Shown: piece by piece, positions 1 to 64,000 of the stretch | Layout: each line of letters begins with the position of its first letter | How positions within the stretch are numbered: the first letter of the stretch is position 1 | Origin: Methanohalophilus mahii DSM 5219 | Lineage (GTDB): Archaea > Halobacteriota > Methanosarcinia > Methanosarcinales > Methanosarcinaceae | Direction of reading: 5' to 3' | DNA length: 64,000 nucleotides | NCBI RefSeq assembly: GCF_000025865.1 | Contig: NC_014002.1 | Span: forward strand, 868,001-932,000 | Position numbers and translations under genes: made by a program | Notes under the pieces: generated by a model | The model's database searches: none | Told to the model about the DNA's origin: nothing | What the model saw: the letters and a program-made list of their open reading frames with translations, nothing else

Positions 1-1
1 G

Positions 2-442
2 CTGGTCTCAAGCAGCAGCAGTATGTCAAAAATCAATATGGGTGATCTTAAATTCCCCTTTATTGCAGGACTGGGATTTGGATTGGCTTACATATCGATT
101 AGCAATTTCAGTGGAGTCTCAATCTTCTGGACACTGGCAGTTGCTAAAATTGAAGGTGCAGCAATATTGCTATTGTTTCTACTCTCAAAAGGCAATCTAG
201 GCATACCGTCTAGAAAAGTGGCTCTGCCTATTCTTATCGCAGGTGTTGGTGACACTGCAGGCAGTATCTTTTTCACAGCAGCAAGTCAGGTGGGAAGGCT
301 GGATATTGCGACGGTTACATCTGCTCTTTACCCGGCAGGCACAGTCCTGCTTTCCTGGATAGTGCTTGGCGAATATCTATCTTCCAGACAATGGATGGGA
401 GTATTGATGGCTTTGTTTTCAGTTATTTTATTGTCTGTTTGA
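2..442 (+). CDS. EamA/DMT-family transporter, C-terminal part (5' end outside window)
   Basis: The reading frame is open to the left edge, so this is the 3' end of a longer gene; EamA proteins are usually about 280-300 residues with ten membrane helices, and only about 146 codons are present. The visible part shows at least four hydrophobic helices and the typical last-half pattern of the family: a segment ending GSIFFTAASQ, then a VTSALYPAGTVLLSW helix, a short GEYLSSRQWMG turn and a final helix. The family exports or imports small metabolites across the cytoplasmic membrane; no substrate can be named. An internal ATG at 23 lies in the same frame but would leave only half a transporter, so I do not take it as the start. 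Confidence 0.8.
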   Translation: MVSSSSSMSKINMGDLKFPFIAGLGFGLAYISISNFSGVSIFWTLAVAKIEGAAILLLFLLSKGNLGIPSRKVALPILIAGVGDTAGSIFFTAASQVGRLDIATVTSALYPAGTVLLSWIVLGEYLSSRQWMGVLMALFSVILLSV

Positions 443-528
443 TATGATACTGACCATTTGTCACAAAATAATTATATAAAACAATCGAGTACTATTGAAG
501 CAGAACTTAAAAAAGGACGATCCCTATT

Positions 529-1848
529 ATGGTAATGGACAAACTCAGTAATTCCCTGCAGGATGCCCTCAAAAAACTCGTAGGTGCCGGACGCATTGAT
601 GAGCGGACGGTAAACGATGTTGTAAAGGATATCCAGAGGGCACTTCTTCAATCCGATGTTAATGTCAAGATGGTGATGCAGCTTTCCAAGAGCATAAAGG
701 AGCGAGCTCTTGATGAGGACGTGCCCCAGGGTATGAATCCCCGGGAACATGTGATACGCATCGTTTATGAGGAACTGATGAAAATTGTGGGCGAAGGTAC
801 TGATATCCCGCTAAAGCCCCAGAAAATAATGATGATTGGATTGCAGGGTAGTGGTAAGACTACAACCACGGCCAAACTTGCCCGTTATTTCCAGCGCAAA
901 GGGCTCAAACCTGCTGTGGTCTGTGCTGATACTTTCAGGCCCGGGGCTTACCAGCAGCTGAAAACCCTCTGTGAATCCCTGAATGTGGCATTCTATGGTG
1001 AAGAAGGCAATCCTGATGCTGTGGGTATAGTCGAAAGGGGACTTGCTGAAATTGACAAATATGATGTGAAAATCATTGATACGGCAGGTCGCCACTCTCT
1101 TGAAAGCGATCTTATAGATGAGATGGAGAGAATCCACGCAATTTCCAGTCCTGATTATAAATTGCTTGTACTTGATGCCGGTATAGGTCAACAGGCAAGC
1201 GAACAGGCAAAAGCATTCAACGACTCAGTTGGAATTTCCGGTGTTGTAATCTCAAAACTTGATGGTACCGCAAAAGGTGGTGGTGCTATGTCTGCTGTTG
1301 CTGCAACCGATTCCTCGATAGCCTTCATCGGTGTTGGTGAAACACCACAAGATCTGGAAAAATTCGAGGCAGATAGGTTCATTTCCCGCCTGCTTGGGAT
1401 GGGTGATCTCAGGTCCCTGATGGAAAAGGCAGAAGAATCCCTCTCAGAAGATGAACTCGATGTCGAGTCCATGATGAAGGGGAAATTTACCCTCAAGGAC
1501 ATGTACAAGCAGCTTGAAGCCATGAACAAGATGGGTCCCATGAAGCAGATCATGCAAATGTTGCCACTGGGTGGTATGGGTATGAAAGTTTCCGATGAGG
1601 ATTATGAAGTTACGGGACAGAAAATGGCACAGTACAAAACCCTCATGGATTCAATGACAGAAGAGGAAATGACAAATCCACGCATTATCGGCAGTTCCCG
1701 CATTAAAAGGATATCCATAGGTGCTGGTTCTAATCCGGAAACAGTTCGTGAGCTGCTGAAATATCACAAACAGATGCAAAACGCCATGAAAGGTATGCGT
1801 GGCGGCAAATTCAACATGAAGAAAATGATGAAGAAAATGGGAATGTAA
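529..1848 (+). CDS. srp54: Signal recognition particle protein SRP54
   Basis: GTPase of the archaeal signal recognition particle; it binds 7S RNA and signal peptides and docks ribosomes on FtsY at the membrane. The 439 residues match the usual length. Order: N-terminal helical bundle (about 1-90), NG GTPase with P-loop [15 protein letters not shown] near residue 104, DTAGRHS and the KLDGTAKGG loop, then a Met-rich M domain from about residue 300 ending in [10 protein letters not shown]. Start at 529; a second ATG at 535 is equally possible, and a purine-rich AAAGGAC lies just upstream. An AT-rich TATA-like stretch (AATTATATAAA) sits near 470. It converges on rpiA with no spacer: the two stop codons touch. 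Confidence 0.97.
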
Positions 1849-2541
1849 TCATTCCCTCAGTTCTATTTTTCCGTCTTTGTAACCGATATACACCTTATCG
1901 GTATTGGTAAATATTCCGTGTTCTACGATTCCGACAACGTTTGACAGTTTATCTGCAAATTCCTGTGGGTTTGGGATCTCTCCGAAAGCAGCATCCATAA
2001 TGAAATTACCATTATCGGATATAACAGGCCCATCTTTTCTGGATGCAGGGCGTATACTGGCTTTTCCGCCCATTTGAGCAACCTGTTGCTGTACAAGTTC
2101 ACGGGCACATGGCAGGACTTCCAATGGAATAGCCATTGATATTGTATCGCTTATCTTTGAGTCATCCACAACTACAATGAATTTGTTGGCAGAAAGGGAT
2201 ACTACTTTTTCCCGAAAGTGAGCACCTCCGCCTCCCTTTACCACATTGAGATTTGAATCGACTTCATCGGCACCATCGATTGCAATATCAAGCACGGGAT
2301 TTTCAGCCAGGCTTGTCAGGGGTATGCCTGCCTGTATAGCCAGCATTTCCGACTGGTATGATGTGACAACTGCCCTTATATCCAGTCCCTTTTTGACCTT
2401 TTCTCCCAGGGCCTTGATCGCGTAAGCAGTTGTGGAGCCGGTACCCAACCCCACGATAGATCCGTCCTTCACAAGTTCGGCTGCGGCCCTGCCGGCGGCT
2501 TCCTTGCCCGGATGATGACCTTTTGTGTTCCTATTTGTCAT
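1849..2541 (-). CDS. rpiA: Ribose-5-phosphate isomerase A
   Basis: Interconverts ribose 5-phosphate and ribulose 5-phosphate. In methanogens, which lack a complete oxidative pentose phosphate pathway, it serves the ribose supply for nucleotides. Length 230 residues, as expected. Visible family motifs are VGLGTGSTTAYAIKALG near the N-terminus (phosphate loop), DIAIDGADEVD and VVKGGGGAHFREK (catalytic Asp, Glu and Lys), and a C-terminal VGIVEHGIF segment. The start is ATG with GGCAGGATC just upstream. It begins 11 bases after the aspS stop, so aspS and rpiA are probably co-transcribed. Its stop abuts the srp54 stop on the other strand. Confidence 0.97.
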   Translation of the reverse strand: MTNRNTKGHHPGKEAAGRAAAELVKDGSIVGLGTGSTTAYAIKALGEKVKKGLDIRAVVTSYQSEMLAIQAGIPLTSLAENPVLDIAIDGADEVDSNLNVVKGGGGAHFREKVVSLSANKFIVVVDDSKISDTISMAIPLEVLPCARELVQQQVAQMGGKASIRPASRKDGPVISDNGNFIMDAAFGEIPNPQEFADKLSNVVGIVEHGIFTNTDKVYIGYKDGKIELRE

Positions 2542-2552
2542 GATCCTGCCTC

Positions 2553-3884
2553 TTATGGGGAAAGACGCCTGCGGTCTCTGGGGAACAGTACGACGTCGCG
2601 GATGTTCTCCACTCCAAGCATGGTCATCACAAATCTTTCACAACCCAAACCCCAGCCAGAGTGTGGCGGCATTCCGTAACTGAAAGCGCGGAGATAGAAA
2701 TCAAAGCCTTCAGGGTCAAGTCCCTGATCTGCTATCCTGTTTTTGAGCATTTCCGGAACGTGTATGCGCTGGGCACCGGAGGAGAGTTCCATGGTCCTGT
2801 GCATCATATCAAATGACTTGGAGAATTCAGGTTTTTCCTCGTAGGGCATGGCATAGAACGGTTTTATTTCGGTTGGCCAGTCTATGATAAAATAATGCTC
2901 TTCCCCTGTTTCCTGGAATACATGTTCCCCGATCGTGTGTTCGGAAAGGGTGGACAGGTCGTCTCCCCATTTCAATTCCTCTTCACCATGGGAGTTGACA
3001 ATATCTATCGCTTCCTGATACGTCAGTTTGAGGAATGGGGTTTTTGGGACCTTGAGTTCGATTCCGAGTACTTCAAGAGCATCGGGTACGTTTTCTATGA
3101 CCTGATTGTAAACATATTCCACCATGTTTTCGAGGATTTCCATTACATCGAAGTGGTCGACAAAACTCGCTTCTATATCAATAGATGTAGCTTCGTTCAA
3201 GTGGCGGCGGGTGTCATGTTCTTCTGCACGGAAAATCGGTCCAATCTCAAATACCCTGTCCATCCCACCGGACATCAGGATTTGCTTGAAAAGCTGTGGG
3301 CTCTGGTTGAGGAAAGCCTCCCTGTCGAAATATGTAATCGGGAAAAGGGCAGTGCCTCCTTCGGTTGCTGTGGCTACAACCTTGGGACTTGAAGTTTCCA
3401 GGAATCCATCATTTGCAAGATAATTCCTGACAGCATGCAGAACCTCATGTCTTATCCTGAATATGGCATTTGTTCTGCTTCTTCTCAGGTCTATGAAACG
3501 TGAATCCAGTCTTGTGTCGAGTTCAGCATCCACTTTTCCTGTGGTATCCAGGGGCAGGGGAGAGTCTGCTTCATTGAGCAGTTCTATCTCGTCGGGTATC
3601 AATTCATAACCATTAGGGGCTTTTTCTTCCGGCTTGATACTGCCTCTGACAGAGATAACTGATTCCCGGATAAGTTTTCTGGCGAAATTGAACAGTTCCC
3701 TGTCGATTTTCTTCTTCACAAGGGTAACCTGGGCTCTTCCCTGTCTGTCCCTTAATACAACAAAACAGATTCCTCCAAGGTCACGTACCTCATGTACCCA
3801 ACCTGCAAGAGCAACCTTGTCGTCTCCGATTTTACCGGGGTCGATTTGTGTAGTATAATGTGTCCTTAAATTTTTCAATGACAT
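2553..3884 (-). CDS. aspS: Aspartyl-tRNA synthetase, archaeal type
   Basis: Class II synthetase charging tRNA(Asp); 443 residues from the chosen start. N-terminal OB-fold anticodon-binding domain (about 1-110, with [15 protein letters not shown]), then the catalytic core with motif 2 [15 protein letters not shown] and motif 3 [14 protein letters not shown] near the C-terminus. The frame opens 24 codons earlier, but ATG at 3884 is preceded by GGTGGA at proper spacing and begins as homologues do ([10 protein letters not shown]), so I place the start there. Many archaeal enzymes of this family are non-discriminating and also charge tRNA(Asn) for later amidation by GatCAB; the sequence alone does not settle that here. 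Leads the aspS-rpiA unit. Confidence 0.96.
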
Positions 3885-4113
3885 TTGTCCACCTTGATTT
3901 AATTGATATTGTGAATATGATTTCTGGTCATTATCGGTTTTCCTCTTAAAAAACATTCCTGTAAATATATCTAACCATCTGTTTAAGGGGCCTGTAACAG
4001 ATTATACTTAACTATTTAATAAATGAACACATAGAAGGAGCAAAACTCAATAGGAGACGCTAGCTACAGTTTTTGTGTTCTCTTTTTGTTTATTTTTTAC
4101 ATTTATTATTTAA

Positions 4114-6042
<1,929 letters not shown>

Positions 6043-6053
6043 GGTGGTAAAAA

Positions 6054-8528
6054 ATGGCAGACTATGATGATATAAATCCTCTCGATGAAAAAATCGAACA
6101 GCATGACGGAGAAGGTGGACGTGTAGTTCCGGTGCTTATCCAGGATGAAATGAAGCGTTCATATATTGATTACTCGATGAGTGTTATTGTGGGAAGGGCA
6201 CTACCTGATGCCCGTGATGGTCTGAAGCCGGTACATCGCCGTATTCTTCATTCGATGAATGAAGCCGGTATTACTCATGATAAGGCGTACAAGAAATCTG
6301 CCCGTGTAGTGGGTGATGTATTGGGTAAGTTCCATCCGCACGGTGATACTGCTGTGTATGACAGTTTGGTGCGTATGGTCCAGGACTTTTCCCTGCGTTA
6401 TCCGTTAATAGATGGGCAGGGTAACTTTGGATCTGTTGATGGTGATTCTGCTGCGGCAATGCGTTATACAGAAGTCCGCATGGATAAAATAACCACTGAA
6501 ATGCTTGAGGATATCAAAAAGGGAACTGTTGATTTCAAGCCTAACTATGATGGTTCCCTGGAGGAACCTGAAGTCCTGCCTTCAAAGTTGCCAAACCTGC
6601 TCTTGAATGGCTCCACCGGTATTGCTGTGGGAATGGCGACCAACATGGCTCCTCATAATCTCGGGGAGGTCGTGGATGCTACTGTCAAATTGATTGATGA
6701 CCCTGAAACTGAACTTGCAGAACTTCGAAAGATCGTTAAAGGACCGGATTTTCCTACTGGTGGTATCATAATGGGTACCAGTGGGATCAAGAGTGCCTAT
6801 GAGACAGGACGTTCCCCTATCTACCTGCGTGCAGTGACTGAGATAGAGGAGATGAAGAATGATAAATACCGCATAGTTGTATACGAACTTCCTTATCAGG
6901 TGAACAAGGCACGCCTTGTGGAATCCATCGCCAACCTCGTGAGGGATAAAAAAATAGAGGGTATTTCGGATCTGAGGGATGAATCCGGCAGGGAAGGTAT
7001 GCGGGTGGTAATTGAACTTAAGAAGGCAGCCAACCCCAAAGTCCTGCTTAACCAGCTCTACAAACAGACCCAGCTTGAAACCACATTTGGTATCATTAAC
7101 CTGGCTCTGGTTGACGGGGTCCCTCGCGTTCTTAATCTCAGGGAACTGATCCAGATATATCTCAAACATCGTATAGATGTTATCAGTAGGCGTACAGTTT
7201 TTGATCTAAGGAAAGCCGAGGAAAGAGCACATATTCTACAGGGGCTAAAGGTCGCGTTGGATAACATCGATGAAGTTATCAAATTGATACGCGGCTCTTC
7301 TACCACAGAGGAGGCAAGGGAAGGGCTTATAAGTAATTTCGATCTGGATGAAATTCAGGCCAAAGCCATTTTGGACATGAAGCTGCAGCGTCTGACTGGA
7401 TTGGAGAGGCAAAAGATCGATGAAGAGTATAATGGTCTGATCGATACAATTGCCGACCTTAAAGATATCCTTGCAAACGATGAGCGTAAATATGCGATTA
7501 TCAGGGATGAAGTACTGGAGTTGAAGGATAAATATGGTGATGAGCGCAGAACCCTTATTCAATCTAGCCGTGAAGAACTTGCGGATGAAGACCTGATACC
7601 CGAGGAAGAAGTGGTTGTAACCTCTACACAGAGTGGTTATATCAAGAATATCCCTCTCCAGACATATAATATGCAGCATCGGGGCGGTCGTGGTGTGAGA
7701 GGGATGGAAACAAAGGAGGATGACACTGTGGGAAGCATCTTTGTGGCTTCTACCCACGATTATATCCTCTTTTTCACAAACCGTGGTAAGGTTTACTGGC
7801 AAAAGGTCTATGATATTCCCCGGGGAAGCCGCCAGTCCAGAGGGAAGGCTATTGTGAACCTGCTGGAACTTGCTGAAGGGGAATCAGTAAATGCTATGAT
7901 CCCGGTGCATGATTTTGAGAATGATCGCTACCTGTTCATGGGCACCCGTGATGGGACTGTGAAACGTTGCAGTCTTTCGGATTTCAGTAATCCCCGCAAG
8001 GCCGGTATTATTGCGATTTCCCTGAAAGAGGGGGATGAACTTGTAAATGTTCTCCAGACCGACGGAAATCAGGACATAATGCTGGCTTCAAGGCATGGTA
8101 AAGCCCTGCGTATCTCTGAAGAAGATGTGCGTGTGATGGGCAGGACTGCCCGTGGTGTGAGGGGCATGAAACTGGCAGGTCCGGATGTTATTGTAAGCCT
8201 GGATGTTGTAGATTCTGATGGTACCCTGCTGACCGTTACAGAGAATGGTTTTGGCAAACGCACGCCATTTGATGAGTACCGCACCCTTCGTCGTGGAGGG
8301 CAGGGAGTGATAACCATTTTCACTGATATGCGCAATGGTCCCGTGGTCACTGTAAAAACAGTGGAAGATGATGATGAGATCATCCTGACAAGCTCTGCCG
8401 GCATTGTGATGCGTATCCCTGTGACAGATATTAGGGTGCAGGGGCGTAACACCAAGGGTGTAAAAATTATGAATATCAGGGAGAAGGATAAATTGGTCAG
8501 TTTGGCCAGGATTAAAAAAGAGGAGTAA
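6054..8528 (+). CDS. gyrA: DNA gyrase subunit A
   Basis: DNA cleavage and wrapping subunit of gyrase, 824 residues. ATG 6054 is preceded by GAGGTGG. The catalytic tyrosine is Tyr138 in [11 protein letters not shown]. The quinolone-pocket region reads [11 protein letters not shown], with Thr99 where E. coli has Ser83 and Asp103 matching Asp87. The C-terminal half is a six-bladed beta-pinwheel with repeated G[RK]GxRGM motifs; the GyrA box is QHRGGRG rather than the canonical QRRGGKG, which still gives a positively charged wrapping strip. Translationally close to gyrB (11-base gap), so both are probably one transcript ending at the hairpin overlapping the stop codon. Confidence 0.97.
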
Positions 8529-8551
8529 GTGTAGCCTTTAAGGTTACACTT
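8527..8551. terminator. Hairpin between convergent gyrA and symporter genes
   Basis: An 11-bp stem (AAGTGTAGCCT paired with AGGTTACACTT, one G-T pair) and a 3-base loop spans both stop codons of the convergent genes. It could end transcription or protect the 3' ends from either side. No long T-run follows, so the terminator role is inferred from position and stem strength. Confidence 0.55.
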
Positions 8552-10133
8552 ATTTCCCGTAACATCTTTTTATATGTTCTGTAGGTGTCGGTTCTGTCAT
8601 ATAACTAACAACAACGGCTACGATTGCTGCAAGGGGTGTTGCAACGAGAATCGGGTCCACAACTGTCCAGGTGCCGGTCAGGAGAGTATCCGTTCCGAAT
8701 ATGAATTTGCAGATTCCCAGCGGGACTGCTTCTTTTGCATGAACAAAACCCAGCCAGAACAGGCTTGCAAAGGTTCCAACTAACAGGCTTGCAGTCGCTC
8801 CCTCTTTTGTCATGCGTGGCCAGAACAAAGCTCCTGCATACATCGGTAAAAAGGCCGCTGCACATAATCCAAAAAAGATTGCTGTGGCACGGGCGATTAT
8901 ACTAATAGGCAGGATGTAAGCCAATATCACACTTATCAGAATGGTTGTTGCAATTCCCAATCTTGTAATATTGACAGTTTTGCCGACTTCACCTTTCTTG
9001 ACAAACTGGCGATAGAAATCATGTCCTATTGATGTTCCCATTGTATGGTACTGGGAACTTAAGGTTGACATGGCGGCTGCCAGTAAGGTTAACATGAATA
9101 GGATGACAAAAGTTTCAGGCATTGCATCGTTGATATATTGTGGAATTATCAGATCGGTATTTCCTCCCACTACAGCTACGGATATCAACCCTTCTGTTTT
9201 GTAAAAGAAAGCATTGGAAAGAGAACCGACTATAAAGGCAACCCCTGTCATCATCAAAATGAATGGCCCGCCTACAAGGACTGCCCGGTTCAATGCCCTG
9301 TCATTCTCCACTGTCATGAACCTAACAGCCAGTTGAGGTTGGGCAAGGACACCGATACCCACTCCCAGTATCAGGGTAGATACCAATGTCCACCAGATAG
9401 GCGAGCCCAAGGCGGGCATTGCCGTCCATCCCAGATGTCCCCCTGCTGCAAGTGAATCAGGAACCAGGGGTGTCATTGCTGTGAGTGTCTGATGTGCTTC
9501 AGTGATCCCTCCCAGTTTGATATAGGTAAGTGTAAGCAGGACAAGCATTCCTACGAACATGAATGCTCCCTGAAGGGCATCGGTGTACATAACTGCTATC
9601 AAACCCCCGGTGATAACGTATGCTGCAACAATTACCGTAAGTAAAAGGACTGCAACATCATAATTAATGCCCAGTGTTGCTTCAACAAAACGGGCTCCTC
9701 CAATCAGTACGATTCCTGCATAAAGGGGCATAAATACTCCAATTAGCGCACCCGAAAAACCCTGTATGAAACGTGACTGGAATCTGCGTCCTAGTAACTC
9801 AGGAAATGTAACCGCTTTTAGTCTTAATCCCATGCGGCGCGTTCTGGATCCAAAAAACACAAATGCGATGAGAATCCCGACAATGATGTTCATTACCGCA
9901 AGCCAGAGCAATCCCATTCCCAGTGCACCGGCAGCCCCGCCAAAACCAATGATTGCCGAGGTACTGATAAATGTGGCACCATAGGAAAGGGCAAGTATAT
10001 AGGGATTGATGTGCCTGCCGGCGACCATATAATCGTCAATTTCCTTTGTTTTTTTGTATCCAAGCATTCCCAGATAAAAAATTATCATGAGGTAGATCAG
10101 GACAATTACACCAAGGACTGGTGTGCTTATCAT
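8550..10133 (-). CDS. Sodium:solute symporter (SSS family)
   Basis: Membrane protein of about 527 residues with roughly 13 hydrophobic helices. It begins with the LIYLMIIFYLGMLGYKKTKEIDDYMVAGR pattern of SSS transporters (shown here only as family style: helix, then DYMVAGR) and contains the STSAIIGFGGAAG and YVITGGLIAVMYTDALQG segments that carry the family's Na+ and substrate sites. Members move proline, pantothenate, sugars or organic acids with Na+; the substrate here is unknown, compatible-solute or organic-acid uptake being likely in a salt-adapted methanogen. ATG 10133 has GGAGG seven bases upstream; the in-frame ATG at 10139 has it too close. It overlaps the end of the small accessory gene by four bases. 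Confidence 0.9.
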   Translation of the reverse strand: MISTPVLGVIVLIYLMIIFYLGMLGYKKTKEIDDYMVAGRHINPYILALSYGATFISTSAIIGFGGAAGALGMGLLWLAVMNIIVGILIAFVFFGSRTRRMGLRLKAVTFPELLGRRFQSRFIQGFSGALIGVFMPLYAGIVLIGGARFVEATLGINYDVAVLLLTVIVAAYVITGGLIAVMYTDALQGAFMFVGMLVLLTLTYIKLGGITEAHQTLTAMTPLVPDSLAAGGHLGWTAMPALGSPIWWTLVSTLILGVGIGVLAQPQLAVRFMTVENDRALNRAVLVGGPFILMMTGVAFIVGSLSNAFFYKTEGLISVAVVGGNTDLIIPQYINDAMPETFVILFMLTLLAAAMSTLSSQYHTMGTSIGHDFYRQFVKKGEVGKTVNITRLGIATTILISVILAYILPISIIARATAIFFGLCAAAFLPMYAGALFWPRMTKEGATASLLVGTFASLFWLGFVHAKEAVPLGICKFIFGTDTLLTGTWTVVDPILVATPLAAIVAVVVSYMTEPTPTEHIKRCYGK

Positions 10134-10255
10134 GAGCATGCCTCCGTTTCTTCGCCGTCATTCCATTTCAGTATACCGTATATCATGCAGCTTATTGCAC
10201 CGGCTATACACAGGATGTATGCTATCCATATTTGGGGGTCTTCTATTCCAAGCAT
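10130..10255 (-). CDS. Small single-helix symporter accessory protein
   Basis: A 41-residue protein: MLGIEDPQIW, one membrane helix (IAYILCIAGAISCMIYGI), then LKWNDGEETEACS. ATG 10255 is preceded by GAGGTG at good spacing; the frame also opens upstream to 10387 but that part has no family-like content. The gene ends inside the start region of the SSS symporter, so the two are translationally coupled. Small proteins of this shape directly upstream of SSS symporters are known in archaea and annotated as symporter small accessory protein; I infer it is a subunit or assembly factor of the downstream transporter. Confidence 0.8.
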   Translation of the reverse strand: MLGIEDPQIWIAYILCIAGAISCMIYGILKWNDGEETEACS

Positions 10256-10572
10256 GAGGGCACCTCTATATATGCTATATTGACACATGCTAACATATTT
10301 CATAAATATGTTTTTATTGGAATGTGTAACAGGGTTAATATCTGGAAAATACTTGTCTGTTACTTTTTTATTCAATAAAGAAAGCACCGGATGTTGCCTG
10401 ATTTCTGGTAATCAGCGAGTTTCACACAAGCTATTGAATTACCCAAAAAGAATATAGGGTACGTAGGATATTTTCCATATAATTCCGCAGAAGGATGCTG
10501 TGACCAAATCTTTTTATGTAAATATACTTACTATTGACCCTATATCCGATTAAAAAAAAGAAGGCTTATGAG
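10256..10572. other. Intergenic region between divergent symporter and pdxS genes
   Basis: No gene seen. It should hold promoters for both directions. On the plus strand a TATA-like TAAATATACTT near 10518-10528 lies about 50 bases before the pdxS start. On the minus strand AT-rich sequence (ATAAATATG-type) lies near 10295-10315. The in-frame extension of the small accessory ORF through this region has no recognisable protein character. Confidence 0.5.
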
Positions 10573-11469
10573 ATGGAACTTGAAAACTTAAGGCACGGTA
10601 CTGAACTCATTAAAAGAGGGTTTGCCAGAATGCAGAAAGGCGGGGTAATCATGGATGTAACCAACCCCGAACAGGCGAGAATCGCCGAAGAAGCAGGAGC
10701 TGTGGCTGTAATGGCCCTGCAGGCAGTTCCGGCTGATATCCGTAAGGCAGGTGGAGTGGCCAGGATGGCAGACCCGGAAATCGTTGCGCAGATAATTGAT
10801 ACCGTAACAATTCCTGTAATGGCAAAGGCCAGGATCGGGCATTTTGTGGAAGCCGAAATCCTTGAATCCCTGGGAGCTGATATGGTCGATGAGTCTGAAG
10901 TCCTGACTCCTGCAGACGAAATGTATCATATTGATAAAACCGGGTTTACTGTTCCTTTTGTATGTGGTGCAAGAAATCTTGGTGAAGCCCTGAGGCGCAT
11001 CAATGAAGGTGCGGCAATGATACGTACCAAAGGTGAAGCAGGTACCGGGGATGTTCGTGAGGCTGTGCGCCACATGAAAAAGATCATGGGTGAAGTACGT
11101 GAACTTGCCGGCAAGGATAAGGAAGAACTCATCAAGGTTGCGCGTGATATCGAAGCACCCATAGAACTTGTTCTGGAATCTGCAGACTTACAGCGTTTGC
11201 CTGTGGTAAACTTTGCAGCAGGTGGTGTTGCCACTCCCGCAGATGCTGCTCTCATGATGAGACTGGGTGCGGATGGTGTTTTTGTAGGTTCTGGAATATT
11301 CAAGGCTGAGAATCCTGAAATGATGGCCAAAGCAGTTGTGGAAGCCGTTAACAATTATGATAACCCCGAAAAACTGGCAGAGATTTCCAGGGGAATTGGT
11401 TCAGGAATGAAGGGCATGAGTGCTGATACTATACCCCCTGAAGAAGCTTTGCAGACACGTGGCTGGTAA
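10573..11469 (+). CDS. pdxS: Pyridoxal 5'-phosphate synthase, synthase subunit PdxS
   Basis: Makes PLP from ribose 5-phosphate, glyceraldehyde 3-phosphate and ammonia passed from PdxT; forms a dodecamer. From ATG 10573 the protein has 298 residues, the normal family length. The (beta/alpha)8 barrel shows GVIMDVTN (Asp28), [10 protein letters not shown] with the imine-forming Lys85, [15 protein letters not shown] and the phosphate loop [14 protein letters not shown]. The frame opens at 10534, but the 13 extra codons are Lys-rich and not conserved in the family; GAAGG precedes 10573. Followed after 19 bases by pdxT. Confidence 0.97.
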
Positions 11470-11488
11470 ATTATCAACGGTGAAATTG

Positions 11489-12088
11489 ATGCGTATCGGT
11501 ATAATCGCCATACAGGGTGATGTTTCCGAACATATTGATGCCGTAGAACGTGCTCTTTGTGAAAAGGGCATTGAAGGAGAAGTGCTGGAAATCCGTCATG
11601 AAGGCATTGTGCCCCTGTGTGATGCCGTTATACTACCCGGCGGGGAAAGTACAACATTGGGCCGCCTGATTGAAAGAGAAGGGATTGCAGGTGAAATTCA
11701 GAATGCTGCAAAGAACGGCATCCCTGTCCTTGGCACCTGCGCCGGCTTGATCCTTGTTGCAACTCGCGGGGACGAACAGGTACATAAGACCCATCAGCAT
11801 CTTCTCGGTCTGATGGATGTGAAAGTGAACCGGAATGCTTTCGGAAGGCAGAGGGAGTCCTTTGAAGTTGATTTGGATCTTCCATTCCTGGATTATCCCT
11901 ATACAGCAATTTTCATCCGGGCACCTGCAATCATGGATGCGGGCCCGGAAGTTGATGTATTGTCAACAATTAATGGGAGAATTGTAGCAGCAAGACAAAA
12001 CAATGTACTTGCTCTTGCTTTCCATCCCGAACTGACACCTGATCTACGGCTACATCATTATTTCCTGGATATGATTTCGGGTATCTGA
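11489..12088 (+). CDS. pdxT: Pyridoxal 5'-phosphate synthase, glutaminase subunit PdxT
   Basis: Class I-type glutaminase that feeds ammonia to PdxS. 199 residues from ATG 11489, which follows GGTGA. Visible features: ILPGGESTTLGR oxyanion region, nucleophile Cys84 in VLGTCAGLILVA, and the catalytic His179-Glu181 pair in LAFHPELTPD. The open frame extends upstream to 11420 inside pdxS, but homologues start at MRIGIIAIQGD. The pair pdxS-pdxT marks de novo PLP synthesis by the DXP-independent route. Confidence 0.97.
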   Translation: MRIGIIAIQGDVSEHIDAVERALCEKGIEGEVLEIRHEGIVPLCDAVILPGGESTTLGRLIEREGIAGEIQNAAKNGIPVLGTCAGLILVATRGDEQVHKTHQHLLGLMDVKVNRNAFGRQRESFEVDLDLPFLDYPYTAIFIRAPAIMDAGPEVDVLSTINGRIVAARQNNVLALAFHPELTPDLRLHHYFLDMISGI

Positions 12089-12163
12089 AGTCAGAAATTT
12101 AAAAATCATAAATGTAATATACCTCTACCTTACTATTTTATTATCTATCAAGGAGATTTAAAT

Positions 12164-12568
12164 ATGATAAAACTCACAGAAGATATGAAAGAATCAATTG
12201 CCAGTGTCAGGCCGCTTCCTTTTGCCACCGCTTCTAAAGACGGTATACCAAATGTAATTCCTATCGGTATGTGCAAACTGGTGGATGATGCAACTATCTG
12301 GATTGTGGATAACTACTTTATGAAAACCCGCAATAATCTTGAAGAAAATCCTAAAGCATCACTTTATGTGTGGGGGGAAGGTTCAAAGGGCTGCTTCCAG
12401 ATAAAAGGAGATGTTGAGATTAAGACTGAAGGTGATGAGTACGATGATGCATATGCCATGGCAAAGGAAAAAGGAGAGAAATACCCTGCCAAGGCTCTGA
12501 TTGTCATGAAAATTACCGATGTCTTTGAGTGTAAAGGCGGCCCTGAAGCTGGAAAGAAGTTACTCTAA
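12164..12568 (+). CDS. Pyridoxamine 5'-phosphate oxidase-like FMN-binding protein
   Basis: 134 residues with the split-barrel flavin fold: FATASKDGIPNVIPIGMCKL strand pair, then MKTRNNLEENPKASLYVW and a FQIKGDVEI segment. AAGGAG sits just before ATG 12164. Methanogens have several such small proteins, most of unknown role; despite its place next to pdxST it lacks the features of true PdxH and I do not assign it a role in PLP salvage. It faces the FilR1-like gene and shares a hairpin with it at the 3' side. Confidence 0.85.
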   Translation: MIKLTEDMKESIASVRPLPFATASKDGIPNVIPIGMCKLVDDATIWIVDNYFMKTRNNLEENPKASLYVWGEGSKGCFQIKGDVEIKTEGDEYDDAYAMAKEKGEKYPAKALIVMKITDVFECKGGPEAGKKLL

Positions 12569-12573
12569 AACAT

Positions 12574-12596
12574 GTTAGTCCTTTTTTGGGACTAAC
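12574..12596. terminator. Shared hairpin between convergent genes
   Basis: Perfect 8-bp stem GTTAGTCC / GGACTAAC with a T-rich loop, covering the last codons of the minus-strand gene and lying six bases past the plus-strand stop. Position between convergent genes suggests a bidirectional 3'-end signal. Confidence 0.55.
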
Positions 12597-13363
12597 TCTG
12601 AATCTTTTTCATACCATTCATAAAGTTTGGTTGCCCATTCTATGGCTGCTTTTTCTTTACCCATAAGGTAACTGTTGTCATAACGGCATGTTTTAAACAT
12701 AAGGGATAACAGGAAATATTGATCAGAAGCAATTAGTAAGGAGGGCATAACTTCTCCTTTGTAAATCAATATGCGGGAATTGTCTGAATTTTTGAGTATT
12801 TGGGTTGTTTCAGGATAATCATTTTTCATTTTTTCAAATATTGGTTCGGTCATTATCAGTGATATGTCTGCTCCCTTTGAGGCCATTTCAGAGGCAAGCG
12901 GGGGATAATCTGGATGATAAACTGCAATAAAAGCTTTAATCCAGGTAGAGGCCTTTGTAAGTGGTTTTATTTTTGCGAAAGGATCGAATGCATCTGTAAG
13001 GGATGGTACGATATATTCACTATTATTTAATTCTCCGATATGGAGCAATAATTCTTTTGGGATAGGGGTTAAATCATGTTCATTTAAATAATCAAAATGA
13101 TCTTCAAGTACATCAAATGTTTTAAAGACCTCCTGGAGCATGTGCACCAGAAGCATGCCAATTCTGGTTAATGAATACATACCATTTTCCTGAACTATGA
13201 GGCCGTTTTCTTTCAATATTTTTATCTGGGGAAGAATTGAAGGCGAAGTTTCATCGAGAATTTCTTTTATTTCATCAATATCCTTTTTGCCTTCCATAAG
13301 CAGGAGAAGAAGACCCTTACGTTTTTCGGAAAAACATGTTATATCAATAAGTGAGCGCTTCAT
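12575..13363 (-). CDS. FilR1-like winged-helix transcriptional regulator
   Basis: 262 residues from ATG 13363, preceded by GGAAGAG. N-terminal winged helix (about 1-85, with FSEKRKGLLLLLMEGKKDID and ILPQIKILKENGLI, an ArsR-like fold) and a C-terminal domain with AFIAVYHPDYP and SLIMTEPIFEKM, typical of the FilR1 middle-domain family (DUF1724). This family is expanded in Methanosarcinales; the founding member in Methanothrix responds to acyl-homoserine-lactone-like filI products. No target can be named. The longer frame to 13411 adds 16 residues without support. It reads away from the DUF4389 gene by only about 125 bases. Confidence 0.88.
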   Translation of the reverse strand: MKRSLIDITCFSEKRKGLLLLLMEGKKDIDEIKEILDETSPSILPQIKILKENGLIVQENGMYSLTRIGMLLVHMLQEVFKTFDVLEDHFDYLNEHDLTPIPKELLLHIGELNNSEYIVPSLTDAFDPFAKIKPLTKASTWIKAFIAVYHPDYPPLASEMASKGADISLIMTEPIFEKMKNDYPETTQILKNSDNSRILIYKGEVMPSLLIASDQYFLLSLMFKTCRYDNSYLMGKEKAAIEWATKLYEWYEKDSELVPKKD

Positions 13364-13489
13364 ATATACTCTTCCTGCTTTACGTTTAATTGGTATAAAA
13401 TATGTCCACAAATTGACTTCTTTTATATATTTTATATATGTCTGTTGGATTATATCTATTTAAACTTTTGAGTGAATACCGTTTTACTA

Positions 13490-13849
13490 TCAGTTATCGT
13501 TTTTTATAATCTCTACCGTGTCCCTGTCATAGTACAGCTTCTTTTCAAATATTGCTATTGAAGGCGGTTTTATGGAAGGTCTGGTATCAGTTGTGAGGAA
13601 AAGATATCCTATGACATGAGTGTAATACTCAAGGTAGCCCTTTATGATACGGTTAAGTCCCTCGATTCTTCTTCCGGCAATAAGGATTATGAACCATTGA
13701 AGGACAAGACAGATTCCTGTAAATATCCCGTATATATAGAGTACAATTCCTATAAGAATGGAATAAATGATCCTGAAAAACAATTCTAGTCTGCTGGCTT
13801 TCTTCTCATAAGAGAAGAGCTGTTTCATATTTGGATTCCGGATGTCCAT
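13490..13849 (-). CDS. DUF4389 membrane protein
   Basis: 119 residues with two adjacent membrane helices (IIYSILIGIVLYIYGIFTG and CLVLQWFIILIAG) followed by RRIEGLNRIIKGYLEYYTHVIGYLFLTTD, the DUF4389 signature. Function unknown. Start at 13849 or the in-frame ATG seven codons later (MKQLFSYEKK), which looks more like homologues. A TATA-like run TATTGTATATATAG lies about 30-45 bases upstream on the minus strand. Confidence 0.85.
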   Translation of the reverse strand: MDIRNPNMKQLFSYEKKASRLELFFRIIYSILIGIVLYIYGIFTGICLVLQWFIILIAGRRIEGLNRIIKGYLEYYTHVIGYLFLTTDTRPSIKPPSIAIFEKKLYYDRDTVEIIKNDN

Positions 13850-14001
13850 GCCACATCTATCCTCAATTCTCTATATATACAATATAATTAATTTTTATAA
13901 ATAACTATTGTATTATAATGTAATTGAAGATATAATAATGTGTAGTCGATAACGGGTATTCAGGGGTGAAATATCAATTGAAATAAAAAAGGGCGGGAGA
14001 T

Positions 14002-14406
14002 TTACTCTTCGGAAGTTTCTCCCTCTTCACCGCCACCAAGAATTTCGTTGATGGTTTTGTCTCCGTATCCAACAACCTTTGTGTTGATCTGGACAATATC
14101 CGGAGCGATTTCCCTTCCTCTGAGAATCTTACGGCGACGCATTCCTTTGTCTTTTGGTTTATATCCGACACCCTCGGCTATGAGTAACCTCTGCCTTTTT
14201 GGACCGGGTACGTTCTTGCGCATTACAAAACCGCTTCTGTCACTTCCTCCAGTTATCTGGATGGTGTAACCGGGAAGACCGACTACTGTTCCTTCTACAG
14301 TTTCGCCTATTGCTTTTCCTATGAACTTATTTGCCTCGGCACCACTTACATCGAACTGGTATGCTTTGGCTTTTGGATCTGATACGACAATTTTGAAATC
14401 TACCAT
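14002..14406 (-). CDS. rps6e: 30S ribosomal protein S6e
   Basis: 134 residues, the archaeal length, with [17 protein letters not shown] at the start and the [18 protein letters not shown] core that marks S6e. GGAGGT precedes the ATG. It is the last gene of the operon rpl7ae-rps28e-rpl24e-ndk-infB-rps6e, 28 bases after infB. The C-terminal tail is acidic (EEGETSEE). Confidence 0.97.
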
Positions 14407-14434
14407 TATTTACCTCCAACATCAATTAATATTA

Positions 14435-16216
14435 TTACTTAGCCCAGAACGGATTATCCCTGCGTTTTATTTCAAGGAAAGCATCGAGGGTTTCCATTTC
14501 ATCTGCCGAAAGTGAATCAAATATTTCCGTTTCAAGCACCTTTGCGTGTTTTTCAGGAATATTTGAGTAAAGTACATCACCTTCTTTGATCTGGCGACCT
14601 ACTGTAGGTCCATCAATGGCCATTGCAACTTCCATACCTGCACTGGCTTCCTTGATGTTTTCTCCTTCTAATTGGAGTCCTTTGATTGTACCTACAACTT
14701 TACCACTGTTATCTGTAACACCGATGTTAGTTTTGACCTTTCCACCTGTGATTCTTACACCAACAACAGCAGGTTTGCTTTGTCTGAACGTACATTCCGG
14801 AAGAAGCAGGAATCTTGCAGGCTTGACTATGAGCTGAGATATCGTTTTTTCGGATTTCTCCTTCTTTTCTTGAACCCAGTCTTTATAATCATCAATAAGC
14901 CTGTAAATAACATCATTCTGGAATACTTTAAGTTCGGAGCCCTTTGCTTTTTCTTTTGCATCAGGTAACATCTTCACATTAAAGCCGATAAGAACTGCAT
15001 TAAAAGGATCTTCGATAGCCGAAACTTCGATAATATCCCTCTGGGATATGTCTCCCACTTCGGCTTTTCTGATGGGTATATCCTCCTTCTGGAGTTCATT
15101 AACAAGTGCTTCCAGTGATCCGATTGTATCTGCTTTGAGAGTTATGCCTGTGGTACCCGTACTGATCTGTACCTCGTCAAGTTCCTCTTGAACCTCTTCA
15201 ACAATATTTTCAATGTTTTCCGGGCTGGCTGCCCTGACAGTGGCTCCTGACAGTGCATCATCAAGATTTGGTGCAGATATCTTTACACCGATAGCAGCCG
15301 TAACTGATTCCACATTCTGGAACTTCTCCTCGGCGGATATTTCACCCATTGGATTTGGTTTTAGCAAAGCCCTCACTTTGGTCTGAATGGGCTCCCCAAG
15401 ACTTCCAACTACAATCGTGTCCCCTTTTTTGAGGGTCCCATCATAGAGAATAATATCGATGGTAGTTCCCAATCCCTTTTCTTCCTTTACTTCAAGTATT
15501 GTTCCTTCACCAGGTCCACTTGCGTTATAGTGAAGATTGGATTCGAGGAATTTTTGGGCCAGTCCGAGTAATACCATAAGCAAGTCAGGTATACCTTCGC
15601 CGGTAATCGCACTTATTGGTATTATTCCTATATTTCTCTGGAAGTCAGAAACACGGTCATAGCGTTCAGAATTAAAACCACTGTTATATAGTTCCCCGAC
15701 AATTTCATAGAATTTGTTATCAAGATCTGTTCTTACACGTTCACTTTGTTTGTTGTAAGTTTCCAGAAAACTAGCGCTTTCATGTGGTTGCCATCCATGT
15801 ATCCTGTCAATCTTATTTGCAACAACCACAAAAGGAGTTTTGAACCGTTTGAGTATTTGCAGACTTTCTTTTGTCTGGGGCATGAAGCCCTCGTTAATGT
15901 CTACAATTACCACTGCCAGGTCTGCAAGTGCTCCTCCTCTGCTACGCAGGGATGTGAATGCATGGTGTCCCGGAGTATCTATGAATAAAAGGCCGGGTAC
16001 TATGAAATTGTTCTTCATCCCGGAAGCACCACTACGTTCTATTATGGAATCGATCATTACTTCCGTTGCACCGATATGCTGGGTGATCGCACCGGCTTCT
16101 CCTGCAGCCACAGAACTACCACGTATCCTGTCTAACAGTGTGGTCTTACCGTGATCCACATGTCCCATAACGCATACAATGGGTGTCCTGAGATTTTCGT
16201 TATCGGTAATATGCAT
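14435..16216 (-). CDS. infB: Translation initiation factor aIF5B (IF-2 homologue)
   Basis: GTPase that helps subunit joining during initiation. About 593 residues from ATG 16216. G1 GHVDHGKTTLLDRIRG, G3 DTPGHHAF, G4 NKIDR and G5 region are present, followed by domain II, the domain III linker and a C-terminal barrel ending IKRRDNPFWAK. It lacks the long N-terminal extension of eukaryotic eIF5B, as in other archaea. The frame opens at a GTG at 16258 that overlaps the ndk stop by four bases; homologues start close to NLRTPIVCVMG, so I prefer ATG 16216 with AAGGAAGGG just before it. Translational coupling from the GTG remains possible. Confidence 0.94.
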   Translation of the reverse strand: MHITDNENLRTPIVCVMGHVDHGKTTLLDRIRGSSVAAGEAGAITQHIGATEVMIDSIIERSGASGMKNNFIVPGLLFIDTPGHHAFTSLRSRGGALADLAVVIVDINEGFMPQTKESLQILKRFKTPFVVVANKIDRIHGWQPHESASFLETYNKQSERVRTDLDNKFYEIVGELYNSGFNSERYDRVSDFQRNIGIIPISAITGEGIPDLLMVLLGLAQKFLESNLHYNASGPGEGTILEVKEEKGLGTTIDIILYDGTLKKGDTIVVGSLGEPIQTKVRALLKPNPMGEISAEEKFQNVESVTAAIGVKISAPNLDDALSGATVRAASPENIENIVEEVQEELDEVQISTGTTGITLKADTIGSLEALVNELQKEDIPIRKAEVGDISQRDIIEVSAIEDPFNAVLIGFNVKMLPDAKEKAKGSELKVFQNDVIYRLIDDYKDWVQEKKEKSEKTISQLIVKPARFLLLPECTFRQSKPAVVGVRITGGKVKTNIGVTDNSGKVVGTIKGLQLEGENIKEASAGMEVAMAIDGPTVGRQIKEGDVLYSNIPEKHAKVLETEIFDSLSADEMETLDAFLEIKRRDNPFWAK

Positions 16217-16254
16217 CCCTTCCTTAAGAAACAGGGGAGTGAGCAAAAGGGTAC

Positions 16255-16704
16255 TCACTCATAGAGCCATTCTTCGTCTATACGGGTATATTCGTTTGTT
16301 TCATCATCCTTGAAATGGATGTTGATTTCTCTTTCCGCTGATTCCACTGAATCGGATGCATGTACCACATTCCTGCCGGTCTCAAGAGCAAAATCGCCCC
16401 TTATTGTACCAGGCATTGCTTCGGATGGATTGGTGGCACCATTTATTGTCCTCATGGATTTTATTGCATCCTTACCTTCAACAATCATTGAAACTGAAGG
16501 AGCGGAAGTTACATAGGATATAAGTGAACCGAAAAATGGCTTTTCGCAGTGTTCACTGTAATGTTCCTTTGCATCATTCTCATCGATAACATTCATGCGC
16601 ATTGCACTTATCTTGAGACCTCTCCTCTCGATTCTTCCTATGATCTCTCCAATAAGTCCCCTCTGGACTCCGTCTGGTTTGATCATAACATATGTGCGTT
16701 CCAT
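16255..16704 (-). CDS. ndk: Nucleoside diphosphate kinase
   Basis: Equalises nucleoside di- and triphosphate pools by a phosphohistidine intermediate. 149 residues; starts [16 protein letters not shown] as all NDKs do, with the active-site histidine in [18 protein letters not shown] precedes ATG 16704. Placement between rpl24e and infB is the conserved archaeal order. Confidence 0.98.
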
Positions 16705-16718
16705 TGATTAATTCCTCA

Positions 16719-16907
16719 TCAGGCTTTCTTCATGTAGTTTCTGCCCGTTTCGGTCCAGATAGTACGCCTTGGAAGTCTACCCATCTTGTAATTGTTCCTG
16801 CATTTAGAGGAGCAGAAATTGTAGGTAGAACCATCCTTTTTTGCAAAAAGGACACCAGTCCCCGGTACCAGTTTAGTTCCGCAGAAAGAGCATTTCTTGG
16901 TTTCCAT
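16719..16907 (-). CDS. rpl24e: 50S ribosomal protein L24e
   Basis: 62 residues with a zinc finger of two Cys pairs: KCSFCGTKL and [22 protein letters not shown] lies before the ATG. Normal archaeal length; 11 bases after it ndk begins. Confidence 0.97.
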
Positions 16908-16913
16908 TGCGCA

Positions 16914-17129
16914 TCACCTTGTTGTAAGTTTCTTTGCCTCTCTGGAAGTCTCCATCAGCATCAGCACATCGCCGATACGAACAGGGCCCATGCAGTTACG
17001 GGTGATGATCCTGCCCTTGTCCCGACCATCCAGTACTCTGCACTGGATCTGGCTTGCTTCGCCATGCATACCGGTGTTGCCGATGACATCTATGACCTCC
17101 GCGGCATATCCTAAGTTTTCATCTGCCAT
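16914..17129 (-). CDS. rps28e: 30S ribosomal protein S28e
   Basis: 71 residues of the small OB-fold protein; [21 protein letters not shown] and [16 protein letters not shown] are the family hallmarks. AAGGAG precedes the ATG. Second gene of the ribosomal operon. Confidence 0.97.
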
Positions 17130-17158
17130 GGAGAATTACTCCTTTTTTATGGATAAGT

Positions 17159-17512
17159 TTATTTGAGAGCACTGACTTTTTCGGCCAGGTCTTCGATGGT
17201 CTCTGCGCCCTTACCTGCATCTGTAATTACTACTGCAGCACAGCCAACGCCTATTCCACAGGCAGCTCCGAGTTCTTTCTGCTGTTTTACATAGATGTAA
17301 GGTGCATTCTTTTCTTCACAAAGAGGACCAATGTGAGCTACTACTTCTGCAGGTTCAACATCGTCTGCAATGACTGCCAGTTTTGCAATACCTCTTTCTA
17401 CAGCCTTTGTAGCTTCGTTAGCTCCTTTTTTTACCTTGCCAGTATCTCTGGCAACTTCTACTGCTTCAAGAGCTTTATCTATTAGTTCATCTGGAACATC
17501 AAATTTTGCCAT
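17159..17512 (-). CDS. rpl7ae: 50S ribosomal protein L7Ae
   Basis: 117 residues from ATG 17512, with AAGGAGAT upstream; the frame opens eight codons earlier without support. RNA-binding core [12 protein letters not shown] and [15 protein letters not shown] are present. L7Ae binds kink-turns in rRNA, box C/D and H/ACA guide RNAs and, in archaea, RNase P. It leads the operon; in Archaeoglobus L7Ae is known to bind a kink-turn in its own leader, and the roughly 110-base leader here contains a short GC-rich inverted repeat (CGGT...ACCG) near 17536-17550. Confidence 0.97.
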
Positions 17513-17644
17513 AATTTCTATCTCCTTCGAAATCACGGTTTAACACCGCGGTTTGTCATTATTCATTGTATAGATGCAAACAAAGGTCAATTCTACCATA
17601 CTGTTTACATTCGTTGGAGTATTTGGTATGAATCGCCACTGGTA

Positions 17645-17653
17645 CATATATAA
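17645..17653 (-). promoter_or_regulatory. TATA box of the ribosomal protein operon
   Basis: On the minus strand the sequence reads TTATATATG in a GC-richer setting, about 135 bases before the rpl7ae ATG. Placing transcription start about 25 bases downstream gives a leader near 110 bases. It is the best TATA match in this intergenic stretch on that strand. Confidence 0.5.
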
Positions 17654-18021
17654 CTTGCGACAATTCGATAGCACTTCTTGAATATGCCTATCGATTATAA
17701 AACTTCTGGTACTGTCCATTCTATTCTACAAAACACCTTTTTATTAAATAAATAACTGATTTAGAAAGCATAGTACATAAAAAACTTTATATGGCACATA
17801 CTACAATATTAGTAGTGTTGTATTATTATATTTTGTGAAGTGATATGATGAAATTTTGGAAAATAATAAGTGTGGTCCTTTTTATCTTAATTTTGAGTTC
17901 ATTTACGGCAATTGCAGCTGAGATAAGTGAATATGAAGCTTCAAAAGTTGCTTCCTCTTATGCTTATGAAGGGGAAACATGTGAAGCCTACGGGCCTTAT
18001 GAATATAACAATAACATGTAT

Positions 18022-18029
18022 TATGTTTG
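18022..18029 (+). repeat. Target-site duplication, left copy
   Basis: TATGTTTG immediately before the left inverted repeat; exact match to the right copy at 19034-19041. Fixes the IS borders to the base. Confidence 0.93.
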
Positions 18030-18046
18030 GGCTCTGTAGAAACCCT
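18030..18046 (+). repeat. IS left terminal inverted repeat
   Basis: Reads GGCTCTGTAGAAACCCT; 16 of 17 bases match the reverse complement of the right end. Confidence 0.93.
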
Positions 18047-18140
18047 TTCCTCTAACTTCCACTAATACATTATTATTTTTATAAGAAGAGGTCCCCAATG
18101 TGATTTTGACCATAAAAAACACAAAGGGGATGAATGTGTT

Positions 18141-19067
18141 TTGTCAAGCGATTACTTAAACTTTATCGATACAGCTATGTCTGTAGCTGGAAGATCTCAT
18201 CTTCCAATCTACAGTTGTAAGTATTCCAAACGAAAATATACTCAGCATCAGTTATTGACTTTGGTATTGGTCAAAGAGTACACAGGTAAGAACTATAGAG
18301 ATGTTGTTAGACTTGTTGAGTTAATGGATAGAGTTCAGTCCAAGATTGGTATAAAACACGTACCTCACTTCACAACATTACATAAATTTACCAATAGAAT
18401 ATCTTCTTTCTATTTCAATAGCTTACTTCACCAAACTCTGAAACTATTCTATTCACATGGTGAAAAAATACCTCTGATTGCTATTGATTCAAGTGGATTT
18501 ACAGGTGGACATTGTAGTTACTATTATTCTGTGAGAACAGGAAAGAAAAGACGGTCGTATCTGAAAACAAGTATAGCTGTTGACGTTGAGAAGTTCATTG
18601 TAACTGGTTTTAAGATTTCAGGTAAGCCTGTGCATGATGCAAAGCATGCATTGACATTGCTTAGACAATGTCACAAAAGGAGAAAAGCTGATTGTTATCT
18701 GATGGATAAAGGATATGATTCTGAGAAGATACATGCTCTAATCAATGAAGAATTGAAAGCAGAAGCCATCATACCTGTAAGATGTAGAAAAAGGAAGAAG
18801 ATCAAAGGAAAATATCGTCGAAAAATGAGAGATGAGTTTGATGAAGACATCTATCATTATAGAAACCTGGTAGAGACGATGTTTTCTGTTTTGAAAAGGA
18901 AGTATAGGGAAGAACTGAGGGCAACAAAATACAGAAATCAGGTCAAAGAGGTCAAGTTCAAATTATTAATTCATAATATAGATAGGGCTATCTCTGTTTC
19001 AATAATTATTCAAATGAGGATTTCTACAGAGCCTATGTTTGTACTATTTATGAGGGGGAAAGCATAA
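18141..19067 (+). CDS. IS5-family DDE transposase
   Basis: 308 residues. Start is probably TTG 18141 (no ATG in frame upstream; GGGG 11 bases before), with ATG 18177 as alternative. N-terminal DUF772-like helical part ([22 protein letters not shown]), then the DDE triad: Asp in IAIDSSGF, Asp in [11 protein letters not shown] and Glu in [16 protein letters not shown], the Y-(2)-R-(3)-E-(6)-K signature of the IS4/IS5 group. The frame is not closed inside the element: it crosses the right inverted repeat and stops at 19065-19067 in flanking host DNA, so about 11 C-terminal residues ([10 protein letters not shown]) come from the target gene. All catalytic parts look intact. Confidence 0.95.
19017..19033 (-). 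repeat. IS right terminal inverted repeat
   Basis: Reverse complement reads GGCTCTGTAGAAATCCT, pairing with the left end. It is also translated as the end of the transposase (RISTEP). Confidence 0.93.
19034..19041 (+). repeat. Target-site duplication, right copy
   Basis: TATGTTTG, identical to 18022-18029. After it the interrupted gene continues in its original frame. Confidence 0.93.
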
Positions 19068-19902
19068 AATCCCAAATTATTATTGATGCGAACACTGGCA
19101 ATCTTGTTACAAATGAAAATACGGTAAAATATCTGATAAAACATGATTTAGCTCTTTATTATCTTTTTGACGAGGATAGCTATAGCCTAAATATACAAAA
19201 TGCAGATACATACAGAAAAAACATTGACACATTTGAGTCATATTTTGATTTTTGGACTGATATTCGAGATGATGCAAGTACAAAGAAACAAAAGCAAAAT
19301 GCACAACAAGCTGCCGATATTTCTCTTGCTATAAAAAATATATATCAGGATAAAGTTGATGCAACCACTGAAATAATTAATATCCAAAACAGAATAAAAA
19401 AGGGTGGAACTCTCCAAGATGCTGAAGATCTTATTGAAGCTGAAAAGCAAGCTTACTACATCGAAAAACAATCTTTATCGAAGTTAAATGAAGCTATCGA
19501 AAGAACTCCTGTGATCTATAACACGATTTTGAATAGCAATTATAACTATGGTATTAGTGAATCAGAATGGAACACTTACAGAAGTGATGACTTGTCTTTT
19601 CTGATGTATGAAAAAGACACAACAGAGTCAACTATAGCATATTGGGAATCAATGGAAAATATGTTAGAAAGTGATACTCAGTGGTTTTATGAATCAATGG
19701 TAGATAGAACTGAAGAATATGAGAAATCATCAAATGCGTTGTCAGGTTTCACATTTGGAATCTCAATGTTTGTTCTATTAATTATGGGGTTGTTCTTCGG
19801 CAGAAAATATAGTAATTAAGCCTATACAACATTATTCTAATCTCTTTTTTTAATTTAATCAGACAATGTTGTACTCAATAATAAAAAATAAGAAGGAAAA
19901 AG

Positions 19903-20814
19903 TTACCGAGATGGTTCTTCTAAAAGTGCACCCAAATTAGATGAATTTGTAGTTATGTCCACCTTAGTAATATTTCCGTAACTTGTGATATTATATTCGA
20001 GCCCTCTTTGACTTGCATTAGAAGCTCTTTCTGTAAGTTTAGTCATTGTACTTTCTGCAGGACTGCCATAAATGGAGGTTCTTTTAAAAGTATTGTATCC
20101 GTCAATGCTCCATTCGATATAATATTCATCTGCAGATTCATCATCCACATCAATAATTTGCTGTATGGGAGCCTTCTCATTTGCAAATCTCAAAATTTGT
20201 TTGAAATTTTGGCTAGAGTTAGTATCCCCTTCGATGACATCAATGGTATCCTCGACACTCTGCTGATCTCCTAAGATGATCGGTTTTCCAATAATGGCTC
20301 TATATGTCCCTTGATTTAATAAAAGAGGTTGATATCCTTTATAGGTTTCAGGTGCCATATAATAAGGAAATGCCACTATTTGTGGATTTATATCGTGCAT
20401 TTCTATCCGTGAGGAATTTCTATAACCAGCAATATACATCTTTGTAACATTTGACTTGTAAAAGTTATTGTACATTGAAATATTTGCATTAGTGTACATT
20501 TTTACATAAATATTACTTGCGAGGTACTGTAATGGTGTCCCCTTTGTGGAAGCAAAATCTATATACATGGCATTGGTAACGTTTTCTGGAGTGGCTTCCA
20601 GACCGTCATGGATGGAGTTGAAGGAAATACTTACATGTTTCCCCGGCACACTCTCAAACCCGGCTGCCTGAACATTTTCAGATGTCTGTTCATTATTGTT
20701 GTTGGTTGAACCGCCACTGAAAAAGAACATGCCGATTGATCCGACCATTATTACTGCAAGGAATATACCTACATATTTTGTATATTTTTTTTCATCTTTT
20801 TTTCTAGGACTCAT
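19903..20814 (-). CDS. Membrane-anchored extracytoplasmic protein of unknown function
   Basis: 303 residues. A basic start (MSPRKKDEKKYTK), one membrane helix (about 15-33), a linker rich in Ser/Asn (GGSTNNNNEQTSEN) and a beta-rich outer domain with many Asn-x-Ser/Thr sites. ATG 20814 follows GGAGTGA. The start shape resembles translocon-associated or sortase-like anchors, but I recognise no domain. It faces the IS-interrupted gene tail to tail; no operon partner. Confidence 0.75.
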   Translation of the reverse strand: MSPRKKDEKKYTKYVGIFLAVIMVGSIGMFFFSGGSTNNNNEQTSENVQAAGFESVPGKHVSISFNSIHDGLEATPENVTNAMYIDFASTKGTPLQYLASNIYVKMYTNANISMYNNFYKSNVTKMYIAGYRNSSRIEMHDINPQIVAFPYYMAPETYKGYQPLLLNQGTYRAIIGKPIILGDQQSVEDTIDVIEGDTNSSQNFKQILRFANEKAPIQQIIDVDDESADEYYIEWSIDGYNTFKRTSIYGSPAESTMTKLTERASNASQRGLEYNITSYGNITKVDITTNSSNLGALLEEPSR

Positions 20815-20886
20815 GAATTCACTCCAAAGTCATCCCTGTTGAATTTAACAACGATAGTCTTTCTAATATATAAATATCTTCGGACT

Positions 20887-23409
20887 TTATGTATTATGAC
20901 TTGAGGTTGCTGATGTATTGATATGTTCGTAGATTCCAAGTATGCAATCTTTTTCGTTCCATTTTATATTTTTAAAAGTTACTCTGCAGGGAATTTCCCT
21001 CCCGGTGCTGGAATGTAGCCTGATGTCTTCGCTATAAGTCCGGTTTTGGTTTAATGTCTCCTCTACAGAATCCAGGACATGCCTGTATCTCAGCGGATAT
21101 AGGTCTGTAATGTCCATCTTTTTAAGTTCATCTGCAGAGTATCGTATCCACTTCTCAAGTATTTTATTTGTATAAAGCAACGCTCCCTTTTTATCGGTAA
21201 CTATAATACCTTCCTTTACATTGTCAATCAATATCTGTAAATCATTGATCTCTTTTTGGACAGATGCCTCTTTATGCATATTTGATAGGACTTCCCCGAT
21301 TTGTTTTGCTATAGTTTCGAGATCATGTCTGGATTTATCGGGGATCTCATATTCAGAATGTGAGGATAGATAGAGAGCAGCTATTATCTCGTTGTGGTAT
21401 CGAATCGGAATTATTGCAGTTCCATGCAAGCCTTCATACCGTAGGTTCTTGCCACTTGTAATTGCGCTGAGTTCGGAATGATGTTTATACACTGCCTGTC
21501 CGCTCATCACCAGCCTTGTCTGTACTGAATTCCTTTCATAATGAGAGGTGCTATTCACAAACTGTTCAGACAGCCCGTGATGAGCTACCAGGTCCAGGTC
21601 TCCGGTTTTATCGTCAACAAGATACAGGGCCCCTGAATCAATAGGTGTGATTCTCAGTGCAAGGTCCAGTAGCCGGTTGAATGTCTCACGATTTGATGTG
21701 GCAGAGCTGAGAACACTGTCAAGATCATACTGCAGGTGCATGAAATCATTGGCATGTTTTCTTTCTGTGATGTCTACAATGATACCCTGCAAATACGTTA
21801 CTTTCCCATCCTCATCATATTTTATGAAAGTTCTTTCATCTATCCACCGGACATCTCCAAATTTTGTCATTATTCTGTATTCCTGATTGAAATCCGTATG
21901 TCCCGCATCAATTCTTTTTGCGAGTTCTTTCTGGACCCTTTCCAGGTCATATGGATGTACTATGTCAGCATAGACCAGTTTGCCCGAAAGGAAATCATGG
22001 ACAGTGTAACCAAACTGTGTTATATTCTCGGAGACGAATTCAACAGGCCAATCCTCTTCAGCCCACCATATGAATACGACTGCAGGACTGTTCTTGATGA
22101 CGTCAGAAAGGACTGATTTTATTTCACTTGATCTTTTCAATTCTTCCATATACTGGTACAGTTCCTCATCAGCCAGTTTTTGCTGGATTATATTCCACAT
22201 TCCCTGCATGAGTAACTTCAATTGTCTGACATCTGTAGGTGTATAATCTTCTCCCTTATTGGCAACACCCACAATCCCCGCAATTCTACCGCCTTCAAAG
22301 ATGGGAACGCTCAGATTTCTCTGGATTAACTTTTGGTCTGTATCTTTATCAGCTAAATATTCATTGTTCATTATGGGGGTGCGATGGTAAAGTGCTTCAT
22401 CCCATATACTGTAACTCTCTGCCGGAGCCTTGTCTGAACTCTGTTTACCGTTTGACCAGGAAATAACCGCATAGTTTGTTTCAGTTTCATCCAGGAATGC
22501 CAGAAAACCAATTTTGCTCTCAGTTAGTAAAACTGCCTGTTCACGCGCATAATCCATAATTTCCTGAATTGAGGAATCAGACATGGCATAGAGTTTTAAG
22601 AGTGCTTCATGGCGTTTTTCTTCAAGGAACAGGGCGTTTTCAACATTCTTTCTTTCTGTTATATCAACAATTATACCCTGCAGGTATGTCACATCACCTG
22701 TATCACTGTGCTGGATTTTTGTGCGTTCGTCCACCCAGCGTACATCTCCATCTTTTGTCAGGATACGATATTCTTTGTTGAACTGCCTGTTACCCTCTGC
22801 AACACACCGGGCCATCCCCTGGCGCACTTTCTCTATATCATCAGGGTGAACGATATCACCGTAAACCAGGTTATCCGATGTGAATTCTTCAACTTCATAT
22901 CCGAATTGTGTAATGTTTTCCGAGACAAATTCCACGGGCCAGTCATCTTCTGCTCTCCACAGGAAAACAATTACAGGGCTTGAATTGATTACTGTCTCGA
23001 GGGCTTTTTTCATTCCCATGGCACCATCAATGATCTTTTTTTCTTCCATCTTCCTGGAAGTAATATCCATGATAATTCCTTCATAGTAGGTGTTATCCGG
23101 ATCATGGTGGATTATGGTACGTTCTTCGACCCAGCGTACATCTTTTTTCCCGGTGAGGACACGATAGGTTAGGTTAAACTGTTCATCTCCACTTTCCAGA
23201 TGTTTTTCCACCTCCTCAGTTACCATTTCAAGGTCATCCGGATGGATTATGTCACTGTACCTTAAGGCGCCCGAAATAAAATCATCGGGAGTATAGTCAA
23301 AAAGAGAGATATTTTTTGAGACGAACTCCACAGGCCACCTTTCCTCCTCCTTCCATACGAAAACAATTGCAGGGCTTGCATTGACGATATCTTCAAGTAC
23401 ACTTTTCAT
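20887..23409 (-). CDS. Multi-PAS/GAF sensory protein without a transmitter domain
   Basis: 840 residues, no membrane helix. Order: PAS (about 1-115), PAS (about 130-255), GAF (about 265-415, with LTESKIGFLAFLDE), PAS (about 430-550), GAF (about 560-715) and a last PAS (about 720-830). Three PAS units share the phrase WPVEFVS[KE]NI and each ends with a PAC strand such as GIIVDITERK. The protein stops after the last PAS (GIYEHINTSATSSHNT): no histidine kinase, GGDEF, receiver or DNA-binding part. Such proteins are common in Methanosarcinales and may act by protein contacts with separate kinases. The start is ATG 23409; no clear SD. Confidence 0.88.
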   Translation of the reverse strand: MKSVLEDIVNASPAIVFVWKEEERWPVEFVSKNISLFDYTPDDFISGALRYSDIIHPDDLEMVTEEVEKHLESGDEQFNLTYRVLTGKKDVRWVEERTIIHHDPDNTYYEGIIMDITSRKMEEKKIIDGAMGMKKALETVINSSPVIVFLWRAEDDWPVEFVSENITQFGYEVEEFTSDNLVYGDIVHPDDIEKVRQGMARCVAEGNRQFNKEYRILTKDGDVRWVDERTKIQHSDTGDVTYLQGIIVDITERKNVENALFLEEKRHEALLKLYAMSDSSIQEIMDYAREQAVLLTESKIGFLAFLDETETNYAVISWSNGKQSSDKAPAESYSIWDEALYHRTPIMNNEYLADKDTDQKLIQRNLSVPIFEGGRIAGIVGVANKGEDYTPTDVRQLKLLMQGMWNIIQQKLADEELYQYMEELKRSSEIKSVLSDVIKNSPAVVFIWWAEEDWPVEFVSENITQFGYTVHDFLSGKLVYADIVHPYDLERVQKELAKRIDAGHTDFNQEYRIMTKFGDVRWIDERTFIKYDEDGKVTYLQGIIVDITERKHANDFMHLQYDLDSVLSSATSNRETFNRLLDLALRITPIDSGALYLVDDKTGDLDLVAHHGLSEQFVNSTSHYERNSVQTRLVMSGQAVYKHHSELSAITSGKNLRYEGLHGTAIIPIRYHNEIIAALYLSSHSEYEIPDKSRHDLETIAKQIGEVLSNMHKEASVQKEINDLQILIDNVKEGIIVTDKKGALLYTNKILEKWIRYSADELKKMDITDLYPLRYRHVLDSVEETLNQNRTYSEDIRLHSSTGREIPCRVTFKNIKWNEKDCILGIYEHINTSATSSHNT

Positions 23410-23552
23410 TGTTGGTGTGTCAATACCTGCAGAAAAAGAACTTTCATTTTTCGGGGATGAATGGTTGGGTGTTGTGATGTTACCACTTCTACTGATTGAT
23501 CTTATTCATTAAAATTGGTGTCTGACCACTTATATAATATACTGTAAACGAA

Positions 23553-24032
23553 TCAGCATTGCAATTGCTGTTTCCATATTTTTCCTCTTTCAATTCTGTT
23601 TTGTCTGTTGGCCCCACTGGAAGAGGGCAGTACTGCCGTATCGTATCCTTTTTCCTGTAACAAATACTCGTATTTTCCGGCTCTTGTTTTTCCATTGAAA
23701 AGGATTTTACGTATGTTGGGTGCTATCACTTTAAGCATGGAAAAGTCATTAATAACCTCATACCTGATTTCAGAATCACCACTTCCCTTTCTTTCTGCTT
23801 CCCTGAAAATATCCCATAGGCCTATTTTATGTTCTTTCAGAATTCTCAATTTTTCTGGATATTCCTTTTTGTCAAGTTCCTCTCCGATAGAATCACCTGT
23901 GAGTTTCCAGAAATCATTTCCTTTATTGGCATAATATCTTTGTTGTCTGAGGGATTCTTCTCCTGGCAGGGAACCCAGAATTAATATTTCTGTATCGTGG
24001 TGGATTATCGGTTCAAGTCCTTTTTTTACCAT
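23553..24032 (-). CDS. Hypoxanthine/DNA-deoxyinosine glycosylase (UDG family 6)
   Basis: About 159 residues. Motif 1 is LILGSLPGEESLRQQRYY with NDFWKL following, and motif 2 is LPSSSGANR, matching the family 6 enzymes first characterised in Methanosarcina, which remove deaminated adenine (hypoxanthine) from DNA and lack uracil activity. The start is ATG 24032; a TTG two codons earlier is possible. No strong SD; the transcript may be leaderless. It diverges from the TPR gene. Confidence 0.87.
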   Translation of the reverse strand: MVKKGLEPIIHHDTEILILGSLPGEESLRQQRYYANKGNDFWKLTGDSIGEELDKKEYPEKLRILKEHKIGLWDIFREAERKGSGDSEIRYEVINDFSMLKVIAPNIRKILFNGKTRAGKYEYLLQEKGYDTAVLPSSSGANRQNRIERGKIWKQQLQC

Positions 24033-24095
24033 CCTCAAATTTGATGTGCCTATATTACAAAAGATATATGATACAGAGAATGCTTATTTACTGCC

Positions 24096-24962
24096 ATGAG
24101 TTTCCTGAAAAAATGGTATGATAAAGTTTCCCGCAAAAAACAATTCACAACTCTTTATAGACGCGGTGAAGAGGTATATGGGAGTGGATATGTACTTTTT
24201 GAAATGGGCAAGTATGAAGAGGCGCTGGACAAATACAATGAGGCGGCCGCTATATGGGGTGAACTGGAAGATAAATTAAGCGAATTTGAAGATGAAATGG
24301 CAGATGATCTGGCAAATTTAAGAAAAAAATGTCAGAATGTTCTTTATAGCCGTTGTTTTGTCCTTTACAAGATGGGAAAGCATGAAGAGGCTCTTGAAGT
24401 GATTGATAGTTTCCTTGAGGATGACCCGCAAGATGCTGACAAATGGTTTGGACATGGATTTGTAATGCAATCGATAGGACAGCATCAAAAAGCGGTTGAA
24501 TCCTTTTCCAAATGCCTGGATCTGAATCCTGCTTTCTCAGATGCCTGGTACTGTAAAGCCACTCTTCTTTATCACAATGATGAATTTACGCAAGCCCTTG
24601 AATGTTATGAGATGGCGGCACAACATTCAGATGTCAAGGATTTTGCATTTCCAAGATATTCATTTTTGAACATAGATCCAAAACCCAAACTTAAAAAAGA
24701 TGCTGCGGGCATTTTATATGGGAAAGGTAATACTTTGTTCAAACTGGAGCGATTTGAAGAAGCTATAGAGGCCTTTAAAGGCGCCCTTGATATAGAGCCA
24801 GAATCTCCCAAGATATGGCAAGGCCTTGCAAATACTTACCTGAAAATCGGAAACGATGATAGAGCCAACAAAGCTTTTGCAAAGTTATTGGAACTTGATC
24901 CTGAAAATTCTCAGGCAAAAGAATATATAAATCCTGAAAATCCTGCTGAAGAGGGTGAGTAA
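24096..24962 (+). CDS. Tetratricopeptide-repeat protein
   Basis: 288 residues, cytoplasmic. About six TPR units are visible, for example GKYEEALDKYNEAAAIW, GKHEEALEVIDSFLEDDP, GQHQKAVESFSKCLDLNP and ERFEEAIEAFKGALDIEP. No enzyme domain; probably a scaffold. The start ATG lies only about 25 bases after a TATA-like run, so it is likely leaderless. Confidence 0.9.
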   Translation: MSFLKKWYDKVSRKKQFTTLYRRGEEVYGSGYVLFEMGKYEEALDKYNEAAAIWGELEDKLSEFEDEMADDLANLRKKCQNVLYSRCFVLYKMGKHEEALEVIDSFLEDDPQDADKWFGHGFVMQSIGQHQKAVESFSKCLDLNPAFSDAWYCKATLLYHNDEFTQALECYEMAAQHSDVKDFAFPRYSFLNIDPKPKLKKDAAGILYGKGNTLFKLERFEEAIEAFKGALDIEPESPKIWQGLANTYLKIGNDDRANKAFAKLLELDPENSQAKEYINPENPAEEGE

Positions 24963-24968
24963 GGATCT

Positions 24969-25421
24969 TCAGTACATATACTTGTCTTCTTTTTCTTCCC
25001 ATTCGGACAGTAATTGCTGGCATATTTTGCTGTCCAGCTTTTCCATATTCATTCCTTTGCCATTATGACCTTTACACAGGGCCCTGTATATCTGTCCGTC
25101 ATCAAATCCGATCTTTTCTACCTCGGTCGTTGTTGTCCCATAATAAAGCGTTTTGATGCGTGCCCAGTACAGAGCGGACATACACATGGGGCATGGATAA
25201 GAGGTAGTATATATTTCGCATTCAGACAGGTCAAATGTTCCCAGCTTTGATGAGGCTATCCTGATTGCCATTATTTCAGCATGGGCGGTGGGGTCATTAG
25301 AATCAAGTACCCTGTTATGCGCTCTGGAGATTACAGTTTCATCTTTTACAATTACAGCTCCAAAGGGCCCTCCCAGGTTATTTCTCATGCCCAGTCGGGC
25401 TTGCTCAATGGCAATTTCCAT
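24969..25421 (-). CDS. Nucleoside/nucleobase deaminase, guanine-deaminase-like
   Basis: About 150 residues from ATG 25421 (MEIAIEQARLG); the open frame reaches back to 25478 inside the DUF447 gene. Zinc site of the cytidine-deaminase fold: DPTAHAEIMAIR (His, Glu) and YPCPMCMSALYWA (two Cys). The ending EEKEDKYMY resembles the C-terminus of bacterial GuaD, where the last residues close the active site, so guanine to xanthine deamination is the likeliest reaction; tRNA or cytosine deaminase is less likely. It follows DUF447 by four bases and is the last gene of that unit. Confidence 0.85.
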   Translation of the reverse strand: MEIAIEQARLGMRNNLGGPFGAVIVKDETVISRAHNRVLDSNDPTAHAEIMAIRIASSKLGTFDLSECEIYTTSYPCPMCMSALYWARIKTLYYGTTTTEVEKIGFDDGQIYRALCKGHNGKGMNMEKLDSKICQQLLSEWEEKEDKYMY

Positions 25422-25425
25422 GAAA

Positions 25426-26049
25426 TTATTCAGTGTCTTTGCCCCCGGATACAAGTTTCTTAATTTCACCAATTTCATTTAAGAGAATTTCAGCGGCATC
25501 TTTTTCCCTTTGACCTCCGCATTTGTAGGTAGTTTCCAGGCACTGGTCAATCAAGTCGAGAAATTTATCAATTCCTGTTAATTCATAACGAGTAGCATGG
25601 ATGGCTGCCTCAATAACTGCTGTAAGACCCCGATTAATGGCTTTGGGTCTATGATAGTTAGCCACTGCATATATTGGGATGATTTCTGCTGTCATGGCCT
25701 GTTCTGTATGTTTTATTTCCTCGCATCTGAAAATAACACTGCTGACTGAATTTTTTAGCAATGGTATATTTTGTGAATTCAGTGGATGGTATTTGAAATT
25801 CTCATCTTCTAGATTGGAAAAAGTCGATTTTACAAAAAGTAAAGGGTCACAGGTCACATTGGCAGCAAAGATTTTCTCCAGTTTCACATTTTCATAGGTG
25901 GTAGAGCCTTTATAAAGTCTTATGAAGATCCTGTTATCTTTGCGAATCAGGCCAATTGGAGCAGCGTTGGGATTTTCTATGCCGCATGTCACTATGATCT
26001 CGGATATACCATCGCATATACCGTATTTGTCAAGTTCTGAAACTTCCAT
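25426..26049 (-). CDS. DUF447 family protein
   Basis: About 207 residues. The NPNAAPIGLIRKDNRIFIRLYKGSTTYENV segment (shown for its split-barrel character, flavin-like) and the C-terminal YHRPKAINRGLTAVIEA helix identify DUF447. Start at ATG 26049, which overlaps the stop of the CitG-like gene as TGATG. Members of this family occur in all methanogens and, as I recall, in the tetrahydromethanopterin-related gene cluster of methylotrophic bacteria, so a link with C1-cofactor biosynthesis is reasonable but unproven. Confidence 0.82.
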   Translation of the reverse strand: MEVSELDKYGICDGISEIIVTCGIENPNAAPIGLIRKDNRIFIRLYKGSTTYENVKLEKIFAANVTCDPLLFVKSTFSNLEDENFKYHPLNSQNIPLLKNSVSSVIFRCEEIKHTEQAMTAEIIPIYAVANYHRPKAINRGLTAVIEAAIHATRYELTGIDKFLDLIDQCLETTYKCGGQREKDAAEILLNEIGEIKKLVSGGKDTE

Positions 26050-26969
26050 CAAAACCGCATGCCTCCCATGATTGAAAGGAAAAGCCCGCCTATAATTATA
26101 TCTGCAGTTGAACCGGGGTTTATTTTCTTTTTGAGTAACTCTTCATCAAGTTCGATTATTGAAGGAATTGATGCTTCATAGCCGTATGTTTCTATATGTG
26201 TGACAATAGCGGTTGCCTTTTCTGAAACCTCGGCTGCAGTTTCCCTATTGAATTTAGTCTGTATGAATGTATCGGGATTGTTCGACAATAACTTCAGGAA
26301 AGTGTAAACAATGGAGCAATTTATGTCTGTACAAAAATCATTTCCTTCCATAAGATCAGTGATTTGTTCGCTGCACCGGCTGCACAGTTTAAAACCATGG
26401 GTCCACTCTTTAGCTATCATGTCGTAGTTTTCGGATATTTCCATCAATTCGAAAAGGCTGGTTTGATTTTTCCTTAAGTTTGTGATAGAATCCGAATCAT
26501 TGAGATCAAGGTCTTTTACATCCTGTACGCAGACATTTGCTTTTTCAAACGCCAGATAAAAGTTGATAGAGTCCTCAACATCTGTGTGTTTAACTATCCA
26601 GCGGGCTCTCTCAACGGTTTTTTTCATATCAAACGTTTCGTTTTCCTGACTCAGCTGACCTGCAGCTTTTGCAAGAGGCAGGAGGAGTAAAAATGCACCA
26701 AAATGCGTGTTTCCCCCTTTTTGCCATTTATTGCTTTCAAGCACAGCTTCCTTGAGCAATTCCCCTATCTTTTCTTTTCCAGAAGCAGCCCTTTCAAATA
26801 CTGGATAAACACCTGTTGCAGATGCCAGGAAATGTTCATAACGTGTATCGGCAAAATCATGTATCCTGTCGATATTTCCGGGTTTGGGTGATGCCGATAC
26901 CTCCAGTATCATTGCAAGCTGGGCACTGCGGGCAACTTCGGAAGGTTGCATCTTGTAACAGGAGTCCAT
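26049..26969 (-). CDS. CitG-like triphosphoribosyl-dephospho-CoA synthase family protein
   Basis: 306 residues, all-helical. Family marks: LEVSASPKPGNIDR with the helix after it, GGNTHFGAFLLLLPLA and a C-terminal KINPGSTADIIIGGLF. CitG itself makes the prosthetic-group precursor of citrate lyase, which methanogens lack, so the archaeal branch must do something else, probably ATP-dependent transfer of a phosphoribosyl group in cofactor synthesis. Overlaps DUF447 and follows the marker-9 gene by ten bases. Confidence 0.85.
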   Translation of the reverse strand: MDSCYKMQPSEVARSAQLAMILEVSASPKPGNIDRIHDFADTRYEHFLASATGVYPVFERAASGKEKIGELLKEAVLESNKWQKGGNTHFGAFLLLLPLAKAAGQLSQENETFDMKKTVERARWIVKHTDVEDSINFYLAFEKANVCVQDVKDLDLNDSDSITNLRKNQTSLFELMEISENYDMIAKEWTHGFKLCSRCSEQITDLMEGNDFCTDINCSIVYTFLKLLSNNPDTFIQTKFNRETAAEVSEKATAIVTHIETYGYEASIPSIIELDEELLKKKINPGSTADIIIGGLFLSIMGGMRF

Positions 26970-26979
26970 ATCCCACCAT

Positions 26980-28107
26980 TTATTTTTCTCTGGCTTGGTC
27001 GAGGATGTAGTCAGCCATTTGTTTTTTGAGTTCCATGTACTCTTGTGGGGGGAGGTCTATAAGATCCAGCACGCCGTCTCTCATGAAACAGGGTTTTGTG
27101 ATCTTACAACACCATGCAAGGCTGCCAAAGCAGGTACTGTCACCGAATTCAAGAGGAGTACCTTTTACAAATTCCATTTTCAGGTTTGCAAATTCCCGAG
27201 GACTGAAGCCCAGTTGTTTGGCTTTGTTATGTACAGCACAGGGTTTTACCGGCAGACAACAGAAAGTCAGTCCTCGCAGGTCCCCCTGCCCCCTGCAAAT
27301 ATGTTTTGGTGCATTATACCAGCCGGTGGTTTCCTGAAATTCAGAAACAGCTTCTACAAGGGAGTCTACAAGTTGTGGGGAATCCATTGCCTGTCTTCCC
27401 ACAGATACCATATCGCCACCTCTGGAAAACATCTCTTTTGCATCATCAAAGCTCTGTACCGAATTATTGCCTATCAGGAAAATACGTGTTGCATCCCGGA
27501 TGCGGCGGATAGCGTCAAGGTCAGCACCTGCACCTTCTTTCATGGCATCGACATGGATGATATCGGCACCTGCATTTTCAATTGCTTTTGCAAGTTTTAT
27601 ATCATCAACAACATTTGCCCTGATCTTGACTGAAAGTACGACACCAGTTTCTTTTATCTGCCTTATCCATTCTGTAAGACGTGGGAGGTCCTCCATCAGG
27701 GCCTCTCCAACTCCTGCTTCCTTCATCTCAGGTTGGCGACAGTGTGCATCTAGTTCCATTACTGCACCTGCATCCCTGACGATTCCTGCCATTTCAATTA
27801 AGGGTTTAATTTCACTGCTGCGCAGATTTATTCCCACTACCCCATCGAAATCAACGGCATTTATCTCTTTTGTGATATATTCGATTGGCTCCTGTGATAC
27901 GAATTCTTTTCTTCCTCTTTCTATGAGTTCACATGCTGCAGCATTGGTTCTCTCATCAAGGTTGTATCCGCCTATTATCACAAGTGCGGCACTTTTGCCA
28001 TAACTGTTTACGAATGAGCTGTCTGTAATACCTGCCATTGGAGCGATGGCGACTGGATTTTTGAAATGGACATATCCTATATTCAGGTCAAAAAGTTCTT
28101 GGGTCAC
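26980..28107 (-). CDS. TIM-barrel protein with methanogenesis marker 9 domain
   Basis: 375 residues from a GTG start (GAGGCT upstream). The first 260 residues are a flavin-type TIM barrel related to dihydrouridine synthases (VAIAPMAGITDSSFV, GGDMVSVGRQAMD). The C-terminal part is a Cys-rich domain (CRGQGDLRGLTFCCLP, PCAVHNKAKQLG, STCFGSLAWCCKITKPC) that is the signature of the methanogenesis marker 9 family, found only in methanogens; it probably binds an Fe-S cluster. Role unknown. It heads an apparent four-gene unit with CitG-like, DUF447 and deaminase genes. Confidence 0.87.
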   Translation of the reverse strand: MTQELFDLNIGYVHFKNPVAIAPMAGITDSSFVNSYGKSAALVIIGGYNLDERTNAAACELIERGRKEFVSQEPIEYITKEINAVDFDGVVGINLRSSEIKPLIEMAGIVRDAGAVMELDAHCRQPEMKEAGVGEALMEDLPRLTEWIRQIKETGVVLSVKIRANVVDDIKLAKAIENAGADIIHVDAMKEGAGADLDAIRRIRDATRIFLIGNNSVQSFDDAKEMFSRGGDMVSVGRQAMDSPQLVDSLVEAVSEFQETTGWYNAPKHICRGQGDLRGLTFCCLPVKPCAVHNKAKQLGFSPREFANLKMEFVKGTPLEFGDSTCFGSLAWCCKITKPCFMRDGVLDLIDLPPQEYMELKKQMADYILDQAREK

Positions 28108-28213
28108 TTTGAAAGCCTCTATTTCTCGTTATTCAGGGGTCATAGAAGAGACCTTCAACATATTAATTTTACGAATTGAAAAATAGGATGAATAATGAAA
28201 AATAAAGGATTAA

Positions 28214-28864
28214 TCAGTTCAGATCGATCCTTTCAGCAGTTGCAATGTATACGATACTTTCACATATATTGCATGTATGATCTGCAATACGTTCCAGATA
28301 CCTGAGAACGAACATCATTTCCACTGCATTTTCAATAATGGTTGAGTTGTCGATCATCATATGGACCAGATCCTGCCAGCCTGCGTAAACATTCCTGTCG
28401 ACGATGTCATCTTTTGCAGTGATATCTTTTGCCAGTTCACTATCCAATTCTGCATAAGCTGCAATGGACTGTTCTATCATTTCCTCACATGTGGATACAA
28501 TAGGTTTACATTCAGAAATCGAAAGAGTCTTCTCCGCATCCATCTTTTTTATTCTTTTGGCCACATCTACTGCCAGATCGCCCATTCGTTCAAGATCAAT
28601 TGATATCCTATAAGAAGCCGTTATCAGGCGAAGGTCACTGGCAATTGGTTGCTGTAATGCCAGCAATCTTGTGATTCGATTTTCAACTTTCTCCTCAAAA
28701 TCATTTACTGTCTGGTCCATTTCAATGATTTCCTGGGCAAGTTCTTTATCGATATCTGCAAGCGCCTTTATAGATTTGCGGAACATTTCCTGGGATACGG
28801 CACTCATATCAGAGATATTTTCTTTTAATTCATTAAGTTCAGCATGGTATTTCTCACGAACCAT
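28214..28864 (-). CDS. phoU: Phosphate-specific transport system accessory protein PhoU
   Basis: 216 residues from ATG 28864 (GGTGATTAC upstream); the frame opens earlier within pstB. Two three-helix PhoU repeats, each with an acidic metal-binding patch (DLERMGDLAVDVAKR and YLERIADHTCNICES). PhoU restrains Pst transport when phosphate is plentiful. Last gene of the pst operon, four bases after pstB. Confidence 0.96.
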   Translation of the reverse strand: MVREKYHAELNELKENISDMSAVSQEMFRKSIKALADIDKELAQEIIEMDQTVNDFEEKVENRITRLLALQQPIASDLRLITASYRISIDLERMGDLAVDVAKRIKKMDAEKTLSISECKPIVSTCEEMIEQSIAAYAELDSELAKDITAKDDIVDRNVYAGWQDLVHMMIDNSTIIENAVEMMFVLRYLERIADHTCNICESIVYIATAERIDLN

Positions 28865-28868
28865 GTAA

Positions 28869-29636
28869 TCACCCGAATCTTCCTGTGATGTAGTCTTCAG
28901 TACGTTTTTCCCTGGGGTTTTCGAATATCTGGTTTGTTTCTCCAAACTCGATTATTTTTCCCATGAGGAAAAATGCGGTGTAGTCAGAAATTCTTGCCGC
29001 TTGCTGCATATTGTGAGTAACAATTACAATTGTGTAATCCTTTTTTAACTCAAGGATCAGGTCTTCTATCTTATTTGTAGATATGGGATCAAGGGCGCTG
29101 CATGGTTCATCAAAAAGAATGATCTCCGGTTCTACGGCCATTGTCCTTGCAATGCAGAGTCTTTGCTGCTGTCCTCCACTGAGGTCCAGGGCAGATGAAT
29201 CCAGCCTGTCAGATACCTCTCCGTAAAGAGCTGAATCCTGCAGGGTTTTATCAACAATCCCTTTTATGTCCTTTTTGGGAACATTGTGGATTTTTGGACC
29301 ATAGGCAATATTATCAAAAACTGACATTGGAAATGGGTTTGGTTTCTGGAAAACCATGCCCACCTTCTTTCTGAGTTCAACTACATCCACATCTTCATCG
29401 TAGATGTTTTTATTGTCGATTTTGACCCTGCCTTCGATATGACATACTTTAATAAGATCATTCATCCTGTTTATACAGCGTAAAAAAGTGGATTTTCCAC
29501 ATCCAGAAGGACCTATAAGAGCGGTTACACTTTTGCTGGGGATTTTAATATTTATGTCCTGGAGGGCTTGATTGGAGCCATACCATAGGTTGAGATCCTC
29601 GACCTCTATGTCTGCGAAATCATTAATTCCACTCAT
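28869..29636 (-). CDS. pstB: Phosphate ABC transporter ATP-binding protein
   Basis: 255 residues. Walker [11 protein letters not shown]-loop [11 protein letters not shown], signature LSGGQQQRL, Walker [14 protein letters not shown] and switch His in [11 protein letters not shown]. The PNPFPMS after the Q-loop is a PstB hallmark. GAGGATAAG precedes the ATG. Powers phosphate uptake with PstA and PstC. Confidence 0.98.
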
Positions 29637-29653
29637 ATCTTATCCTCGAAAAA

Positions 29654-30505
29654 TTATCTGTTAAGCTTCTTCCTGTAATGTTTTCTGATAATAATTGCAA
29701 TACTGTTTATGAGCAGTACCAATATCAGTAACACAAGACCAGTTCCGTACTGTATGGGTCTGGTTTCCATAGGGTTGAGACCGGAGGTAGCCAGTATGTA
29801 CAAATGATATGGTAAAGCCATGAATTGTGAAAATACAGACTCCGGCAGACGTGGCAAAAAGTAAGCTGCACCTGTGAACATTATAGGGGCGGTTTCACCT
29901 GCAACCCTGCCGATACTCAGGATAATTCCTGTTACTATTCCGGGTAATGCTTCTGGTAATACTATGCTCCTTATGGTCTTCCATTTTGTCACACCAAGTG
30001 CAAGAGAAGCTTCCCTGTGTGCTAGGGGGACGGTTATCAGGGCTTCTTTGCTTGCTCTGATTACAACTGGCAATATCAAGAGGGAAAGAGTAAGGGATGC
30101 CGAGATAATTGACGGCTTGAATGCTAAAAATTTGACAAACAATGCCAATCCGAACAATCCGAACACTACGGAAGGGGTTCCGGCAAGATTGTTGATTGCC
30201 ATTTCAATGATCCATTTTGAACGGCTTTCCTTTGCATATTCATTCAGGTAGATAGCGGAAAGAACGCCAAGGGGGATTGCTACAGCCATTGATATGCCAA
30301 CAAGGTATGCTGTCCCCACCAGAGCAGGATAAATACCACCTTCAGTCATCCTGTTTTTTGGCATCTCTGTCAGGAAATCCCAGCTCATTATGTTGTATCC
30401 CTGAAATACAATGTAAAGTATAAGGACTGCTACAAATGCTACAACAACCCACATACATGCTCTGAGGAAACCAAATGCTATTTTTTCAGTAGTTCTTGAA
30501 TCCAA
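29654..30505 (-). CDS. pstA: Phosphate ABC transporter permease PstA
   Basis: 283 residues, six membrane helices. The EAA loop is EASLALGVTKWKTIRSIVLPEALPG (quoted in part as family pattern), with ETAPIMFTGAAY after it. The start is TTG 30505, directly after the pstC stop; GGGAGGGG in the end of pstC serves as ribosome site, so the two are translationally coupled. Confidence 0.96.
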   Translation of the reverse strand: MDSRTTEKIAFGFLRACMWVVVAFVAVLILYIVFQGYNIMSWDFLTEMPKNRMTEGGIYPALVGTAYLVGISMAVAIPLGVLSAIYLNEYAKESRSKWIIEMAINNLAGTPSVVFGLFGLALFVKFLAFKPSIISASLTLSLLILPVVIRASKEALITVPLAHREASLALGVTKWKTIRSIVLPEALPGIVTGIILSIGRVAGETAPIMFTGAAYFLPRLPESVFSQFMALPYHLYILATSGLNPMETRPIQYGTGLVLLILVLLINSIAIIIRKHYRKKLNR

Positions 30506-31399
30506 TCAGAGCCCCTCCCTGAGTTTATATTTTCTCTTAATCCTATCTGCAAGCATATTTATTATGAAAGTCGTAACAAACAATACCGAACCAACTGCAA
30601 ACAATGCATGGAAATGTGGGCTGCCTTTGGGCACTTCTCCCATTTCAAGTGCAATAGTTGCTGTCATTGTCCTGACAGGATCAATAAATCCTTCAGGGAA
30701 TCCAGGTATTATGGCCATATTACCTGTTACCATCAATACTGTCATTGTTTCACCGATTGCTCTGCCTACTCCCAGTATCACTGCGGCGGATATTCCGGAA
30801 AGGGCAGCCGGTAATGTAACTTTATAAATTGTCTGCCATTGTGTGCTCCCCAGGGCTAATGAACCTTCTTTAAGTGCCTGTGGTACCGCATTAATGGCAT
30901 CTTCGGAAATTGAAATTATTGTGGGTAGTGCCATCATTGCAAGCATTATAGAACCTGTAAGGGCTGTTTGGCCTGTGGGTAAATCAAAAATATCTTTTAT
31001 AATGGGGACCAGAACTACCAGACCAAAGAAACCGTATACAACGGAAGGTATGCCTGCAAGGATTTCAATGAATGGCTTAAGTAAGTCAGCCATTTTTGGG
31101 CTTGCCAACTCTGAAATATATATTGCTGCAGCAACGCCCATGGGTACGGCTATGGCTATTGCGCCTGCTGTGACCAGCAATGAGCCGGATAAAAGGGGCA
31201 ATATTCCAAAACGTGGTGGTGTTGAAGCGGTGTACCATGAACTACCGGTTATGAAACCAGTAAAAGAACTTGTTTCAAATAACAGGTATCCATCTCTAAA
31301 AAGAAAAATACAAATGAAGAGAAGGACAACGACAGTCGTTGCCGCTGCTAGGAACAGGCCGATTTCAATGCCCTTCTCTTTAAGTCTTCTGTGAAACAT
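30506..31399 (-). CDS. pstC: Phosphate ABC transporter permease PstC
   Basis: 297 residues, six helices. Contains EILAGIPSVVYGFFGLVVLV and the EAA loop ALKEGSLALGSTQWQTI; RAIGETMTVLMVTGN is the PstC counterpart of the PstA ETAP segment. ATG 31399 follows GAGGTGA. Forms the membrane channel with PstA. Confidence 0.96.
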   Translation of the reverse strand: MFHRRLKEKGIEIGLFLAAATTVVVLLFICIFLFRDGYLLFETSSFTGFITGSSWYTASTPPRFGILPLLSGSLLVTAGAIAIAVPMGVAAAIYISELASPKMADLLKPFIEILAGIPSVVYGFFGLVVLVPIIKDIFDLPTGQTALTGSIMLAMMALPTIISISEDAINAVPQALKEGSLALGSTQWQTIYKVTLPAALSGISAAVILGVGRAIGETMTVLMVTGNMAIIPGFPEGFIDPVRTMTATIALEMGEVPKGSPHFHALFAVGSVLFVTTFIINMLADRIKRKYKLREGL

Positions 31400-31432
31400 C
31401 GCTCACCTCTAAGGGTTCATGCTTCAAATCAT

Positions 31433-32326
31433 TTACTCAACAGGGAAGTATCCTACATCGTAGACGATCTCTGTGCCTTCCTCACTCAGTATAAATTCTA
31501 TAAAGTCCGCTGCAAGACCTGTGGGCTGTCCGTCTGTGTAGAAGTGAAGAGGTCTGGCAAGTGGATAGTCGCCTGCAAGGATGTTTTCGGATGTTGGTGC
31601 AACCATTCCATCTCCCTTGTCGACATCAAGGCCTTTCACATTGTCAGTGAGGTAAGCAAAACCGATGTATCCGATTGCCTCTTCGTTCTGTGAAACGGAC
31701 TGTAACACTGCACCGTTTGAACTTGTGGAAACTGCATCCTCACGGAATTCATTATCATCTCCAAGAACTTCTCCCTGGAAATAGCCGTATGTACCGGAGC
31801 TGCTGTCACGGTTAATAACTACTATTTCTTTATCTTCGCCACCTACATCTGCCCAGTTGCTGATGGAACCGTCATAGATTCCCTTTATCTGGTCGTAGGT
31901 CAGCTGGTCCACGGGGTTTTCCGGGTTTACTACTACTGTGAGTCCGTCCCATGCGATTACGTGTTCAACAGTGTCAATTCCGTTTGCTTCAGCATTCTTT
32001 ATCTCGGCATCTTTGATCTGTCTGGAAGCCATTCCAATGTGTACGTCACCATCTATCAGGGCTGCGATGCCTGTACCGGAGCCGCCACCACTGATACTGA
32101 TTGAAGCCTCAGGATGGTTTGCCATATAGGTTTCAGCTGCTGCCTGTGCGAGGGGGAGTACAGTTGTTGAACCTTTTACATTGATTTGTTCTGCTTGTGC
32201 AGTTTCTTCAGCACCGTTTGGACTTTCATCTGTTTCCTCGTCGTTGCTGGCACATCCGGCGGTGAATAACGCCAGTACCATTATTAAAGTAAGTGTTATT
32301 GAAAGTATTTTTGACCTTTCTACCAT
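31433..32326 (-). CDS. pstS: Phosphate-binding lipoprotein PstS, proximal copy
   Basis: 297 residues. Signal with lipobox-like LALFTAGC, an acidic linker, then NVKGSTTVLPLAQAAAE, SGGGSGTGIAAL and NRDSSSGTYGYF, the loops that hold phosphate. Extracellular receptor delivering phosphate to PstCA. It is a paralogue of the gene at 32519-33406, about three quarters identical by eye over the binding domain. It sits 33 bases before pstC and probably has its own promoter in the 192-base gap upstream. Confidence 0.95.
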   Translation of the reverse strand: MVERSKILSITLTLIMVLALFTAGCASNDEETDESPNGAEETAQAEQINVKGSTTVLPLAQAAAETYMANHPEASISISGGGSGTGIAALIDGDVHIGMASRQIKDAEIKNAEANGIDTVEHVIAWDGLTVVVNPENPVDQLTYDQIKGIYDGSISNWADVGGEDKEIVVINRDSSSGTYGYFQGEVLGDDNEFREDAVSTSSNGAVLQSVSQNEEAIGYIGFAYLTDNVKGLDVDKGDGMVAPTSENILAGDYPLARPLHFYTDGQPTGLAADFIEFILSEEGTEIVYDVGYFPVE

Positions 32327-32351
32327 AGTTACATTATCCTTTTCCTTTTGA

Positions 32352-32363
32352 AGGCTTAAGCCT
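32352..32363. promoter_or_regulatory. 12-base perfect palindrome in the pstS leader
   Basis: AGGCTTAAGCCT lies 25 bases before the start of the proximal pstS, downstream of TATA-like sequence near 32410-32450 on the minus strand. Could be an operator or a small RNA hairpin; role inferred from position only. Confidence 0.35.
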
Positions 32364-32518
32364 CGGAAAAAGTAATGGATACCGTACTTATAGTCTTTGT
32401 CGCAATATTCTATACTACACTATATTTACACATATAGTCTATATAGGTATATTGTGCATGTAAAGATAATATTTCAAAAAAAGTAAAGGATTATCAGCAG
32501 GCTTCGGTTTTAGGATAT

Positions 32519-33406
32519 TTATGCGGGGAAGTACCCTACATCACTTATAATTATTGTACCTTCCTCACTCAGAATATATTCTATGAAGTTCGCTGCGAAA
32601 CCTGTAGGCTGTCCGTCTGTGTAGAAGTGGAGGGGTCTGGCCAGTGGATATTCTCCCGGAAGGATGTTTTCAGAAGTTGGTGCAACCATTCCATTGCCGG
32701 CATCGATATCTACGACTTTCACACTATCATCCAGATATGCAAATCCTATGTATCCAATTGCTGCATCTTCCTGGGTGACTGCCTGGACAATGGCTCCATT
32801 TGAGTCCCGGGATACTAAATCCGGGCGGAATTCTTCCTCTCCTAATAATTCGTCCTTGAAATAACCATAGGTTCCGGAACTGGGGTCACGATTCTGTATT
32901 ACCATTTCTTCATCCTCTCCGCCTACATTTGCCCAGTTGCTGATGGATCCATTATAGATTCCTTTTATCTGCTCATAAGTCAGCTGGTTTACAGGATTTG
33001 CAGGGTTTACAACTACTGTGAGTCCATCCCATGCAATTATATGTTCTACAGGATCAATTCCATTTGCTTCTGCTTCTTCGATTTCGGAGTCTTTGAGTTT
33101 CCTGGAAGCCATTGCAATATCCACATCACCATCTATAAAGGCTTTTATACCTGTGGTTGACCCTCCGCTAACAACATTTATTGACTTCTCAGGATGATTT
33201 TCCATATATATTTCAGCAGCTGCCTGTGCAAGGGGGAATACAGTAGTCGATCCTTCTATGTCAATATCTTCGATATTAACATCTTCTGTTAATGTTTCAT
33301 CTGCCTTCTCATTTTGTGTGTTGTCACTCTCATTAAGGCAGCCTGCAGCAAACAATGCTAACAATAAAATAAGTATAATTATTAATGGCCTGTGTGATTT
33401 TATCAT
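32519..33406 (-). CDS. pstS: Phosphate-binding lipoprotein PstS, distal copy
   Basis: 295 residues. Lipobox LALFAAGC, then DIEGSTTVFPLAQAAAE, SGGSTTGIKAF and NRDPSSGTYGYF. Compared with the proximal copy it has SGGSTTG in place of SGGGSGTG in the phosphate loop, which may change affinity. A tandem duplication gave the two genes; their linkers and signal regions have diverged most. It has its own AT-rich promoter region upstream (33420-33505). Confidence 0.94.
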   Translation of the reverse strand: MIKSHRPLIIILILLLALFAAGCLNESDNTQNEKADETLTEDVNIEDIDIEGSTTVFPLAQAAAEIYMENHPEKSINVVSGGSTTGIKAFIDGDVDIAMASRKLKDSEIEEAEANGIDPVEHIIAWDGLTVVVNPANPVNQLTYEQIKGIYNGSISNWANVGGEDEEMVIQNRDPSSGTYGYFKDELLGEEEFRPDLVSRDSNGAIVQAVTQEDAAIGYIGFAYLDDSVKVVDIDAGNGMVAPTSENILPGEYPLARPLHFYTDGQPTGFAANFIEYILSEEGTIIISDVGYFPA

Positions 33407-33509
33407 AGTAACCCTCTAATGTAAATTAGATTTCATTTTAAAAGAAGTGATACAGCCATTTATAAATATTTGCTATTATATAATATATATGTATATATAG
33501 TTTATATTA

Positions 33510-33523
33510 TGGTTTTTAAACCA
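33510..33523. promoter_or_regulatory. Inverted repeat upstream of the distal pstS promoter
   Basis: TGGTTT-TT-AAACCA, perfect 6-base arms. On the minus strand it lies just upstream of a long TATA-like tract (33470-33505) in front of pstS. A regulator site is plausible; it does not match the palindrome at 32352. Confidence 0.3.
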
Positions 33524-33551
33524 CTATTCATTTATAAAATCTAAAAAACGT

Positions 33552-33571
33552 TGAGCAGCCAATATTGCTCA
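33552..33571. terminator. Hairpin after the small coupled ORFs
   Basis: TGAGCA / TGCTCA arms with an 8-base loop; on the minus strand it begins at the stop codon of the 47-residue ORF and is followed by ACGTTTTTT. T-rich tracts flank it on both strands. Likely ends the small-gene transcript ahead of the pst promoter. Confidence 0.55.
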
Positions 33572-33712
33572 GTCTTTTTTTGGTATTATGTGATTGCAAT
33601 TGTTGTAAAAGTATATGGCTATATTTCCCAGGTGTCTGTTCTCAAGATATGAGTTACAAAAATAACATCTTGCATTGCCTGGCACAATCCGGGCCATTGT
33701 TTTTGCGTTCAT
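33569..33712 (-). CDS. Small Cys-containing protein, 47 residues
   Basis: Starts MNAKTMARIVPGNARCYFCN and ends NNCNHIIPKKD. Cys16, Cys19, Cys39 and His41 form a possible zinc site. The ATG overlaps the stop of the preceding small ORF as ATGA, and a hairpin with a T-tract follows the stop, so start, coupling and end all look gene-like. I do not recognise the family. The plus-strand ORF over the same bases (33565-33897) is rich in Cys/Phe/Ile without structure and is the shadow. Confidence 0.65.
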   Translation of the reverse strand: MNAKTMARIVPGNARCYFCNSYLENRHLGNIAIYFYNNCNHIIPKKD

Positions 33713-33864
33713 TTTCCTTCGATTCCACCTATGAGGAATCTGTAAAGGTCTATTTCTTCATTGTCAAGGTTTCCGTTGATTCTTCCTCTGTATATTGTAT
33801 GGGAAATATCCGGATTATCTTTTTTGGAATTAGGCCCTTTTTCATTTTTCTCAATGCATTTCAT
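33709..33864 (-). CDS. Small hydrophilic protein, 51 residues
   Basis: From ATG 33864: MKCIEKNEKGPNSKKDNPDI, then SHTIYRGRINGNLDNEEIDL and YRFLIGGIEGK. In-frame GTGs at 33876 and 33885 could also start it; GGAGG lies at 33879-33883, two bases from the first GTG and 14 from the ATG, so the true start is uncertain. Composition (charged, balanced) is protein-like and the gene is coupled by ATGA overlap to the Cys-containing ORF. Family unknown. Confidence 0.6.
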   Translation of the reverse strand: MKCIEKNEKGPNSKKDNPDISHTIYRGRINGNLDNEEIDLYRFLIGGIEGK

Positions 33865-34030
33865 ATTGTCTATCACTTCCTCCACCAAAATAAGTAATGT
33901 ATTTCATTAATATATACTTTGTCCCAAATATCTATATATAAAATTCAAATCATTATTTCCATCCAGTCGGAAGATGTAAAATGGGAAAAATAATATGCAT
34001 ACCTACCAATAACTAGTCGAAGGGAAGAGT

Positions 34031-35398
34031 ATGAATGATATATTAATTAAGAACACTAAAGTTTTTTATAAAAATCAGTTGCAACCCGGCGAAGTGCTTA
34101 TAGATGAGGGTAAAATAAAAAAAATTGCCAAAAATCTGAAGGGCGAGGAGGCGGACATACATATTGATGCACACGGCGGACTTACTATTCCAGCAGGCAT
34201 CGATGTACATGTGCATTTCCGGGAGCCCGGTATGACTCAAAAAGAAGATTGGTATTCAGGAAGCTGTGCGGCTGCTGCAGGTGGTATCGGGACAGTTGTT
34301 GAACATCCGAATACCTTGCCGCCGGTGCTTGACAGAAAATCTTTCAGGGAAAAATTCAAACTGGCAAATCGTAAATCCATCATTGATTTTGGAATTAATG
34401 GCGGTGTGGGAAAGAATATTGAAAAACTGGAATCCCTCTGGGAACTGGGTGTTACGGCTTTTGGTGAAATTTTCATGGCAGAATCAACTGCCGGTTTGGG
34501 ATTGGATTCAGAATTGCTAAAAGAGGCCCTTGGAACCATCCAGCAACTTGGAGCACTGGCCTGTGTTCATGCTGAAGATGAAAATATCAGGCGCGATAAT
34601 GAAATTTTGCTCAAGAAAGATTTTACTCCTCAATCTCATTCCAGAATTCGCTCCAATCAATGTGAGGCAATGGCAGTTAAGAACGCGCTTGAATTGTCCG
34701 GTCTGGCATCCGTTAATACTCATTTTTGCCACATCAGTACCCTGGAAGCTTTTGGTCAGCTAAAAAGGGAAAAATATATTCTTGGAAAAGAGGATGTTTC
34801 GCGTCATTTAAGCTTTGAGGTAGCTCCCCATCACCTTTTCTTATCAGACCGTGATTGGGAAAGACTTGGTACTTTCGGTAAAATGAATCCTCCCCTGAGG
34901 AACAGGCAAAGTGTGAAAGCACTTGTTAATGGAATAAATGATGGTACTGTGGATGTTGTAGCTTCAGATCATGCTCCTCATAGGGAGTCAGAGAAAGAGG
35001 GGGACATTAAGAGCGCTCCTTCGGGTGTACCGGGAGTGGAAACTCTTATGCCCCTTATGATGGTGGGGGTTAAAAGAAATCTTTTCCCCCTCAAACGTCT
35101 CATTGAAGTCACAAGCAGCAATCCGGCAAGAATTTTTGGACTTGACAATCACGGAAAAGGAGTTTTTGCTGAAGGTTATGATGCTGATTTAATAATCATG
35201 GATCCAGGGAATGTGAAATCTATTAATTCAAATATGTTGCACAGTAAGGCAGGGTGGACTCCATATGAAGGAATGAAGGGCATTTTCCCTGAATATACCA
35301 TTTCCCGTGGGGAAATTATATGGGATGGAGATATTGTGGGAAGGCGAGGAAGGGGTAATTTCCTTCCAGGTGGCGGCTCTGTTAAAGACGACGAATGA
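34031..35398 (+). CDS. pyrC: Dihydroorotase
   Basis: Third step of pyrimidine synthesis, closing carbamoyl-aspartate to dihydroorotate. 455 residues, class I type of the amidohydrolase fold. Metal ligands in GIDVHVHFREPG, HAEDENI, and CHIST; substrate and metal Asp in VASDHAPH; GKMNPPLR also typical. GAAGGGAAG precedes the ATG. Stands alone between the small ORFs and a KaiC-like gene. Confidence 0.96.
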   Translation: MNDILIKNTKVFYKNQLQPGEVLIDEGKIKKIAKNLKGEEADIHIDAHGGLTIPAGIDVHVHFREPGMTQKEDWYSGSCAAAAGGIGTVVEHPNTLPPVLDRKSFREKFKLANRKSIIDFGINGGVGKNIEKLESLWELGVTAFGEIFMAESTAGLGLDSELLKEALGTIQQLGALACVHAEDENIRRDNEILLKKDFTPQSHSRIRSNQCEAMAVKNALELSGLASVNTHFCHISTLEAFGQLKREKYILGKEDVSRHLSFEVAPHHLFLSDRDWERLGTFGKMNPPLRNRQSVKALVNGINDGTVDVVASDHAPHRESEKEGDIKSAPSGVPGVETLMPLMMVGVKRNLFPLKRLIEVTSSNPARIFGLDNHGKGVFAEGYDADLIIMDPGNVKSINSNMLHSKAGWTPYEGMKGIFPEYTISRGEIIWDGDIVGRRGRGNFLPGGGSVKDDE

Positions 35399-35470
35399 TG
35401 TACATACTTTCTTTTTTTGTGTCCATGGTGCGCAAAATTTTATATGCACTATGGACTATATCCTTAAAGC

Positions 35471-36379
35471 ATGGTACGTAACAAATATCCGGTTCATACG
35501 ACACTCAGTTCGGATGCCATTAAAGTTCTTGATAGGTATGAAAAAGAACTTGGTGCTAAAAACCTTGTACTCGAGAAAGCTTTACTCTCGCTTGACAAGG
35601 GGCGCTTCAGGTCAAAAATGGATGCCGGTAATTTGCAATGTTCAATAAAACGGATAAGTACCGGTATTGTTGGGCTGGATGATATGCTTGAAGGAGGTAT
35701 ACCGGAAGGTTTCTCAGTGATTGTTACAGGTCCTCCTGGAACGGGAAAGACCACTCTTTGCATGCAATATCTTATGGAGGGTGTAACCAAAGGAGAGAAA
35801 TGTGTCCTTTTTTCCTTTGAAGAACGTCTTCCACAGCTGGTGCAACAATTTATGAGATTTGGCTGGGATGTTGCAAAATACATCGATGATGGCTACCTGG
35901 AAGTTTTTGGGATGTCGATGTTGACCTTTGAAGAGATCACAGAGATTATTGAGACGTATAAGCCCCGCCGCATAGTGTTTGATTCCCTTAATGTTTTTAG
36001 CAATCCTGAAAATTTTCGCAATTCCGGAGGCTGGCGTTCGTTACACAGGACAATTAAGAATAGGAATATAACTTCATTTTTAATAACAGAAAAAAAGCAT
36101 GGTATTGAAACCAAAGATTTTGATGAATATGATTTTCTGGGTGATGGTATCATATTTCTTGATTCCATGCAATTAAATGATATTGATAACACCTTGACTC
36201 CTGTTATGGCCATACAAAAAATGCGGGCCACAAAAATAGATTCCACTCCTCAATCATTCAGGTTCGGTGAGAAAGGGATTGAAAAATATCGCTCCATCCA
36301 AAAATCAAAAGTTCTGCAAAATAAAATTGGAAATCAGGGGAATGTTAGTCCTTATTCAAGGAATGAACCCGGATATTAA
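35471..36379 (+). CDS. KaiC/RadA-like RecA-superfamily ATPase
   Basis: 302 residues. N-terminal 50 residues look like a ribbon-helix-helix or coiled segment (HTTLSSDAIKVLDRYEKELG), then one KaiC domain: STGIVGLDDMLEGGIPEG, Walker A GPPGTGKTT, FSFEERLPQLVQQFMRFGWD and Walker B RRIVFDSLNVF. Archaeal single-domain KaiC proteins often pair with signalling proteins; partner unknown. TATA-like ATTTTATATG lies about 30 bases upstream and no SD, so probably leaderless. Its last 24 bases overlap the end of the convergent DUF1614 gene. Confidence 0.88.
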   Translation: MVRNKYPVHTTLSSDAIKVLDRYEKELGAKNLVLEKALLSLDKGRFRSKMDAGNLQCSIKRISTGIVGLDDMLEGGIPEGFSVIVTGPPGTGKTTLCMQYLMEGVTKGEKCVLFSFEERLPQLVQQFMRFGWDVAKYIDDGYLEVFGMSMLTFEEITEIIETYKPRRIVFDSLNVFSNPENFRNSGGWRSLHRTIKNRNITSFLITEKKHGIETKDFDEYDFLGDGIIFLDSMQLNDIDNTLTPVMAIQKMRATKIDSTPQSFRFGEKGIEKYRSIQKSKVLQNKIGNQGNVSPYSRNEPGY

Positions 36380-37051
36380 TGCGGCCAGTAAGGTGGTTAC
36401 ATATATTGCCTGAAAGCAGGCTGCACCACCTATATCAATATAAGCGCTTCCTTTTTCTTCTCTTTTCAATGCCATCAGGGATGCCACAGAGCCTGCTATG
36501 ATTCCTCCCGTCCCGGCGATGAATATGATAGTAGCAGCATTCTGAGGGGCCAATATCAATGCCAGTGGAATTGTAAATATCCCTGTGTATGAGGGTATTA
36601 CTATCCCTACCCCATCAACAAACTCAGCCATTAATGCAACGACAACCAGTACTATGAGCATTATTTCCAATGCAACAAAATTCATTTTACTGAAAAGCAG
36701 ATACAGGATTGTTAACATAGGAATTATAAATCCACCTACATTAAGTGTGATTTTTGTGTCATATATCAGGTTTGTGCCTGTTGAAAGTTCTTTTATTACG
36801 GGCACGCCGTATGTTTCCTCCAGAAGGAGGGCATCCCTGTGCATGTGCTGGTTTTTGCGAGTTCTGATCTTGGTTATCGGTATTTCTATATTTGATGCAA
36901 TTGGCATCAGGAGTAGGATTAAAAAGAGAGGGTATGATGAAATTGGTCCAAGAGTTAGCTGTTGCTTGTAACACAACATGGCTATGGGAAGCAAGGCCAG
37001 TGTGTATATTATATAATCTCTCAAACCTTTTCTGTTGACGTAGGCACGCAT
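36356..37051 (-). CDS. DUF1614 membrane protein
   Basis: 231 residues with six or seven hydrophobic helices. Conserved points are NIEIPITKI and NVGGFIIPMLTILYLL, seen in DUF1614 proteins; later ILAPQNAATIIFIAGTGGIIAGS may be a substrate or ion loop. Function unknown. Probably leaderless: the ATG lies about 25 bases from an AT-rich TATA-like tract. Confidence 0.82.
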   Translation of the reverse strand: MRAYVNRKGLRDYIIYTLALLPIAMLCYKQQLTLGPISSYPLFLILLLMPIASNIEIPITKIRTRKNQHMHRDALLLEETYGVPVIKELSTGTNLIYDTKITLNVGGFIIPMLTILYLLFSKMNFVALEIMLIVLVVVALMAEFVDGVGIVIPSYTGIFTIPLALILAPQNAATIIFIAGTGGIIAGSVASLMALKREEKGSAYIDIGGAACFQAIYVTTLLAALISGFIP

Positions 37052-37099
37052 ACTTACTATTAAAATATAATATTATTTTATATATAATTTATCTGGGAA

Positions 37100-37840
37100 T
37101 CAGAGGTCTTCAATGATTCCCTGGTATTTTGAAGGATTGCCATTCTCATCACGAATTATAAGGGTCCTTTCAGCAACTTTGCGTATCTGGCCTTCTTTTG
37201 TGTATATCCGATATTCCTGATAGAAATCATTGTATCCTTCCCGGCATCTCCTGCTCAGCTCATCCTCTACTCTTTTTAGATCGTCTTTGTGGATAATTTC
37301 CCCGTAATTAAGATTACCTGAAAGGAATTCTTCTGTTGTGTAGCCATACTTTTCAATTTCATCTGAAACGTATTCTACAGGCCACCCCTTTTGTACTTTC
37401 CAGACAAATGCTACAACAGGACTTTTTGTAGATATCATATCCACACTCATCTCTTCGGAATCCATCTGGCCTGTGATGTCCATTACAAAACCCTGGAAAT
37501 GACAGGGTTCATCTTCGTTGTCCCTTTCTACAAGAGTCTTTTCCAGCACCCATCTTTCCTGGTCATCAGCAGTTAGTATCCTGTATCGATGGGTGTATTC
37601 TTTGATGCCTTCCTTACAGATGCGGCGTATGTTTTCTCTGACTTCATCGATATCATGTGGATGGATTATCTGTGCATAGGTCTTGTCCCCGGATATAAAA
37701 TCATCGGCATTGTATCCGAATTGCTGAATATTATCGGATACAAATTCAACCGGCCAGTCCCTTTCTGCATTCCATAGAAAAACTATTATGGGATTTTTGT
37801 ATTCTTGATTTTTGTCCTGCATAGGAATAATTTCCCCCAT
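37100..37840 (-). CDS. Two-PAS sensory protein without output domain
   Basis: 246 residues, made of two PAS/PAC modules and nothing else. Each carries the same phrase as the modules of the 840-residue sensor at 20.9-23.4 kb: DWPVEFVSDNIQQFGY and GWPVEYVSDEIEKYGY, followed by IHPHDIDEV and IHKDDLKRV. Start at 37840 or the ATG six codons later. It must act through partners or as a ligand sink. No heme-binding or Cys motif seen. Confidence 0.82.
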   Translation of the reverse strand: MGEIIPMQDKNQEYKNPIIVFLWNAERDWPVEFVSDNIQQFGYNADDFISGDKTYAQIIHPHDIDEVRENIRRICKEGIKEYTHRYRILTADDQERWVLEKTLVERDNEDEPCHFQGFVMDITGQMDSEEMSVDMISTKSPVVAFVWKVQKGWPVEYVSDEIEKYGYTTEEFLSGNLNYGEIIHKDDLKRVEDELSRRCREGYNDFYQEYRIYTKEGQIRKVAERTLIIRDENGNPSKYQGIIEDL

Positions 37841-37970
37841 TATTTCTTTTGTATTTCCTTTTTAATTCAGCTTCTTTAAGTATCTGTCGAATTTTGTTTT
37901 TTGATCTGTAAATACAAATCCTTTCTGGCGACCCAATAGGTTATGAATGATGGAATTATATTGGATTGCT

Positions 37971-38264
37971 ATGGCAGAAAATAGTAGTATTAATCATGAG
38001 ACGAAGGCTTTTGGAAGGTTGAAGGTTGAAGTTCAGTCCCAGCAGGGAACCGGTGGTCAGGTGTTGATATGGGCGCCCGCTGATACCAACCAGTATAATT
38101 CAATTGTAAAAAGTGATGATGGGTTATGGGATTGTATCTTTGCACGCCTCTATTCCAGCGTTGAAGAGGCTAATAAGGCATATGATAATTTTTCTTCTGA
38201 AGAGCAAATAGACTCGATGATGTCCAGATGTGGCTTTGGGGGATCTGCCTGCCAGATGATTTGA
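37971..38264 (+). CDS. Hypothetical small soluble protein
   Basis: 97 residues from ATG 37971 (MAENSSINHETKAFG). A beta-rich N-terminal part (RLKVEVQSQQGTGGQVLIWA) and a helical C-terminal part with SSVEEANKAYDNF and RCGFGGSACQMI. No family recognised. The frame opens at 37947; the eight extra codons include an odd MMELYWI. It is followed ten bases later by a two-helix membrane protein, so the pair may be one transcript. Confidence 0.65.
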   Translation: MAENSSINHETKAFGRLKVEVQSQQGTGGQVLIWAPADTNQYNSIVKSDDGLWDCIFARLYSSVEEANKAYDNFSSEEQIDSMMSRCGFGGSACQMI

Positions 38265-38274
38265 AGTGATTTAT

Positions 38275-38466
38275 ATGTACGGGGGCAAAACAAGTGCCAA
38301 ATATGCAGGATATATTCTTTTTGTAATCCTGTTTGTAATAATGGCTTTTGAATGGATATTGGATTTGGGTTATGAATCCCTAATACTGATCCCTGCAGCT
38401 TTCCTTTTTGGAATGATCGGCTATTGGCTTGGAGGGGTTACATATTCGGTTCTGCAGGAAAAATAA
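38275..38466 (+). CDS. Small two-helix membrane protein
   Basis: 63 residues from ATG 38275, with GTGAT four bases upstream. Two hydrophobic helices: YILFVILFVIMAFEWILDLG and LILIPAAFLFGMIGYWLGG. Function unknown. Only ten bases separate it from the preceding soluble protein gene, suggesting co-expression. Confidence 0.72.
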   Translation: MYGGKTSAKYAGYILFVILFVIMAFEWILDLGYESLILIPAAFLFGMIGYWLGGVTYSVLQEK

Positions 38467-38475
38467 GTAATGGGA

Positions 38476-38601
38476 TTAAAATATTCCCAGCCATCTTCCA
38501 AGCACAATAATGTATAAGATTAATATTACAAGTCCGGCTCCAAATTTAGCATTTTCATGTGGTATTGGTCCTTCTTTTATCACATAGTCTTCAGGTTCCA
38601 T
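38476..38601 (-). CDS. Small single-helix membrane protein, 41 residues
   Basis: Reads MEPEDYVIKEGPIPHENAKF, then GAGLVILILYIIVLGRWLGI and F. The acidic head, a clear 19-residue membrane helix and a GGATGAT ribosome-site-like sequence just before the ATG support a gene. It is convergent with the two-helix protein and lies downstream of, and on the same strand as, the JAMM peptidase gene (46 bases apart). Family unknown. Confidence 0.6.
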   Translation of the reverse strand: MEPEDYVIKEGPIPHENAKFGAGLVILILYIIVLGRWLGIF

Positions 38602-38647
38602 ATATATCATCCATTCAAAGAATTTGATTTAGTTTTATATTTATTTT

Positions 38648-39043
38648 TTAGAGCAGTTCCGGTTGGTCCAATTCTACATCAAGTACCGGCAGATCTACAG
38701 GATAGCCTTCCCTGTTATAGCATTGCCAGCTGTTCTCATCGAAAGGCTCGGCAACAATTATATGCCAGTCCCCACTTTTACCAAACATTACAAGGTCGGT
38801 ATTTGAGGGCCGATAACTGGGTCCCGGATGGCTGTGCACAGAGCCCACAGATTGTATATTTGGCATCATGAACAATTTGATTACTGCATTCATTTCACTG
38901 CTCTCGGTACCAGGCAGTATCATCACATTGCTTATTATGCCTTTTTCTGTTTCCAGTAAACCCACAAATTCCCGGGGATATGTTGATTCACTACTTTTCA
39001 ATATAAATTCCAGTGTTTCCCGGGCAATCCCCTCTACTTTCAT
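38648..39043 (-). CDS. JAMM/MPN domain metallopeptidase
   Basis: 131 residues, a lone MPN+ domain. The zinc site is complete: Glu25 in PREFVGLLE and His70-x-His72...Ser80...Asp83 in VHSHPGPSYRPSNTD. Archaeal relatives remove ubiquitin-like SAMP proteins from targets (desampylase), or process sulfur-carrier proteins; either is possible. No SAMP or E1 gene is in this window. Confidence 0.87.
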   Translation of the reverse strand: MKVEGIARETLEFILKSSESTYPREFVGLLETEKGIISNVMILPGTESSEMNAVIKLFMMPNIQSVGSVHSHPGPSYRPSNTDLVMFGKSGDWHIIVAEPFDENSWQCYNREGYPVDLPVLDVELDQPELL

Positions 39044-39082
39044 ATGCTATATATAAGTGCGGTAAGTATATCTTTTTTGTCC

Positions 39083-40405
39083 TTACAGGACAAGAAGATA
39101 CAGTATGCCGGATATGAGGGCACCCGTGGCAGTTGCTACAAAATTGACTCCACTATTGGACAGGTAACCTTTTTTCTGGAATGTAGCACCAAGTAAACTA
39201 TCGATATTTGTTCCTCCCCATCCGCCTGCGCATGTAATAAGTATGGCAGGAACTATCTGCTCCACAAACCCAAAGGCGGCTCCAAGTATTCCTATTGCCA
39301 GTGCTCCACCAAAGGCTGCAAGTTCTCCAAGTGAAGTTACAGCTCCGTCAGTACCGGTTTTTGTAGGTTTTAAGCTTGTTATCATCCTGGGTGTCTGGCG
39401 GGCGGTTGTTCCGATTTCACTTGCGAGTGTGTCCCCTGCAGCTGTTGCTACGGTTCCCAGGAAAGCATATGTTATTAGGTTGCTATGTTGGGGATATATG
39501 CCATATGCAATGGCAAGCACAAGTGCAGCAGTACTGTTGCTGAATACATTTTCATAAGTCCGTACTCCACCCTTCTCCTGTGCGATACCCAGGCCCAGCT
39601 TATAGTTGTATTTGTATTTGGTGAATACTCCTCCGAGTATGAAAAAAGTAAGAAGTAAAACAAACCAGAGGATGTTACTAAAAACAATAATCAAAACTCC
39701 CATAAGTGTAGCACTCAACACTGCGGAAATATCGGCTATATTGGTGCGGTATGCCAGATACCCCAAAAAGAGTGCAAAAAAGAAAGCAATCAATAAATGT
39801 AAAGGTGCAACTGAGTAACCAAAGGCTGCAAGAACCCACATTGCCATTGCCGAACCCATGGTCATTGAAAAAAGCCGGTCTACGGAGGATGGTATGGATT
39901 CAAAAAGAGCTGCTGTTATTGCTCCGATTACTGCTATGAAGAATATAAGTTCGTATGATACAGTGGATGTCCAGTATGCATACCATGAACCTGCTATAAA
40001 GGCAGAAGAGGCACCTGCTATTAATAAAGCAAGGCTTGATTGGAGATTGGTAGTATTTTCTTGTGAGTCCTTGTTGGTTTTGCAGCGCACTATGGTGGCA
40101 CATGTAAAGCCGATGGTAGAGATCTGGATTGCTGCTACAATTATGTATTTTGGCAGGGAATAAGAATAGATATTTGCAGTAGCACTTATCAAAAGTAACA
40201 AAACGACTGATACAATAAGATTGATTACATTCCTATTGCTATTGGTAATGTAGATATATACGCCGGCACCTGCAAAAATCAGAAATAAGATTTCCCTGCT
40301 TAAGAATGGAAATATGAGCATGGAAACTAATGCGATAGTTATGAAATAGAGGGTATAGTTTTTCCCTTCATCGTCTCCGGTAAAACATTTTGGCCAGCTC
40401 GTCAT
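39083..40405 (-). CDS. DUF92 (TIGR00297) integral membrane protein
   Basis: About 440 residues with some twelve helices. The C-terminal half carries the DUF92 signature: GVFTKYKYNYK, GTVATAAGDTLASEIG, LKPTKTGTDGAVTSLGELAA and GGWGGTNIDSLLGATFQKKG. Plant VTE6 of this family is a phytyl-phosphate kinase; the archaeal proteins may phosphorylate isoprenoid phosphates for lipid synthesis, which is inference. The extra N-terminal half is a hydrophobic extension. ATG 40405 fits a TATAAATAA box 40 bases upstream; the open frame begins at 40456 with an unlikely polar leader. Confidence 0.82.
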   Translation of the reverse strand: MTSWPKCFTGDDEGKNYTLYFITIALVSMLIFPFLSREILFLIFAGAGVYIYITNSNRNVINLIVSVVLLLLISATANIYSYSLPKYIIVAAIQISTIGFTCATIVRCKTNKDSQENTTNLQSSLALLIAGASSAFIAGSWYAYWTSTVSYELIFFIAVIGAITAALFESIPSSVDRLFSMTMGSAMAMWVLAAFGYSVAPLHLLIAFFFALFLGYLAYRTNIADISAVLSATLMGVLIIVFSNILWFVLLLTFFILGGVFTKYKYNYKLGLGIAQEKGGVRTYENVFSNSTAALVLAIAYGIYPQHSNLITYAFLGTVATAAGDTLASEIGTTARQTPRMITSLKPTKTGTDGAVTSLGELAAFGGALAIGILGAAFGFVEQIVPAILITCAGGWGGTNIDSLLGATFQKKGYLSNSGVNFVATATGALISGILYLLVL

Positions 40406-40660
40406 GAAAATCAGAGGTTTTTGTTTAATAAAGCACTGATTATTTATAAAAGTCATCTTTTAGTGTAATTTATTTTTTAACATGTATTTGTGCAACAAAC
40501 AACAAAATTAATTGTCGATGATCTGTTTAAAGCGATTAATATTTCGGTTTGTAATCAAAACCATGCATAATAAATATATATTAATGCACTATATTTATAG
40601 TTTATAGTCCAAAAGTATATATTCATGTTCTTTCCTAAGGAAGCATTAAGGAGTGGTAGA

Positions 40661-40804
40661 ATGAACCAAAATGACTGTCTTTTAAAAAATTGCCCGATTT
40701 GCGGAACAGATCTCAGGGAAAACAATGATTATCAGATATGTGAATGCTGTCATTACTGGACTCAAAAAGGCCAGGCTAGAATAGATTCAATTCTGATATG
40801 CTAA
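40661..40804 (+). CDS. Small zinc-ribbon-like protein, 47 residues
   Basis: Starts MNQNDCLLKNCPICGTDLRE; two knuckles, NCPICG and ICECCHYW, form a four-Cys zinc site (an extra Cys6). AAGGAGTGG precedes the ATG by three bases, one of the best ribosome sites in the window. A TATA-like stretch lies near 40590-40620. Followed after 14 bases by another Cys-rich ORF. No family named. Confidence 0.75.
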   Translation: MNQNDCLLKNCPICGTDLRENNDYQICECCHYWTQKGQARIDSILIC

Positions 40805-40818
40805 CATGAAGGGTTACA

Positions 40819-40938
40819 ATGTGCCAGATCGAAAAGTTTGGTTATTCTCAGGAAAACAAAGAAACGTTTTGTTCAGATTGCATAATATGGAATACTATTG
40901 GTAAATGTGCATTTTTGCAGGAATGTGAATCCAAATAG
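40819..40938 (+). CDS. Small Cys-rich protein, 39 residues
   Basis: Reads MCQIEKFGYSQENKETFCSD, then CIIWNTIGKCAFLQECESK. Cys at 2, 18, 21, 30 and 36; C-x2-C plus C-x5-C suggest a zinc or Fe-S site. GAAGGG lies five bases before the ATG. Tandem with the preceding zinc-ribbon ORF, likely one transcript. Family unknown. Confidence 0.68.
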   Translation: MCQIEKFGYSQENKETFCSDCIIWNTIGKCAFLQECESK

Positions 40939-41119
40939 CAAAAAGCAAAATCAATAGGTGGTAACATTGATTATAGGCAAATAAGAATGTGGACCGCCAA
41001 ATCCCTTTGATTACATTTTTATTGTTCTGCGATGATTTTATGTCCGGACAATAACTTTAAATTTTAGTAGATCATAGTAGTATATCAATTGATTTAGTGG
41101 ACCGTGGTGGTAGGTTCAA

Positions 41120-44100
41120 ATGAGAATGGGGCACAAAAACATTTTTTTAAGATTTACTTTAGTCTTACTTTTGGCAATTACTCTATGTCATCCAGTTGTT
41201 GCTGTAAATAATTTGAATGATGACTTTTCCTTTTATTCGGATGAAGTAAATGTTTCACAGACTAATGGTTCTCTGTCCCATTATAATGACACATATGAGA
41301 ACATTTCATCTTTTTACTTATCAGGAAACTATAATCAATCATTGGCAGTTTCCAAAAGGGTTCTAGATTCCAATCCCAATTCTACTTATGCCCTTTACAT
41401 GGCTGGCCTGAGTCTCGAAAAGCTGGCTAGTGAGAATAAAGCTATACAATATTATGAAAAAGCTCTTCGAAACCTAAAGGATACTGAGAATCAAAATATC
41501 ACTGAACTGGTCAATAATCCTGATCTGGAAACATTGCCAGTTCTATTCCTTAAAGGAAAAATAAGCCATTTAGAGGGTAATTATAATGATTCGCTTACTT
41601 ATCAGGATGCAGCATTAAGTGCTTATGGATATCATTCTGAAGACCTCTACAATAAGGGCCTGTATCACAAAAATGAAGGCAATCACGAGGATGCAATCGA
41701 ACATTTCCAGGCTGCTTTGCGTATCAATCCCTCAAAAACAGATTCCTGGGCACAGCTAGGGGAATGCTATGAAGCTATTGGAGAGTACCAGACAGCACAG
41801 GATAATTATGATAAAGCCCTCCAAAGGAAACCCAATGATTCTGAATTATTATTGAAGTATGGCCTTGTTGCAGAAAAAATGGATGATCACAGCCTGGCCA
41901 TTGAATATTATGACAGGGTGCTTGAGATACAGCCATACAATGTGGATTCATGGAAATATAAAGCCCGCAGTCTTGAAGCATTGGATCAGAATAATTATGC
42001 TCTAACCTGTTACAATCAGGCCCTGAAATACGATCCGGAAAATAAGGCACTATGGAACCTTAAGGGACAATTACTGGATAAAATGGGAAGATATGAGGAA
42101 TCGATTGAATGCTATGATCAGGCCCTGAAATTAAATCCGGATCATGCACGTGGTATTGGACGTGTATCAGAGGCACCATCAATTATCATTTCTGCCGATT
42201 CTCATGAGGTATTCTATGAAACACCACAGTTTGATTCAGAGGCTGCCCAGACACTGTTCAATAAAGGTGAAGCATTCTACAGGCTGGAAAAATATGATGA
42301 TGCACTTGAATGCTACAATGACGTAATTGAAACAGAACCTCATGCGGTCGTATGGTATCGAAAGGCCACTATTCTGAAAAACAATGGTGATTTTTCCGAA
42401 GCTATCGATAGCTATGAAGAGGCCCTTGATATTGAATCTGACGCTCCTGCGGTATGGTATGAACAGGCAGTATTACTTGACAGGATAGGCGAGTATAGAA
42501 AGGCGGTAAAGAGCTATGATGAGGCCACAGAAAGGGATGAGAACTATACCCTTGCCTGGTATGAGATGGCTGTTGACCTGAAAATACTGGGTAAATACGA
42601 TCAATCTTTAGCGGCTTATGATAAGGTCTGTGAACTTGAGTCATCCTCAGCACAGGTGTGGTATGAAAGAGGGGCCGTTCTGGATGAACTTGGAAGATAT
42701 GAGGAAGCTATCAATTCTTATGAAAAAGTCCTTGAACTGGATCCTGGCCACTCAGCAGCTAGTTATCAACTAAGGACTGACCAGAGTAAGTTATTAGAAT
42801 CCAATCAAAAAGAATCTGATCACAAGAATAATTTTCATTACACAAGCAATTCCCCCTTCCTTGATTTCCTTAAGAGTCACGGATTTGATCTAACTTTCAT
42901 GGCAAATGGGAAAGATAAGTCCGTCAATCCCCTTACATCTATTGAAGATGGTAATTTGCCAGCTCCCGAATACCTATGGTATTCACGCGCCATGACGATG
43001 TCAGCAGTAAATAATACCAATAAATCTCTCTCTTCATTTGAAATGGCTACAATGATAGAACCTGATTATGCAGCTGCCTGGGAAGGTAAAGGGGATCTTT
43101 TCAAAAAATACAATCAATGGGCCGATTCTTCAGATGCGTTTAAGCAGGCTCTTTCAGTTAATTCCGATTCTGTGCAATTGTGGCATAAATATGCAATAGT
43201 ATCACAAAAGGCAGGTGACCTGCAGACTGCCCTGTATGCTTACGGAAGAGTAGTAGAGAAGGATCCGAATAATGGGGATGCTCTGTATAACAGGGGATTG
43301 ATATACGACAAACTTGGAAGTTTCAGGAATGCAGCCAATGCTTACCAGAAATATCTCAATTTGGAGCCAAAAGATATGGATACATGGTATCTGCTGGCCC
43401 AATCCGCACACAAGGCAAGGATGTATGATGTATCTCTGAATGCAATTAATACTGTCATTAATGATCAGCCTTCAAATCAGGATGCTCTGTATCTCAAATC
43501 TGATAATCTTGAAAAGATGGGCCGTTTCAGTGATGCGATAGTTGTTTATGATGAGATTCTGGAGTCAGATCCCCAAAACCAGGATGCATTGTTCAATAAG
43601 GGGTTGGCTTTTGAAAATATCGGACAATACCAGAAAGCGATCGAATGCTATGAACAGTTACTTGACGTTAATCCACAGCATGTTACTGCAATGGAGCATA
43701 AAGGGTTTGATCTATACCTGCTTGGAGAGTACAATAAAGCTGATGTTGTATACAATCAGATCCTGGAGATCGAGCCCAACAACGCTGACGCTCTCTATCA
43801 CAAGGCTACCATCAAGTATCTGTTGAGTAGCTATGCAGGTTCAATAATGTATTATGACCGTCTACTTGAGGTGAAACCAAATTGCATTACTGCATGGTAC
43901 AACAAAGGATTTGCCAATAATATGATGGGCAATGTCGATGAGGCAATAGAATGTTACGATCAGGCCCTTTCGATTGATCCGAACAATCCTTCTGTGCTTT
44001 ACAATAAGCGGTTTGCCCTTTATAGAATAGGTAAATCTTCCGAGGCAAAGACAGCCAAACTGAAGCTTGATTCCATAGATCCGGTTTTTGAAGAGGCTCT

Positions 44101-44188
44101 GGACAACAAGGGAACGAAATTCTTCCTGCCAAAGGAATACGATCCCAATCTGGAATATAAACTGCCTTCACGGTGGTATAATAAATAA
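41120..44188 (+). CDS. Large exported TPR-repeat protein
   Basis: 1022 residues. Signal peptide (FLRFTLVLLLAITLCHPVVA), then more than twenty tetratricopeptide repeats of 34 residues, many close to consensus (for example GRYEESIECYDQALKLNPDH, GQYQKAIECYEQLLDVNPQH). The array is broken near residues 350-375 and 555-620 by non-repeat linkers, giving three blocks. No C-terminal anchor or enzyme domain. Acts outside the membrane, perhaps as a surface scaffold. GGTGGTAGG precedes the start; the next ATG two codons on is also possible. A strong hairpin overlaps the stop. Confidence 0.9.
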   Translation: MRMGHKNIFLRFTLVLLLAITLCHPVVAVNNLNDDFSFYSDEVNVSQTNGSLSHYNDTYENISSFYLSGNYNQSLAVSKRVLDSNPNSTYALYMAGLSLEKLASENKAIQYYEKALRNLKDTENQNITELVNNPDLETLPVLFLKGKISHLEGNYNDSLTYQDAALSAYGYHSEDLYNKGLYHKNEGNHEDAIEHFQAALRINPSKTDSWAQLGECYEAIGEYQTAQDNYDKALQRKPNDSELLLKYGLVAEKMDDHSLAIEYYDRVLEIQPYNVDSWKYKARSLEALDQNNYALTCYNQALKYDPENKALWNLKGQLLDKMGRYEESIECYDQALKLNPDHARGIGRVSEAPSIIISADSHEVFYETPQFDSEAAQTLFNKGEAFYRLEKYDDALECYNDVIETEPHAVVWYRKATILKNNGDFSEAIDSYEEALDIESDAPAVWYEQAVLLDRIGEYRKAVKSYDEATERDENYTLAWYEMAVDLKILGKYDQSLAAYDKVCELESSSAQVWYERGAVLDELGRYEEAINSYEKVLELDPGHSAASYQLRTDQSKLLESNQKESDHKNNFHYTSNSPFLDFLKSHGFDLTFMANGKDKSVNPLTSIEDGNLPAPEYLWYSRAMTMSAVNNTNKSLSSFEMATMIEPDYAAAWEGKGDLFKKYNQWADSSDAFKQALSVNSDSVQLWHKYAIVSQKAGDLQTALYAYGRVVEKDPNNGDALYNRGLIYDKLGSFRNAANAYQKYLNLEPKDMDTWYLLAQSAHKARMYDVSLNAINTVINDQPSNQDALYLKSDNLEKMGRFSDAIVVYDEILESDPQNQDALFNKGLAFENIGQYQKAIECYEQLLDVNPQHVTAMEHKGFDLYLLGEYNKADVVYNQILEIEPNNADALYHKATIKYLLSSYAGSIMYYDRLLEVKPNCITAWYNKGFANNMMGNVDEAIECYDQALSIDPNNPSVLYNKRFALYRIGKSSEAKTAKLKLDSIDPVFEEALDNKGTKFFLPKEYDPNLEYKLPSRWYNK

Positions 44189-44206
44189 TCGGGGTTATCC
44201 CCGATT
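44187..44206 (+). terminator. Strong hairpin terminator after the TPR gene
   Basis: Perfect 8-bp stem AATCGGGG / CCCCGATT with a TTAT loop, beginning in the stop codon; GGTTTTTG follows 7 bases later. Also faces the 3' end of lysA and may serve both. Confidence 0.7.
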
Positions 44207-44230
44207 GTATCTGGTTTTTGCCATGTCAGT

Positions 44231-45493
44231 TTATTTAAAATTTTCAAGACCTTCAAAATCAAGTGTGGCAAAATAGTCTTCCATAGTTTCTGCTCTTCTG
44301 ATTTGCACAGTGCTGCCATCTTCCCTGAGTAAAATTTCAGCAGAGCGTAATTTTCCATTATAGTTGAATCCCATTGCATGACCGTGTGCTCCGGTATCAT
44401 GCATTGCCAGGATGTCACCTATTTCGATTTCAGGCAATTTCCTGTCTATGGCGAATTTGTCATTATTTTCGCAAAGAGAGCCTGTCACATCATATGTATG
44501 GTCATGAGGCTGGTTTTCCTTGCCAGGTACGGTTATATGGTGATAAGCTCCGTAAACACCCGGCCTCATAAGGTTTGCCATTGTGGCATCCATTCCTGCA
44601 AAATCCTTGTAGGTATGCTTGAGATGGCGCACTTTACTGATGAGATATCCATAGGGTCCGGTGATCACCCTTCCGCATTCAAGGTAGATCTTGAGGGGGT
44701 CAAGGCCGTTTGCAGAGATTATTTTATCATATTCTTCCTTGACACCTTTTGCTATGACATCATAGGGAACTGGTTCCTGATCAGGCTCGTAGGGTATTCC
44801 GATACCGCCTCCCAGATTCGCGAATTCGAATTTGATACCGAGTTCCTTTGAGATATCGGCTATAACTTCAAAGAGAATTCTGGCAGTCTCTATGAAATAG
44901 GTCGGATCCAGTTCATTGGATGCTACCATTGTGTGGATACCGAATCTCTTGACCCCTTTATCGGCAAGTTTTTTGTATCCTTCAAAGAGCTGCTCCCGGG
45001 TAAAACCGTATTTTGCATCTTCCGGGTTGCCTATGAACTTGTTACCTTTTTTGAGTGCACCGGGGTTATATCGGAAACAGATCATTTCAGGCAGGCTGGC
45101 ATGTTTTTCAAGATAATCGATATGGCTTATGTCATCAAGGTTGATTATAGCACCCAGTTCTTTTGCCTTTACAAACTCTTCTGCTGGTGTGTCGTTGGAA
45201 CTGAACATAATATTTTCGCCAACAATACCCGCTTTTTCAGCAAGTACAAGTTCGGGAAGGGAACTGCAATCGGCACCAAATCCCTTATTTTTCAGAATTT
45301 TGAGTATATATGGATTGGGGAGGGCTTTTACAGCATAGTATTCCTGAAAACCTTCCAGAATCCCGAAGGCTTCTTTAAGTTTTTCCACATTTTCCAGGAT
45401 CCCCTTCTCATCATAGAGATGGAAAGGAGTGGGATATTCTTCCGTGATTTCCTGTAATTTTTCTTTAGTAAAAGGTACTTCTTTTGATACCAT
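44231..45493 (-). CDS. lysA: Diaminopimelate decarboxylase family enzyme
   Basis: PLP enzyme, 420 residues, fold type III barrel. The Schiff-base lysine is in YYAVKALPNP; GGGIGIPYEP binds the phosphate; ECGRVITGPYG, GSLCENND and DTGAHGHAMGFNYNG are the dimer-interface and substrate loops. Makes lysine from meso-diaminopimelate. The substrate loop differs somewhat from bacterial LysA (HGHAMGFNYNG where bacteria have AYGFSMAS NYN-like forms), so a related amino-acid decarboxylase cannot be excluded. GAGGAG precedes ATG 45493. Confidence 0.87.
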   Translation of the reverse strand: MVSKEVPFTKEKLQEITEEYPTPFHLYDEKGILENVEKLKEAFGILEGFQEYYAVKALPNPYILKILKNKGFGADCSSLPELVLAEKAGIVGENIMFSSNDTPAEEFVKAKELGAIINLDDISHIDYLEKHASLPEMICFRYNPGALKKGNKFIGNPEDAKYGFTREQLFEGYKKLADKGVKRFGIHTMVASNELDPTYFIETARILFEVIADISKELGIKFEFANLGGGIGIPYEPDQEPVPYDVIAKGVKEEYDKIISANGLDPLKIYLECGRVITGPYGYLISKVRHLKHTYKDFAGMDATMANLMRPGVYGAYHHITVPGKENQPHDHTYDVTGSLCENNDKFAIDRKLPEIEIGDILAMHDTGAHGHAMGFNYNGKLRSAEILLREDGSTVQIRRAETMEDYFATLDFEGLENFK

Positions 45494-45674
45494 TTTTTCT
45501 CCTCAATAATTGTAATATAAAAACGATGCGCTATAGTGGTGCATCTTTATTAAAATGATTATTGTTATTGCTGTGATAGAGGTTTCTTATATAGTTTATC
45601 CTTATGTATAAGAAACAAAAAAGCATTATGTGGAGTGATTTATGTCCCCACTTAAAAGGTATTCCGGCATTGAA

Positions 45675-46137
45675 TTATTTTGATCCCTGTGAAAATCCGC
45701 TTGTTTCTTCAACGAATTGTTCAACTCTCTTTTTGATGGAATCTCTCAAATTCCTCATTTGTTCCAGCTTTTCTTCATGTGTGCCTGTGAAGTTTTCAGG
45801 TTCCGGGAATGGCCAGTATAATTTTGCAAAAGGTTTTGGATATATCGGACATCTCTCCTCGTGCTCTCTGTCACAAACAGTAATTACGAAATGGAAAAAT
45901 TTACCCGCCCGGAAGAGATCCCATGCATCCTGAGTATTTTTTCTTTGTGAGATCGAATCCATCCTCTTTCATTACTTTAAGGACGAGTGGATTAATCTGT
46001 CTGGGCTCAAAACTCGCACTTTCAGCTTCGAACTTCCCTTCTCCGAGTCTTTTCAGGTATTCTTCTGCGATCTGGCTTCTTGCACTGTTGTGCATACAAA
46101 TGAAAAGCACTTTGATATTTTCGTTGCTTTCTTGCAT
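45675..46137 (-). pseudogene. arsC: Arsenate reductase (ArsC, thioredoxin type) with a one-base frameshift
   Basis: The N-terminal half (MQESNENIKVLFICMHNSAR...DGFDLTKKK) and C-terminal half (TQDAWDLFRAGKFFHFVITV...) lie in different frames that cross at a run of six T (45937-45942; A-run on the coding strand). Deleting one A joins KK to NTQDAWDLF and yields a normal low-molecular-weight phosphatase-fold ArsC of about 150 residues with the CX5R loop CMHNSAR and the later Cys pair around TVCDREHEERCP. Everything else is intact, so this is a young mutation, a phase-variable homopolymer, or a sequencing error. Confidence 0.85.
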
Positions 46138-46174
46138 GTAAATGTAGAGGAGCTGATGTGGCAACAAGTGTTAC

Positions 46175-46191
46175 CTACATAGATTATGTAG
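46175..46191. promoter_or_regulatory. Inverted repeat upstream of arsC
   Basis: CTACATA-GAT-TATGTAG, perfect 7-base arms, about 40 bases before the arsC start. Size and place suit an ArsR-type dimer operator; no arsR gene is beside it. Confidence 0.4.
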
Positions 46192-46278
46192 ATTCTATAT
46201 CTGGCAATCCTGATGAATTGTGCCTGTGATTCATCAATAACAAATCTGTATTTTAGTTTTCGATCAACAGGTAATATT

Positions 46279-46860
46279 TTACTTTAAGTTTCCTGCAAGT
46301 TCCTCGCCCATCTGGAAAGCCTTTTTAAGCGCTGCTTCATCCTTTTTGATAATTCCCCTGTCAAATTGGTTGAGCACAGGTATCGCCTTATCCACTGTGT
46401 ATCCCAGGGCTTCCAGGGGATAACTCATGGCTTCCAGGCTGAACCCGATATCTTCAATGATGGGTTGCTCCCCAATGCTGAAAACGCAGGCGCGTCTTCC
46501 CTGTCCTGCCAGCCGGCTGGAATACTCGCGTGGCCGGTCATCGGTGAAATTGTAGTATGGATACAGGCGGTCTATGAAGGTTTTCATAAGGGAGGTAACA
46601 TTGTAATTGTAGGTAGGGGAGCCAAGCACAATACCCTTTGCTTCTTCGATCTTTGGGTACAGTAAATTCATCCCGTCATGAAAGCGGGTACAGGTCTTAT
46701 CCTGGCGACATCTTTCACAGCCCACGCAGGACTCGATACTGTAATCGCGCAGATGTACTATCTCGACTGTAGCACCGTTTCTTTTTGCGCCTTCCATTAC
46801 CTCATCAAGCAATACGTCGGTATTACCTGCCTTTCTGGGACTTGCACAGATTCCCAGAAT
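46279..46860 (-). CDS. NADPH-dependent FMN reductase / iron-sulfur flavoprotein-like
   Basis: About 194 residues of flavodoxin fold. The FMN phosphate loop ILGICASPRKAGNTDV, the Cys cluster ESCVGCERCRQDKTC (Isf-like, probable 4Fe-4S site) and SPTYNYNVTSLMKTFIDR are present. The only standard start in frame is TTG 46812, but that would drop the FMN loop. The loop is encoded upstream, where the only candidates are ATT 46860 or CTG 46857, and a TAG closes the frame at 46878. I therefore place a non-standard start at ATT 46860, or the gene start is damaged. Last gene of the tusA-dsrE-iscS-iscU unit. Confidence 0.65.
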   Translation of the reverse strand: MLGICASPRKAGNTDVLLDEVMEGAKRNGATVEIVHLRDYSIESCVGCERCRQDKTCTRFHDGMNLLYPKIEEAKGIVLGSPTYNYNVTSLMKTFIDRLYPYYNFTDDRPREYSSRLAGQGRRACVFSIGEQPIIEDIGFSLEAMSYPLEALGYTVDKAIPVLNQFDRGIIKKDEAALKKAFQMGEELAGNLK

Positions 46861-46895
46861 ATCTATTGTAATACTATATTCCTCCTCTTCTGTAA

Positions 46896-47531
46896 TTATT
46901 CTGTGAAAACAACCTTCACTTCTTCGACATCCCAGAGTGACTCTATTTTTTCCAGAATATCCTCTTTTATAGCCGATGCGAACTGGTGGTCTGAAGGAAG
47001 GTCTATAAGTATTCTCACACTACCTTCATTGATCTCTATCTTTGTCACAAGTTCCGTCCTGATAATATCCAGTCCTGCCATGGGATTCATGACATGTTTC
47101 AGACGCCTTCTGACAACTTCTTCAGTAGTAGTTTCTTTCTCGCTCACAAGGCCATGCTTTTCTTCATAATCCCGGATTGCCGCCCTCAAGCCTTCCACAG
47201 CCAGTACTGAACAGTGTGCTTTTACGGTGGGCAGTCCTCCGAGTTCTTCGGTTGCCTGCTTCCATGAGATATTTTTAGCTTCTTCCAGGGTCTTTCCCTT
47301 GGCCATTTCCGTAATTATGGAAGCTGTAGCGATATTGGATGCACATCCATAGGATTCAAATTTTATATCCTCTATCACCAGGGTTTCGGGGTTTACATTC
47401 AGGTATACTGCCACCATGTCACCACATGCCGGACTTCCTTCCAGCCCCTTGCCATCCGGATTTTCTATTTTACCCACATTCCGGGGATTTTTAAAGTGAT
47501 CAAGAACTTTTTCACTGTAAGGGAATTTCAC
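46896..47531 (-). CDS. IscU/NifU-like scaffold fused to a MIP18 (DUF59) domain
   Basis: About 211 residues from GTG 47531 (AGGTG six bases before; the earlier in-frame GTG 47540 is part of that ribosome site). Residues 1-125 are IscU: KVLDHFKNPRNVG, Cys36-Gly-Asp38, Cys63 in YGCASN and Cys107 in KAHCSV, so all three cluster ligands and the Asp are kept. Residues about 140-211 are a MIP18-like domain (HVMNPMAGLDIIRTELV) which lacks the usual Cys before the last helix. Joins Fe-S assembly with a delivery-type domain. It starts beside the iscS stop and is clearly coupled to it. Confidence 0.88.
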   Translation of the reverse strand: MKFPYSEKVLDHFKNPRNVGKIENPDGKGLEGSPACGDMVAVYLNVNPETLVIEDIKFESYGCASNIATASIITEMAKGKTLEEAKNISWKQATEELGGLPTVKAHCSVLAVEGLRAAIRDYEEKHGLVSEKETTTEEVVRRRLKHVMNPMAGLDIIRTELVTKIEINEGSVRILIDLPSDHQFASAIKEDILEKIESLWDVEEVKVVFTE

Positions 47532-47541
47532 ATTAAACACC

Positions 47542-48708
47542 TCACTTTTTCTCGTACAATGGACTAATTTCTCTTAATTGAGCAACTATTTCCTTAATCG
47601 CATCCACAATGGCATCGGTTTCCTCAAGGGTATTGTAACGACTGAAGGTAAAGCGCAATGATCCGTGGGCCCTTTCATGATCTCCACCTATGCCCAGTAT
47701 AACGTGACTTGCTTCAAGGGAGCGGCTAAAACACGCAGAACCCGTGCTGACCGCAAATCCACGCATATCCAGATGCAGGGTAAGTGATTCACCTTCTACA
47801 TAATGGAACGTTATGTTGGCATTATGTGGACTCCTGTGTTCCTTACTTCCGTTTAATATTACATTTGTAATTTCACTGGATATTCTCTCTATAAGATGGT
47901 CTCTCAGTGCCTTAATCTGCCTGTTTTCCTCCTCTGTCACAAGTTCGACTGCTTTTGCAAATCCGACAGCTCCGGGTATGTTTTCAAGGCCAGCCCTTAG
48001 ATTAAATTCCTGGAATCCGCCGTCCATCCATTTGTTGAGAGGGGTGTCTTTGCGTATATAGAGGCCTCCAACACCACGGGGCCCATGTATGGTATGTGAT
48101 GCAATAGTTATCAGGTCCACAGGAATTTTTTGCACATCTATTGGAACGCGTGTGAAACTATGGGTGGCATCTGTATGCAGAAGTACTCCTTTCTCCCTGC
48201 ATATGCCTGAAATGCTTTCCAGATCCTGCAGCGTACCTATTTCCTGATTGGCATGCTGTATCGAGACGAGAACAGTTTCGTCTGTGATCGTCTCTGCAAG
48301 TTGATCTGTATTAAGCCGACCCCTGTCGTCCACTTCAATGAAATCCACCTCAAAACCCTGTTTTTCCAGGGCTTTTGCGGTGTTCAGGACAGGGAAATCC
48401 TCGATTTTTGAGACAATAAGGTGGTTCCCTTTCTTTTTGAGTGCAGATGTTACTCCCTTTATTGCCATATTGCTTGATTCGGTGCTTCCGGATGTGAATA
48501 CGATTTCTCCCGGTGAAGCATTTAAGGAATCTGCAATGGTGGATCTTGCTTTTTCAAGAGCCTCCTTTGCATCAATCCCCATCGAATAGGCAAATTCTGA
48601 TGTTGCAACCGCATACGTATCAAAGTAATACGGCTTCATTGCATCTAATACTCTTTCATCCAGCCGTGTGCTTGCGGAATTATCAAAATAAGCGGTTTTG
48701 TCTTCCAT
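47542..48708 (-). CDS. Cysteine desulfurase-like protein lacking the PLP lysine
   Basis: 388 residues, NifS/IscS fold. Family parts kept: YFDNSASTRLD, FTSGSTESSNMA, QHANQEIGTL, LHTDATHSF and the mobile loop STGSACFSRS with the persulfide Cys326. But the lysine that binds PLP is Thr206 in ASHTIHGPRGVGG (codon ACC, where SHK[IF]xGPKG is expected), and the PLP-stacking histidine position is Asp104 in KIEDFPVL. PLP catalysis is therefore unlikely. An IscS from Archaeoglobus fulgidus is reported to lack the same lysine and to help IscU with a Cys ligand. A similar scaffold or sulfur-acceptor role is inferred here. GAGGAAT precedes ATG 48708. Confidence 0.9.
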   Translation of the reverse strand: MEDKTAYFDNSASTRLDERVLDAMKPYYFDTYAVATSEFAYSMGIDAKEALEKARSTIADSLNASPGEIVFTSGSTESSNMAIKGVTSALKKKGNHLIVSKIEDFPVLNTAKALEKQGFEVDFIEVDDRGRLNTDQLAETITDETVLVSIQHANQEIGTLQDLESISGICREKGVLLHTDATHSFTRVPIDVQKIPVDLITIASHTIHGPRGVGGLYIRKDTPLNKWMDGGFQEFNLRAGLENIPGAVGFAKAVELVTEEENRQIKALRDHLIERISSEITNVILNGSKEHRSPHNANITFHYVEGESLTLHLDMRGFAVSTGSACFSRSLEASHVILGIGGDHERAHGSLRFTFSRYNTLEETDAIVDAIKEIVAQLREISPLYEKK

Positions 48709-48716
48709 ACAATTCC

Positions 48717-49136
48717 TCAGATAAACAATGTAATCTCTGCATCCTTTGCTTCATGAACATAGGTGCCAACTGCACCATATTCATCAATCCATTCGGTACG
48801 CAGCTGTTCTTGCTTGATCCCCATAATTTCCATGGTCATTTCACAGGCAATGATTTTACCCCCCAGTTCCTTGAAATCGGTCATCATTTTTTCAAGAGGA
48901 GCTACATTGGCCTTTTTCATCCTGCCTTTGACCATCCATTTGCCAAGCCCCAGGAAATTCATTTTGGATAGTGGCCCCTTTTCAAGTCCTCCTTTTTTCA
49001 ACCTTTCAAGACCCCAGAAAGTAAAATAAAGAGAAGCTTCCATTCCCATTGAAAGTGAACCATTTGCAATAATGAGTGCACTGTATAGTTTGTCCATGTC
49101 CCCGCTATGGACTATTATGACTGTTTTGTTGCTCAC
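48717..49136 (-). CDS. DsrE-family sulfur-transfer protein
   Basis: About 139 residues from GTG 49136 (AAGGAT upstream; a TTG three codons earlier opens the frame). DsrE/F-like fold: KTVIIVHSGDMDKLYSALI, MEASLYFTFWGLERL, and one conserved Cys in KIIACEMTMEIMGI, the place where DsrE2 proteins carry persulfide. Fourteen bases after tusA and eight before iscS, so it belongs to the same unit. Partner of TusA in sulfur relay by family analogy. Confidence 0.87.
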   Translation of the reverse strand: MSNKTVIIVHSGDMDKLYSALIIANGSLSMGMEASLYFTFWGLERLKKGGLEKGPLSKMNFLGLGKWMVKGRMKKANVAPLEKMMTDFKELGGKIIACEMTMEIMGIKQEQLRTEWIDEYGAVGTYVHEAKDAEITLFI

Positions 49137-49150
49137 AGAAACCAATCCTT

Positions 49151-49372
49151 TTAACGCTTAATTCTGATTTTCCACTCACCAGATTCTTCATCGATACCGA
49201 TAATTTCAAGCCCCATGGATTCACAGGCCATTGGTATCTCCTTCTTTGAAGCTGGATGTGTGCCGGTGACTATGACCTCATCTCCGGGTGCAGCTTTTCT
49301 CAGTGCTTTCCTGCATTCGACCAGTGGGACCGGGCAGGTCTCCCCTCTGGTATCAACTTCTATTGTTGTCAT
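49151..49372 (-). CDS. TusA/SirA-like sulfur carrier
   Basis: 73 residues; DTRGETCPVPLVECRKAL with the persulfide Cys13 in the CPxP motif, then KEIPMACESMGLEI. TusA proteins accept sulfur and pass it to tRNA, molybdenum-cofactor or DsrE proteins. GGGGGA lies before the ATG. First gene of the sulfur unit. Confidence 0.92.
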   Translation of the reverse strand: MTTIEVDTRGETCPVPLVECRKALRKAAPGDEVIVTGTHPASKKEIPMACESMGLEIIGIDEESGEWKIRIKR

Positions 49373-49488
49373 ATATTTCCCCCTAATATTTCTTATATCT
49401 GCAAATCACAATTGTTAACTCTCATGTATGTTTGCAAATGTTATATAAGTTTCTCGCATAGCATAATAGGATGCATGGCTCATTTCAG

Positions 49489-49512
49489 GAATGTCGATCC
49501 CCATCGACATTC
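49489..49512. terminator. 10-bp hairpin between two minus-strand units
   Basis: GAATGTCGAT / ATCGACATTC with a CCCC loop, just past the stop of the glycine-rich membrane protein and upstream of tusA. It likely separates the transcripts. No T-tract follows on the minus strand. Confidence 0.55.
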
Positions 49513-49518
49513 TTCTGG

Positions 49519-49782
49519 TCAGAACAACATAGCAAGGGTAATTACAAAAAGGATGATGGCGATTGCTCCCAGTATTTTCATGAGGTTTTCTTCACCTTCA
49601 AAGGTATATCTATCATCTCCTTCCTGTTTTCGGATCTGTGATAATCCGAAGGAAACACCACCAAGTGATCCTATTGCTATACCCATTAGAGTTCCAAGCC
49701 CCACACTCCCTATAGACGGTCCAAGTAACAGGTTTCCATAAAGGGCACCTGCAATAGCTCCTGCAGATACCCATATAGGCAT
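49519..49782 (-). CDS. Glycine-zipper-like small membrane protein
   Basis: 87 residues from ATG 49782. An N-terminal Gly-rich hydrophobic part (ISAGAIAGALYGNLLLG-like, GSVGLGTLMGIAIGSLGG), a short polar loop (RKQEGDDRYTFEGEEN) and a C-terminal helix. Function unknown; stands between the COG0523 gene and the sulfur unit, ended by a hairpin. Confidence 0.7.
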   Translation of the reverse strand: MPIWVSAGAIAGALYGNLLLGPSIGSVGLGTLMGIAIGSLGGVSFGLSQIRKQEGDDRYTFEGEENLMKILGAIAIILFVITLAMLF

Positions 49783-49839
49783 CACTCTCTGATTTTGCTC
49801 TGATTGGTTGTCAGTTATTGTTAAGTCCCCCGATATTGT

Positions 49840-50898
49840 TTATATAGAAATATCACACAGGTTAATGATATTCTTTGTGTCTGTATGTTGTTGGATTCTC
49901 TGAAGGGTAATTCCCGTTTCATTAAACGTTTCTTCAATAGTATTTTCCAGGATTTTGACTACTTCATCCTGTCTGATATTTGTCACAGCTGCCAATGCTC
50001 TAACTTTTGGTTTTGCAACATTTTCCCTCTCAAAAATTTCTATTTCAGGCTTGTTTGTGGAGGATGTGAGACTGATTTTCAGGAAAGTTTCCGGTAGGTC
50101 CATGGATATCTTTATGTGGCCTATGAAATCCGGATTCAATTGAATGAACTGGCTGAGGATTGAATCAACAATATCATTTGCCAGTTCATGTCCTTTCTTG
50201 AATTCCAGATCATTTGTCTCTATTGCATATTCAATGGCATGGGAGGATACATTAGATTCTGCAATAGAATTTTGTTTTACGGAATGGTCTCTTTGTTTTC
50301 CTTCTCCGCTTATGGTTTCTATTAATTCTTCAAAATTCCCTGCATTTTCCTTTGCCGAAAATTCCAGTATTTTTGCATCTGTATTATAGTGTTGCAACAA
50401 AGCTTTGACCTTACTGACCTGTTCATCTGTCGCAACGTCTATCTTGTTAATGCCCAGGATGTCTGCATCCTCGATCTGGGTCTTTATGAATTTTGGAATC
50501 TGTTCAATTTCCAGATCGAACCTGCTGCCATCTATCAGATTTATTATTGGGGAAAACTCCATATCTGCGATCTTCATAAGTTCTATTTCTTCTTTGATCT
50601 GCCGGGGGAATGCAACGCCGGTCGGTTCAATAATTACCGTGTCCGGCCTATATTCCTCAGCAAGGGAGTCAAGCGCCTGTTCCATATCGATTTTTAAAGT
50701 GCAGCAAATACATCCGTTGGTGATCTCCCTGGTTTCCACTCCTTCTATATCCAGTGTTGTCCCGTCAACTCCGATTTCACCTATCTCATTTACAATAATA
50801 GCGATCTTTTCGCCTTTATCATTGAGATATTTGCCCACCTTAAGCAGGGTGGTAGTTTTACCACTGCCCAGGAATCCGCCAATGATTATTACTTTCAT
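49840..50898 (-). CDS. CobW/COG0523-family GTPase metallochaperone
   Basis: 352 residues. P-loop GGFLGSGKTTTL, metal-binding NGCICCTLK (Cys64, Cys66, Cys67), IIEPTGVAFP and GTP-specificity GINKID. C-terminal domain from about 220. COG0523 proteins load Zn, Co or Fe into targets. AAGGTG precedes ATG 50898, 39 bases after the methyltransferase gene whose product needs zinc, so metal delivery to that enzyme or to its corrinoid partner is a fair guess. Confidence 0.9.
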   Translation of the reverse strand: MKVIIIGGFLGSGKTTTLLKVGKYLNDKGEKIAIIVNEIGEIGVDGTTLDIEGVETREITNGCICCTLKIDMEQALDSLAEEYRPDTVIIEPTGVAFPRQIKEEIELMKIADMEFSPIINLIDGSRFDLEIEQIPKFIKTQIEDADILGINKIDVATDEQVSKVKALLQHYNTDAKILEFSAKENAGNFEELIETISGEGKQRDHSVKQNSIAESNVSSHAIEYAIETNDLEFKKGHELANDIVDSILSQFIQLNPDFIGHIKISMDLPETFLKISLTSSTNKPEIEIFERENVAKPKVRALAAVTNIRQDEVVKILENTIEETFNETGITLQRIQQHTDTKNIINLCDISI

Positions 50899-50937
50899 TC
50901 ATTACACCTTTTAAGAATTAGATTTCTTGATACGTTT

Positions 50938-51954
50938 TTATTTTTCCTCGCAGAATTCATTCCGTGTTTGTGCAAGAGCCTGCATGTTCTTTATGGGTGA
51001 CTGGGGTGCGATTCCACAACCAGGGGCCAGTATATCCACGCCTGCCTCCAGACATTTCAACGCTTCTGCTTTTACTTCTTCAGCAGTTTTATTGTATATG
51101 GTCACTGAAGTTGAGACATTGCCTATCAGTGCAGCACCGCCTTCATGTGCCATTTTTATGGCGTATTGCAGATCTTCAACACTTTCTTCAACACTTATAC
51201 CACAAAATCCACATTCTGCAATATCTTTTATTATGGGATCGGCTTTCCCGCATACATGGATTACACATTTCCCGTTAACAGAATCTGCAAGTTGTTTATA
51301 GTGTGGTTTTATGACGGACTTAAACATAGCCGGTGGAATAATGTCGGGGGAAACAACTGCTTCTCCGAAACATATCACATCTGCTCCTGCTTTCAGGCTT
51401 TCATTAGCAGCTTTGATGCATGCCCGGGTAGTGACTTCCATTAATCTTTCTAGTTTATGTGGTTCTTTCAGTATTTTTAACAGGAAAGGCTTCATACCCA
51501 TCAGATTAACAGCAAGGTCCACAGGGCCGGCAAAACCACATATAAGTGGAACTTCATCCCCTACTTGCCTTTTTATAATATGTGTGGCTTCAAGAATTGC
51601 AGGCATTCTTCCTTTTTGCATCAAATCTTCAGGGACCTCTATGTCTTCAATATTGATCTCCAGTCCTTCGAGTACAGCGGGAGGTATGTCCTTTGATCCT
51701 CTGTGAATCTTGCAGCCGAAACTTTCTGCCAGGGCGGTTAAGTCAAAGGGGTAACGTATTGTCTCAAATCCGGGGATGCTCTGGGTGGCTATTGCCAGCT
51801 CAGCCATCTTTTCAGGATCAAAGTCAGCTTCGGGTCTGGCAACACCGCATGAATCCATAATTTCCAGTGGAGCAGCGGTTGTGAACAATCCTGCAGGAAT
51901 TTTATCTACCGGTTTACGTTCCAGTGCATTGATGATTCTCTGTTTTTGTTGCAT
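50938..51954 (-). CDS. Methylcobamide:coenzyme M methyltransferase (MtaA/MtbA family)
   Basis: Moves the methyl group from a methylated corrinoid protein to coenzyme M in growth on methanol or methylamines. 338 residues, uroporphyrinogen-decarboxylase-type barrel. The zinc site His233-x-Cys235 (VIHVCGK) and Cys313 (APGCGIAPQSP) is complete, matching the His-x-Cys-xn-Cys of this family. Whether it serves methanol (MtaA) or methylamines (MtbA) cannot be told from the sequence alone. Start ATG 51954 with AAGGTCA upstream. Co-directional with the COG0523 gene. Confidence 0.93.
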   Translation of the reverse strand: MQQKQRIINALERKPVDKIPAGLFTTAAPLEIMDSCGVARPEADFDPEKMAELAIATQSIPGFETIRYPFDLTALAESFGCKIHRGSKDIPPAVLEGLEINIEDIEVPEDLMQKGRMPAILEATHIIKRQVGDEVPLICGFAGPVDLAVNLMGMKPFLLKILKEPHKLERLMEVTTRACIKAANESLKAGADVICFGEAVVSPDIIPPAMFKSVIKPHYKQLADSVNGKCVIHVCGKADPIIKDIAECGFCGISVEESVEDLQYAIKMAHEGGAALIGNVSTSVTIYNKTAEEVKAEALKCLEAGVDILAPGCGIAPQSPIKNMQALAQTRNEFCEEK

Positions 51955-52058
51955 GGTTGACCTTTGTATAAGATATTTTATTCTCTATTTCCTTTAGCTT
52001 TAGTTCGTTTAGTACTTCAGTGTTATCCTTCCATCTTTTTGTTTTTAGTGTCATTGAC

Positions 52059-52227
52059 AGGATTTCGTCGGTGTGACATTCCCGGCATGATGAGTGGCCA
52101 GTTGATAGCCGGAGCGTCACCGATTCTGGCGATCAAATACCAGATTGCTGTAATGATTTCTGTTTATGTATTCGCTGTTAATCTGTTTGAAACTTACAAT
52201 TTTCCTCACATCACGTATATTTTTTGA
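52059..52227 (+). pseudogene. C-terminal remnant of a FetB/UPF0014 ABC permease
   Basis: The frame from about 52084 gives PGMMSGQLIAGASPILAIKY and QIAVMISVYVFAVNLF, the end of the FetB (UPF0014) membrane protein family, where PGMM[TS]GQILAG is invariant. Just upstream the match continues in another frame (QDFVGVTFP), so a one-base loss at the CCC of 52081-52083 broke it, and nothing of the first 200 residues remains. The rest of the 439-base gap between the methyltransferase and permease genes holds only promoter-like AT-rich DNA. Confidence 0.6.
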
Positions 52228-52393
52228 TGAATACGGGATATTGAAGGATCAGGTGTTCCGAAACATACCGGGTGTTTCATGAAGAAATCTGTATGGAAAA
52301 CGGTTAAGTAGATTATATTTATGTCCTGTTTATCACAAATACAGACATATAAAGAGAAAATCTTTTAAAGTAGTTTACCTTTTCACCTCCCTT

Positions 52394-54643
52394 GTGCCCG
52401 ACGATAATATACGTGTCAGTTTGAGCAGGGACCTTACACTTTTTGACATTACTATGATAGGTCTTGCCGGTATGATAGGAGCCGGTATTTTTGCCCTTAC
52501 CGGCATAGCTACGGGTATAGCGGGTCCGGCAGTGATGCTAGCGTTTCTCTTAAATGGTGTAGTGGCAACCTTTACAGGTCTGGCATACGCTGAACTTGGT
52601 TCTGCAATGCCTGAAGCAGGTGGTAGTTACCTGTGGGTAAGGGAAGGCATGGGCAACCATCTGGGTTTTCTTTCCGGCTGGGTTGACTGGGCAGCACATA
52701 CTATCGCATGTGCCCTGTATGCAGTAACCTTCGGTGCATTCTTTTCAGAACTCATTGTTAATTTCCTGGGATATGAGCAGTTCGATCAGGGAATGCTGAT
52801 AAAATTATCAGCTCTTGTTATTGTTTCCCTTATGGCTCTCATAAATTTCATGGGGGCCAAAGAAAGTGGTCGTCTAGGTGGTTTTGTCACACTTTTTAAA
52901 ATTGCGATTCTGGTAGTTTTTGCCGGTTTTGGCATCTATAAAACAATTAGCCAGCCCGACTGGACATTTTCATTTTTCAGTGACCCTTCTTTTGCACCCA
53001 ATGGTTTTATCGGTATCCTGGTAGCTATGGGTTTGACTTTTATTGCTTTTGAAGGATATGAAATCATAGTACAGAGTGGAGAGGAGGTCAAAAGACCGGA
53101 GCATAACATTCCCAAAGCTGTTCTTATCTCCCTGTGGACAGCTGTTATCATTTACATCATAGTCGCTTTTGCTTTGATAGGTGGCATTGAAGTAGGCATT
53201 CCCAACTGGATTTATCTGGGTGAACTTGGTGAATTCAGTATGATACGGGTGGCAAACCAGATAGTATCTTTCGGTTCGGTGCTGATTTTGGTGGGAGGTT
53301 TCGTTTCCACTATCAGTGCAATGAACGCCACTGTTTATTCCTCTTCCAGGGTGGCTTTTGCTCTGGGAAGAATGGGTTTTTTGCCAAATTCCCTCTCGAC
53401 TATCAATGAAAAAAGGAGGACGCCTCATTTTGCAATCCTTTTCAGTTACCTGATTATAGCTTCAATGGCGCTGCTTCCCATCGAAACTGTGGCCTCAGCT
53501 GCAAATGTGATGTTTTTGATTCTCTTCATTCTGGTCAACGCAGTTCTTATAATTCTCCGTTTCAGGAGGCCTGACCTGAAAAGGGCATTCCGGATGCCTT
53601 TTGCACCCTATCTTCCCCTGATTGCAATCGTTGTGCAGATTTTTATTGGCTACTATATGGTAACTGAAATCGAAAATACTGCATTTGTAGTTGCAGTTAC
53701 TATCCTCTGGGTTATACTGGGTTCTTTCATTTATTTCTCTTACTCAGAGAAGGAGCTTAAAAAACGTGCTTTGGTCAGCCGTAAGAAAATATATGAAAGA
53801 AAGCCTGCTCGAGAAGAAGGTTATAAAATACTGGTCCCTGTAAAGGATGAGGAAAGTGCCTTTAAACTTGCATCATTTGCCCGTGACGTGGCAAAGGATA
53901 AAGATGGGACAATCCTTTTTTTGAGTGTGATAACCCTGCCTGAACAGACGCCTTTCTCGGCTGCTGATGAGTACCTGCCAGAAAAACAGGAATTTATTCA
54001 CAGGCTTATCGATTCAGTTGATGTACCTGCAGGAGGTATTATTAAGGTTAGCAGGTCTGCACCTGGCACCATACTGGATACTGTGGAGGAAGAAGAATCC
54101 AACATGTTGGTTATGGGATGGAGAGGCCGTACCTTCAGAAAAGACGTTGTTCTTGGCAGTACCATTGACCCATTGTTGCTCAAGGCTCCCTGTGACGTGG
54201 TAGTTGCCCGTTTCGAAGCTGACAGGGAATGGAAAGACATGAAAAATATACTCCTTCCCACAGCAGGAGGTCCTCATGCTATTCTTGCAGCAGAGATGGC
54301 AAGCAGCCTTGCCAGGAAAGAAAATGGTATTGTCACAATGCTCAATGTTGCTTCTTCGGATGAGGGGAGGAAGGTTGCAACAAAGGTATTCCAGGGAGTT
54401 TCCACTCATCTATCGGGAGTGGAAACAGAAAGCAAATTTATTGTTGGTGATGATGCAGTTTCAGTAATTGATGAAGAGGCAAAGAATCAAGATGTTATCT
54501 TTTTGGGAGCAACCACCCGTCCATTCCTCAAGAACTTCCTGAGGGGTGTGTTCCCTGAACAGGTCATTCGTGGCACTGATAAAACTGTTATCATGACTCG
54601 CAGATGGGTCAAGTTCAGGGATATGCTTAAAAAGAAAGTATAA
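52394..54643 (+). CDS. APC-family amino acid permease fused to two universal stress domains
   Basis: 749 residues. Twelve membrane helices (1-450); first helix has MIGLAGMIGAGIFALTGIA, the substrate-binding unwound segment of APC permeases. The cytoplasmic tail has two UspA-like domains, about 475-610 (YKILVPVKDEESAFKL, NMLVMGWRGRTFRKDVVLGS) and 615-745 (NILLPTAGGPHAILAAEMAS). Usp domains bind nucleotides (in one domain, the GWRGR..GS loop fits ATP binding) and may gate transport by energy or salt state. Start is GTG 52394 with no good ribosome site; a short leader is likely. Confidence 0.9.
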   Translation: MPDDNIRVSLSRDLTLFDITMIGLAGMIGAGIFALTGIATGIAGPAVMLAFLLNGVVATFTGLAYAELGSAMPEAGGSYLWVREGMGNHLGFLSGWVDWAAHTIACALYAVTFGAFFSELIVNFLGYEQFDQGMLIKLSALVIVSLMALINFMGAKESGRLGGFVTLFKIAILVVFAGFGIYKTISQPDWTFSFFSDPSFAPNGFIGILVAMGLTFIAFEGYEIIVQSGEEVKRPEHNIPKAVLISLWTAVIIYIIVAFALIGGIEVGIPNWIYLGELGEFSMIRVANQIVSFGSVLILVGGFVSTISAMNATVYSSSRVAFALGRMGFLPNSLSTINEKRRTPHFAILFSYLIIASMALLPIETVASAANVMFLILFILVNAVLIILRFRRPDLKRAFRMPFAPYLPLIAIVVQIFIGYYMVTEIENTAFVVAVTILWVILGSFIYFSYSEKELKKRALVSRKKIYERKPAREEGYKILVPVKDEESAFKLASFARDVAKDKDGTILFLSVITLPEQTPFSAADEYLPEKQEFIHRLIDSVDVPAGGIIKVSRSAPGTILDTVEEEESNMLVMGWRGRTFRKDVVLGSTIDPLLLKAPCDVVVARFEADREWKDMKNILLPTAGGPHAILAAEMASSLARKENGIVTMLNVASSDEGRKVATKVFQGVSTHLSGVETESKFIVGDDAVSVIDEEAKNQDVIFLGATTRPFLKNFLRGVFPEQVIRGTDKTVIMTRRWVKFRDMLKKKV

Positions 54644-54676
54644 AAATGTGAAAAGGGCCATTTGACTTTTTTTTCT

Positions 54677-56236
54677 TTATATTCCAAAAGCCGAACGTGT
54701 AAGCACTATAAGTCCCATCAGTAAATTCAGTACAACAAGTCCTCCAATTGCCATTACTCCGTATTTGAGCCATGTGGTATTGAAATCGAATATTGAAAGG
54801 GATTGTTGTACAGAATCCATTGTATCGTTTGCTTTTGAAAGTGTCTCTTTTGATTCTTCAAGATTGTCATTCAGGTTGTCCAGTACGGTATTGATGCGTG
54901 GTTGCTGGTCGCTATGCACACTTTCCAGGACCTCATGTGCTTCATCAAGTGCTTGAGGGATAATTCCGGGTGTATCCTTCCACACATGGGTAAGCAGCAA
55001 TTCTTCTTTTTCGATTTTATGCAATTGCCTCTCATAAAGGGATCTTTGGGCCCTGATGTGGTCAAAATTACGCTGGTAGCCATCAAACTTTGTTGCAATG
55101 GAAGCTGAAACTCTTGCACCCGCAGGCTGCACTTTTTCCAGAGATAATTTTCCTGAAGATCCTAATGATTTCCTTATAGCGGAAATATTTGCCTCTGTGC
55201 TTGCAGGTATTTTGTCTTTTAAGGCCGATACCTCTTCGGTTTTGTAATCCTCTTTTCCTGTGTCGATCTTTGCAAATCGTTTCTCTTCATTTATTTTCAG
55301 ATCGTCAGGATTAAAGGTTCTTTTAACTTCATCATCATCACTTACTGGCATGAAACTGGATGAATACTGCCTTAACACACCGGATTTTGGAAATTTAAGG
55401 TAGTCCGATGCATCAATCATTCCCGCAGGTTGAATTATGTCTTTGTTCTTTTCAAATTTTGCAGCAGGCATTTCTTTCATTACAGATTGCAGGGATGATG
55501 CTACCTCATCTTTGCGTTCTATCAGGTCGTTGAAGTAGGCTTTACGTGCAGTTATCCTGTCAAGTTTCAGTTTCTGTGCGGGTTTGAGGTCTGTAATTGA
55601 TATGGGTACCTTTTCTCTGGTAACAAATAGTTTTTTTGCTTCCGTCAATACTTCTTCACTAACCTCCAGGTTGTCATCAATTCCTCCGAGAACATCTTCT
55701 ATCATAGGCTGTTCAACGGTATTCAGGCGCTCAAGAACTTCTTTTGCATTGTATATCCCGCTGGTAAGTACTCCCGGTTCCTTGTAGAGAATATCCATTA
55801 TCTGAGCGTTGATAGCTGCGATTCTTGAAAGGATTTCGAATTTTTCAAGTACATTTTCCATATCTGAAATCATATCCCAGAAATTGAAGGAAAAATCCAA
55901 AGGGTCTTCCACACCCAGACTTTGAAGTTGCTGCAACAATTCCTGCTTTTCAACTTTTAATTCATCAAGTCTGTCTTTTTCTTCTTCCCAAAGATCATTT
56001 TCTGCTCGCGGGCTCAGCCTTTTTATGGATATGAGTTCTTCTGTTTCCTGAAGGAAAGAATTTAGCTGTTCTCCTACGGATTGGATTGTTGATCCAATTA
56101 TAGCAATGGATATACCCGCGGCTTCTGCGGCATCCCCGGCAGATTCACTGCTCTCATAAATCGATTTGCCAAGCGTGTATAATCCGCCTGTTGCCACTCC
56201 TGCTACTACGTCAACAACATCCCCAAAACTTACCAT
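54677..56236 (-). CDS. Coiled-coil protein with C-terminal membrane anchor, unknown
   Basis: 519 residues from ATG 56236, after GGAGGAG. N-terminal hydrophobic Gly/Ala stretch (VVDVVAGVATGG, ISIAIIGSTIQSVG), long helical and coiled-coil parts (about 60-125, 130-260, 355-480) and a last membrane helix (YGVMAIGGLVVLNLLMGLIV). Two segments, about 150-215 and 400-470, look like an internal repeat (each: ...ILYKEPGVLTSGIYNAKEVLER versus ...HVWKDTPGIIPQALDEAHEVLES, in part, both followed by QP-x-I-x2-VL). No known domain; perhaps a membrane-shaping or scaffold protein. Confidence 0.78.
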   Translation of the reverse strand: MVSFGDVVDVVAGVATGGLYTLGKSIYESSESAGDAAEAAGISIAIIGSTIQSVGEQLNSFLQETEELISIKRLSPRAENDLWEEEKDRLDELKVEKQELLQQLQSLGVEDPLDFSFNFWDMISDMENVLEKFEILSRIAAINAQIMDILYKEPGVLTSGIYNAKEVLERLNTVEQPMIEDVLGGIDDNLEVSEEVLTEAKKLFVTREKVPISITDLKPAQKLKLDRITARKAYFNDLIERKDEVASSLQSVMKEMPAAKFEKNKDIIQPAGMIDASDYLKFPKSGVLRQYSSSFMPVSDDDEVKRTFNPDDLKINEEKRFAKIDTGKEDYKTEEVSALKDKIPASTEANISAIRKSLGSSGKLSLEKVQPAGARVSASIATKFDGYQRNFDHIRAQRSLYERQLHKIEKEELLLTHVWKDTPGIIPQALDEAHEVLESVHSDQQPRINTVLDNLNDNLEESKETLSKANDTMDSVQQSLSIFDFNTTWLKYGVMAIGGLVVLNLLMGLIVLTRSAFGI

Positions 56237-56412
56237 TTCCACTCCTCCTATAGTTTACGTACTTTTAAAACAATTCAAATCCAAAACAAAGTATAGATTA
56301 GATGGTAAATTTATGTTTAATAAGCACCAAAAAGATAACCCTCAAAAACGGAGTAATTAATATTAATCTGTTATATTAATGAAAAATAAATGAGGAGGAA
56401 TAAATCCGTCGT

Positions 56413-57198
56413 TCAACGGTAATTTCCCTCACCAGTAACGATTTCTCCTTCTATTGGGGTCCACCCATCCTGATCTCCTTTCAGGGTTATGTGAAGATGT
56501 TCATGATACTGGTTGCCGTTCCAGCCGTAGACCCACCAATTGTTCATTCCTATAAAACTCATGGAAATATCTACCGTGTTTTCTGCAGTTGTATTGTACT
56601 GTGCATAGATGCGGCTTTCGTATTGGTACGTCTTGGCATTTTCATTTTCATCATTGGGGAATTGGTTTGGAACTTCTTTTATGCTGTATTTTGGTATGAA
56701 AGTAACTTCATTTTCCAGAGGATTTTTTGTGTCCAATTCATGATCACTATTCTGGTAGATGCTGAAACCCTCTGGATAGGGAATAGGCGTATCTTCTGAA
56801 TATTCAGTGGATTCTTTTATTGTACGGTTCAGTCCTTTATCCTGACCTTCTTCTATTGGGACCGGAGTTGAATGGAATTCAGGGTCTATTTTCTGTGCTG
56901 TGATTTGCAACATTTTCCCGTGTTTGGTTTCTGTAATGGTACAGTTCCATCCGGTTGGCTTATTAAGATTATTTTCTGATTTAAGGCCCTCTGAAAAAAA
57001 AGATTCATTACCATCAGAAGGAAGAGGTAAATACAGGGTCACATTGTGGAGGGGTTGCAATGTTTTAATGCTTATATCATACTGATATTCACTCTGGAAA
57101 GTATCTTCGTACATCTGGTTCTGGTGGTTGATCCATAGAACCGAGGCTGCTATAATTAAAATGGTAAATATTAGCAATATTTTAATTAATTTGTTCAT
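56413..57198 (-). CDS. Membrane-anchored exported protein, unknown
   Basis: 261 residues. N-terminal helix IKILLIFTILIIAASVLWI, then a beta-rich outer domain with many Asn, Thr and acidic residues (VTLYLPLPSDGNES, WNCTITETKHGKML, WWVYGWNGNQYHEHLHITL). The ending GDQDGWTPIEGEIVTGEGNYR has a Trp/Gly-rich character. No family recognised. Stands alone between divergent neighbours. Confidence 0.72.
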   Translation of the reverse strand: MNKLIKILLIFTILIIAASVLWINHQNQMYEDTFQSEYQYDISIKTLQPLHNVTLYLPLPSDGNESFFSEGLKSENNLNKPTGWNCTITETKHGKMLQITAQKIDPEFHSTPVPIEEGQDKGLNRTIKESTEYSEDTPIPYPEGFSIYQNSDHELDTKNPLENEVTFIPKYSIKEVPNQFPNDENENAKTYQYESRIYAQYNTTAENTVDISMSFIGMNNWWVYGWNGNQYHEHLHITLKGDQDGWTPIEGEIVTGEGNYR

Positions 57199-57308
57199 AG
57201 ATGCTTTTAGTAGTATAATTATAAGTTTTTATCTCTTGAAATCCTATATAGGAAGAACAAACATATTTGATTGCTTAAGAATATCTGTTATACAGGAGAT
57301 ACCAATTT

Positions 57309-58052
57309 ATGGACATTTCAAAAAGTTATAAAATATTTGGAATAACCCTGGTGGTTGCATCAACCATTCTTTACTTCTTCCATTACCTGATTTTTCACGA
57401 CCCACACCACATATTCATATTCCTTGTGAGTGATATAGCATTTGTTCCAATAGAGGTTTTGCTTGTCACGATGATATTACATAAACTGCTTAGTGATATG
57501 GAGAGAAGTAAGCGGCTTGAAAAATTGAATATGGTCATCGGTGTTTTTTTCAGCGAAGTGGGAACGAAATTGCTCACTTTCTTTTCAGACGCCGATCCAG
57601 GTCTTGAAAATGTTCGAAATCGGCTAATCGTAAGGAAAGACTGGACCGACGAAGATTTTGAGGAAATTACTACATTCCTGCGCAATTATGAATATTCGGT
57701 GAATATAGGCAACGTAGACCTTGTCTACCTGCGTGATTTCCTGCGAAAACACCGCAGTTTCATGGCAGGTTTACTTGAAAATCCTTCACTGCTTGAACAT
57801 GAATCCTTTACGGGTCTATTGCGTGCAGTATTCCACCTGATGGAGGAACTGGTTAATCGTGAGGATTTGCAAAATCTCCCCGAGTCGGATTTCGATCATC
57901 TTGGCCTGGATATAGAAAGGGCTTATAGCAGGCTTGTCATAGAATGGCTGGATTACATGAAGTATTTAAAGGACAACCACCCATATCTCTTCTCCCTGGC
58001 AATGCGAACCAATCCTTTTGACACAAAGAGCTCTGCAGTAGTCCATTCGTGA
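57309..58052 (+). CDS. Conserved membrane protein, unknown
   Basis: 247 residues. Two membrane helices (about 9-28 and 36-60), then a soluble helical domain (SKRLEKLNMVIGVFFSEVG, LRDFLRKHRSFMAGLLENPSLLEHESFTGLL in part, RLVIEWLDYMKYLKDNHPYLFSLAMRTNPF in part). The C-terminal part resembles a family found widely in methanogens and anaerobic bacteria; no function known. Followed 48 bases later by the MFS gene in the same direction. Confidence 0.78.
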   Translation: MDISKSYKIFGITLVVASTILYFFHYLIFHDPHHIFIFLVSDIAFVPIEVLLVTMILHKLLSDMERSKRLEKLNMVIGVFFSEVGTKLLTFFSDADPGLENVRNRLIVRKDWTDEDFEEITTFLRNYEYSVNIGNVDLVYLRDFLRKHRSFMAGLLENPSLLEHESFTGLLRAVFHLMEELVNREDLQNLPESDFDHLGLDIERAYSRLVIEWLDYMKYLKDNHPYLFSLAMRTNPFDTKSSAVVHS

Positions 58053-58100
58053 AGTGACTGTATTTAGTTTCCAGCTGCGGATAAATAACGAGAGAAAAAA

Positions 58101-59288
58101 ATGAAAATTCTATCAGGAAAGCACCCATCCAGACAAATTACCCTGCTATTCCTGGGAACTTTCTGTGTTTTTCTGGCCCTTTTATCTTTTATTCCCCTGC
58201 TGCCACCCATATCTGCAGAACTCAACATTTCCCGCTCAAACCTGGGATGGGTGGCAGGAATTTTCATGATATGTATGGCCTTTTTCCAGATTCCCTTTGG
58301 CATGATGTCAGACAGGTTGGGAAGAAAGCCCATGATAATCGGCGGGATATTCATTTTTTCCAGCGGATTATTTGTGACTTCATTTGCTTATTCCTTTCTA
58401 ACCCTGCTGGGGGCCCGTGCTATTTCAGGAATAGGGGCTGCAATCTTTTTTTCAACCTCATTCACGATGATCGGTGATCTTTATGAATTAAAAGAGAGGG
58501 GAAAAGCCATGGGTGTAATAGCCATTGCTGTGGGGTTGGGTACGATTTCCGGATATATAGCCGGGGGGACGCTAGGAGAAGAATACGGATGGCGACTTGT
58601 CTTCAAGACACTTTCATTGATCGTTTTTCTTGTATGTGCTATCTTTTTCCTGCTGGAAGAGACTGCTCCTGAGTATCGGGAAGGTACCCATTTCCTGAAA
58701 CTTATGACCCTGTCAATCAATCTTTTCAAAACCCGCACCATTTTATTTGTGACCTTTATAGCGATGTTCTGCAACATGGCTTCCATCGGTGCCACCTACG
58801 TGCTGCCCTTTTTTGCCCAGGACCAGGGTATATCTACATCAACTACCGGTTTATTGTTCGTACCCTTTGCAGCGGTCAGTTCAATAAGTGCTTCAGGTTG
58901 CGGCAAATGCTCCGATACAATCGGCCGGAAAAAACCTCTGGTCGCAGTCACGTTCGTGGCAGCGGTAGCTTTACTCCTGTTCTGCAGGATGCCCGTGGAC
59001 CCTCTGGCAATCGCCCTGAATTTCGCCCTGGTGGGTTTGTGTTTCAGCCCGGTTGTAACACTCACCTCAACCATCCTGGTGGATGAGGTGGTACGTACCG
59101 ATGCAAGCATACTGGGCACCACGATGAGTACGTTCAATATGATTCGCTGGCTTGGTGCAGCGCTGGGTCCGGTGATAGCAGGGGTGATGCTGGACCAGTA
59201 CGGTGCACGTGCTTCATTGCTGGTGCTGGCGTTGCTTGTGACGGCGGCGTTTGTGCTGGCGGTGGGGTTGAGGGAGAAGTGGGAGTGA
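58101..59288 (+). CDS. MFS transporter
   Basis: 395 residues, twelve helices. Between helices 2 and 3 lies GMMSDRLGRKPMIIGG, the MFS motif A; the middle loop is short. The second half repeats the pattern (GKCSDTIGRKKPLVAV). Looks like a drug or metabolite exporter of the DHA12 type; substrate unknown. Higher GC and a run of GC-rich codons near 59150-59280. No regulator beside it. Confidence 0.88.
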   Translation: MKILSGKHPSRQITLLFLGTFCVFLALLSFIPLLPPISAELNISRSNLGWVAGIFMICMAFFQIPFGMMSDRLGRKPMIIGGIFIFSSGLFVTSFAYSFLTLLGARAISGIGAAIFFSTSFTMIGDLYELKERGKAMGVIAIAVGLGTISGYIAGGTLGEEYGWRLVFKTLSLIVFLVCAIFFLLEETAPEYREGTHFLKLMTLSINLFKTRTILFVTFIAMFCNMASIGATYVLPFFAQDQGISTSTTGLLFVPFAAVSSISASGCGKCSDTIGRKKPLVAVTFVAAVALLLFCRMPVDPLAIALNFALVGLCFSPVVTLTSTILVDEVVRTDASILGTTMSTFNMIRWLGAALGPVIAGVMLDQYGARASLLVLALLVTAAFVLAVGLREKWE

Positions 59289-59371
59289 AGGCTGGTTATT
59301 TTGCGTGTGGTACAAGAGTGTTGCGTCCTGATTGTAAGCATTTGTTATTTTTTGCTGTGACAGGTGAAATT

Positions 59372-60472
59372 TTAATTTGGGCCTGGGATTTTGATAGTGA
59401 ATATTGTTCCCTTTTCTTTTTCACTTTCTACCCAAATATCTCCACCATATCTTTCGATGACCTTTTTTACTATGTATAGGCCAAGTCCTGTATTTCCGGT
59501 AGTTCCATGAGTGAAATTTTCATCAAAAATTTTATCGATTACATCATTGTCAATACCGTTTCCATAATCTCTTACACTAATTTGACAATGGTCACTTTTA
59601 TCAGTTATGACAAATCTCATTTTTTCAGTATTGCCATGTTTAATTGCATTTCTTATAAGATTGTCAAATATAGAATAAATTGCTTCATCCGCTACAATAT
59701 CTCCATTACCAATGATGTTAAATTCGATCGGATAATTGGAACTTACGTCTTCTATAACTTCACGAACATGGTAAACATCAAGATTTCCACCTTTAGAAAT
59801 CGTATACTCCAGATTTTTCATATCGTTAACTAATTTTATACTTGCTTCAACCGACATCGTTGCTTTATCAAGATAATTAAAATCATTTTTTTCCTTTGAT
59901 AGATATATTGCCATTTGAATGACATTTAGGAAATTCAATACATCATGTCTCAATATCTTGTTAATTACATACAAAAAATCTTTTATTTCTGTTTGGCGCA
60001 GTTCTATCTTTTTTCTCTCATCTATGGAATGGATTATTATTACGTACCCACTAATTTTTTCAGGATCTTCCTTTATTGGAGAAACACTAAGTTCAACAAA
60101 AACCTTGTTGTGATTAGCGGAAATAAACAGCATTTCTTTGTTCTTCAGGGGATATTGAGATCTATGTTCAGAAACCCTGAACGTTTCATTATCAGTGTCC
60201 TGTATTATTTCTTCAAAATACAATACCTCATCTACCGGTCTATCAATCATATCCTTTTCATTTCCGGTAAAAGAAATTGCATTTTGGTTTGTTAACACAA
60301 CATTGAAATTTGCATCTGTTACAATTACGGGATCTGTTATATTTTGTAGTGTAACTCTGAATCTCTCGATTTGGTATTCTAAGTCCCGATTTGTTTTTAC
60401 AAGATCGCGTTGAGTATTTACCAACTCATTATTCAGCTGCGAAATTTGGTTATAGATTTCATTGTCATCCAT
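59372..60472 (-). CDS. PAS-domain sensor histidine kinase
   Basis: 366 residues from ATG 60472 (MDDNEIYNQISQ). N-terminal coiled coil (about 1-40), one PAS domain (about 42-165), then a kinase core: H-box INKILRHDVLNFLNV (phosphoacceptor His), N-box FDNLIRNAIKHG, G1 VRDYGNGID and G2 GTTGNTGLGLYIVKKV. No membrane helix and no receiver. It belongs to the methanogen type with LRHDVLN. Same strand and close to the helical protein (42 bases) and the cobalamin sensor, so these probably form one signalling unit. Confidence 0.9.
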   Translation of the reverse strand: MDDNEIYNQISQLNNELVNTQRDLVKTNRDLEYQIERFRVTLQNITDPVIVTDANFNVVLTNQNAISFTGNEKDMIDRPVDEVLYFEEIIQDTDNETFRVSEHRSQYPLKNKEMLFISANHNKVFVELSVSPIKEDPEKISGYVIIIHSIDERKKIELRQTEIKDFLYVINKILRHDVLNFLNVIQMAIYLSKEKNDFNYLDKATMSVEASIKLVNDMKNLEYTISKGGNLDVYHVREVIEDVSSNYPIEFNIIGNGDIVADEAIYSIFDNLIRNAIKHGNTEKMRFVITDKSDHCQISVRDYGNGIDNDVIDKIFDENFTHGTTGNTGLGLYIVKKVIERYGGDIWVESEKEKGTIFTIKIPGPN

Positions 60473-60513
60473 GATTATCCTAGTACTAAACATATTTCAT
60501 TAATTCGTTTACT

Positions 60514-61011
60514 TTATTGAAATGAATGGCGACTACAAATTGATCTGTAACCACCTATCTTTTCTTCACATATTTCTATATGTTTTTCGTTATCAACCAT
60601 TATTTTATCAAGATTTGAGAAGAATGAATCTATGTCTTTATCGGCAATTACTTCATCTACTGATTTAAAAACTTTTACCATTTTTATCGATAAATACGCT
60701 TTTCGTGCTAGTTTCAGGTACTTTAAAATTTCCTGAAAAATTTCCGGTACATCCAGTCCTTTAAAATCAATATCTTCTTCAGGGAGGCCGGGAGGTTTTT
60801 TATCCGGAAAAGCTTTGCCGATTTCTTCAAACCACTTGGCAAGTAAATTCACGTGTTTTTCTGTAGCAATTGCCATCATTTCTAATTCTTCATCTGAATT
60901 ATCATCGATTTCGATGAGTGCTTCCCATATGCTTAATTGAACCATTTCCGTTTCTATCCAGTAGAATTTTTCAAGCATTGAGATGAGTGCTTTTTCTTCT
61001 CCTATAGTCAT
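60514..61011 (-). CDS. Helical protein between cobalamin sensor and histidine kinase
   Basis: 165 residues from ATG 61011 (MTIGEEKALISML); an ATG at 61047 opens the frame. All-helical; four long helices are likely, with two TEKH/NEKH spots (IATEKHVNLLAKWF and DNEKHIEICEEKI) and Glu in the first helix, which is ferritin-like in layout, but the spacing E-K-H is not the ExxH of di-iron sites. I name no family. The position between sensor and kinase suggests a linked role in that pathway. Confidence 0.65.
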   Translation of the reverse strand: MTIGEEKALISMLEKFYWIETEMVQLSIWEALIEIDDNSDEELEMMAIATEKHVNLLAKWFEEIGKAFPDKKPPGLPEEDIDFKGLDVPEIFQEILKYLKLARKAYLSIKMVKVFKSVDEVIADKDIDSFFSNLDKIMVDNEKHIEICEEKIGGYRSICSRHSFQ

Positions 61012-61077
61012 CAAACCATCCTGCACATTTTGGCATATGAAAACCACTTACATTGACCTAACAAATTGAAGGATATT

Positions 61078-62169
61078 TCATTCAAACAATTCATTTGCTA
61101 CTTCCATGGATTGTTGTGCATCTGGAGCGCTAAGATCTGCACCGACCTTTTCCCATAAATCAGGGTCTATGTTAAAAGGATGCCCTCCTACCATGATTTT
61201 TGTATCATCTAAGTCTTTTGACCGTCTCAGGTCTTCAATCAGGTTCTTTAGCTTATGGACATTGATCGAAAGAGTGGCAGAAATAATAACCAATTGAGCA
61301 TTTGTATCTTTGACCATCTGAATTATGCTTGATGCGGGTGTGTTTGCTCCCAGATAGTAACTATCCCAACCATCCATCTCGAAAAAATCAGCAACCATTC
61401 TGATACCCAACTCATGTAATTCACTACCTATACAGGTAGCTATTACAGTATGTCCATTCTTTTGTTGTGTCATTATTCTGGGATAAAGCTGGGACATTAT
61501 GTTCTGCGTAGAAGCGGTTATATAGTGTTCTTTAGCCACACTGATCTTATTTGTTTGCCATAGTCTGCCCACTTCATACTGCGAAGGTTGAAATATGTTG
61601 AGGTAAATATCTTTTATGGATGCACCTTCCTCCAATATTTCAAATATTAAGTATGATGCTTCCTTTTTTTGCCCTTCAGTCAAAAGGTCAAGATATTGTC
61701 CGGCTAATTCTCCATATTCTGTACTCTTATCAATGTAGGAGGGAGAAAAGGTATCTTCATTTTTGAATGCCATCAGGCCTGCATCCAAATATTCAAAAAC
61801 AACACTTATATCTTCTTTTGTAATCTGGCCCTGTGAAGCACATTCAGATATAACTTCTTTTATAATTTCAATATTTGTAATCAAATATTTTTCATGAATT
61901 CCCAGATTGCTCATCAATACCTTTACCCATTGCATGTAGTCTAAAAAAAGAGTTTTGCTACAAAGGCAAATTGATTCTCCCAGATAAAAAATATGATATT
62001 TGCAATCCTGCAAAGAAAACTTTTTGCCTTTCTCACCATATTTTGAATATAATTCAGACTGTCTGGAATATTGTATTTCTACAGTTTTTTCTGCAAGCAT
62101 GCTGCAATTGTTATAGAGGAATTGACCGATTGCTGTACATTTTAATGGAATGTTATTGTTTTGTGGCAT
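61078..62169 (-). CDS. Cobalamin-binding sensor protein with CarH-like W-x9-EH motif
   Basis: 363 residues. Residues 1-140 are an unknown, Cys-rich, possibly sensory domain. Residues about 150-235 form the four-helix cap (B12-binding-2) with VGRLWQTNKISVAKEHY: Trp204, then nine residues, Glu214-His215, the W-x9-EH motif of CarH/LitR photoreceptors. Residues 240-363 are the Rossmann B12 domain with lower-ligand His252 in GSELHELG, then YLGANTP and ISATLSINV. No MerR DNA-binding part and no methyltransferase partner next to it. A sensor of light or corrinoid signalling to the neighbouring kinase is inferred; a degenerate corrinoid methyl carrier is the alternative. Confidence 0.85.
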   Translation of the reverse strand: MPQNNNIPLKCTAIGQFLYNNCSMLAEKTVEIQYSRQSELYSKYGEKGKKFSLQDCKYHIFYLGESICLCSKTLFLDYMQWVKVLMSNLGIHEKYLITNIEIIKEVISECASQGQITKEDISVVFEYLDAGLMAFKNEDTFSPSYIDKSTEYGELAGQYLDLLTEGQKKEASYLIFEILEEGASIKDIYLNIFQPSQYEVGRLWQTNKISVAKEHYITASTQNIMSQLYPRIMTQQKNGHTVIATCIGSELHELGIRMVADFFEMDGWDSYYLGANTPASSIIQMVKDTNAQLVIISATLSINVHKLKNLIEDLRRSKDLDDTKIMVGGHPFNIDPDLWEKVGADLSAPDAQQSMEVANELFE

Positions 62170-62510
62170 ATTTCTCCATATGAATTAGTCATTCAGGTGT
62201 TTAATTGGAATAACCATTCAATTTAGCATTTTTAGCAAGTATCCCATATAAATATGAACAGCCAAATTATTTTATCTATTTTGTCTTTTATAAGAATTAA
62301 TTCATATATTAGACTTGTGATTAGCAAGATGAACATTTTCCATATCGTATTACTATACAGCAAGTTGCTTTTTGTGAACCTTTCTGACCCTTGTTTATAA
62401 TATAATAATCTCAGTGTTAAATTTATAAATTAGTTAGAAAGGAAAAGTTTAATATAGTTAATCTAATATAATATTTTTAAGTAGTTGATTTTTGTTTTTT
62501 CATAAGATAT
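62170..62510. other. AT-rich intergenic region between divergent sensor genes
   Basis: No gene seen in 341 bases. For the minus-strand cobalamin sensor a TATA-like CATATTTATATGG lies near 62246-62258. For the plus-strand PAS gene AT-rich TATA-like sequence lies near 62450-62480. A 23-codon ATG frame inside has no ribosome site and I discount it. Confidence 0.5.
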
Positions 62511-64000
62511 GTGGAGTGGAAATTGATTTTATTTAAAAAACCTTCGATTGATACTGCATTATTTGATCTGTGGGAAGATAATATTGCAATTATCTCTCCC
62601 GATGGCATAATTATTTACACGAATAAAAGCTGGAAACAGTTTGCTCAAGACAATGGTCTGGATCCATTAGAATGTAGTGAGGGTACCAATTACCTGCAAA
62701 TATGTGATAAAGCAATCGGGGAATTTTCAAGTGAATCATCCATTGCAGGTGAAGGTATAAGGGACATAATATCTGGAAAAAAACATATTTTTAAGCTTGA
62801 GTATCCCTGTCACAGTCCGGATGAAAAACGCTGGTTTTTACTAAAAGTAACCCCACTCTCAAAAACATATCCTACGGATGTTTTTATACAGCATATCGAC
62901 ATCACTGAGAGGAAAGAAGCTGAATTGCTGGCAAAGAAAGAACAAAGGCAGTTAAAAAAGGCACAATCTATCGGGAATATGGGAAGCTGGCAATTTAATC
63001 TCAATACCGGTACTATAACTATTTCAGAAGAAGCTTGCAGAATATATGGACTCGAGATTGGTAAAATTTATACCATCACAGAAGTGCAAAAAATTCCTCT
63101 TCCTGAATACAGACCAATGTTAGATGATGCACTGGAGAAACTTGTTAAAGGGGAACGGGAATACGATGTTGAATTCAAAATAAAAAGGCCCAGTGATGGT
63201 CGTATTGTCGATATACATTCAGTTGCCGAATATGATTCACAAAATAATACTGTTACAGGTATTATTAAGGACATAACAGATAGCAAGAAATCTGAAGCAC
63301 AAATCCTGAAAAATGAACAAGAACTTGATGCGATCTACCAAAACGCTCCCGTTATAATGATGCTGGTGGATAAAGAAAGACGAGTTCGCAAAATAAATGA
63401 TTCGGGAGCTAAGTTTGCAGGCGAATATCCAGATGAACTTATTGGAATGCGAGGTGGTGAAGCTTTAAGGTGTATTCATTATCTTGATGATCCAAAAGGT
63501 TGTGGATTTGGACCTTTCTGTGATGAATGTACTGTTCGAAACACAGTAATGGATACTTTTGCTACGGGTCAATCCCATGAAATGGTAGAAGCTACACTCC
63601 CTTTTTTACTGGATGGTAAAAATAAAGAATTGACATTTCTTCTTTCGACATCCCTCATTCATTTTGAGAAAGAACCGATGGTTCTGGTTAGCATTCTGGA
63701 TATTACTGCACGTAAAGAAAGTGAAGCTAAATTCAAAAGTTACATTAACAACGCTCCGGATGGCATTTTTATAACTGACAAAAATGGTTATTATGTAGAT
63801 GTCAACCCTGCTGCCTGCGAAATTACAGGTTATTCAGAGGATGAATTACTTGGAATGAATCTGCTGGACCTACTGCCTCATGATATCCATGAATATGTAA
63901 TTAATAAGTTTGAAGATGTAAAAAATAAAGGAAAAGCAGACATTGAAATCCCATATTTGACTAAAGAGGGAGACAGAAGGTGATGGAGGGTTACAGCTGC
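62511..64000 (+). pseudogene. Multi-PAS sensor gene with an in-frame TGA, running off the window
   Basis: From GTG 62511 (or TTG 62523, which GGAG precedes better) 490 codons give four PAS modules: about 20-133, 150-260, 270-400 and 405-490. The third holds a Cys cluster, Cys321, Cys331, Cys337 and Cys340 (GCGFGPFCDEC), likely a metal or Fe-S site. The frame meets TGA at 63981-63983 inside the fourth PAS, after KEGDRR; the next codons give WRVTA, the expected continuation of a PAS strand (usually R-W-W-x-V-x-A). So TGA most likely replaces TGG. The gene probably continued past the window to a kinase. Confidence 0.7.

Follow-up and report, generated by a model that had tools for sequence, protein, structure and literature searches.

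We found that two adjacent open reading frames of a halophilic, methanogenic archaeon, which encode tiny cysteine-rich proteins and are hereafter called A and C, are both genuine small protein genes, and that the A-C pair is the form taken in Methanohalophilus by a cassette of tiny cysteine proteins that occurs in the Methanosarcinaceae. Metal- or redox-responsive accessory proteins that act by binding a partner are our best explanation of the pair, one that we hold at just under even confidence.

Two small genes and the cassette they belong to

The window, that is the whole stretch of DNA analysed, covers 64 kb of a 2,012,424-base Methanohalophilus genome. An earlier note made from the sequence had described the two ORFs, and its coordinates proved exact: A occupies 40661-40804 on the plus strand, encodes 47 amino acids with the motifs NCPICG and ICECCHYW and stops at TAA, and C occupies 40819-40938 on the plus strand and encodes 39 amino acids with five cysteines up to a TAG at 40936-40938. 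The spacing of 14 bases between them is likewise confirmed, as is the emptiness of the DNA around the two ORFs: the left neighbour of A is a minus-strand membrane-protein gene with its 5' end at 40456, the right neighbour of C is a TPR-like gene on the plus strand starting at 41120, and no RNA family of Rfam was matched in 40300-41300.

Upstream of A, a TATA-like promoter element read in the sequence (AAAAGTATATATTC, 40611-40624, plus strand), with a putative function, is kept in the 5 congeners retaining this upstream region (own genome counted). Of the Shine-Dalgarno sites that the note had assigned to both ORFs, the one of A is strong and the one of C is weak. The site of A (AAGGAG, 40648-40653, plus strand) pairs at -7.5 kcal/mol with the anti-SD core, whose letters we assumed, a strength that puts it level with the best 4.5% of random 20-mers taken from the window, and it too is kept in the congeners retaining the region. 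The Shine-Dalgarno-like site of C (AAGGG, 40809-40813, plus strand, within the 14-base gap) reaches an unexceptional -3.8 kcal/mol, within the top 26% of such 20-mers. Elsewhere in the window, the translation of 37100-37840 reads as a 246-residue protein whose halves resemble tandem copies of one PAS-like domain.

Single-sequence queries matched A in 37 of 60 relatives and C in 13 of 60, which argues that the ORFs are more than chance, and found A in another family of the same order as well. With profile searches, A was found in 96 and C in 40 of 111 genomes of the taxonomic family. Among 392 genomes drawn from the phylum, A was found in 59 and C in 26, and among the matches listed all were in that same family. 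In these searches, families A and C are restricted to the Methanosarcinaceae and near relatives. Furthermore, A had no match in phages and the locus none in plasmids, so that nothing points to an origin from a plasmid or virus.

In 24 aligned A proteins, C11, C14, C27, C30, Q25 and, after the last of these cysteines, YWT are invariant; a GTARxDSI-like tail follows. The protein has one CPXCG motif (CPICG) and one CxxC without the glycine (CECCH), at which place several relatives have CxxCG. Nothing significant was found for A in Pfam or NCBIfam. The "zinc-ribbon-like" description of the earlier note suits A, which gives weak, generic profile matches to many zinc ribbons and an AlphaFold2 model that is ribbon-like with no predicted helix (mean pLDDT 72.5, 4 sequences), but does not extend to C, which is predicted to be helical and has no profile relationship to A or to a third family, B (hhalign 6% and 4%, respectively).

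Family C shows invariant C2, C18, C21 and C30 in 12 aligned proteins, with the spacing C-x15-C-x2-C-x8-C and hence a single CxxC, and nothing significant in Pfam or NCBIfam. Its AlphaFold2 model (63 residues, 14 sequences) has four helices with the invariant cysteines at helix ends; the best model has a core pLDDT of about 80 and a poorly modelled tail, and the other four of five models have a mean pLDDT of 46 to 54. Comparison of the model with PDB folds gave no good match, the single match being at E 9.2. C is probably an all-helical four-cysteine family unrelated to A and B, and a ribbon fold is unlikely. WhiB-like Fe-S proteins carry C-xn-C-x2-C-x5-C in a small helical protein. We rejected C as a protein of this kind, as its cysteine spacing differs and 0 of 12 members match the Pfam Whib model at E up to 1. 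In one genus of the Methanosarcinaceae, a conserved ORF of 112 residues (L077:10201-10539, L076:10088-10426 and L079:2437-2775) shares DNA with C in a different frame; the one copy tried gave no Pfam match.

Family B, the wider cassette and the TAG of C add to the picture given in the earlier note. B is a mini-ribbon found by profile search in 93 of 111 genomes of the taxonomic family; its members have only weak NCBIfam matches, and it is related to A, likewise a zinc ribbon (hhalign probability 76%). On the mapped loci the cassette takes the form A-B, B-C, A-B-C or A-C. The A-B arrangement prevails in most genera, Methanohalobium has B-C, Methanolobus has B-C with overlapping reading frames, one further Methanosarcinaceae genus has A-B-C (L083), and Methanohalophilus has A-C, with a second A copy that has its own B (L088). 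We examined 31 C loci, drawn from 30 of the 40 genomes that matched C. In 27 of these loci the gene directly upstream is an A or a B, at a gap of -10 to 77 nt. The 4 remaining loci belong to three genomes of one genus (G034, G010 and G132) and to one Methanohalophilus with an insertion.

A search of the neighbourhood for a functional partner found no neighbour that is constant across genera, the context being common only to close genera. A PEP synthase/PPDK-type gene lies at most 4.5 kb from the A gene in 8 of 32 hand-picked loci without C, upstream and on the same strand in 5 (L095, L100, L103, L107 and L120, from three genera, g8, g11 and g5, the last being Methanolobus), a proximity that may reflect shared descent. 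Other loci of g8 and g11 have A-B near pyruvate kinase and aldolase genes.

Some small proteins (MtrI, MtrR, sP26, sP36) are known to influence central steps in the metabolism of methanogens, but most small proteins there are uncharacterised. Archaeal cysteine-rich micro-proteins are already known as a class; new here are the A-B-C cassette, the helical C family and a possible pyrrolysine form. We found no paper describing the cassette, judged on titles and abstract openings, and its members may sit unnamed in supplements. Three unnamed families travelling as a cassette through the Methanosarcinaceae make a short list to test, for which Methanosarcina, with A and B, and Methanolobus, with all three, are candidate hosts.

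The TAG codon of C: stop or pyrrolysine

All five Methanohalophilus copies of C end in TAG, the codon of pyrrolysine, a rare amino acid counted as the 22nd. We regard it as a real possibility, somewhat short of an even chance, that C is a conditional pyrrolysine protein, in which the UAG at codon 40 would be read on methylamines to give a 63-residue form and would otherwise end a 39-residue form, so that the tail would couple the C protein to the methylamine state. PylS is present in 8/8 Methanohalophilus genomes, as is MtmB with an in-frame TAG. As the host carries PylS and decodes TAG within methyltransferases, C, with its own in-frame TAG in a pyrrolysine-encoding organism, may be a 63-residue pyrrolysine protein.

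The candidate read-through extension (40939-41010, plus strand), seen on alignment of the congeners, comprises 23 codons followed by TGA. This frame is open and free of indels in 6/6 alignable congeners, including one that has lost the body of C, and the other two frames of the stretch contain stops. Column permutation of the stretch gave p = 0.037 with BLOSUM scores, so that its changes are mildly conservative, but the nonsynonymous fraction gave p = 0.116, the codon positions show no bias (4, 4 and 6), 7.9% of the permutations are also stop-free, and the next block, before the TPR gene, is conserved too. Homology of the tail to the tails of other genera was rejected (p 0.26 to 0.56), and in a further search the significant matches outside the genus end by residue 49. 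Folding revealed no RNA structure after the TAG (z -0.59). At first a TGG/TAG pair in Methanohalobium seemed to argue strongly for read-through; it was rejected because an indel of one base disrupts the frame some ten codons downstream.

How TAG is used in the rest of the genome and of the cassette speaks for the pyrrolysine reading. Over 464 kb of the genome (20 stretches plus the window), just 10 of the 378 ORFs with a length of 120 aa or above end in TAG. When TAG was read as K, Pfam matches crossed or passed it in 3 of these 10, namely the genes for a dimethylamine methyltransferase, for a major-facilitator transporter and for a PP-loop ATPase. In another three the family match ends before the TAG, and the remaining four match no family. 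The transporter ORF (L142:11158-12297; G000:C1, minus strand of the locus) is cut by its TAG with the Pfam MFS_1 match running across, and this TAG is likely a pyrrolysine codon outside the methyltransferases. In the PP-loop ATPase, which we take to be NcsA/CTU1-like, the TAG lies between the catalytic domain and a C-terminal zinc ribbon whose match is below the Pfam cut-off (L141:18938-19849; G000:C1, plus strand), making it a candidate for another read-through. In-frame TAG is thus often sense here, which raises the odds for a sense TAG in C. Counting distinct members of each family, 9 of 32 C genes terminate in TAG, the nine falling in three lineages only, against 3/55 for A and 2/56 for B (5/111 for the two together).

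In its fuller form, C would be a four-cysteine, possibly Fe-S, pyrrolysine micro-protein unlike the methylamine methyltransferases, made beside a zinc-ribbon partner and switched between its short and its 63-residue form by the pyrrolysine supply. We put this composite picture forward tentatively, with more doubt than the pyrrolysine codon itself. No such micro-protein was found in a non-exhaustive search of the literature. Should the TAG of C indeed be read, one small protein would exist in two forms through a stop codon of double meaning, a case of interest for how pyrrolysine organisms cope with an ambiguous UAG. A wider proposal holds that some archaea read all TAG as pyrrolysine. A published computational list of pyrrolysine candidates included M. 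mahii (PMC3639795). A pyrrolysine form of C is compatible with partner binding by accessory proteins, our best explanation.

Selection and loss within Methanohalophilus

The comparison within the genus covers eight Methanohalophilus genomes, the own and seven others. Orthologous A matches were found in 6/8, one of them broken, and C matches in 5/8, so that each of the two genes is absent or broken in 3/8. The adjacent intact pair is left in 3/8, and two genomes lack both genes. In M. profundi, an IS200/IS605 element (Y1 transposase plus TnpB-like OrfB) sits in the start of A (L074:8093-9769), in Methanohalophilus sp. RSK about 2.8 kb with a PAS-HAMP histidine kinase gene lie between A and C (L075:about 7150-10000), and in one genome (G004) most of C is deleted. 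Being lost or broken in several congeners, A and C are dispensable. The flanks of the RSK insertion overlap by 5 bases at the C start codon, which resembles a target-site duplication.

We measured selection by column permutation on the aligned Methanohalophilus copies. For C, 16 of 40 codon differences are nonsynonymous (p 0.011; BLOSUM p 0.001), indicating that purifying selection constrains C in this genus. The corresponding figure for A is 39 of 57 (p 0.42; BLOSUM 0.27), and purifying selection on it is not demonstrable at this level. The earlier note had named a frame not kept in relatives, or high nonsynonymous drift, as what would speak against the two genes: the frame is kept across genera and C is constrained, but A is indistinguishable from neutral within the genus.

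Another reading takes A and C as genes that are kept elsewhere but no longer needed in Methanohalophilus, where they would be decaying; we think it unlikely. The losses, the two interruptions and the neutral look of the A substitutions fit such a decay, but the purifying selection on C does not, and every family cysteine is kept in the A and C proteins.

A proposed role and its relatives among known systems

The metal binding and the regulatory or redox role that the earlier note had suggested for A and C appear plausible as predictions. Both proteins are tiny and cysteine-rich, and their genes are co-directional, separated by short gaps or overlapping, dispensable and lineage-restricted, with no signal or membrane part seen by eye. 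Such an anatomy is that of accessory small proteins and, together with the precedents of MtrI, MtrR, sORF_06 and Brz-Brb, favours partner binding. Also in favour of the accessory-protein explanation are the frames kept among relatives, the cassette arrangement, the selection on C, the homology of the A and B ribbons and the models of A and C. We counted against it that A is without significant selection within the genus, that no neighbour is constant across genera, that just 9 of 14 comparable Haloferax micro-proteins bound zinc, that the C model has no PDB match and four low-scoring sister models, and that G034, G010 and G132 have no A or B upstream of C.

Under the accessory-protein explanation, A and C would share one transcript, and translation of C may be helped by coupling to A, as suggested by the overlap of C with B in Methanolobus. 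A would fold around one zinc ion, and C, for which we infer an Fe-S or zinc site, would fold around a zinc ion or an Fe-S cluster with C2, C18, C21 and C30 as ligands. Both could then serve as cytosolic accessory regulators binding a larger partner, for example an enzyme complex or RNA polymerase, the activity of which they would alter with metal or redox state, as is proposed for MtrI on Mtr and as Brz-Brb does on bop transcription. Given that one or both genes are missing or broken in several congeners, the two proteins would fine-tune and not be essential.

TFS4 is a negative regulator of archaeal RNA polymerase. That A mimics the N-terminal ribbon of TFS/RPB9 as a free-standing decoy, docking on the RNA polymerase lobe and tuning transcription like TFS4, we consider improbable: A has the same cysteine spacing as that ribbon and a ribbon-like model, and TFS4 ranks first among PDB folds for the A model (7oqy_Y, Foldseek prob 0.94, E 0.19), second in the profile search against the PDB (E 6.6e-4) and weakly in NCBIfam (E 0.0079), but these matches are all weak and generic, with many other ribbons so close behind in profile and fold searches that TFS4 is a lead and no assignment, and A ends 17 residues after its sole ribbon, lacking the second of the two zinc ribbons of TFS/RPB9, with a YWT and ARxDSI-like tail that has no counterpart in TFS.

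Several known archaeal systems come close to the cassette proteins. The Haloferax C(P)XCG micro-proteins (HVO_2753, HVO_0758), some of which are reported to be needed for stress, biofilm or swarming, resemble A and C in being under 70 aa with paired cysteine motifs (PMC6562870, PMC11241148), and differ in that A has no significant family match and C has a single CxxC; one B member gave E 0.062 with the HVO_0758 model. Zinc binding was described for 9 of 14 tested predicted zinc-finger micro-proteins of Haloferax and not for 5, and AlphaFold2 is described there as unable to tell which (PMC11241148). In Halobacterium salinarum, the zinc-finger protein Brz and the basic mini-protein Brb are reported to act together on bop transcription, and their genes, which are transcribed together and encode a small zinc-finger protein and another tiny protein, resemble A-C in arrangement only (PMC3184054).

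Closer to the Methanosarcinaceae, sORF_06 of Methanosarcina mazei is reported to be translated and, upon overexpression, to lead to earlier stationary phase under nitrogen limitation (PMC11456600). By description, it is a small cytoplasmic protein with four conserved cysteines and Methanosarcinaceae homologues, like A and B (PMC11456600), and by that description alone it could be an A or B member. MtrI (MM_2401) of the same species is a zinc-ribbon protein with redox-dependent binding, reported as bound to Mtr on oxygen exposure (PMC12774963). At 68 aa, and with a 15-residue ribbon that leads into a long helical part, it is unlike A, which has 47 aa and no predicted helix, and it was absent among the PDB matches of the A, B and C profiles. 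Like A, MtrI is a tiny Methanosarcinales protein with a four-cysteine zinc ribbon, a patchy distribution and a varying gene context, and it binds a large complex (PMC12774963); MtrR, a small protein of the same organism family, is likewise reported to act by binding a large complex (PMC13370731).

What the first reader, a model, noticed from the sequence alone, without database searches (positions are those of the whole stretch)
59372..62169. Cobalamin sensor with photoreceptor motif beside a histidine kinase in a methanogen
The 363-residue protein has B12 lower-ligand His252 (GSELHELG) and the W-x9-EH motif (Trp204, Glu214-His215) that in CarH protects adenosyl-B12 and serves light sensing. 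It has no DNA-binding domain; instead a helical protein and an LRHDVLN histidine kinase follow on the same strand. CarH has His132 next to Trp; here it is Gln205. This could be a B12-based light, redox or corrinoid-pool sensor with kinase output, which would be new for methanogens.
Basis: partly seen in the sequence, partly recalled or inferred. Interest (0 to 1): 0.75.

Follow-up and report, generated by a model that had tools for sequence, protein, structure and literature searches.

The report
Probable B12 light-sensor kinase pair
A salt-loving methane-producing archaeon carries a protein that joins a phycobiliprotein-like (bilin-type) domain to a vitamin-B12 domain with all the light-sensing residues known from bacterial B12 photoreceptors, and its gene sits with a dedicated histidine kinase, so this anaerobe probably senses light through B12 and a two-component pathway.

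Summary
In detail: three same-strand genes, with Trp204, Glu214-His215, Gln205 and His252 as stated. Residues 13-140 are a phycobiliprotein-like globin domain, so the protein is a photoglobin-B12 fusion, i.e. a photocobilin with reversed domain order. In 60 homologues the B12 light residues are invariant, and the bilin-pocket residues Asp55, His59 and Trp81 are kept in 59, 59 and 60 although the rest of the domain drifts. The partner is the histidine kinase. A conserved ~33-residue helix (LNNELVNxQRELxKKN) lies in the gene beside the fusion in 81 of 85 loci; within the order it scores above 60 bits in exactly the five genomes that carry the fusion. The middle 'helical' gene is a ferritin-like, non-core paralogue. 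Best explanation: AdoCbl photolysis in the fusion protein changes its grip on the kinase helix and so kinase output. Binding, light response and kinase contact are untested. The methanogens have no detected heme oxygenase or phytochrome, so the globin's chromophore is an open question. The family is known (photoglobins/photocobilins); the methanogen kinase-coupled form and its constant helix were not found in the papers held.

The parts
61078..62169 (-). Photoglobin-B12 fusion protein P1, 363 aa, the sensor subunit
   Evidence: ORF; 60 homologues; dN/dS 0.12 between two congeners
61762..62133 (-). Phycobiliprotein-like globin domain (residues 13-136)
   Evidence: AF2 pLDDT mostly above 90; smURFP 7uqa Z 16.7, 128 residues, 2.3 A; allophycocyanin beta 8ddy E 4.7e-8 and SasPcob bilin domain 8j2w E 5.9e-5 by profile; 17 of 22 homologous domains match PF00502 Phycobilisome
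62005..62007 (-). Asp55 codon; counterpart of SasPcob Asp270 and of the Asp of the phycobiliprotein CxRD motif
   Evidence: Profile alignments; D in 59 of 60
61927..61929 (-). Trp81 codon; counterpart of SasPcob Trp296 (contacts ring D of biliverdin)
   Evidence: Alignments; W in 60 of 60
61474..61713 (-). Four-helix cap of the cobalamin domain (residues 153-232)
   Evidence: Pfam B12-binding_2; model
61525..61560 (-). Trp204 ... Glu214-His215, adenosine-capping motif
   Evidence: Invariant in 60 homologues; equals Trp61 and Glu71-His72 of SasPcob
61081..61455 (-). Rossmann-type B12-binding domain (residues 239-363)
   Evidence: Pfam B12-binding 1e-21; SasPcob 8j2w Z 25.4, 208 residues, 2.0 A for the whole cobalamin part
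61414..61416 (-). His252 codon, lower cobalt ligand (equals SasPcob His108)
   Evidence: Invariant in 60; alignment
59372..60493 (-). Partner histidine kinase P3 (373 aa as ORF; likely starts at 60472)
   Evidence: PAS, HATPase_c; H-box LRHDVLN with His183; adjacent to P1 in Methanohalophilus euhalobius and Methanolobus
60359..60469 (-). LNNEL helix of the kinase, proposed docking site for P1
   Evidence: In the gene beside P1 in 81 of 85 loci, no hit at E up to 1e-3 in any other ORF of those loci; above 60 bits only in the 5 of 149 genomes of the order that carry P1
60514..61047 (-). Ferritin-like helical protein P2 (likely starts at 61011); accessory, not core
   Evidence: Foldseek best matches all ferritin-like but weak, E 8e-3; absent from the same operon in M. 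euhalobius and Methanolobus

Best explanation
P1 and P3 form a split light-sensing two-component system. P1 is a photoglobin-B12 fusion (photocobilin kind, reversed order): its cobalamin domain binds adenosylcobamide base-off with His252 as lower ligand, and Trp204, Glu214 and His215 cap the adenosyl group and lie at the dimer interface. Green or blue light breaks the Co-C bond; with Gln205 in place of CarH His132 the light state should be aquo-cobamide rather than bis-His, as in SasPcob. Loss of adenosine loosens the P1 dimer and alters its contact with the helix LNNELVNTQRDLVKTN of kinase P3, switching autophosphorylation of His183 and transfer to one of the genome's response regulators. Shown by sequence and model: the domains, motifs, fold, gene pairing and conserved helix. 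Inferred: AdoCbl binding, photochemistry, docking on the helix, direction of the switch, the regulator. Whether the globin domain adds a bilin (red light) is left open.
For: Best solved relatives of the cobalamin part are photocobilins 8j2w/8j2x/8j2y (E 1e-21 single sequence; 2.5e-38 profile; Z 25). All residues shown to matter in SasPcob and CarH apart from CarH His132 are present and invariant in 60 homologues; three of the four published light-responsive signatures (GxxW, EH, GxxxP) are met and the fourth, GxxH, is SxxH here (for the signatures). The N-terminal domain is a bilin-type globin whose most conserved residues are W81, D55, H59, L63 and Y78 while the mean top-residue frequency is 0.50. 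Kinase pairing: helix in 81 of 85 neighbours, neighbours are HisKA/HATPase_c kinases, exact co-occurrence in the order. Precedent for a B12-type domain gripping such a helix: AppA SCHIC on the PpsR Q-linker, 4HH3, described in PMC9144470. Purifying selection: dN/dS 0.12 for P1, 0.20 for P3.
Against: No experiment. Methanogens live in the dark as a rule and no light-regulated gene is known here. The same residues would also support an AdoCbl-level sensor. The co-occurrence rests on about two independent lineages in the order. The docking role of the helix is inferred from conservation only. GxxH is not met strictly.
Confidence: 0.6

Rival explanations
1. P1 senses the corrinoid pool or its adenosylation/redox state in the dark, not light: AdoCbl-bound against empty, methyl- or Co(II)-loaded P1 sets kinase activity, for instance to control B12-rich methylotrophic methanogenesis.
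For: The host genome has about ten other corrinoid proteins, so corrinoid status matters to it; the E-x-H site and Rossmann fold would bind several corrinoids; methanogens are mostly in the dark; AerR/AppA-type relatives also report redox or heme.
Against: The adenosine cap W..EH is kept without exception (60 of 60) and is absent from seven carrier proteins of the same genome that were inspected; the family also keeps a bilin-type pocket, which has no role in corrinoid sensing.
Confidence: 0.25
2. P1 is an ordinary methyl-carrying corrinoid protein for a methyltransferase.
For: Weak NCBIfam similarity to MtbC and other carriers (E 4e-16).
Against: 59 bits against cut-off 350; the conserved neighbour is a kinase, not a methyltransferase; it has the adenosine-capping motif and an extra globin domain.
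Confidence: 0.02
3. A laterally acquired bacterial light-sensor pair that persists but is decaying or without use in the methanogen.
For: Patchy distribution (5 of 149 genomes of the order), low GC, mixed archaeal-bacterial tree position; in a second methanogen lineage the globin pocket and kinase partner are lost.
Against: Low dN/dS (0.12 and 0.20), all functional residues kept in all five Methanosarcinaceae copies, and retention across two genera.
Confidence: 0.06

Closest known systems
Photocobilins SasPcob (8j2w/8j2x) and AbDPcob (8j2y), PMC10979010
   Same: Cobalamin domain with W-x-EH and E/DxH motifs, Gln beside the Trp in SasPcob, bilin-type globin domain with Asp (Asp270 = Asp55) and Trp (Trp296 = Trp81)
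   Different: Domain order reversed (globin first); no enzyme domain fused; output through a separate histidine kinase gene; host is an anaerobic methanogen with no detected heme oxygenase
Photoglobin family of globin-B12 proteins (Schneider et al. 2022; paper not held, known from citations in PMC10979010, PMC11796333 and PMC10151467)
   Same: Globin-B12 fusion predicted to be a light-sensing unit in signal transduction
   Different: Could not read which lineages or kinase neighbourhoods they list; the constant LNNEL helix and methanogen members may or may not be covered there
CarH (Thermus thermophilus LitR/CarH)
   Same: AdoCbl domain fold and Trp/Glu/His light motif
   Different: No MerR DNA-binding domain; Gln205 where CarH has His132; 54.9 bits against cut-off 400
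AerR/AppA SCHIC with CrtJ/PpsR (PMC9144470)
   Same: Separate B12-fold protein that acts on a partner through a long linker helix; AerR 7te2 matches at Z 20.9
   Different: Partner there is a PAS transcription factor, not a kinase; no globin domain
Methanogen corrinoid proteins MtmC/MtbC/MttC
   Same: Same two-part cobalamin fold (3ezx Z 22.0)
   Different: No adenosine-capping W..EH in the seven corrinoid proteins examined here; not linked to kinases

Membership tests
Photocobilin / photoglobin-B12 photoreceptor | Cobalamin domain of the CarH/photocobilin type with lower-ligand His | tested here: met
   8j2w E 2.5e-38, Z 25.4, His252 invariant
Photocobilin / photoglobin-B12 photoreceptor | Trp and Glu-His adenosine-capping motif | tested here: met
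   W204, E214, H215 in 60 of 60
Photocobilin / photoglobin-B12 photoreceptor | Phycobiliprotein-like globin domain fused in the same chain | tested here: met
   order reversed relative to SasPcob
Photocobilin / photoglobin-B12 photoreceptor | Bilin-contacting Asp and Trp | tested here: met
   D55 = Asp270, W81 = Trp296 by alignment; 59 and 60 of 60
Photocobilin / photoglobin-B12 photoreceptor | Binds AdoCbl and biliverdin; green and red light response | not testable with these tools
   Needs purified protein and spectra
CarH | N-terminal MerR-type DNA-binding domain | tested here: not met
   No such Pfam match; NCBIfam CarH 54.9 bits, cut-off 400
CarH | His next to the Trp (His132), upper ligand in the light state | tested here: not met
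   Gln205
SignatureFinder light-responsive cobalamin domains (GxxW, EH, GxxH, GxxxP) | All four signatures | tested here: inconclusive
   GRLW, EH and GANTP met; SELH instead of GxxH (G in 45 of 60 homologues)
Methyltransferase corrinoid protein (MtmC/MtbC/MttC) | Scores over family cut-off; methyltransferase neighbour | tested here: not met
   59.2 against 350 for MtbC, 55.2 against 215 for TIGR02370; kinase neighbour in 81 of 85
Two-component histidine kinase (P3) | Phospho-acceptor His and ATPase domain | tested here: met
   HATPase_c 1.3e-26 over 271-371; LRHDVLN with His183; N-, G1- and G2-box residues visible in sequence
Ferritin-like protein (P2) | Four-helix fold with diiron ligands | tested here: inconclusive
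   Foldseek best hits ferritin-like but E 8e-3; the Glu of the third helix in relatives (KYE) is Leu in P2

The most novel reading that the evidence does not exclude
The globin domain of this methanogen protein binds a real linear tetrapyrrole, giving a two-chromophore photoreceptor in a strict anaerobe that has no detected heme oxygenase or phytochrome; the chromophore would then come from an oxygen-independent route, from neighbours, or be a bilin-like molecule not yet known in this role. The LNNEL helix would be a general docking module by which B12 photoreceptors plug into histidine kinases in bacteria and archaea.
Probability: 0.25. Interest if true: 0.8.

Novelty: new member of a known kind. 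Interest (0 to 1): 0.58.

Why it matters
If true, some methanogens see light through B12 and a dedicated two-component pathway, which bears on shallow salt ponds and lakes where these methanogens live. The conserved kinase helix gives a defined site to test how B12 photoreceptors switch kinases, and a template for green-light-controlled kinases. The intact bilin pocket in anaerobes without a detected heme oxygenase makes a concrete question testable: what does an anaerobic photoglobin bind?

Tried and rejected
Methyltransferase carrier: rejected by scores, motif and gene context. CarH membership: rejected, no DNA-binding domain and no His132. The helical gene as a core signalling component: rejected, absent from the operon in M. 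euhalobius and Methanolobus. Heme oxygenase (PF01126): none in the window's genome, 2 of 29 carriers; but some Azospirillum and Adhaeribacter genomes with phytochromes also score none, so a negative there does not prove that biliverdin cannot be made; the methanogens have neither. HutW-type anaerobic heme degradation: only sub-cut-off radical-SAM similarity. Riboswitch or other known RNA in the window: none at gathering thresholds. Literature: no held paper found that joins methanogens to B12 photoreceptors; the census of archaeal two-component systems does not mention B12 or cobalamin; the photoglobin paper itself is not held. Structure of a P1-P3 complex was not possible with the tools.

Full report
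What is there. The window lies in a single-contig genome of 2,012,424 bases; the size equals, from memory, that of Methanohalophilus mahii, and relatives in the same genus include M. euhalobius. On the minus strand run P1 (62169-61078, 363 aa), P2 (61047-60514) and P3 (60493-59372) with gaps of 30 and 20 bases. P1 has B12-binding_2 and B12-binding domains, P3 has PAS and HATPase_c.

The missed domain. NCBIfam gave a weak hit of residues 17-132 to allophycocyanin beta (E 8e-4), and the best solved relatives of the cobalamin part were photocobilins, B12-bilin photoreceptors. A profile of 60 homologues (A2) matches SasPcob (8j2w) at E 2.5e-38 in two stretches: the cobalamin domain, and the N-terminal domain of P1 against the C-terminal bilin domain of SasPcob. 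A profile of the N-terminal domain alone matches allophycocyanin beta (4.7e-8) and SasPcob (5.9e-5); 17 of 22 single domains hit Pfam Phycobilisome (the window's own copy alone does not). The AlphaFold2 model (pLDDT 92.5, pTM 0.88) puts residues 150-363 on SasPcob (Z 25.4, 208 residues, 2.0 A) and residues 8-140 on smURFP, an engineered biliverdin-binding allophycocyanin (Z 16.7, 128 residues, 2.3 A). So P1 is a globin-B12 fusion of the photoglobin/photocobilin family with the globin first.

Residues. By alignment P1 Asp55 equals SasPcob Asp270, which contacts pyrrole rings A-C of biliverdin, and Trp81 equals Trp296, which contacts ring D; Asp55 also falls on the Asp of the phycobiliprotein CxRD motif. 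In 60 homologues W81 is invariant, D55 and H59 occur in 59, Y78 in 58, although the mean frequency of the commonest residue in this domain is 0.50 against 0.65 in the cobalamin part. The position of the covalent Cys in CxRD is Ser52 in P1; it is Cys in 16 of 60 homologues. In the cobalamin domain W204, E214, H215 and H252 are invariant. Gln205 is the common residue (47 of 60), as in SasPcob. Seven other corrinoid proteins of the genome lack W..EH. [quoted passage not shown] here it is SxxH.

The partner. Genes directly downstream of the homologues are histidine kinases. Their N-terminal domain varies and their phosphoacceptor type varies, but a helix of about 33 residues (YDELSRLNNELVNLQRELAKKNxELE) is constant. 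A profile of it hits the gene beside P1 in 81 of 85 loci and, at E up to 1e-3, no other ORF in those loci; the profile was built from 45-odd of these same genes, and the set of 85 contains a few duplicates of the same genome (L039/L119, L060/L121). In bacteria the helix precedes the phosphoacceptor domain; in Methanohalophilus and Methanolobus it sits at the N terminus before a PAS domain, and in three Adhaeribacter loci the protein ends with it, so it is kept when its neighbours change. Across 149 genomes of the order it scores 60 bits or more in five genomes, the five that carry P1, always in the adjacent gene cluster; all other hits score under 24 bits. These five represent about two independent lineages, so the co-occurrence is strong but not five independent events. 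A solved precedent for such contact is AppA SCHIC, a B12-type fold, on the Q-linker helix of PpsR (4HH3, as described in PMC9144470).

P2. It is a ferritin-like paralogue of a gene widespread in the family, missing from the operon in M. euhalobius and Methanolobus. Between the window and G041, P2 keeps 82% identity at third codon positions against 50-52% for P1 and P3, so it joined or recombined separately. It is not part of the core mechanism.

Distribution and origin. Full-length homologues at 39-46% identity occur in many bacterial phyla and a few archaea. The Methanosarcinaceae copies form one clade (98/83) within a mixed clade of archaea and anaerobic bacteria (91/97); lateral spread is likely but its direction is not resolved. 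In 392 genomes of the phylum 19 have a strong match. In one Methanomicrobiales genus the copies have no kinase nearby in those examined and most have lost the bilin residues, while E214, H215, W204 and H252 all remain. There the conserved part is the B12 light site, and the pocket residues D55, H59 and W81 are all kept only in the archaeal copies that sit beside a kinase with the helix. This is one clade against a few others, so it is suggestive only.

Chromophore. No heme oxygenase or phytochrome was found in the five Methanosarcinaceae carriers and no HutW over the cut-off. Since some bacterial carriers with phytochromes also lack a PF01126 match, the absence there is not decisive; in the methanogens both are missing. 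What the globin pocket holds, or whether it is empty, is open.

Mechanism, with status. Shown: domains, residues, fold model, gene pairing, constant helix, purifying selection (dN/dS 0.12 and 0.20). Inferred from the family: AdoCbl binding, green-light Co-C cleavage, aquo light state, dimer loosening (PMC10979010). Inferred here: docking on the LNNEL helix and kinase switching. The genome has 13 receiver domains over the cut-off, none in the window, so the response regulator is unknown. Probability of the light-sensing reading 0.6; of a dark corrinoid or redox sensor 0.25.

Novelty. The protein family is published. The methanogen kinase-coupled form and the constant helix were not found in the held papers, but the founding photoglobin paper could not be read, so I file it as a new member of a known kind.

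Noticed in passing
window 60514-61047 against L120 8027-8530: The ferritin-like gene keeps 82% identity at third codon positions between two species whose flanking P1 and P3 genes keep only 50-52%, and its protein is under weak constraint (dN/dS 0.41): recent insertion or gene conversion inside the operon.
   Followed up: partly
L145-L153, L159-L164 (Methanomicrobiales genus g65): Orphan photoglobin-B12 proteins with the bilin pocket residues mostly lost (Asp to Glu/His/Val, His lost, Trp to Arg in several) but the B12 light residues kept, and no kinase next door in those examined.
   Followed up: partly
A2 column of Ser52; e.g. L040, L042, L050, L070, L110: 16 of 60 homologues have Cys exactly at the phycobiliprotein chromophore-attachment position (C-x-x-D), so some may bind a bilin covalently, unlike published photocobilins.
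   Followed up: partly
L042 7045-7557, L056 7046-7573, L068 7062-7562: In Adhaeribacter the partner gene is only about 170 aa: the N-terminal domain plus the LNNEL helix, without a kinase.
   Followed up: no
L054 4105-5322, L070 7084-8334, L079 7011-8225 and others: Bacterial partner kinases share an N-terminal domain of about 140 aa (GxALLCDxxGxIxxVLRDDLGL...) without a Pfam match; perhaps a divergent PAS.
   Followed up: no
L165, L166: Other methanogens have a stand-alone light-type B12 domain (215-236 aa, W/EH/H kept, no globin) next to histidine kinases.
   Followed up: no
L010 2792-4081: In M. euhalobius a transposase pair resembling IS200/IS605 TnpA and TnpB lies directly upstream of the fusion gene (named from sequence only).
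   Followed up: no
window 59372-62169: The operon is among the most AT-rich stretches of the window: GC 0.336, rank 9 of 306 windows of 2.8 kb.
   Followed up: no
window 62511-63983: A divergently transcribed multi-PAS protein of 490 aa or more starts upstream of P1, near the window's end.
   Followed up: no
window 57309-58052: A 247-aa protein with hydrophobic segments at its N terminus has no Pfam family over its cut-off.
   Followed up: no
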